A model generated the notes under the pieces. That model did no database searches, was not told the DNA's origin, and saw only the letters and a list, made by a program, of their open reading frames with translations. The position numbers and the translations under genes are program-made. From a virus, in IMG/VR virus record IMGVR_UViG_3300042865_000002, positions 1 through 23,249 of that record: a stretch of DNA of 23,249 bases. One strand, given 5' to 3'. Positions 1 through 23,249 of this stretch are shown in pieces. Positions within the stretch are counted from its first letter, which is position 1; each line of letters begins with the position of its first letter.

Positions 1-2
1 AC

Positions 3-101
3 GTCCTAGACCTATACCAATGGGCTTATAACAAAGGGTTTAGACCCAACATGGATTTGGATTCATTAGGAATCTCGGTAAACAACCAACAACCCCAATG
101 A
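3..101 (+). CDS. 3' end of an upstream phage gene (partial)
   Basis: One frame is open from the left edge of the window to a TGA at 99-101 and gives 32 residues ending ISVNNQQPQ. The other two + frames meet a stop within about 35 bases, and the stretch before the stop reads like a folded C-terminus (LYQWAYNKGFRPN). It is therefore most likely the tail of a gene whose body lies to the left of the window. I do not recognise the family. In phages with this layout the gene before the terminase cluster is often from the replication or recombination module, but nothing in these residues proves that. Confidence 0.5.
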   Translation, partial: VLDLYQWAYNKGFRPNMDLDSLGISVNNQQPQ

Positions 102-148
102 AGAGGAATTACTAAGGGATAAGGTAAGGTAAACAGTAAGGGAAGAGT

Positions 149-168
149 AAACAAGAATAGTTCTCATT
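149..168. promoter_or_regulatory. Degenerate Fur-box-like site
   Basis: This 20-base stretch matches 16 of 20 positions of the perfect palindrome region starting at 224, sharing AGAAT and TTCTCAT in the same register. Its offset from that site is 75 bp. It could be a second, weaker copy of the same operator. On its own it would be unremarkable. Confidence 0.3.
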
Positions 169-225
169 AAGATTCAAGTAACACCAAAAAGGTGCATCAC
201 TCTTTCCCACCTGCATGAAACGTAA

Positions 226-242
226 ATGAGAATCATTCTCAT
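226..242. promoter_or_regulatory. Perfect 17-bp palindrome, Fur-box-like
   Basis: The sequence ATGAGAATCATTCTCAT is an 8-1-8 perfect inverted repeat centred on C234. It closely matches the 7-1-7 form of the ferric uptake regulator site (TGATAATNATTATCA), with G:C in place of the A:T step, a variant common in proteobacterial Fur boxes. It lies about 60 bp upstream of the best -10-like TATAAA. That Fur binds here is inference; a phage-encoded repressor could equally use the site. Confidence 0.4.
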
Positions 243-267
243 CTAGCTGCCTGGTTATTTGTACAGT

Positions 268-279
268 AGGGAAAACCCT
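268..279. repeat. AGGGWAAACCCT repeat, copy 1
   Basis: AGGG-AAAA-CCCT forms a small inverted repeat. A copy differing at one base (T for A) occurs exactly 50 bp downstream at 318-329. Together they flank the ACAGTACTGT palindrome and the TATAAA, so an operator pair around a promoter is plausible. Confidence 0.4.
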
Positions 280-294
280 GATCTGTATGCCTGG

Positions 295-309
295 ACAGTA
301 CTGTATAAA
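295..309 (+). promoter_or_regulatory. Candidate promoter core with 10-bp palindrome
   Basis: The palindrome ACAGTACTGT (295-304) runs directly into TATAAA (304-309), the best -10-like hexamer in this intergenic region. No good -35 hexamer sits 16-18 bp upstream, so if real the promoter would be weak, activator-dependent or read by a phage factor. TACAGTA at 262-268 is the inverse of TACTGTA at 299-305. Confidence 0.25.
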
Positions 310-317
310 AAGACATG

Positions 318-329
318 AGGGTAAACCCT
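318..329. repeat. AGGGWAAACCCT repeat, copy 2
   Basis: This is the second copy of the inverted repeat seen at 268-279, here AGGGT-AA-ACCCT, slightly more symmetrical than copy 1. It lies just downstream of the TATAAA. Confidence 0.4.
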
Positions 330-345
330 AGGTGTGTGGTTGTAT

Positions 346-359
346 GGGGGGGGAGGGGG
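346..359 (+). repeat. G8AG5 tract
   Basis: Eight G, one A and five G occur in a row in otherwise AT-leaning DNA, within a GT-rich stretch (about 331-390). The C-rich complement would be the template strand for rightward transcription. Possible roles include a slippage-prone spacer, a G-rich structure or part of a packaging signal; none is shown. The 11-mer G8AGG recurs at 14055-14065 inside the appendage gene. Confidence 0.5.
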
Positions 360-429
360 TAGCGTCTGTGTGTAGATATTTGTGGAGCCACCATCCCTCA
401 GAAAAAGCTAAAATGAACTAATCCATTCC

Positions 430-437
430 AAGGAGGA
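430..437 (+). promoter_or_regulatory. Perfect Shine-Dalgarno for the small terminase
   Basis: AAGGAGGA is fully complementary to the usual 16S anti-Shine-Dalgarno and ends 4 bases before the ATG at 442. It fixes the start of the terS-like gene and shows that the host has a standard bacterial ribosome. Confidence 0.8.
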
Positions 438-441
438 CAAA

Positions 442-810
442 ATGGAAAAAAGAGGAAGAGGAAGACCAAAGGGAAGCGTCAAGATGACCATACAGAGGTT
501 TGCTGACAATCCACCCCTTGTACTACCTAAGACAGATCATCAACGTCTCAAGGAGCTTAAAGAGCTGATGATTAGGTCTGGAGGTAAGGATGTGGCTCAG
601 AAGGTTATTGAGATAGCCCTTAATGATGAGCATCCCCATCAATTAGTAGCGTTAAAGATGTGTCTTGATAGGACTCTTCCTGTTTCTTTGTTTGAAAAAG
701 ACAAGTCTCAGAGAAGTGCTGTGACCATCAATATCACTGGTTTGGGACAAGAACCGATTATTGTTGAGAATACTGAACAACCTGAAGATGTAGAGGCTAA
801 GTATGGCTGA
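442..810 (+). CDS. terS: Small terminase subunit-like protein
   Basis: This 122-residue protein probably recognises the packaging site and hands DNA to the large terminase. The N-terminus is strongly basic with an AT-hook-like core, GRGRPKG at about residues 5-11, which would grip the minor groove of AT-rich DNA. The middle (about 45-85, GKDVAQKVIEIAL then ALKMCLDRTLP) is helical and resembles the small-terminase or DUF5681-like proteins that sit before phage terminases. The C-terminus is acidic and probably flexible. The start is set by the Shine-Dalgarno at 430-437. The stop overlaps the terL start by 8 bases, so the pair is translationally coupled. The family call rests mainly on size, position and this weak resemblance. 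Confidence 0.65.
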   Translation: MEKRGRGRPKGSVKMTIQRFADNPPLVLPKTDHQRLKELKELMIRSGGKDVAQKVIEIALNDEHPHQLVALKMCLDRTLPVSLFEKDKSQRSAVTINITGLGQEPIIVENTEQPEDVEAKYG

Positions 811-2062
811 TCTGAACTTTAGTCTTTTACCCTGGCAACAAGAGGTATTTAAAGACCAAACAAGGTTCAAGGTTGTGGCTGCTGGGCGTAGGTGCGGTAA
901 GAGTCGTATGGCGGCAGTTACCCTACTGATTGAAGGACTCAAGTGTCCACAAGGCTCTGCGGTTCTCTACGTTAGTCCCACTATGGGACAATCAAGACAG
1001 ATTATTTGGGACTTACTGCTAGACCTTGGTAGAGAGGTTATTCAGTCCTCCCATGTAAACAACCTAGACATTACCCTGATAAACGGGGCTAGGATATACG
1101 TTCGTGGTGCGGATAGACCTGATACCCTTCGTGGAGTCTCACTGACCTATGCCGTACTAGATGAGGTAGCCGACATTAAGCCTGAAGCATGGGAACAGGT
1201 CATTCGAGCAAGTTTGTCTGATAAACGGGGGAGAGCGCTCTTTATCGGCACTCCAAAGGGGAGAAATTGGTTCTACGACACCTTCAAACTAGGTGAAAGC
1301 GAAGATGATCCTGATTGGAAGTCCTGGCACTTCACCACTGCTGATAACCCATTGATTGACCAAAAAGAGATTGAATCTGCCAAAAAGACCCTGAGTACCT
1401 TTGCTTTCAAGCAAGAATACATGGCTTCTTTTACCAATGCGGGTTCTGACATCTTCAAGGAAGAGTGGATCAAATACGGGGTAAAACCTGAACATGGAAG
1501 CTATTACATCGCTGTTGACCTAGCAGGATTCGAGGAAGTTGCCAAACAAGCAGCTAATGCTAAGAAGCGTCTGGACGAGTCTGCTATCTCAATCGTTAAG
1601 GTGACAGACGATGGGAAGTGGTTTGTTGAGAAGATTGAACACGGAAGATGGGACATCCGAGAGACCGCCTCCAAGATACTGATTGCCATTCGGGACTACC
1701 GCCCTTTGAGTGTGGGGATAGAGAGGGGGGCGTTAAAGAACGCTGTTTTGCCCTATCTTTCGGACTTGATGCGAAAGAACAACACTTATGCTCACATCGT
1801 AGATTTGACCCACGGGAATAGAAAAAAAGCAGACAGAATCATCTGGGCTTTACAAGGTAGGTTCGAGCATGGCAGAATTGTGTTAAATTCGGAAGAAGAT
1901 TGGGATGAGTTTGTAGACCAGTTAATCCTGTTCCCTGCTCAAGGAGTCCATGATGACTTGCCTGACTCCCTCAGTTACATTGACCAACTGGCTGTTACAT
2001 CTTACATGGAAGAAGATGACAGCGAGGATTGGCAACCTGTAGATATTATTAGTGGGGTATAA
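803..2062 (+). CDS. terL: Terminase large subunit (packaging ATPase and nuclease)
   Basis: This is the motor that pumps phage DNA into the capsid and cuts it. The 419 residues show an adenine-binding region (LLPWQQEVF, 8-16), Walker A GRRCGKS at 28-34 and Walker B YAVLDE at 116-121 with the catalytic glutamate. A motif III-like coupling segment, LFIGTPKGRNWFY, follows. The C-terminal half has the RNase H-like nuclease acidic residues in order: YYIAVDLAG, SVGIERG, and HDDLPDSLSY. The length is normal for compact podophage large terminases and no part appears missing. It starts inside the end of the terS-like gene and stops 2 bases before the portal start, so the three are one transcription and translation unit. 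Confidence 0.95.
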   Translation: MADLNFSLLPWQQEVFKDQTRFKVVAAGRRCGKSRMAAVTLLIEGLKCPQGSAVLYVSPTMGQSRQIIWDLLLDLGREVIQSSHVNNLDITLINGARIYVRGADRPDTLRGVSLTYAVLDEVADIKPEAWEQVIRASLSDKRGRALFIGTPKGRNWFYDTFKLGESEDDPDWKSWHFTTADNPLIDQKEIESAKKTLSTFAFKQEYMASFTNAGSDIFKEEWIKYGVKPEHGSYYIAVDLAGFEEVAKQAANAKKRLDESAISIVKVTDDGKWFVEKIEHGRWDIRETASKILIAIRDYRPLSVGIERGALKNAVLPYLSDLMRKNNTYAHIVDLTHGNRKKADRIIWALQGRFEHGRIVLNSEEDWDEFVDQLILFPAQGVHDDLPDSLSYIDQLAVTSYMEEDDSEDWQPVDIISGV

Positions 2063-2064
2063 GA

Positions 2065-4038
2065 ATGGAATTCCAAGAACCTAGCGACTCAGACAAAGAG
2101 ATAGTTAACTTTGTTGTCAACCATTGTGATAGATGGAGGGATTGGAGAGATGTCAATTGCCTAACTGATTGGCTAGAGTACGAGCGCATCTTCAATGGTG
2201 AGTGGGATGCCCAAGACAAAACCCGTGAGTCCGAGCGTAGCCGTATCGTTACCCCTGCTACCCAACAAGCCGTAGAAACACGCCATGCCGAAATCATGGA
2301 AGCCATCTTCGGTCAGGGTGAGTTCTTTGACATTCAAGACGATATTCGTGATGTCAATGGTAGCCCCCTAGATGTTGCTGCCATCAAAGCACAACTCATG
2401 GAAGACTTCAAAGTCGATAAGATTCGCAAGTCTATTGACCAGATTGAGCTGTTGGCAGAAATCTATGGTACGGGTATCGGTGAGATTGTTGTCAAAACAG
2501 AGAAAGTCTTTGTTCCCGCTACTCAGGCAATACCTGGTCAGATGGGACAAGCCGCTATCGGTGTCGTAGAACAAGACCGCATTGCAGTCAAGATTGTTCC
2601 TGTTAATCCCCGTAACTTCTTGTTTGACCCCAATGGAACATCTATTGATGACTGTATGGGTGTTGCTATCGAGAAGTATGTCTCTATCCACAAGATCGTA
2701 AAAGGTCAAGAAGAAGGCATCTACCGCAAGGTAAAGGTTGGCACTGATTCGATGGATACAGACTTAGAGCCTACACAAGAAGTCTCTCAGTACGAAAACG
2801 ATAAAGTTAAACTTTTGACTTACTATGGTTTAGTTCCTCGTGAGTATCTTGAACAACTAGAAAACGAAGAAGATGGCGAAGTAGAAGACTTATTCCCTGA
2901 AGACAGTATTCAGGATGAGTATTCCGATCTGGTTGAGGCTATCGTAGTGATCGCCAATGATGGTGTTCTTCTGAAGGCAGAAAAGAACCCGTACATGATG
3001 AAGGATCGCCCAATCCTTGCTTATCAGGACGATACAGTTCCTAATCGCTTGTTGGGTCGTGGTACTGTTGAGAAGGCTTACAACTCACAAAAAGCTATAG
3101 ATGCCCAAGTTCGTTCACACTTAGATTCACTAGCTCTCACAACTAGCCCAATGATGGCTATGGATGCTACCCGTTTACCACGGGGTGCTAAGTTTGAAGT
3201 AAAGCCAGGTAAAGCTATCCTGACAAACGGCAATCCCAATGAGATTCTGTTCCCATTCAAGTTCGGCAATACTGATGGTTCTAACCTGACAACTGCCAAA
3301 GAGTTTGAGCGTATGCTTTTGATGGCAACAGGCACTCTTGACTCTCAGGGAATGGTTACTGCTGTCTCTAGAGATGCGGGTCAGGGCGGTATTTCGATGG
3401 CTACTGCCTCGATTATCAAGAAATACAAGCGTACCTTGGTGAACTTCCAAGAGGATTTTATGATCCCCTTCATCACCAAAGCCGCTTACCGCTATATGCA
3501 GTTCGATCCAGAGCGTTACCCTACTGTGGACATGAAGTTCATTCCTACGGCAGCACTCGGAATCATTGCCCGTGAGCATGAACAACAACAGTTCATTGCG
3601 CTACTCCAGACTCTTGGCCCTAATACACCTGTTTTGCCTATCATTTTGAAGGGCATCATGGCTAATTCTTCTCTGTCAAACAGATTTGAATTGATCGAGA
3701 TGCTAGACAAGATGGCTACGGCTGATCCACAGGCTCAACAAGCGGCTCAGATGCAACAACAATTGGCTATGCAACTGGCTCAAGCTCAGATTGCTGTCCA
3801 AACTACGCAAGCAGAGCAGAACAAGGCTGAAGCGCAAAAGTTATTGACTGAAGCGCAATTGATGCCTATTGAGTTGCAAGCTAAGAGTATGGCGGCTAAC
3901 ACCAAAAACCTGCCTACTGATGACGCTTTAGCTTCAAAAGAGTTTGATAAGCGTGTCAAAGTTGCTGAATTGATGCTTAAAGAAGCGGATATTCAGAACA
4001 AGGCTAAGATTGTTGAAAAGCAGATGACTAGAGCATGA
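2065..4038 (+). CDS. Portal protein
   Basis: This 657-residue protein should form the dodecameric ring at one capsid vertex through which DNA enters and leaves. The N-terminal part (DWRDVNCLTDWLEYERIFNG, about 23-42) and the central region match the P22/SU10-like podophage portal type in length and character. The last 130 or so residues are Gln- and Ala-rich with many heptads (QQAAQMQQQLAMQLAQAQ), as expected for a C-terminal barrel or coiled-coil extension reaching into the capsid. Its position directly after terL is the standard one. It shares ATGA with the next small gene. Confidence 0.88.
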   Translation: MEFQEPSDSDKEIVNFVVNHCDRWRDWRDVNCLTDWLEYERIFNGEWDAQDKTRESERSRIVTPATQQAVETRHAEIMEAIFGQGEFFDIQDDIRDVNGSPLDVAAIKAQLMEDFKVDKIRKSIDQIELLAEIYGTGIGEIVVKTEKVFVPATQAIPGQMGQAAIGVVEQDRIAVKIVPVNPRNFLFDPNGTSIDDCMGVAIEKYVSIHKIVKGQEEGIYRKVKVGTDSMDTDLEPTQEVSQYENDKVKLLTYYGLVPREYLEQLENEEDGEVEDLFPEDSIQDEYSDLVEAIVVIANDGVLLKAEKNPYMMKDRPILAYQDDTVPNRLLGRGTVEKAYNSQKAIDAQVRSHLDSLALTTSPMMAMDATRLPRGAKFEVKPGKAILTNGNPNEILFPFKFGNTDGSNLTTAKEFERMLLMATGTLDSQGMVTAVSRDAGQGGISMATASIIKKYKRTLVNFQEDFMIPFITKAAYRYMQFDPERYPTVDMKFIPTAALGIIAREHEQQQFIALLQTLGPNTPVLPIILKGIMANSSLSNRFELIEMLDKMATADPQAQQAAQMQQQLAMQLAQAQIAVQTTQAEQNKAEAQKLLTEAQLMPIELQAKSMAANTKNLPTDDALASKEFDKRVKVAELMLKEADIQNKAKIVEKQMTRA

Positions 4039-4274
4039 ATCCAGAACTTCAGAAGTACTACGAAGAGAGATTTTCCATGATGTCCACTCAAGGGTGGATA
4101 GATTTAATGGAAGATGTTGACAAAATGATAGAGCCTTTAAATAATATCTCAACAATTGCAGACGAAAAAAGTTTACAATTCAGAAAAGGCGAGTATTCAA
4201 TACTAATTTGGCTGAAAAACTTGAAACAAGTCAGCGAAAGAGCATTTGAGGACTTAAATGAGAAGAATGTATGA
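4035..4274 (+). CDS. Small conserved phage protein after the portal
   Basis: This 79-residue helical, acidic protein begins MNPELQKYYEERF. Its start overlaps the portal stop by 4 bases (ATGA), so it is translated by coupling. I recall similar short proteins at this position in other podophages, with the same pattern of YYE.RF, GW.DLMEDV and FRKGE, but none with an assigned function. A role as a head-assembly helper or minor capsid factor is possible from position only. It has no signal peptide and no membrane segment. Confidence 0.8.
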   Translation: MNPELQKYYEERFSMMSTQGWIDLMEDVDKMIEPLNNISTIADEKSLQFRKGEYSILIWLKNLKQVSERAFEDLNEKNV

Positions 4275-4485
4275 ATTTGCCTGTATAAACGGGCATAAGA
4301 CAGAGAGATTTGTTGATTATGAGTTAACAAGTCTTGTATGTGATTGTGGTGAGGAGACTCATCGCATTTTATCTGCACCAGCTTTTAAGCTAGAAGGGTG
4401 GTCTGGGACGTTTCCATCAGCGCATGGAAGGTTCGAGAAAAGTCACTTAGATAGATTAAAGGCCGAGCAGAAACTCAACTCATAA
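4258..4485 (+). CDS. FmdB-like zinc-ribbon protein
   Basis: Up to 75 residues. From the second ATG at 4267 the protein begins MYEFACINGHKTERF, matching the typical start of FmdB-family zinc ribbons. Counting from that Met, the candidate metal ligands are C6, H10, C25 and C27. The first knuckle is C-x3-H and the second is CDCG, so it differs from the usual pair of CxxC knuckles. The C-terminus is basic. The GAGGA at 4248-4252 is well spaced for the ATG at 4258, so I keep that start, but 4267 is a real alternative. It overlaps the previous gene by 17 bases. A regulatory or nucleic-acid-binding role is the family guess; the actual function is unknown. Confidence 0.75.
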   Translation: MRRMYEFACINGHKTERFVDYELTSLVCDCGEETHRILSAPAFKLEGWSGTFPSAHGRFEKSHLDRLKAEQKLNS

Positions 4486-4503
4486 GCAATTATGCCGAGT
4501 TGA
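4475..4503 (+). promoter_or_regulatory. Hairpin across the stop of the zinc-ribbon gene
   Basis: TCAACTC (4475-4481) pairs with GAGTTGA (4497-4503), and ATAA (4482-4485) pairs with TTAT (4490-4493) around a GCAA loop, leaving a 3-base bulge GCC. The TAA stop of the upstream gene lies in the stem. No T-run follows, so it is not a typical terminator. It may separate or stabilise the message before the scaffold gene. Confidence 0.45.
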
Positions 4504-4543
4504 ATCTCCTACAACCGATTGACGGCAGGAAAAGGAAATAAGT

Positions 4544-5287
4544 ATGTTGATTGATGATGACAAAGAAGAGTTGGGTGAGTTAGAGATTGAGCAGCAGAAG
4601 ATCGAGCAAAAGCCTGAACTTCCTGAGAAATACAGGGAAAAAAGTTTAGACGAGATTGTGAAGATGCACCAAGAGGCTGAAAAGCTAATTGGAAAGCAAG
4701 CACAGGAAGTAGGCGAGGTCAGAAAGTTAGCCGATGAACTTATCAAGCAGAACCTTGGTTCACGACAGCAACAGACTAGACAGGAAGAGCCTGAAGTAGA
4801 TTTCTTTGAGAATCCACAGAAGGCAGTTCAAAGGACTGTTGATAATCACCCCGACATCCTAGCGGCACGTCAAGTTACGCAAGAGATGAAAAGGGCGCAA
4901 ATTCAGCAAAGGTTAGCGCAAGAACATCCCGACTTTGGCGAAATTGCTAAAGATCAGGACTTTGCAAATTGGGTGAAGTCTAGCCCTGTTCGCATTAAAA
5001 TCTTTGAGCAAGCCGATTCTGGATATGATTTTGACTCAGCCAATGAATTGCTATCTACCTATAAGCAGCTACGTTCTGTTAAACAGAAGCAGTCTAGTGA
5101 TGATGGCGAGGTAACTCGCAAGCAGAACTTAAAGGCAGTAGGTGTTGATATAGGTGGTTCTGGTGAATCATCAAAGAAAGTATACAGAAGGGCTGACCTT
5201 ATTCGGCTCAAAATGCAAGACCCAACTAGATATGACGCTTTAAGTGAAGAAATCATGCAAGCCTATCAAGAGGGTCGGGTTCGTTAA
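4544..5287 (+). CDS. Scaffolding protein
   Basis: This 247-residue, highly charged and mostly helical protein lies directly before the major capsid gene, the standard place for the scaffold that templates procapsid assembly and then leaves. The N-terminus is very acidic (LIDDDKEELGELEIEQQK). Residues of about 25-65 form a coiled-coil-like stretch (EKYREKSLDEIVKMHQEAEK). The basic C-terminus (KKVYRRADLIRLKMQDPTRY) would suit the coat-binding helix-turn-helix of scaffolds. AAAGGA around 4531-4536 supports the ATG at 4544. There is no protease motif. Sequence identity among scaffolds is low, so the call relies on composition and synteny. Confidence 0.8.
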   Translation: MLIDDDKEELGELEIEQQKIEQKPELPEKYREKSLDEIVKMHQEAEKLIGKQAQEVGEVRKLADELIKQNLGSRQQQTRQEEPEVDFFENPQKAVQRTVDNHPDILAARQVTQEMKRAQIQQRLAQEHPDFGEIAKDQDFANWVKSSPVRIKIFEQADSGYDFDSANELLSTYKQLRSVKQKQSSDDGEVTRKQNLKAVGVDIGGSGESSKKVYRRADLIRLKMQDPTRYDALSEEIMQAYQEGRVR

Positions 5288-5305
5288 ACTTTAGGAGATT
5301 TAATT

Positions 5306-6280
5306 ATGGCATATCCAACACCAGCGGTTACAGTAACCACCGCAGACAAGTTCATCCCAGAAATCTGGTCTGATGAAATCGTAGCCTCTTACAAGAAAAA
5401 TCTTGTATTGGCTAACATCGTAATGAAGATGAACTTCAAGGGTAAGAAGGGTGATGTAGTACACATTCCCGCACCTACCCGTGGTAACGCTTCAGCAAAA
5501 GCCGCCTCTACTGCTGTCACTTTGATTGCAGATACAGAGACAGAAGTTTTAGTTAACATTAACAAGCACTTTGAGTACTCACGTTTCATTGAGGACATCG
5601 TTGAAGCACAAGCCTTGAATAGCTTGCGCCAGTTCTACACTGCTGATGCGGGCTATGCGCTTGCCAAGCAAGTAGACACTAGCTTGATCCAGTTGGGTCG
5701 TGTTGCTAATGGTGGTTCTACAGGCGCACAGTACGGCTCTGCCTTCATTGGTGGTGACGGCACAACAGCCTTTGACTACACAGCAAACACCAATACTGGT
5801 AATGCTTCTGCTCTGACTGACGCTGCTATTCGTCGCACTATTCAGCGTTTGGATGACAACGACACTCCTATGGATGGTCGCTTCTTTATCATTCCTCCTT
5901 CAAGCCGCAATACGTTGATGGGTCTTTCCCGTTACACAGAACAGGCTTTTGTGGGTAATGGCAATGCGATCCGCACTGGTGAAATCGGCAACCTATATGG
6001 TATCCCCGTGTTCACATCTAGCAATGCTGACTCTGCATCTGCAACTGCTGCTTTCCCAACAAGCGGTTCTGCTATTGCTCGTGTCTGCTTGATGGGTCAC
6101 AAAGACGCTATGGTTTTGGTTGAGCAAGTGGGCATCCGTTCACAAACTCAGTACAAACAAGACTATTTGGCTACTTTGTTTACATCGGACACTTTGTATG
6201 GCGTTGCCGCATTGCGTAGTGCCGCTACAACTGGTGCAGCTTTGTCTTCTTCCATGTTTGCCTTGGTTGTTCCTTCTTGA
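5306..6280 (+). CDS. Major capsid protein
   Basis: This 324-residue protein should build the icosahedral shell with an HK97-type fold. It begins MAYPTPAVTVTTADKFIPEI, then IWSDEIVASYKKNLVLANIV and a loop with KGKKGDVVHIPAPTRG, a pattern common to N4/P22-like coat proteins of aquatic podophages. The later part (DDNDTPMDGRFFIIPPSSRN, GNLYGIPVFTSSN) is the A-domain-like region that recurs in these coats. AGGAG at 5293-5297 sets the start. A strong terminator follows 11 bases after the stop, as expected for a highly expressed gene. Confidence 0.92.
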   Translation: MAYPTPAVTVTTADKFIPEIWSDEIVASYKKNLVLANIVMKMNFKGKKGDVVHIPAPTRGNASAKAASTAVTLIADTETEVLVNINKHFEYSRFIEDIVEAQALNSLRQFYTADAGYALAKQVDTSLIQLGRVANGGSTGAQYGSAFIGGDGTTAFDYTANTNTGNASALTDAAIRRTIQRLDDNDTPMDGRFFIIPPSSRNTLMGLSRYTEQAFVGNGNAIRTGEIGNLYGIPVFTSSNADSASATAAFPTSGSAIARVCLMGHKDAMVLVEQVGIRSQTQYKQDYLATLFTSDTLYGVAALRSAATTGAALSSSMFALVVPS

Positions 6281-6291
6281 TAACAACCTTT

Positions 6292-6319
6292 CCCCTCGCC
6301 TTCGGGTGGGGGGTTTTTT
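6292..6319 (+). terminator. Intrinsic terminator with TTCG loop after the capsid gene
   Basis: A 9-bp stem (6292-6300 with 6305-6313, including two G-U pairs in RNA) is closed by the extra-stable TTCG tetraloop and followed by six T (6314-6319). The downstream Shine-Dalgarno AAGGAG comes directly after, so the next gene depends on read-through or on its own promoter. Confidence 0.9.
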
Positions 6320-6337
6320 ACATTAAGGAGATTTATT

Positions 6338-6661
6338 ATGGCAGCAGCAACAGCAGTCGTTTCCCGCAGGGGTAATGACCAATTCCGTGGTCTATTTACA
6401 GACACTTGGGATGTTACTTGTACTCTTGATAGCGCATCAGTAGCCACTACTGCAACCGCTACAGATACAGTTACAGTTCCAGGCGTTGCTTTGGGCGACA
6501 TGGTTATCGGTATGTCTGTTGGCGTTTCTGAGGCAGGTTTGGTTCGTAGAGCCTATGTTTCAGCCGCTAATACAGTTACTATCGTAACTTACAACCCTAC
6601 AGCAGGTTCTGTAGACTTGGCATCAACTACATTGACCTTGATTATTGGTCGTGCAGTTTAA
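6338..6661 (+). CDS. Small beta-rich structural protein, likely capsid decoration
   Basis: This 107-residue protein is rich in Thr, Ala and Val with alternating hydrophobic residues (DTVTVPGVALGDMVIGMSVG), suggesting a beta-sandwich. It lies directly after the capsid gene and is isolated by terminators on both sides, the usual context of a head decoration or cement protein needed in many copies. The start has a good AAGGAG. I recall similar short proteins after capsid genes in uncultured phages, but no specific family. A minor virion protein is the main alternative. Confidence 0.75.
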   Translation: MAAATAVVSRRGNDQFRGLFTDTWDVTCTLDSASVATTATATDTVTVPGVALGDMVIGMSVGVSEAGLVRRAYVSAANTVTIVTYNPTAGSVDLASTTLTLIIGRAV

Positions 6662-6663
6662 TT

Positions 6664-6690
6664 AAAGGGGGCTAATACCCCCCTTTTTTT
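6664..6690 (+). terminator. Intrinsic terminator after the decoration-like gene
   Basis: AAAGGGGG (6664-6671) pairs with CCCCC and the following TTT around a short ctaata/c loop, and seven T (6684-6690) follow. It lies 3 bases after the stop at 6661. The next gene's GGAG is immediately downstream, as at the first terminator. Confidence 0.88.
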
Positions 6691-6699
6691 GGAGTTTTT

Positions 6700-6876
6700 A
6701 TGGCTACTTTTCGTTGTCTAAAGTCGGGAAACACAGTTACTTTCACCTATCAGCATGATATTGATAGCATGAAAGGTCATGAAGGATACGTCCTTGTTGA
6801 GGAAACTCCAAAGAAAGTTGAAGACAAACCTAAGGTTGGAAGACCAAAGAAAGAGGTTGAAAATGTCGGAAATTGA
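6700..6876 (+). CDS. Small protein with C-terminal AT-hook-like motif
   Basis: This 58-residue gene starts at ATG 6700 after GGAG (6691-6694) and ends with TGA at 6874-6876. The N-terminus (MATFRCLKSGNTVTFTYQHD) looks like a compact beta unit followed by GHEGYVLV. The C-terminus is lysine-rich and carries VGRPKKE, an AT-hook-like core that echoes GRGRPKG in the small terminase. I do not recognise the family. It overlaps the next gene by 14 bases, which supports both starts. A DNA-associated head protein is possible but unproven. Confidence 0.75.
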   Translation: MATFRCLKSGNTVTFTYQHDIDSMKGHEGYVLVEETPKKVEDKPKVGRPKKEVENVGN

Positions 6877-7066
6877 TCCAAGAGAATTTGGCAAATTGGA
6901 AGCTCAAGTTGAGGCTTTACAAGCTGAAGTCCATGCACTTCGCCAAGATATTAAAACGCTTTTAGAAATGGCAAACAAGTCTAAAGGTGGCTTTTTCGTT
7001 GGAATGGCAATCGCCTCTGTTGTTGGCGGTATCATTTCTTTCATTGCAACCAAGCTAGTTCGATAA
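6863..7066 (+). CDS. Holin-like or XhlA-like membrane protein
   Basis: This 67-residue protein starts at ATG 6863. The frame is open upstream to 6779, but those 28 codons lie inside the previous gene, encode an unlikely Lys/Arg-rich stretch, and the AGAGG at 6852-6856 fits ATG 6863. Residues 1-40 form an amphipathic coiled coil (KLEAQVEALQAEVHALRQDI). Residues of about 46-64 form one membrane helix (GGFFVGMAIASVVGGIISFI) ending in the basic LVR. This layout matches haemolysin XhlA-like or small holin proteins. Its place among structural genes, far from the lysis cassette, is odd, so a membrane-anchored virion or channel role is also possible. Confidence 0.7.
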   Translation: MSEIDPREFGKLEAQVEALQAEVHALRQDIKTLLEMANKSKGGFFVGMAIASVVGGIISFIATKLVR

Positions 7067-7074
7067 GGATTTAT

Positions 7075-7260
7075 ATGCCACAAGTTGGAAACAAGAAATT
7101 CCCATACACAGAAAAAGGCGAGAAAGAAGCCAAAAAGTATGGCAAGAAGAAATCTATGCCCGTTACTGTAATGATTGCTATTGGTAAGCCTAAAGCTATG
7201 CCTACTCGTGGTGGTCGTACTGCTACCAACATGATGAAAAAATCTGGACGAGGTAAATAA
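7075..7260 (+). CDS. Small very basic phage protein
   Basis: This 61-residue protein (MPQVGNKKFPYTEKGEKEAKKYGKK) is dominated by Lys, Arg and Gly. Similar MPQVG.KKFPYT-type proteins recur in uncultured phages without known function. AAGGA overlapping the stop of the upstream gene precedes the ATG. It overlaps the next gene by one base (TAATG). It has no membrane segment. Its charge suggests DNA or RNA contact, which is inference. Confidence 0.75.
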   Translation: MPQVGNKKFPYTEKGEKEAKKYGKKKSMPVTVMIAIGKPKAMPTRGGRTATNMMKKSGRGK

Positions 7261-7544
7261 TGTCATCTTTAACTTCTCCCGTTACTCTTCTTAGCTCTGT
7301 TACTGCTACAGGTGCTTCTAAGGCTGTTCAGGTAGATGCTGGTATGCCAGCAATTCTGCACGTTACAGGTATCACAACTGCTACTGTTGCCCTTCAAGGT
7401 AGTCTTGATGGCACAACATTTAGCACTGTTGGCACTGCTTTAACGGCTGATGGCTTTGTTACTTTGGCTAATGCTCCTAAGTATTTAAGAGCCAATTGCA
7501 CAGCGTATACATCTGGAACAATCATCGCAAAAATATTGTACTGA
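7260..7544 (+). CDS. Small beta-rich structural protein
   Basis: This 94-residue protein has Thr, Ala and Val alternation (SPVTLLSSVTATGASKAVQV) and a motif LQGSLDGTTFSTVG, seen in small virion proteins with an immunoglobulin-like or jelly-roll-like fold. It has no charged catalytic cluster. It lies in the tiny-gene cassette between capsid and adaptor, so a head-surface or head-completion role is the best guess. Confidence 0.75.
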   Translation: MSSLTSPVTLLSSVTATGASKAVQVDAGMPAILHVTGITTATVALQGSLDGTTFSTVGTALTADGFVTLANAPKYLRANCTAYTSGTIIAKILY

Positions 7545-7545
7545 T

Positions 7546-7701
7546 ATGAAAACTAAAGCCCAAAAGAAAATCAGCAAAGTGATGACTGAGTTTGGTAAGG
7601 GCAAGTTGACTACCAATAAAAAGGTCGTTACTAATCCAAAACAGGCTGTGGCTATTGCTTTATCCGAAGCAGGTATGTCTAAACCAAAGGGTAAGAAATG
7701 A
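7546..7701 (+). CDS. DUF6496-like mini-protein
   Basis: This 51-residue protein (MKTKAQKKISKVMTEFGKGK) has a basic amphipathic start followed by NPKQAVAIALSEAG, a helix that I recall from DUF6496-type mini-proteins of phages and bacteria. It starts 2 bases after the previous stop and shares ATGA with the next gene. The function is unknown. High lysine content and position suggest it may be packaged or bind nucleic acid. Confidence 0.75.
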   Translation: MKTKAQKKISKVMTEFGKGKLTTNKKVVTNPKQAVAIALSEAGMSKPKGKK

Positions 7702-7844
7702 AACAAGGTCTCTACGCTAACATCAATGCCAAGCAAGAACGTATCAAAGCTGGTTCTAAGGAAAAGATGCGTAAGGTTGGTTCTAAAGGTGCTCCTACTG
7801 AGGCGGCATTTAAGGCTGCGGCTAAGACCGCAAAGAAGAAATGA
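7698..7844 (+). CDS. 48-residue lysine-rich mini-protein
   Basis: Sequence features are MKQGLYANINAKQERIKAGS and a C-terminus KAAAKTAKKK. The GLYANIN start and the GSKGAPT middle recur in small phage proteins I have seen at comparable positions, always uncharacterised. It overlaps both neighbours by 4 bases (ATGA), which strongly supports that it is translated. Like its neighbours it is strongly basic. Confidence 0.75.
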   Translation: MKQGLYANINAKQERIKAGSKEKMRKVGSKGAPTEAAFKAAAKTAKKK

Positions 7845-8134
7845 AATCTCCTGTTTGGCAAACAAAAGAAGGAAAAAACCCCAAAGGGGGCTTGAATGCC
7901 AAAGGAAGAGCATCGTATAATGCAGAAACAGGTGGTAATTTAAAACCACCAGTTAAGTCGGGAGATAACCCTCGTAGGGCATCCTTTTTAGCACGAATGG
8001 GCAATATGCCTGGCGCTGAGATGAAAGATGGAAAGCCTACCCGACTTTTACTTTCTCTTAGAGCTTGGGGCGCAACGTCCAAGGAAGACGCTAAAGCTAA
8101 AGCCAAAGCGATCTCTAAGAGGAATATGAAGTGA
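7841..8134 (+). CDS. DUF6321-like basic phage protein
   Basis: This 97-residue protein (MKSPVWQTKEGKNPKGGLNA then KGRASYNAETGG, RRASFLARMGNMPG) matches the pattern I recall as DUF6321: a Gly/Lys-rich N-terminus with WQ.KEGKNP.GGLNAKGRASY and a helical KAKAISKRN end. The function is unknown. It overlaps the mini-gene upstream (ATGA) and the next gene downstream (GTGA). It is the longest of the basic proteins in this cassette. Confidence 0.8.
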   Translation: MKSPVWQTKEGKNPKGGLNAKGRASYNAETGGNLKPPVKSGDNPRRASFLARMGNMPGAEMKDGKPTRLLLSLRAWGATSKEDAKAKAKAISKRNMK

Positions 8135-8466
8135 GACCAGTATCTGTCGGACTTAACCCAACAGCTAATACGCTGACAACTGTTTATACAGTTCCTACGG
8201 GTTATTACGCCAAGTTTACTGTGATGTACATTCACAATACTGGTGGTTCGACTAAGCACATTACTGTTCAATGGTATGACGCAAGTGCTGCAACCACCTT
8301 GGATATTCTTACTAACTACGACTTGACTTCAAAGCAATACCTTCAGTTTGATGGCAATGCTTATATCGTTTTAGAAGAAGGCGATAGGATTCAAATTACT
8401 ACTCAAAGTGCAAGTACATTCAGTTTTATTGCCACATTTGAAGTATCAGGAGCGCAACGAACATGA
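8131..8466 (+). CDS. Beta-rich virion protein with GTG start
   Basis: This 111-residue protein starts at GTG 8131, overlapping the previous stop (GTGA), and its stop overlaps the adaptor start (ATGA). The sequence (NTLTTVYTVPTGYYAKFTVM, HNTGGSTKHITVQWYDAS, IVLEEGDRIQITTQSA) has regular beta strands with a jelly-roll-like pattern seen in small phage head or tail proteins. The coupling to the adaptor gene suggests a head-tail interface or head-surface role. The exact family is not recognised. Confidence 0.78.
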   Translation: MRPVSVGLNPTANTLTTVYTVPTGYYAKFTVMYIHNTGGSTKHITVQWYDASAATTLDILTNYDLTSKQYLQFDGNAYIVLEEGDRIQITTQSASTFSFIATFEVSGAQRT

Positions 8467-9107
8467 CCTACTTAGAACTTGTTAACGATGTGTTAGTTCG
8501 CTTGCGTGAAAGCACAGTATCTACTGTTGGCGAAACAACCTATTCTTCTTTGATTGGCAAGTTTGTCAATGATGCCAAGCGTCAGATTGAAGATTCCTAT
8601 AACTGGAATGTCTTAGGACAAACGATTACAGTTACTACTGCTTCTGGTACAAGTTCTTATGCTTTGACAGGTGCGGGTCAGAAGTTTCGTATCAATGACG
8701 CTATTAACACTACCAGTGTTATTACTTTAGATAACACAACTGTTGCGGACATGAACCGCAAACTCAACTTTGGTACGCCTTCACAGTCTATTCCTTCAGA
8801 GTTTTGCTTTAGTGGTGTAGATGGCAATGGCGATACAAAGATTGATTTGTTTCCAGTTCCTAATGGCGTATATACACTTAAGTTTGATGTAACTGTCCCA
8901 CAGGCCAATCTGTCTGCTGATGGCACTTCTGTCAAGGTTTTGGACTACTTGGTTGCTCAAAGTGCCTATGCTCGTGCTTTGATAGAACGTGGTGAAGATG
9001 GTGGAACAAACTCTAATGAGGCTTATGCTTTGTTTAGAGGAATGCTCTCTGATGCTATTGCATTGGAAAGCACTCGTTATCCCGAAGACAACTTTGTGGC
9101 GGTCTAA
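8463..9107 (+). CDS. Head-tail adaptor protein (SU10/P22-type)
   Basis: This 214-residue protein should sit under the portal and join it to the tail. It begins MTYLELVNDVLVRLRE and continues with LIGKFVNDAKRQIEDSYNWN, the helical signature of phage adaptor proteins. A beta-rich middle (IDLFPVPNGVYTLKFDVTVP) and a second helical pair (LVAQSAYARALIERGEDGGT) complete the typical fold. Position before the nozzle-like protein agrees. It overlaps the upstream gene by ATGA and the downstream gene by TAATG. Confidence 0.85.
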   Translation: MTYLELVNDVLVRLRESTVSTVGETTYSSLIGKFVNDAKRQIEDSYNWNVLGQTITVTTASGTSSYALTGAGQKFRINDAINTTSVITLDNTTVADMNRKLNFGTPSQSIPSEFCFSGVDGNGDTKIDLFPVPNGVYTLKFDVTVPQANLSADGTSVKVLDYLVAQSAYARALIERGEDGGTNSNEAYALFRGMLSDAIALESTRYPEDNFVAV

Positions 9108-10651
9108 TGGCATCAGCACTCCAAAGTTATAGTCTTTCAGCACCAGGCTTTTATGGCCTGAATACTGAAGATTCGCCTCTTGATTTAGGGTCGGGCTTTG
9201 CCTTGGTCGCAACTAACTGCATCTTGGATCAGTATGGTCGTATTGGTGCTAGAAAAGGTTGGACAAGGGTTAACTCTTCTTCTGGCAATCTAGGTGCTAA
9301 CGATGTTGGTGTTATCCATGAATTAGTCCAAAACGATGGAACTTTGACTGTTCTGTTTGCTGGCAACAACAAGATATTTAAACTCGGGACATCTAACGCT
9401 GTTACTGAGTTGACCTATGGCGGTGGTGGTTCTGCTCCTACTATTTCAGCAAGTAACTGGCAATGTGCATCCTTGAATGGCATTGCATACTTCTTCCAAA
9501 CTGGTCACGATCCACTCATTTATGACCCTGCCGTAAGTACAACTACTTATCGCAGAGTGTCTGAGAAGTCTGGTTATGTAGCTACAGTTCCTCAAGCAAA
9601 CATCTGCATTTCAGCATTTGGTCGCTTATGGGTGGCTAATACATCTACAGACAAAGTAACTGTTACCTTCTCTGATCTGATTGCAGGTCATGTGTGGGGT
9701 GGTGGTACTTCAGGCTCATTGGATGTATCCCGTGTGTGGCCCAATGGTGCTGATGAAGTGATGGGCTTGGCAGCTCACAATGATTTCCTGTTTATCTTTG
9801 GTAAGAAGCAGATTCTTGTTTACTCTGGTGCTTCTACTCCCGCATCTCTTGTTCTGAGCGACACAGTAGGCTCAATTGGGTGTATCGCTAGGGATACCAT
9901 TCAAAGTATTGGTACTGATGTTGTTTTCTTGTCAGACTCAGGTGTTCGTTCTCTGATGAGGACTATCCAAGAGAAGTCTGCTCCTTTGAGAGACTTATCT
10001 AAGAATGTTCGTTTTGACTTGGAATCTTCCTTGGCGGGAGAAACACTAGCAAACATTAAATCTGTTTATTCAGAAAAGAACGCTTTTTATCTGCTTGTTC
10101 TGCCCGCTACTTTGCAAGTCTACTGTTTTGATACAAAGCAATCTTTGCAAGATGGTGCTTCCCGTGTAACCAAATGGGACTCTATCGCTCCAACTGCTTT
10201 ACGTTCTTTGCGTAATGGTGATTTATACATTGGCAAGAATGGCTACATTGGTAAGTATGGTGGGTATCTTGATGATGCTACTACTTACCAATTTTCCTAC
10301 TACACAAACAATGCTGACTTAGGAAACCCTAATCAGATTTCTATTCTGAAGTCTATTACTGCCGTGGTGATTGGTGGTTCTAACCAGTTCCTCACAATCA
10401 AGTGGGCTTTTGACTATTCAGGTGCTTATCAGTCAGAGAACGTTTTTATTCCACCTCAAGGCTACTTTGAGTATGGCATTGGAGAATATGCGGTTGCAGA
10501 CTACTCAAGCGGTATACCAATTAAAGCATTAACAAGTAATGCGTCTAGTGCGGGTAAAATCGTACAAACTGGTTACGAAGCCACTATCAATGGCACTCAG
10601 TTGTCAATTCAGAAAATTGAACTTCAAGCCAAAGAAGGCAAGATAGGATAA
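9107..10651 (+). CDS. Tail nozzle or tail-hub protein
   Basis: This 514-residue protein probably forms the tube at the tail tip through which DNA leaves. The N-terminus (SLSAPGFYGLNTEDSPLDLGSGFA and NCILDQYGRIGARKGWTRVN) is a common opening of nozzle proteins in aquatic podophages. The central part has repeated beta-propeller-like strands (YFFQTGHDPLIYDP, FGRLWVANTSTDKV, LFIFGKKQILVYSG). Its start overlaps the adaptor stop by one base. Family identity among nozzle proteins is low, so a generic tail tubular protein B-like label is the fallback. Confidence 0.82.
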   Translation: MASALQSYSLSAPGFYGLNTEDSPLDLGSGFALVATNCILDQYGRIGARKGWTRVNSSSGNLGANDVGVIHELVQNDGTLTVLFAGNNKIFKLGTSNAVTELTYGGGGSAPTISASNWQCASLNGIAYFFQTGHDPLIYDPAVSTTTYRRVSEKSGYVATVPQANICISAFGRLWVANTSTDKVTVTFSDLIAGHVWGGGTSGSLDVSRVWPNGADEVMGLAAHNDFLFIFGKKQILVYSGASTPASLVLSDTVGSIGCIARDTIQSIGTDVVFLSDSGVRSLMRTIQEKSAPLRDLSKNVRFDLESSLAGETLANIKSVYSEKNAFYLLVLPATLQVYCFDTKQSLQDGASRVTKWDSIAPTALRSLRNGDLYIGKNGYIGKYGGYLDDATTYQFSYYTNNADLGNPNQISILKSITAVVIGGSNQFLTIKWAFDYSGAYQSENVFIPPQGYFEYGIGEYAVADYSSGIPIKALTSNASSAGKIVQTGYEATINGTQLSIQKIELQAKEGKIG

Positions 10652-10654
10652 ACC

Positions 10655-12811
10655 ATGTCTAATTATTCAAAATCCACTAACTTTGCAAGCAAAGACAATC
10701 TGTCACCTGGCAATCCTCTAAAGATTGTTAAGGGTACTGAGATTGATACAGAGTTCAACAATATTGCTACTGCCATAGCAACAAAGACAGATAACTCCTC
10801 TGCCACAATTACTGGTGGAACGATAAATGGTGCGGTTATCGGTGGAACTACTGCCGCAGCAGGTACTTTCACTAACCTTACTGTTAGCACAGCCGCTACG
10901 ATTGCTTCTGCCGCTATTAGCGCAGGAACAATCAATGGTGCGGTAATTGGTGGTTCATCTCCACTTGCTATTACTGGCACAAACATCACTGCAAATACAG
11001 GCTTTAGTGGCCCATTGACAGGTGCAGTGACAGGTAACGTAACAGGCAACTTAACGGGTGCAGTTACAGGCAATGTCACAGGTAACGTAACTGGCAACCT
11101 GACAGGCAATGTTACTGCGGCTTCTGGCACTTCTACATTCAACAATGTGACCATCTCTGGCTCATTGGATATGGATAGTGGTACATCGGCAACCATTACT
11201 GGTTTGGCAAGCCCTACAAACGATTCTGATGCGGCTACCAAGGGTTATGTGGATGCACTAGCCCAAGGTATTGATGCAAAAGCCTCTGTGGTTGCGGCTA
11301 CCACTGCAAACATCACTTTGTCTGGCGCACAAACCATTGATGGCATCTCGATTGTTGCAGGTGATCGGGTCTTGGTTAAAGACCAATCTACTGCTTCTGC
11401 TAATGGTATTTACTTGTGTGCGACAGGTTCATGGACACGTACAACAGATGCGGATACTTATGCTGAGTTGGTGGCGGCCTTTACCTTTGTTGAAAAAGGT
11501 ACTGAAAACGCTGACTCAGGCTTTATCTGCACAATAGATGCAGGTGGGACATTGGGTAGCACATCGATTACATGGGCGCAGTTCTCAGGTGCGGGTCAGA
11601 TTACGGCTGGTGCAGGTATGGTCAAGTCTGGCAACACCTTAAATGTTCAGTCAGCATCAAATACCCGTCTTGTTGTTGGTGCAGATGAGATTGACTTGGC
11701 AACTTCTGGAGTTTCAGCAGGAACTTATCAGTCTGTTACAACTGATGTGTATGGACGTATCACAGCAGGAACTAATCCTACGACTATTGCTGGCTATAAC
11801 ATCACAAATGCTTATACCAAAACTGAAATAGATTCGATCTTTGGCTCGACTACTGCTGCGGCTACCTCGGCTTCTAATGCAGCAACATCTGCTTCCAATG
11901 CGGCAACAAGTGCCTCTAACGCTTCCACAAGTGCAAGCAATGCGTCTACATCAGCTACCAATGCAGCGGCTAGTTTTGACTCTTTTGATGACAGATACTT
12001 AGGTGCTAAGTCTTCTGCTCCTACTGTTGACAACGATGGCGATGCTTTATTAACAGGTGCTTTGTATTTCAATACAACCACAAGTCAACTATTTGTGTGG
12101 TCAGGATCGGCATGGACTCAGGCGGCATTTACTGCCTCTGGCTTTGCTACCTTGACAGGTACTGAAACCCTGACAAACAAGACTCTGACAGCACCAATAA
12201 TGACTGCTCCAGTATTGGGTACTCCTGCTAGTGGTACTTTAACCAATGCTACAGGTCTTCCTCTCTCTACTGGTGTAACGGGAACACTTCCTATTGCTAA
12301 TGGTGGTACAGGTGCATCTACTTTGGCAGGGGCTAATATCCCTGTTGTCAATGTTGCCAACACTTTTACTGGCACACAAACATTCTCAGGCACATCGTCA
12401 ACAACAGCCATTGTCCTAAACGATGCGGCAGAGGTAGCAACAGTATCTGCAACTGCGGCTACTGGCACTATTGCTTACGACATTACAACTCAGTCAGTCT
12501 TGTACTACACAAGTAACGCAAGTGCTAACTGGACAGTTAACTTCAGAGGCTCTAGCGGTACGTCACTCAACACTCTGATGAGCACAGGTCAATCAATGAC
12601 TGTGGCTTTCTTGGTGACTCAAGGCTCTACTGCTTATTACAACTCTGCTGTGCAAGTTGATGGCACTACGTCAGGTGTCACGACACGTTGGTTGGGTGGT
12701 GCGCCTACTGCGGGAAATGCTAGTGGAATAGACAGTTACCGCTACCTCATTATCAAAACAGGTAGTGCGACTTTCACAGTCTTGGCAAGCAACACACAAT
12801 TTAAGGCTTAA
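10655..12811 (+). CDS. Tail fibre protein with two internal repeat arrays
   Basis: This 718-residue protein is built like a trimeric tail fibre. The N-terminus (KIVKGTEIDTEFNNIATAIA, about 24-43) is a typical virion-attachment opening. Residues 123-154 are eight tandem tetrapeptides G-(N/A)-(V/L)-T. DAATKGYVD and AKASVVAATTANITLSGAQT mark a common fibre module, as does QLFVWSGSAWTQAA later. Residues 404-438 are five heptads of TSASNAA type, like the slender coiled rods of T7-type fibres. The segment TGTLPIANGGTGAS is widespread in phage fibres. No C-terminal peptidase is evident. It may be the shaft, with the next gene supplying the host-contact part. Confidence 0.88.
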   Translation: MSNYSKSTNFASKDNLSPGNPLKIVKGTEIDTEFNNIATAIATKTDNSSATITGGTINGAVIGGTTAAAGTFTNLTVSTAATIASAAISAGTINGAVIGGSSPLAITGTNITANTGFSGPLTGAVTGNVTGNLTGAVTGNVTGNVTGNLTGNVTAASGTSTFNNVTISGSLDMDSGTSATITGLASPTNDSDAATKGYVDALAQGIDAKASVVAATTANITLSGAQTIDGISIVAGDRVLVKDQSTASANGIYLCATGSWTRTTDADTYAELVAAFTFVEKGTENADSGFICTIDAGGTLGSTSITWAQFSGAGQITAGAGMVKSGNTLNVQSASNTRLVVGADEIDLATSGVSAGTYQSVTTDVYGRITAGTNPTTIAGYNITNAYTKTEIDSIFGSTTAAATSASNAATSASNAATSASNASTSASNASTSATNAAASFDSFDDRYLGAKSSAPTVDNDGDALLTGALYFNTTTSQLFVWSGSAWTQAAFTASGFATLTGTETLTNKTLTAPIMTAPVLGTPASGTLTNATGLPLSTGVTGTLPIANGGTGASTLAGANIPVVNVANTFTGTQTFSGTSSTTAIVLNDAAEVATVSATAATGTIAYDITTQSVLYYTSNASANWTVNFRGSSGTSLNTLMSTGQSMTVAFLVTQGSTAYYNSAVQVDGTTSGVTTRWLGGAPTAGNASGIDSYRYLIIKTGSATFTVLASNTQFKA
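11021..11116 (+). repeat. Eight 12-base repeats encoding G-(N/A)-(V/L)-T
   Basis: Ninety-six bases encode exactly eight tetrapeptides. Third codon positions vary widely (aca/act, ggt/ggc/, aac/aat), while the peptide pattern is nearly constant. This points to selection on the protein, with the DNA scrambled, so recombination between units would be damped. Confidence 0.9.
11864..11968 (+). repeat. Five 21-base repeats encoding the TSASNAA heptad
   Basis: Five heptads run without a gap: two TSASNAA, two TSASNAS and one TSATNAA. As in the first array, synonymous positions differ from unit to unit. The Ser/Ala/Asn heptad is typical of coiled fibre rods. Confidence 0.9.
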
Positions 12812-12815
12812 CACT

Positions 12816-14867
12816 ATGCCATTACAAGCTACAAGCGGTGCGGCTAGTTACGATGCCTTTGGAGGCGGGGTTGCTGCTGTACCAAACTATATAGAGTCGG
12901 TGTTTAGCACGTTTCTTTACACAGGGACAAGCGCAAGCCAAACCATAACAAACAATATTGACTTGTCTACTAAGGGTGGATTGGTTTGGTTAAAAGGCAG
13001 GGTTGGCACTTACGGAACATCAAACCATCGGCTATTTGATACTTCTCGTGGAGCGGGAATTTCACTATTGAGTAATTTAACTTCAGGAAATAGTGATATT
13101 AGCGGGTTTTCCTTGTCATCTTTTAACTCAAATGGGTTTTCTTTAGAGGGCAGCTTAACTGATGTAAATCTTTCACCTGATACCTACGCCTCATGGACAT
13201 TCCGCAAGCAACCAAAGTTTTTTGATATTGTGACGTTTAGCACCAATGCTTCAGGCGGTGGAACTTTTACACACAATTTAGGTTCGACCCCCGGTTTCAT
13301 TATTGTCAAGTCAAGTAGCAATGCGGATCAGTGGACTATTTATCATCGTTCATTAGGCACTAGCGGATATATGTATTTAAATACAACCGCCGCTAACAAT
13401 CCTATTGCTGGTTTTTGGAGTGTAAGTTCAACATCAGTAACTTTTGCAGACGGATATGGCCCCGCTAATGCTTCTATGGTTGCCTACCTATTCGCCCATG
13501 ACGCAGGAGGCTTTGGTCTAACTGGTACAGACAATGTGATTTCGTGTGGGTCTTATACGGGTAATAGTTCTTCAACTGGCCCTGTAGTAACGCTTGGGTA
13601 TGAGCCTCAATGGTTAATGGTAAAAGATGCCTCATCCACTAATGACTGGTTCATTATTGACAATATGCGGGGTTTACTTAGCGAAACCGCAGGGGCCGCA
13701 ATACTTTACCCAAATCTTAGTTCTGCTGAATTTGTTTCTGGTGCAAATATAGTAACCCCTACTGCCACAGGTTTTAAAATAACTACAACATCAGATGCGT
13801 TTAACTTTTCTGGTAGAACATACATCTACATAGCCATTCGCAGAGGCCCGATGAAAGTGCCTACGAGTGGGACTAGTGTGTTTTATCCCAATGCCATTGC
13901 ACAGGCAAACACAATTGATTCTACAGGTGTGCCATTTCCACCTGATTTGGTCAATACATTTAGTAGAAACGGAACGGATAGAACATCGCAGTATAACCAA
14001 TTTCAATTTGTAGACCGCTTGCGTGGATTAGGAACACCAAGTGATACATTGAGTGGGGGGGGAGGCCCATCTCTTTTATCAGCATCTACCGCAGCAGAAG
14101 CCAGTGCGTTCTCTTATGTTCAATTAAAAGCTGACTCACAAAATATTACTAGAGCTGGTGGTTGGGGTTCTGCGGCTTATGGTGATTGGATTAACTACTT
14201 CTTCAGACGCGCCCCCAGCTTCTTTGATGAGGTTTGCTATACAGGTAATGGCGGTATAAATAACATACAAAATCATGCTTTGGCTTCTTCTATCGGAATG
14301 TTAATTGTAAAAAGAAGGGATTCGGCAGGAAATTGGTCTGTGTTTGCTCAAGAATCAGGAGGAAATTATTCTTATTGGAATTCGTCTGGCACTGGTACTG
14401 GTCAAGGATTGAATGGAACTGGTGCGGCAACAGGAACTAATTACTCTGGGTTCAATACTTATTTAACTAGTGCTTCATTTAATGCGGCTCAAATAGCGGG
14501 TTCAAATGACATCAATGCCAATGGTGCAACTTATGTAGCCTACCTATTTGCCACTTGTGCAGGTGTTTCCAAAGTAGGTTCATACACAGGCACAGCCACT
14601 ACAAAGCAAATTGATTGCGGTTTTACAGGTGGGGCGAGGTTTGTCTTAATCAAGCGCACAGACTCAACTGGTGATTGGTATGTATGGGATTCAGCACGAG
14701 GAATCGTAAGTGGTAATGACCCTTACTTGCTTTTAAATACCACAGCCGCTGAAGTAACTAACACCGACTACATAGACACATACAGCGCAGGGTTTGAGAT
14801 TAGTTCAACTGCGCCAGCCGCCATCAATGCCTCTGGTGGCTCGTTTATCTTTTTTGCAGTGAGTTGA
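12816..14867 (+). CDS. DUF7483-like repeat appendage protein, possible receptor binder
   Basis: This 683-residue protein starts at ATG 12816, 4 bases after the fibre stop. The frame is open to 12765, but those codons overlap the fibre gene. Repeated modules of roughly 100 residues can be seen: strand blocks like FTHNLGSTPGFIIVKSSSNA-DQWTIYHRS, then LGYEPQWLMVKDASSTNDWF, then ALASSIGMLIVKRRDSAGNW and CGFTGGARFVLIKRTDSTGD, each ending in YVAYLFA- or FIFFAVS-like strands. This is the pattern I recall as DUF7483 in aquatic phages. Its position after the fibre and before a tail chaperone suggests a surface appendage that touches the host. A G8 tract at 14055-14062 lies in the coding frame at residue 414. 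Confidence 0.8.
   Translation: MPLQATSGAASYDAFGGGVAAVPNYIESVFSTFLYTGTSASQTITNNIDLSTKGGLVWLKGRVGTYGTSNHRLFDTSRGAGISLLSNLTSGNSDISGFSLSSFNSNGFSLEGSLTDVNLSPDTYASWTFRKQPKFFDIVTFSTNASGGGTFTHNLGSTPGFIIVKSSSNADQWTIYHRSLGTSGYMYLNTTAANNPIAGFWSVSSTSVTFADGYGPANASMVAYLFAHDAGGFGLTGTDNVISCGSYTGNSSSTGPVVTLGYEPQWLMVKDASSTNDWFIIDNMRGLLSETAGAAILYPNLSSAEFVSGANIVTPTATGFKITTTSDAFNFSGRTYIYIAIRRGPMKVPTSGTSVFYPNAIAQANTIDSTGVPFPPDLVNTFSRNGTDRTSQYNQFQFVDRLRGLGTPSDTLSGGGGPSLLSASTAAEASAFSYVQLKADSQNITRAGGWGSAAYGDWINYFFRRAPSFFDEVCYTGNGGINNIQNHALASSIGMLIVKRRDSAGNWSVFAQESGGNYSYWNSSGTGTGQGLNGTGAATGTNYSGFNTYLTSASFNAAQIAGSNDINANGATYVAYLFATCAGVSKVGSYTGTATTKQIDCGFTGGARFVLIKRTDSTGDWYVWDSARGIVSGNDPYLLLNTTAAEVTNTDYIDTYSAGFEISSTAPAAINASGGSFIFFAVS
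14055..14062 (+). repeat. In-frame G8 tract in the appendage gene
   Basis: Eight G encode part of SGGGGP at about residues 413-418. A gain of one G would shift to a frame that stops after about 25 codons, and a loss of one G to a frame that also stops within about 25 codons; I read both. Such tracts are the usual substrate of slipped-strand phase variation. Confidence 0.7.
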
Positions 14868-14869
14868 GC

Positions 14870-15397
14870 ATGACAAAAGACATATTCCGCAAGCGTTATA
14901 CGCAACACAAGAGCAACGCAAAGATGCGTGGTGTTGAGTTTCTATTCACATTTGTGGAGTGGAAAGATTGGTGGATTGCGACAGGCAAATGGGAACAACG
15001 TGGCAAACTGCGTGGACAATATGTAATGCGTAGGCATGGCGATATTGGGCCTTATTCTATTGACAATGTTTTTTGTGGTGTGACAGAAGAAAATGTTAGA
15101 GATGGTAATTTGGGTAAAGAAATTACTATTGAAACAAGAAATAAAATATCTGCATCAAATAAAGGTCAGTCTCATCCTTGGTCATTAGGTGATAAAAACC
15201 CAATGCACAGACCAGAAGTAAAAGCCAAGATAAGCGCACTAACTAGCGGGTCAAAGCACTACAAAGCACGAATGGTTAACACCCCCTCTGGAATATGGGG
15301 TTCTGCTACTGAATGCGCTAAAGCGTTGAATATGCCAAAGCCAACAGTTGAATGGCGTTGCAAAAATCAGAAATCAGGCTTTGCCTACCTTACATAA
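14870..15397 (+). CDS. Free-standing homing endonuclease with NUMOD3 and NUMOD1-like domains
   Basis: This 175-residue protein starts at ATG 14870; a TTG at 14864 is possible but adds only two residues. The N-terminal part has WWIATGKWEQRG, then YVMRRHGDIGPYSIDNVFCG and ENVRDGN (about 51-80), resembling the His-Me finger type seen in phage HNH-like nucleases. Residues 87-125 (TRNKISASNKGQ, KNPMHRPEVKAKIS) fit NUMOD3, a DNA-contact motif. Residues 136-173 (VNTPSGIWGSATECAKALNM) fit NUMOD1/IENR1 helix-turn-helix. Such genes spread into tail regions of related phages by cutting alleles that lack them. No intron or split gene is visible next to it. The catalytic His is assigned by resemblance only. 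Confidence 0.8.
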   Translation: MTKDIFRKRYTQHKSNAKMRGVEFLFTFVEWKDWWIATGKWEQRGKLRGQYVMRRHGDIGPYSIDNVFCGVTEENVRDGNLGKEITIETRNKISASNKGQSHPWSLGDKNPMHRPEVKAKISALTSGSKHYKARMVNTPSGIWGSATECAKALNMPKPTVEWRCKNQKSGFAYLT

Positions 15398-15405
15398 GGA
15401 ACATC

Positions 15406-15906
15406 ATGCAAATACGAATCGCACAATCAGGACAAGTCATGTACGAAGCAGAATTTCGTGCATATCAAAAAGCCAATGGCGGCCCATCATGGGACATAAC
15501 AACAACTGAAGTCTTAGAGGCTTTGGGTGCTGATGTAGTCTTTGAAGGCCCACAAGCTACAGGTGGTACTGTTTACCAATACTCTCAAGCCTCTGGTGTT
15601 GAGCAGATAGATGGTAAGTGGTACACCAAGTATGTTCTTGGCCCTGTCTTTGTAGATACTACAGATGAGACGGGCAATGTCACATCTGCTACCCAGCATG
15701 AGACTGCTTATAAGGCTCAGAAGGATGCTGAACAGGCTAAGAGTGTTCGTCAGACCCGTGATGATAAACTAACAGAAACTGATTGGAGATTTCGTAGCGA
15801 TATGACTCCATCACAAGAGTGGAAAGACTACTGCCAAGCATTGAGAGATGTTCCTTTGCAAAGTGGTTTCCCTTGGACTATTACTTGGCCTGTTGAGCCA
15901 CAATAA
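15406..15906 (+). CDS. Tail fibre assembly chaperone-like protein
   Basis: This 166-residue protein starts at ATG 15406 after TAAGGA (15396-15400); the open frame reaches back to 15352 only through the previous gene. The C-terminal part (VRQTRDDKLTETDWRFRSDM, then EWKDYCQALRDVPLQSGFPW) matches the Phage_tail_APC-type pattern, known from tail assembly chaperones: R..RD.LL..TDW, W..Y.QALRD, P..WP. The N-terminal part (MQIRIAQSGQVMYEAEFRAY) is less conserved. It likely helps fold or attach the fibre or appendage upstream, from which it is now separated by the homing endonuclease. Confidence 0.82.
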   Translation: MQIRIAQSGQVMYEAEFRAYQKANGGPSWDITTTEVLEALGADVVFEGPQATGGTVYQYSQASGVEQIDGKWYTKYVLGPVFVDTTDETGNVTSATQHETAYKAQKDAEQAKSVRQTRDDKLTETDWRFRSDMTPSQEWKDYCQALRDVPLQSGFPWTITWPVEPQ

Positions 15907-15915
15907 GGAGCAATC

Positions 15916-18024
15916 ATGGCTGTAACTAGCGCACAAATTGTAGATTTTCTGCTTGCTAATCCAGGCATGACTGACGATCAGATCGTCAAGGCTATGGAGG
16001 TTAATGGAGTTTCTCCTGCTCAGATGGCTCAAGCTGTTGGGTTAGACGTTGGTGAGGTTGTTTCCCGAGTAGCGGCTACTGTTCCATCAGGTCAATCTAT
16101 TATTTTAGGCGATACTCGTATTGCTCCTCAATATCAAATAATTGGTTCTGGTGAAGATCAGCAAATTGGTGGCATTGAGAATGTCTATGTTGAAAAAGTA
16201 CCAACTGCAGATGTTAACTATAAGTCTCCTGTTGGTACACCAATTCAGGTTTACAGCCCTACTGGAGAGTTTGTCAACACGATAAAAACTCAAAAAGAAC
16301 AATCATTTTTTGGTGGGCTAATAGATGCTTTTAAAGACCCTGTCGTTCTAGCTGCTTTAGCGGGTGGTTATGGTGCTGGGTTGTTTGGCGGTGCAGGAGC
16401 ATTAGGTGGTGCGGCAGGAACTGTTGGCACTACTGGCTTAACAATGGCTGAACTTGCCCAACTCGATCTTGCTCTTGGTGGTGCGGGTGGTACTCTTGGT
16501 GCTGAAACTTTAGCTGCAGCTTTGACTACTGGTGCGGCTGTGCCAACATTAACCAACTTAACAGGTGGTAGTGGAGTTGGAACATTGGGCGTTACTGGTG
16601 CTAATGGTGCGTTTTTAGGTGAAGGCGTTTTATCAGGAGTGCCAGCATTCGATGCGGCTTTAGCTAATGCTACTGTTGGCGCAACTGGTTTGACAGCGGC
16701 TCAAATTGCGGCATTAACTGCTCAAGATTTAGCTATAGGAGGCGGTGCTTTAGCAGGGACACCACCAGCAACTATACCTGGCTTGCTAACTCCTGCTGCG
16801 ACTACAACTGCGGCTACAACTGCGGCTACAGCACTTACACCTACGGCATTAACACCTGCGGCTACGGCAACTACTATCCCTGCGGCTACAACTGCCGCAA
16901 CTCTTGCCACAACCGCTGCCACAACAGGTCTTACGACAACTCAAGTAGCTGACTTAGTAAAAACAGGGTTAACAACTGCACAAATTGCTAATTTGTTCTC
17001 ATCGGGAGCAACTACTGCGGCTGGTCTTCTGCAACAACAAACGTCTAAAGAAGCGGCTCAAAAAGCCCAAGCAATGATTGACAGAGAGACTGCGGCTGCT
17101 AAACAAGCGGCTCAGTTTAGACCTATTGGCATGACCACTAGATTTGGTGCTTCACAGTTTGGTTTTGATCCCGTAACAGGGCAATTGACTAGCGCAGGAT
17201 ACACTTTAAGCCCTGAAGCTAAGAATGCACAAGACCGATTTGTTAGGTTAGCTGAGTCTGGTATTCAACAAGCAGAAGGCGCACAACAAGCATTTGCTCC
17301 CCTTCAAACAGGCGCACAAAGTTTGTTTGGTTTGGGCAATCAGTATTTGGCTCAGAACCCTCAAGATGTTGCTCAAAACTATCTCAATCAACAGATGGCT
17401 TTGTTGCAACCAGGCAGAGAACTAGAGTTGGCTAATCTGCAAAACAGACTCCAACAACAAGGTCGTGGCGGTCTTTCTGTGGCTCAAGGTGGTGCTTTGG
17501 GTGCTACCACTCCTGAGTTGCAAGCTCTGTATAACGCTAGAGCGCAACAAGAGGCTCAATTGGCGGCTAATGCTCAACAGTATGGTCAACAAAATGTGTT
17601 GTTTGGTGCGGGTCTATTGGGTCAAGGCTCACAAGCTATGGGTCAATACTATGGTGGTCAACAAGCGGCTTATGCACCTTATACGACTGCTTTGGGACAA
17701 GTTCAAGGTCTTGAGACTGCTGCACAACAACCCTTCCAATTGGGCGTTGGTCTTGGTAAAGAAACGTCTACAGCAGGTTACAACGTAGGTCGTTTAGGCT
17801 TAACGGGTGCGGGTCAAAGCGTAGCCTTGGCAACTGGCGCAGACGCAACTAGAAACCCATACGCCTCTGCAATAAGTGGTTTGGCAGCTAACCCTGCATT
17901 GGGGCAATATGTGGGTGGTTTGTTTAGTGGTGTACCGCCCGTTACGGCTATGAGTGCGCCAGCAACAACATTTGGTACTGGTACTTATTATGGCAACCAA
18001 GACCTCATGTCTCAATTCTTGTAA
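15916..18024 (+). CDS. Large internal virion/DNA ejection protein A
   Basis: This 702-residue protein starts after AAGGAG (15904-15909). The N-terminus (SAQIVDFLLANPGMTDDQIV, then SPAQMAQAVGL) is a helical repeat that looks like a small DNA-binding or docking unit. Residues of about 140-175 are hydrophobic and Gly-rich (VVLAALAGGYGAGLFGGAGA), able to insert in a membrane. Residues 292-340 are an Ala/Thr linker. The C-terminal half is Gln/Ala-rich and helical (LQNRLQQQGRGGLSVAQGGA). Size, composition and position after the tail genes match podophage ejection proteins such as gp14-gp16 of T7, which are expelled to form a trans-envelope channel. No lytic transglycosylase motif is visible. Confidence 0.75.
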   Translation: MAVTSAQIVDFLLANPGMTDDQIVKAMEVNGVSPAQMAQAVGLDVGEVVSRVAATVPSGQSIILGDTRIAPQYQIIGSGEDQQIGGIENVYVEKVPTADVNYKSPVGTPIQVYSPTGEFVNTIKTQKEQSFFGGLIDAFKDPVVLAALAGGYGAGLFGGAGALGGAAGTVGTTGLTMAELAQLDLALGGAGGTLGAETLAAALTTGAAVPTLTNLTGGSGVGTLGVTGANGAFLGEGVLSGVPAFDAALANATVGATGLTAAQIAALTAQDLAIGGGALAGTPPATIPGLLTPAATTTAATTAATALTPTALTPAATATTIPAATTAATLATTAATTGLTTTQVADLVKTGLTTAQIANLFSSGATTAAGLLQQQTSKEAAQKAQAMIDRETAAAKQAAQFRPIGMTTRFGASQFGFDPVTGQLTSAGYTLSPEAKNAQDRFVRLAESGIQQAEGAQQAFAPLQTGAQSLFGLGNQYLAQNPQDVAQNYLNQQMALLQPGRELELANLQNRLQQQGRGGLSVAQGGALGATTPELQALYNARAQQEAQLAANAQQYGQQNVLFGAGLLGQGSQAMGQYYGGQQAAYAPYTTALGQVQGLETAAQQPFQLGVGLGKETSTAGYNVGRLGLTGAGQSVALATGADATRNPYASAISGLAANPALGQYVGGLFSGVPPVTAMSAPATTFGTGTYYGNQDLMSQFL
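16789..16930 (+). repeat. Ala/Thr low-complexity tract
   Basis: Many GCGGCTACAACT-like units run nearly in tandem (encoding A-A-T-T and variants) with short Pro insertions. The DNA is more uniform than in the fibre arrays, so this tract may change length between relatives. Confidence 0.8.
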
Positions 18025-18033
18025 GGAATCATC

Positions 18034-19221
18034 ATGGCAGAAAATATCGTAGCGGGTTTGTTTGGGCTGACTCCTGAAATGTATGGTGAGCAACAACGTA
18101 GAAGTGCTTTGCGTGAGGGTATTGACCTCGCTAAACTAACTCCTGGTGAGGCGGGTGCGGCAATGACCTATGCGGGTGCTAGAGGGCTTGGTGGTGCTAT
18201 TGCTGGTGCTTTGGGCATAGAAGACCCACAACTAAAGATGATTAGCACTCGAAACTCTATTGCCCAACAGATAGACCAGACTGATCCTGAGTCAATCTTA
18301 AAAGGCGCTCAGATGTTGGCACAAGCAGGTGACCAACAAGGTGCTATGGCTTTGGCTCAATATGCTCGCCAAGCGCAGAGTGAGATGGCTTTGGTTCAGC
18401 AAAGACGGGCGGCAGAACAGTCTTCTTTGGCTACTGCGGCTAAAACTCAATTGTCTATTGCACAAGAAGTAAATCTGCGTGACGAGTTGTCTAAACTTGG
18501 CCCTAATGCTACACAAGAACAAATTTTGTCTGTTGTTACAAAGTATGGCCCGCCAGATAAAGTAATGGCTGTTTTGCAAAGATCAGCAGACTTAGCGTCT
18601 CAAAGAGAAACTACTCTTCAATTAGGACGTGAAAAAATTGAAGCTAAATTAGAGTCTGATTTAAGACAAGCAAAAACTGATTTAGAAAAAGAGCAATTGC
18701 GGATTGAAGCCAGAAAAGAACTTGCTCAATTGATGGCATCTCTTAAAGGCCCAAGTTCGGCAGTTCTTAAGGCTCAAGAGAAAGCAGAAAAGGTACAAGA
18801 AGGCCAACTGGCTTTGGGAGATACAATTTCTACAGCAGAAACCTTGGTCAAAGATTTAGCCAAAATGGGTGGAATAACAAGCACATCAAAAGGCCCTCTT
18901 GCAAACTTAGTTACATCTTTGCAAACAGGAACTGTTGGTCAAATGGGTGGTCGTGTATTTGGTACAAAAGAACAAGCAAAACGTGATGAACTAAAAAGCA
19001 TCCGATTGCAATTGCTAAATGCTGTAAAAGAAGCTACAGGCATGAGTGCTCAACAACTTAACTCCAATGTTGAATTGAAAACATATTTGGATTCTTTAGG
19101 TAGCGAAGGTATGACAAAAGAGGCAAACTTAGCAATCTTAGATAATCTATCAAGGCGTTACCTTAAAGGTGAAGCTGCTCAACCTGCAAAAAATAAGTCT
19201 GACCCATTGGGTATTCGTTAA
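18034..19221 (+). CDS. Internal virion/ejection protein B, coiled coil
   Basis: This 395-residue protein starts after TAAGGA. The N-terminus (VAGLFGLTPEMYGEQQRRSA) and Gly-rich LGGAIAGALGI segment may contact membrane or capsid. Residues of about 85-260 are long helices rich in Gln, Glu, Lys and Ala (LQLGREKIEAKLESDLRQAK), a coiled coil. The C-terminus ends LKGEAAQPAKNKSDPLGIR. Located between two other large proteins of the same sort, it is probably part of the ejected channel. No enzyme motif is seen. Confidence 0.72.
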   Translation: MAENIVAGLFGLTPEMYGEQQRRSALREGIDLAKLTPGEAGAAMTYAGARGLGGAIAGALGIEDPQLKMISTRNSIAQQIDQTDPESILKGAQMLAQAGDQQGAMALAQYARQAQSEMALVQQRRAAEQSSLATAAKTQLSIAQEVNLRDELSKLGPNATQEQILSVVTKYGPPDKVMAVLQRSADLASQRETTLQLGREKIEAKLESDLRQAKTDLEKEQLRIEARKELAQLMASLKGPSSAVLKAQEKAEKVQEGQLALGDTISTAETLVKDLAKMGGITSTSKGPLANLVTSLQTGTVGQMGGRVFGTKEQAKRDELKSIRLQLLNAVKEATGMSAQQLNSNVELKTYLDSLGSEGMTKEANLAILDNLSRRYLKGEAAQPAKNKSDPLGIR

Positions 19222-19230
19222 GGAGTTTTT

Positions 19231-21414
19231 ATGGCTACGATTGCTGAAATTCGTAAAGAATACCCTCAGTATTCAGACATGACTGATACTCAGTTGGCTG
19301 ATGCTTTTCATTCAAAATTTTATTCAGACATACCAAAAGACACTTTTTATACGCAACTTGGTATAAAAACAACACCCGTATCAAGCATGGAACTTATGTT
19401 TGGTGCTGGTAGCCCTATTGCCAGAACAATTAAAGGTGCGGTAGTAGACCCTGCGTTGGCTGTTAATCAGTTGTTAGCAAGTACGGGTTTGTTTGGTCAA
19501 GATATTAAGCGAGGCGCAACCCAACTTGTTAGCGATGTTGAGCAAGCAACCACTGAAGGTCGTGCAAGAGTTGGTAGTAGTGGTTTTGACCCATACCAGA
19601 CGCTTGGTAATGTTATAAGCCCTGTAAATCGTTTAGTTGGTGTTACACAAGCACCACTTCAAGGTGCAGGTTTAATGGCTAACATAGCCCGATCTGGAAG
19701 CACTGGTGCGGCTTTAAGTGCTTTGCAACCAGTAAATGCTCCTGTGGAACAGTTTGCTGAACGTAAATTAGAGCAAATGGCTACGGGTTTTGTTCTTGGC
19801 CCTGTTGTTGAAGGTGGCGTAAAGGCTGTTGGAGGTCTTTTAAATACACTAAAAGGACTCACGCCTACTGGTCGTCAGGAGTTCATGCAAAAGCAATTGA
19901 ATGAACTTGCTGGGCCTGATCGAACAAAAGTAATTGAAGCATTGCGTGATGCTAAAGAATTAGTAAGTGGTTCTCGACCAACTGCGGCACAAGCAATTTC
20001 TGATATTCCTTCAGCAGTTGAACTTGCGGCTGCACAAAGTAAACTTGCTAGTAAAGCAAAAGTAGCAGGTCAGTTTCAAGAGCGTTTGGTAGAACAACAA
20101 GCGGCTAGGGCAAGAGAAATCCAATCTGTTGCTGGCACAGAGGCTCAGAGAGCTGCTGTAATTGCAAAAAGAGAAGAAGTAACAACGCCAATGCGTGAGG
20201 CAGCATTAGAACAAACCAATCTTGCAGGGCCTATCTTTACCAAGTTAGAAAAAGAGATTTCAGATAAGTTTAATAGCTTGGCGGCTGCTGAACAAACATC
20301 TGGTATGACAGGTTTAGCCGCAACAATTCAAAAATCTCTAGCGGAAAAAGGACGGCCTGGTTGGTTGTCTGCGGGTGATATTGCGTCAGAAGCGGCAGGT
20401 CGTGCAAAAGCATACAAAGAACTTGCAGGGACGTTGCGTGGTGAGGCTCAATTAAAACAATTCCAACTTAATAGCTTAGAACAAAATGGATTCTTTCCAT
20501 TACGTGCATCCGATTTAACAGAACAACTAGATAAAGCCATTCGTGGAACTGTATCTGACCAAAGCAAAGCTGTTTTGCAAGGTATTAGGGATAAAGTTGT
20601 TTCTAAGGCTGATGAAAATGGCTTGTTAAATAGTCGTGATGTATATGAAAACATTAGAAAAATATCCAATCAAGATGTGGCAAAAATGCTTAATCTTGGT
20701 GAGCAATATGCTTCTGGTGGAATTCCTCAACAAGCGGCTAAAGCCTTGGGCAGTGCAAAACAATTTATTGATGCGTCATTGAATAAGTCATCTGATGGAT
20801 TGTGGAGTAAATATCTTACTTCTTATGCTGCTTATAGTAAAAAACTTAATCGCATGGAAGTTGGAGACTACTTGTCTAAGAGTTTAAATACACCTTTGGG
20901 TAAAGAATCTGCTGGTGAATTTGCTACTGCCGTTGAGAATGCTGCGGGAACAATTAAAAAATCCACTGGTATTCCAAGGTTTGATAAGTTGTCAGATGTT
21001 TTGACCCCTAAAGAAGTTGCTTCTGTAAACAACGTATTGGCAGACCTAAAACGTGATTCAAAAACAAAAGAACTTGCAAGAAAAGTTAGTGCCCTTGATA
21101 TTGGTGGCCCTGAAATTCTAAAAGAAGCCCCACAACTGTTAAACAGAACATATACAGTAATGAAGGCGGCTGTTGAATATTTACAAAGAGGTAATGCAAA
21201 CGAATACAACAAACAGATGGCTGAGTTGATGATGAACCCAGGTGCTTTGGCTCAGTTTATGACTGTTGGCATACCTAAAGGCAGAACAAATGAGTTTGTT
21301 TCTTCAATGATGAAGTTAATGGATGCTCCAACTAGATCGGCATTTATTCAGTCCTTTACAGTACCCGCTGCGGCTAAAGAAGTTGGGGATTCACAACTTA
21401 CTATGGCTGAGTAA
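19231..21414 (+). CDS. Internal virion/ejection protein C
   Basis: This 727-residue protein starts after AAGGAG. Its first 45 residues (IRKEYPQYSDMTDTQLADAF, then SDIPKDTFYTQLG) are an opening I recall from many phage virion and ejected proteins. A Gly/Pro/Ala region follows, then long helical stretches (VEQQAARAREIQSVAGTEAQ) to the end. It has no visible protease or muramidase motif. As the longest and last of three consecutive large genes, it resembles the largest ejection protein of podophages, though sequence similarity to T7 gp16 is not evident. The stop shares TAATG with the next gene. Confidence 0.72.
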   Translation: MATIAEIRKEYPQYSDMTDTQLADAFHSKFYSDIPKDTFYTQLGIKTTPVSSMELMFGAGSPIARTIKGAVVDPALAVNQLLASTGLFGQDIKRGATQLVSDVEQATTEGRARVGSSGFDPYQTLGNVISPVNRLVGVTQAPLQGAGLMANIARSGSTGAALSALQPVNAPVEQFAERKLEQMATGFVLGPVVEGGVKAVGGLLNTLKGLTPTGRQEFMQKQLNELAGPDRTKVIEALRDAKELVSGSRPTAAQAISDIPSAVELAAAQSKLASKAKVAGQFQERLVEQQAARAREIQSVAGTEAQRAAVIAKREEVTTPMREAALEQTNLAGPIFTKLEKEISDKFNSLAAAEQTSGMTGLAATIQKSLAEKGRPGWLSAGDIASEAAGRAKAYKELAGTLRGEAQLKQFQLNSLEQNGFFPLRASDLTEQLDKAIRGTVSDQSKAVLQGIRDKVVSKADENGLLNSRDVYENIRKISNQDVAKMLNLGEQYASGGIPQQAAKALGSAKQFIDASLNKSSDGLWSKYLTSYAAYSKKLNRMEVGDYLSKSLNTPLGKESAGEFATAVENAAGTIKKSTGIPRFDKLSDVLTPKEVASVNNVLADLKRDSKTKELARKVSALDIGGPEILKEAPQLLNRTYTVMKAAVEYLQRGNANEYNKQMAELMMNPGALAQFMTVGIPKGRTNEFVSSMMKLMDAPTRSAFIQSFTVPAAAKEVGDSQLTMAE

Positions 21415-21506
21415 TGAAAGACTGGCTGTTTGCTATCTCAGTAGCAGTCCTGATTCTTTGTTTTGTAATTTTCTGTAGTTATATTATTGTTTGGGCATTT
21501 CCGTGA
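21414..21506 (+). CDS. 30-residue single-helix membrane peptide
   Basis: The peptide begins MKDWLFAISVAVLILCFVIF and is one membrane helix from about residue 4 to 27, ending WAFP. It starts one base into the previous stop (TAATG) and overlaps the next GTG start by 4 bases, so coupling supports translation. Size and position at the head of a membrane cassette fit a pinholin-like or accessory lysis peptide; function is not established. Confidence 0.6.
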   Translation: MKDWLFAISVAVLILCFVIFCSYIIVWAFP

Positions 21507-21616
21507 TCGCCTTTCTCTTGGCGGCAACCATAGAGTACCGATGTATTAAATGGACTTGGACTGGTGATGTTTACAACCGAAGGGTTGTTTGCATTAAGTG
21601 GGAGAGAAAGAAATGA
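21503..21616 (+). CDS. 37-residue conserved mini-protein with GTG start
   Basis: It begins with GTG 21503 (GTGA overlap) and ends with TGA 21614-21616, again overlapping the next ATG. The N-terminal segment IAFLLAATI is hydrophobic. EYRCIKWTWTGDVYNRRVVC contains two Cys, three Trp across the protein and an aromatic, basic pattern that I recall from small proteins of related phages. The function is unknown. Confidence 0.6.
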   Translation: MIAFLLAATIEYRCIKWTWTGDVYNRRVVCIKWERKK

Positions 21617-22110
21617 TCGATCCAATTACGGCTCTAGCTGGCATACAGTCAGCTATTTCGATGGTCAAGAAGGCAGCTAATGTTGCCAATGACTTAGGCT
21701 CACTTGCGCCCATGATTGGTAAGCTATTTGACGCTAAGTCTGTAGCTACAAAAGCCATGCTTCAGGCTAAACAGTCTGGCAAAGGCTCAAACATGGGTAC
21801 GGCTTTGCAGATTGAGATGGCTTTAGAACAGGCTAGAGCGTTTGAGGAAGAGCTAAAGATGCTCTTCATGCAGACAGGCAAGATTGATGTCTGGCAGAAG
21901 ATTAAAGCCCGTCAAGCAGAGATGGACTTGGCAGATGCCAAAGAGATAAGTGCTTTGAAGAAAGCAGAGAAAGCAGCCAAACAGAAAGAGCAAGAACAAC
22001 TAGAGATTGGCTTGGCAATAGGTGGAATCTGCTTTGTTTTGTTTTTAGTCTTTGTTGGCGTAAATGAGCTGATGACATTCTGTGAAACAACCAGAAGGTG
22101 CGGTAGGTGA
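21613..22110 (+). CDS. C-terminally membrane-anchored coiled-coil protein
   Basis: This 165-residue protein starts at ATG 21613; a GTG at 21598 lies in the same frame but inside the previous gene. The N-terminus is MIDPITALAGIQSAISMVKK, an opening I recall in uncharacterised podophage proteins near lysis genes. Residues of about 66-130 are charged helix (KQKEQEQLEIG), followed by one membrane helix (GLAIGGICFVLFLVFVGV, about 133-150) and a short Cys-containing tail. The tail-anchored topology is the reverse of a normal i-spanin (Rz). A role in lysis or membrane remodelling is inferred from context. Confidence 0.7.
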   Translation: MIDPITALAGIQSAISMVKKAANVANDLGSLAPMIGKLFDAKSVATKAMLQAKQSGKGSNMGTALQIEMALEQARAFEEELKMLFMQTGKIDVWQKIKARQAEMDLADAKEISALKKAEKAAKQKEQEQLEIGLAIGGICFVLFLVFVGVNELMTFCETTRRCGR

Positions 22111-22262
22111 ATGAGTACCAAAAGACCTTTGACTTGTGCCTAAAAATCTTCGTTTACGGGATGGTGGCTCTGTATTTCTTAGGTTTTCTGAAGTTCTTAC
22201 CTGATGATCTGTCTGACAGAATTGTCAATCTTCTACTTGGAAAGGTTGGTCTTGGTAAATGA
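22107..22262 (+). CDS. 51-residue membrane protein with GTG start, holin candidate
   Basis: It begins at GTG 22107, overlapping the previous stop (GTGA); the nearby ATG at 22111 gives only a ten-codon frame. The peptide MNEYQKTFDLCLKIFVYGMV has one membrane helix (about 12-30, CLKIFVYGMVALYFLGFL), then an acidic turn PDDLSD and an amphipathic end. One helix with charged flanks fits a small class III-like holin, but this is not proven. Confidence 0.65.
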   Translation: MNEYQKTFDLCLKIFVYGMVALYFLGFLKFLPDDLSDRIVNLLLGKVGLGK

Positions 22263-22321
22263 AGTACTTACTTGCTAATTTATTTGGCAAGAGTAAAATG
22301 CGAAATGCCAAGTGGCGGTAA
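22259..22321 (+). CDS. 20-residue possible leader peptide
   Basis: ATG 22259 overlaps the previous stop (ATGA) and the frame runs MKYLLANLFGKSKMRNAKWR to TAA at 22319-22321. It is hydrophobic then basic. The tight overlap suggests it is translated, but at this length chance is a serious alternative. Its end lies inside the hairpin at 22305-22332. Confidence 0.35.
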   Translation: MKYLLANLFGKSKMRNAKWR

Positions 22322-22332
22322 CTACTTGGCAT
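22305..22332. promoter_or_regulatory. Perfect hairpin between the membrane cassette and the HNH gene
   Basis: ATGCCAAGT (22305-22313) pairs perfectly with ACTTGGCAT (22324-22332); a G-U and a G-C pair extend it to 11 bp with loop CGGTAA. No T-run follows, so it is not a clear terminator. It lies about 30 bases before the HNH start and could mark the left edge of that insertion or protect the upstream message. Confidence 0.5.
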
Positions 22333-22361
22333 CTCTAACCTAAATGATGAAAGGACATCAA

Positions 22362-22868
22362 ATGGCTGAAATTAGTTTATCACGTGAGCGTTTGTGCGAG
22401 TTGCTAGAGGTGGATACTGAGAAAGGAATCTTTACTTGGAAAAACACAATGGGTGGTAAAGCGCAAAAAGGTCAGCAAGCAGGTTCAAAACAAAGAATTG
22501 GATATATTTGTATACGATTAGATCAAAAAGATTACTACGCACATAGGTTGATGTGGCTATATGTTTATGGTGCAATTCCATTGCTTCAAATTGACCATAT
22601 AAATAGAAATAAAGAAGACAATAGACCAGTTAATTTGAGATTGGCTACTCAGAAACAGAATAGTGAAAACATGTTTACGACAACTAAAAATACATCAGGT
22701 TTTCGTGGTGTTAGATATGAAACTAGATTGAAGTCAAAACCTTGGTCTGCTTGTATAACTAACAATTACAAACAGAAGCATCTTGGTTATTACGCAACAA
22801 TGCAGGAGGCAATTATGGCAAGGCAAGCGGCTGAAGATGCACTTTTTACACACCACATAAGACAATGA
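22362..22868 (+). CDS. HNH homing endonuclease with AP2 DNA-binding domain
   Basis: This 168-residue protein is a classic mobile HNH-AP2 nuclease. Residues 60-104 hold the HNH core: AHR (60-62), IDHINRNKEDN (77-87), then NLRLAT and QNSEN, with the conserved D78-H79 and N residues. Residues 112-161 (SGFRGVRYE, WSACITNNYKQKHLGYYAT, EAIMARQAAEDALF) form an AP2 domain for site recognition. AAAGGA (22350-22354 region) is spaced well for the ATG at 22362, so I prefer it to the ATG at 22344. It interrupts a run of tiny membrane genes and shares ATGA with the lipoprotein gene downstream, so it has adapted to the operon. Confidence 0.92.
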   Translation: MAEISLSRERLCELLEVDTEKGIFTWKNTMGGKAQKGQQAGSKQRIGYICIRLDQKDYYAHRLMWLYVYGAIPLLQIDHINRNKEDNRPVNLRLATQKQNSENMFTTTKNTSGFRGVRYETRLKSKPWSACITNNYKQKHLGYYATMQEAIMARQAAEDALFTHHIRQ

Positions 22869-23071
22869 AAAACACTATTTTTATTGCTATTGTTGGGTTG
22901 CTTTTGTCTGGATGCTTAGATGAGAAATATCGCTATTTTTGCCAAAACCCAGACAATTTCCATGCTGAACAATGTCAAAAACCTAGATGCCAATTCACTC
23001 AGACTTGCCCTGAGTACTTAGTAGCACCAATTTTGGAGAAAAAGATTGACGAAGTTAAACCTAACAACTGA
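22865..23071 (+). CDS. Small cysteine-rich lipoprotein
   Basis: This 68-residue protein has a signal peptide (MKNTIFIAIVGLLLSGC) with lipobox LSGC, so C17 would be lipidated and the mature protein of 52 residues would be held in the outer or inner membrane leaflet facing the periplasm. Four further Cys (26, 37, 42, 48) suggest disulfides. Similar KY-Y-CQNP...C.KP.C...TCP proteins occur near lysis genes of related phages. An o-spanin-like (Rz1-like) role is possible but Cys richness is unlike typical proline-rich Rz1. The start overlaps the HNH stop; TTG of the next gene lies inside its 3' end. Confidence 0.8.
   Translation: MKNTIFIAIVGLLLSGCLDEKYRYFCQNPDNFHAEQCQKPRCQFTQTCPEYLVAPILEKKIDEVKPNN
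23035..23038 (+). promoter_or_regulatory. Shine-Dalgarno that selects a TTG start
   Basis: GGAG ends 7 bases before TTG 23046. There is no ATG in that frame until well inside the first membrane helix, and the frame is closed by a stop at 23022-23024, so this site decides the start. Confidence 0.6.
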
Positions 23072-23249
23072 AGAGATTGAGGTAAGAATTTGGGGGTTTG
23101 TTGTGATTGCGGTCACACTTATCCTCATGTTTATTGTTGCTGCTTTGCTCTACTCGGTCACGTTTGTCACTCAGCCTATCAAAAGCATGGCCCCGATTGA
23201 CCAAGCCTACACCAAGATGCTGAACGACATTGTTCTTTTGATCGTTGGT
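23046..23249 (+). CDS. Membrane protein of the lysis-like cassette, TTG start, cut by the window edge
   Basis: The frame is open from TTG 23046 to the end of the window (68 codons). With TTG as initiator it begins MTKLNLTTEEIEVRIWGFVV, an opening I recall from membrane proteins near the lysis genes of other podophages. One membrane helix is clear (VVIAVTLILMFIVAALLYSV, about 19-38), then a loop ITKSM-like APIDQAYTKM, and a second hydrophobic segment (IVLLIVG) begins as the window ends. Two helices would fit a holin or a related pore protein. It overlaps the lipoprotein gene by 26 bases. Confidence 0.7.
   Translation, partial: MTKLNLTTEEIEVRIWGFVVIAVTLILMFIVAALLYSVTFVTQPIKSMAPIDQAYTKMLNDIVLLIVG

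Follow-up and report, generated by a model that had tools for sequence, protein, structure and literature searches.

An aquatic phage fragment that very probably ends within a canonical Gram-negative lysis operon

Introduction

Embedded o-spanins are encoded out of frame within i-spanin genes, carry a lipobox, are proline-rich and usually start at ~0.4-0.5 of the i-spanin length, and u-spanins combine an N-terminal lipobox with a C-terminal transmembrane domain (both according to the available text of PMC6139136). The phage endolysin PaGH19Lys has the glutamate pair E51/E60 (available text of PMC12329726), and the mob genes of T4 encode free-standing HNH homing endonucleases (available text of PMC2988022). 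Embedded spanins, GH19 endolysins and HNH homing endonucleases of these kinds are among the closest described counterparts of the locus examined here, which lies at the end of a 23,249-nucleotide viral sequence (IMGVR_UViG_3300042865_000002, positions 1 to 23,249; hereafter 'the window'). None of the titles listed in literature searches concerns this gene block.

The original prediction held that six small coupled genes in this region form a membrane or lysis cassette without an endolysin. We consider it very likely (probability about 0.93) that the stretch is instead the 5' half of a canonical Gram-negative phage lysis operon, which belongs to an aquatic tailed phage and is truncated where the fragment ends.

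Locus sets and scoring

A scan of IMG/VR with the third gene, g3, yielded at least 592 relatives, the best 80 of which are termed close loci; because only these 80 were retained, the identity level among them is a selected one. Two further locus sets comprise the best 80 of 120 and the best 80 of 593. The loci are redundant, and some near-identical copies are counted separately. L001 is the window, and L082-L085 are annotated records and a duplicate contig. All of these are left out of the counts over 165 wider loci, the Rz/lipoprotein co-occurrence, glutamate-pair and g2-motif counts, and the HNH presence/absence count; the count of close loci with the downstream set leaves out L001.

A gene counted as present when tblastn, run with query proteins from L014, L059, L078, L082 and L083, gave a + strand match within 5 kb at E up to 1e-4; divergent copies may escape this procedure. 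Values of pN/pS were computed from distinct alleles of the close loci, with rows obtained via tblastn, which favours open frames. Signal peptides and transmembrane helices were read from the sequence and from two structure models. Searches against Pfam and/or PHROGs covered 22 window proteins and left out several short ORFs (e.g. 442, 6338, 6779, 7260). A search for the host by genome scan gave only three distant matches, all in metagenome-assembled genomes, and a search among plasmids gave none.

Results and discussion

The final gene of the window, g6 (23046..23249, + strand), is cut by the window end after 68 codons, and it is in the relatives that its surroundings can be read. The gene order there is Cys-rich lipoprotein, g6, an Rz-type i-spanin with Rz1 in another frame, and a GH19 endolysin. 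All four occur together in 42 of the 51 close loci that reach 2 kb or further beyond the start of g3 (close meaning the best 80 of at least 592), and in every one of the 42 that also carry g6. The nearest relative among the best 80, L011, is 96.3% identical over 1835/1836 bases, and continues with g6, a full Rz gene with embedded Rz1, and 37 GH19 residues up to its contig end.

Both parts of the spanin pair are recognizable in these relatives. The Rz protein of L014 matches the Rz-like spanin families phrog_1327, phrog_2466 and phrog_312 (E 3.9e-6 to 2.8e-5), and an ORF with a lipobox and proline-rich sequence occupies an alternative frame of all 87 complete Rz genes. In L014, Rz1 starts at about codon 68 of the 165 in Rz, or 0.41 of its length, and the arrangement is that of an embedded pair, with a spanin-family i-spanin and an out-of-frame, proline-rich o-spanin. 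By tblastn scoring, no Rz was detected in 19 of 97 GH19 loci. The endolysin itself matches PF00182 (E=1.3e-10; 41.9 bits, cut-off 25.5) and the endolysin family phrog_181 (E=3.3e-75), and aligns over most of its length with the solved enzymes 9eoi (E=2.5e-41) and 4ok7 (E=1.5e-30). Its residues E46 and E55, which match E51/E60 as given in the available text on PaGH19Lys, are invariant in 110/110 loci with a GH19 match.

Given that the window ends in g6, and that its exact last 27 bases were found in none of the loci compared, we infer the endolysin of this phage from its relatives. The phage would continue past the window end as they do, with Rz/Rz1 followed by the GH19 enzyme. In such a system, g6 as the holin would open the inner membrane, the GH19 enzyme would cut peptidoglycan, and Rz/Rz1 would disrupt the outer membrane. 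The impression that there is no endolysin arises because the window stops inside the sixth gene. Of the two options in the original prediction, the one that places an enzyme past the window end is borne out by inference, whereas neither the other, a different kind of lysis, nor the description 'without an endolysin' is supported. The holin-endolysin-Rz set that had been named as evidence against an unusual cassette is present in those relatives, although its holin is recognized by place and topology only. The further statement that no muramidase, amidase or peptidase is visible holds insofar as no wall-degrading Pfam domain appears among the window proteins searched. However, the protein at 9107-10651 carries a PHROGs label of 'amidase' (E=1.9e-27); its remaining PHROGs matches are to head or connector proteins, and it has no Pfam domain.

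The g6 product is a two-helix membrane protein, in line with the two-helix protein of the original prediction, but the window contains only its first part. Full-length copies, sampled as a diverse set of 26, measure 155-185 aa in 23 cases and 93-98 aa in three. A model of the L014 homologue, weak overall (pLDDT 67.2, pTM 0.33), places helices at residues 8-41 and 50-86. With respect to class II holins, which have two transmembrane helices and permeabilise the membrane in a lethal, timed manner, two helices are predicted by this weak model and the gene position fits. The protein matches phrog_25359, of unknown function, has no Pfam match and no significant match to a holin family, and scores a probability of 1% against 3TM holins in hhalign. 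We therefore regard g6 as a holin candidate, assigned by place and topology alone.

Upstream of g6, the small genes are all on the + strand, with short overlaps between neighbours. Gene g1 (21414..21506) encodes a single hydrophobic helix of 30 aa, and its ATG overlaps the stop of a 727-aa gene by one base (TAATG). It is followed by g2 (21503..21616; 37 aa, GTG start), g3 (21613..22110; 165 aa) and g4 (22107..22262; GTG start), the last coding for a small helical or membrane protein of 51 aa. Matches to g1 and g4 were obtained by tblastn in 75 and 78, respectively, of the 80 close loci (the best 80 of at least 592). The g2 product is probably a short secreted Cys/Trp peptide, judging from a short hydrophobic N-terminus followed by a C-x-K-W-T-W...C-x-K-W motif and from longer alleles in L241, L244 and L002 in which a signal peptide can be read. 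On this point the original prediction, which has a Cys/Trp protein within a membrane/lysis cassette, needs correction.

For g1, g2, g3, g4, the lipoprotein gene and g6, pN/pS values are 0.48, 0.20, 0.08, 0.12, 0.13 and 0.14, compared with 0.78-4.91 for shifted frames of the same rows. In none of the six is the gene frame broken by an internal stop in any row (for g1, 0/59 distinct rows), although tblastn rows favour open frames. On this allelic evidence, all six are genuine genes that evolve under purifying selection. The proposed set of ORFs (30, 37, 165, 51, 68 and 68+ aa) is thus upheld, except that it does not form one contiguous run: a 174-aa HNH gene, not mentioned in the original prediction, sits between g4 and the lipoprotein gene.

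This gene (22344..22868, + strand; alternative start 22362) encodes a protein that matches PF13392 (E=5.2e-17; 61.6 bits, cut-off 24.8) and phrog_99 (E=2.6e-59) and has a weakly AP2-like C-terminus; its pN/pS is 0.65, from five alleles only. Just upstream, at 22259..22321 on the + strand, lies a relic lipoprotein start (MKYLLA...) that ends in a stop. Its first bases are identical to those of the uninterrupted lipoprotein genes of L014 and L030, which read MKYLLVFVAFMLHGC; the gene is interrupted in the window and in L011. Among the close loci (the best 80 of at least 592), L011 alone has an HNH match at the same place, and the exact junction patterns were found only in IMGVR_UViG_3300042371_000043, which is L011/L085. 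The present signal peptide of the window lipoprotein is likewise common only to L011 among the lipoproteins listed. These comparisons indicate that an HNH endonuclease gene has entered the lipoprotein gene at its start, splitting off the old beginning, and that another signal peptide has taken the place of the original one. The locus is an example of HNH endonucleases sited at gene starts inside a tightly overlapping operon.

Gene g3 encodes a helical protein whose C-terminus carries a hydrophobic helix, beyond which most relatives have two cysteines. It is the most constrained gene of the set, and an alignment of 48 sequences (A1) has 24 invariant columns. The protein matches phrog_32327 (unknown function; E=6.4e-11) and no functional family, and a profile comparison with 3TM holins gave no match. 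A low-confidence structure model (pLDDT 67.6, pTM 0.42) is all-helical, and the top 12 proteins that Foldseek aligned with it come from phages or viruses and are listed as uncharacterised or nameless. A PADLOC match to DrmD (E=0.0096, residues 55-127) is weak, reflects a coiled coil and was discounted.

A lysis enzyme lies within 5 kb after g3 in 159 of the 165 wider loci, and it belongs to GH19 (97), M15 (38), GH24 (14) or GH108 (10); in the distant locus L246, a cell wall hydrolase (PF07486) directly follows g3. The same variety is seen closer to the window. The lipoprotein, g6, Rz and GH19 genes are all missing from nine of the 51 close loci whose sequence reaches that far beyond g3 (2 kb or more from its start); eight of these carry a GH24 lysozyme and a 167-aa membrane protein, and L078 carries GH108 and GTA_holin_3TM (all nine were scored, and seven inspected individually). 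By tblastn, no scored enzyme accompanies g3 in six of the 165 wider loci, namely L234 and the individually inspected L184, L236, L241, L244 and L245; L244 extends only 3.7 kb past g3. The neighbours of g3 in L241, L244 and L245 are apparently non-phage genes. The g2 motif is present 5' of g3 in 78/79 close loci and in 69/77 of L166-L245, and in 0/80 of the L086-L165 branch (5/80 with a looser pattern).

These patterns raise the possibility that g3, joined by g2 in two of the three branches and by g4 in close relatives, is a constant lysis-accessory or timing gene beside which different modules dock. We consider this somewhat unlikely: its constraint and the regular presence of an enzyme are in favour, but its place may persist merely from lying between virion and lysis genes, and the loci without a scored enzyme, the g2-less branch and the absence of a functional family match all weigh against it. 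The bolder proposal that g3 is the constant lysis-control protein of a large aquatic phage group, an undescribed regulator or co-factor independent of the enzyme, is rather unlikely. If it were true, endolysins of at least four unrelated classes, together with different membrane proteins, would have a common partner in g3, a tail-anchored protein in which two cysteines usually follow the membrane helix and which g2 accompanies in two of the three branches examined.

It is also possible, if on balance doubtful, that g1-g4 and the lipoprotein gene serve host takeover or superinfection exclusion and merely adjoin the lysis operon. Small secreted, lipoprotein and tail-anchored products would suit such functions, as would the apparently non-phage neighbours of g2-g3 in L241 and L244 and a weak match of the lipoprotein to the superinfection exclusion protein Cor (phrog_1119, E=0.0057). 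However, the Cor match is limited to residues 1-28 of 68, mostly signal peptide, and was rejected as an assignment; there is no convincing PADLOC match; and among the wider loci the lipoprotein always occurs with g6 (84/84), in GH19 modules only, and in 0/62 GH24, GH108 or M15 loci. Under the lysis operon reading, g1-g4 and the lipoprotein gene would be accessory genes.

The lipoprotein (22865..23071, + strand; 68 aa, lipobox LSGC) was also considered as a spanin. It is not a u-spanin as defined in the available text of PMC6139136, since its C-terminus, read from the sequence, is hydrophilic (EKKIDEVKPNN) and has no membrane helix. Its lipobox, small size, adjoining membrane genes and the presence of Rz in 78/84 lipoprotein loci might suggest an o-spanin, but this is very improbable because Rz1, embedded in every complete Rz scored, already takes that role, and the other six lipoprotein loci have no detected Rz. 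Finally, a non-canonical system in which the six small proteins disrupt the membrane with no enzyme is extremely improbable, despite several small hydrophobic products from coupled genes and the lack of a wall-degrading Pfam domain among the window proteins searched, given the enzymes that follow in 42/42 close relatives with the same downstream set and in 159/165 wider loci, the interrupting HNH gene and the secreted appearance of the g2 product.

The analysis thus takes this locus off the list of candidates for lysis without an enzyme, where it had been placed wrongly. It also points to abundant uncultured aquatic phages with modular lysis genes, in which a constant upstream gene stands beside interchangeable endolysin modules.

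Comparison with known systems

The relatives share with the lambda-type holin-endolysin-Rz/Rz1 cassette an i-spanin family match, an adjacent endolysin and a proline-rich o-spanin lipoprotein that the same DNA encodes in a different frame. They differ in their order (holin candidate, Rz/Rz1, endolysin), in using a GH19 enzyme, in the extra small genes upstream, and in a g6 that shows no significant match to a named holin family. The putative enzyme shares with the phage GH19 endolysins PaGH19Lys (9EOI) and SPN1S endolysin (4OK7) a glutamate pair at 9-residue spacing (available text of PMC12329726). Modules with GTA_holin_3TM (PF11351) and GH108 or M15 fill the place 3' of g3 in other members such as L078 and MW202879.1; g6 has no profile similarity to that holin, and the window carries another module. 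Like the T4 mob genes (available text of PMC2988022), the HNH gene stands alone between conserved phage genes and is variably present among relatives. Unlike them, it interrupts the 5' end of a gene that belongs to an overlapping operon and whose start and signal peptide have been replaced.

Gene layout and coding evidence

The 23,249-base record, which is possibly a fragment, derives from a tailed phage as judged by its terminase, portal and major head genes. An ORF for 727 aa ends at 21414, directly before a plus-strand series of small genes: g1 (30 aa, from 21414), g2 (37 aa, from 21503), g3 (a tail-anchored helical protein of 165 aa, from 21613) and g4 (51 aa, from 22107), with a 4-base overlap at each junction from g1 to g4. 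Following these are an ORF for a 174-aa HNH endonuclease (from 22344; PF13392, E=5.2e-17; phrog_99, E=2.6e-59; a weak AP2 match besides), the gene for a Cys-rich lipoprotein of 68 aa (from 22865) and a last ORF, g6, that begins at 23046 and continues beyond the window end.

Homologues gathered with g3 as bait comprise at least 592 relatives. Among the best 80 of these (L002-L081, the close set), tblastn recovered g1 in 75, g2 in 80 and g4 in 78, with few exceptions at a constant position relative to g3, and the lipoprotein and g6 are present in most of the loci that reach further downstream. Codon comparison among distinct alleles yielded pN/pS values of 0.48 for g1 (59 rows), 0.20 for g2 (50), 0.08 for g3 (73), 0.12 for g4 (68), 0.13 for the lipoprotein (50) and 0.14 for g6 (50); frame-shifted controls gave 0.78 to 4.91, and the allele rows of these six genes contain no in-frame stops. 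The small genes are real, and the original prediction was sound in noting small coupled genes; the gene set described there omitted the HNH endonuclease ORF before the lipoprotein.

The g3 gene is strongly conserved, and g2 is less constant: its motif precedes g3 in 78 of 79 close loci, in 69 of 77 loci of one wider branch (L166-L245), and in 0 of 80 in the other (L086-L165; 5 of 80 under a looser pattern).

Continuation of the operon in relatives

The original prediction saw no endolysin in the cassette. In many relatives, a GH19 gene follows downstream. The order after g3 in L014 and L002 is g4, lipoprotein, g6 (169-171 aa), a 165-aa protein and a 198-199-aa protein. The 165-aa protein of L014 resembles Rz-like spanins (phrog_1327, E=3.9e-6; phrog_2466, E=2.3e-5; phrog_312, E=2.8e-5), and the last protein is assigned as a GH19 endolysin (PF00182, E=1.3e-10; phrog_181, E=3.3e-75) with structures solved for its relatives 9eoi (E=2.5e-41) and 4ok7 (E=1.5e-30). 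A pair of Glu residues that match E51 and E60 of PaGH19Lys (PMC12329726) in motif and spacing is invariant in all 110 loci with a GH19 match. Lipoprotein, g6, Rz and GH19 are all present in 42 of the 51 close loci having at least 2 kb beyond the g3 start, and none of the four is found in the other nine.

The nearest relative among the loci collected, L011, aligns to 1835 of the 1836 bases of 21414-23249 with 96.3% identity, and its HNH protein is 100% identical to that of the window. Beyond the window end, L011 runs on through g6 and a full Rz in which Rz1 is embedded, and its contig stops 37 residues into the GH19 endolysin. Because L011 continues in this manner, the missing endolysin is best explained by the fragment end, and its absence is most likely a truncation artefact. 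The original prediction named a standard holin-endolysin-Rz set elsewhere in the genome as counting against it; in relatives such a set is the direct continuation of the cassette, with g6 as the holin candidate. Read from this continuation, the cassette very probably belongs to a conventional lysis operon of a type already known.

A 514-aa protein at 9107-10651 is matched over most of its length by PHROGs family 5107 ‘amidase’ (E=1.9e-27); a Pfam search of this protein found no domain, its remaining matches are to head or connector proteins, and the label is probably wrong. The L002 protein at 5569-7761, the positional counterpart of the 727-aa protein, carries at its N-terminus an SLT transglycosylase domain (PF01464, E=3.3e-18) that is absent from the window's protein.

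An HNH gene at the start of the lipoprotein gene

In L014 and L030, which lack the HNH gene, the lipoprotein begins ATGAAGTACTTACTTG, with its start overlapping the g4 stop, and the uninterrupted protein reads MKYLLVFVAFMLHGCDEKYRYF. In the window, the original start persists in a short ORF at 22259 that soon ends in a stop. The HNH gene comes next, and the lipoprotein resumes at DEKYRYF after a signal peptide of different sequence, MKNTIFIAIVGLLLSGCL; the ATG of this peptide overlaps the HNH stop. The HNH endonuclease is an insertion at the 5′ end of the lipoprotein gene (22259-22868) that left this relic start and a replaced signal peptide. In IMG/VR, exact patterns for the two junctions matched a single contig, that of L011.

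HNH relatives lie within -800 to +3000 of g3 in 12 loci, 9 of them among the 165 loci with 3 kb downstream. Elsewhere in the operon they occupy the lipoprotein/g6 junction (L027, L035, L096), the g3 start, where the HNH frame begins (L070), or, in antisense, the space between Rz and GH19 (L006, L043, L051). In L035 the usual g6 N-terminus now opens the HNH frame, and g6 has a new N-terminus. A handful of loci suggests repeated placement at gene starts with replacement of the 5′ end. Free-standing endonucleases located among phage genes are familiar (PMC2988022), and it is the siting at gene starts with a replaced 5′ end that is the more notable feature.

A second homing endonuclease gene is likely at 14864-15397 (NUMOD3 motif, PF07460, E=6.7e-7); it shares about 46 bases with the next ORF, at 15352. 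L053 and L066 are among the relatives with small additional ORFs (about 55 and 100 aa) between g4 and the lipoprotein, which there starts at +810 or +951 rather than +646.

Interchangeable modules beside g3

Eight of the nine close loci without the GH19 set (L038, L052, L058, L059, L069, L072, L073, L079) carry a GH24-type lysozyme and a 167-aa membrane protein, which matches phrog_6637 (unknown) and no named holin family; the ninth, L078, has a GH108 muramidase and GTA_holin_3TM. The Pfam check of these alternative modules covered L059 and L078. Of the 165 loci of the close set and L086-L245 that extend 3 kb or more beyond g3, 159 have an enzyme within 5 kb of g3 (GH19 in 97, M15 in 38, GH24 in 14, GH108 in 10). 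In MW202879.1, g3 precedes an annotated holin and a peptidase M15; in MW202710.1, two genes and a lysozyme follow; and downstream of a distant g3 homologue (L246) lie a cell wall hydrolase (PF07486, E=3.6e-17) and a second protein that scores slightly under the GTA_holin_3TM cut-off. Given these differing enzymes, g3 is a fixed gene adjoining a variable lysis module. Within these 165 loci, all 84 occurrences of the lipoprotein are accompanied by g6, and it appears in none of the 62 GH24, GH108 and M15 loci; it therefore travels with g6. Rz was undetected in 19 of the 97 GH19 loci, and the full set is not universal.

The six loci without a scored enzyme within 5 kb count against a pure lysis role for g3. 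Five were inspected. Apparently non-phage genes follow g2-g3 in L241 and L244 and g3 in L245; the sequence available downstream encodes no lysis enzyme, and this context is possibly a prophage end. In L184 and L236, g3 is followed by a 202-aa protein, small ORFs and then genes like the head genes of the window.

Proposed lysis pathway

On the model of lambda, g6 would act as the holin, peptidoglycan would be degraded by the GH19 enzyme, and disruption of the outer membrane would fall to Rz/Rz1. Family matches underlie the identification of the enzyme and the spanin, and g6 is a holin candidate by position and topology. In the structure model of its L014 homologue, two helices span residues 8-41 and 50-86 (pLDDT 84-90 at 11-40 and 77-84 at 51-80), followed by disorder, with an overall pLDDT of 67.2 and pTM of 0.33. 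Searches of Pfam and PHROGs gave no holin-family match for g6, and a profile comparison showed no similarity to the 3TM holins found in sister modules.

All 42 complete Rz genes in the close set, and all 87 among the loci collected overall, encode in an alternative frame a lipobox and then a proline-rich stretch (e.g. LASCASAPQVTYKPPQVPPLP). The Rz/Rz1 genes of these relatives thereby share the layout of the embedded spanin architecture described in PMC6139136.
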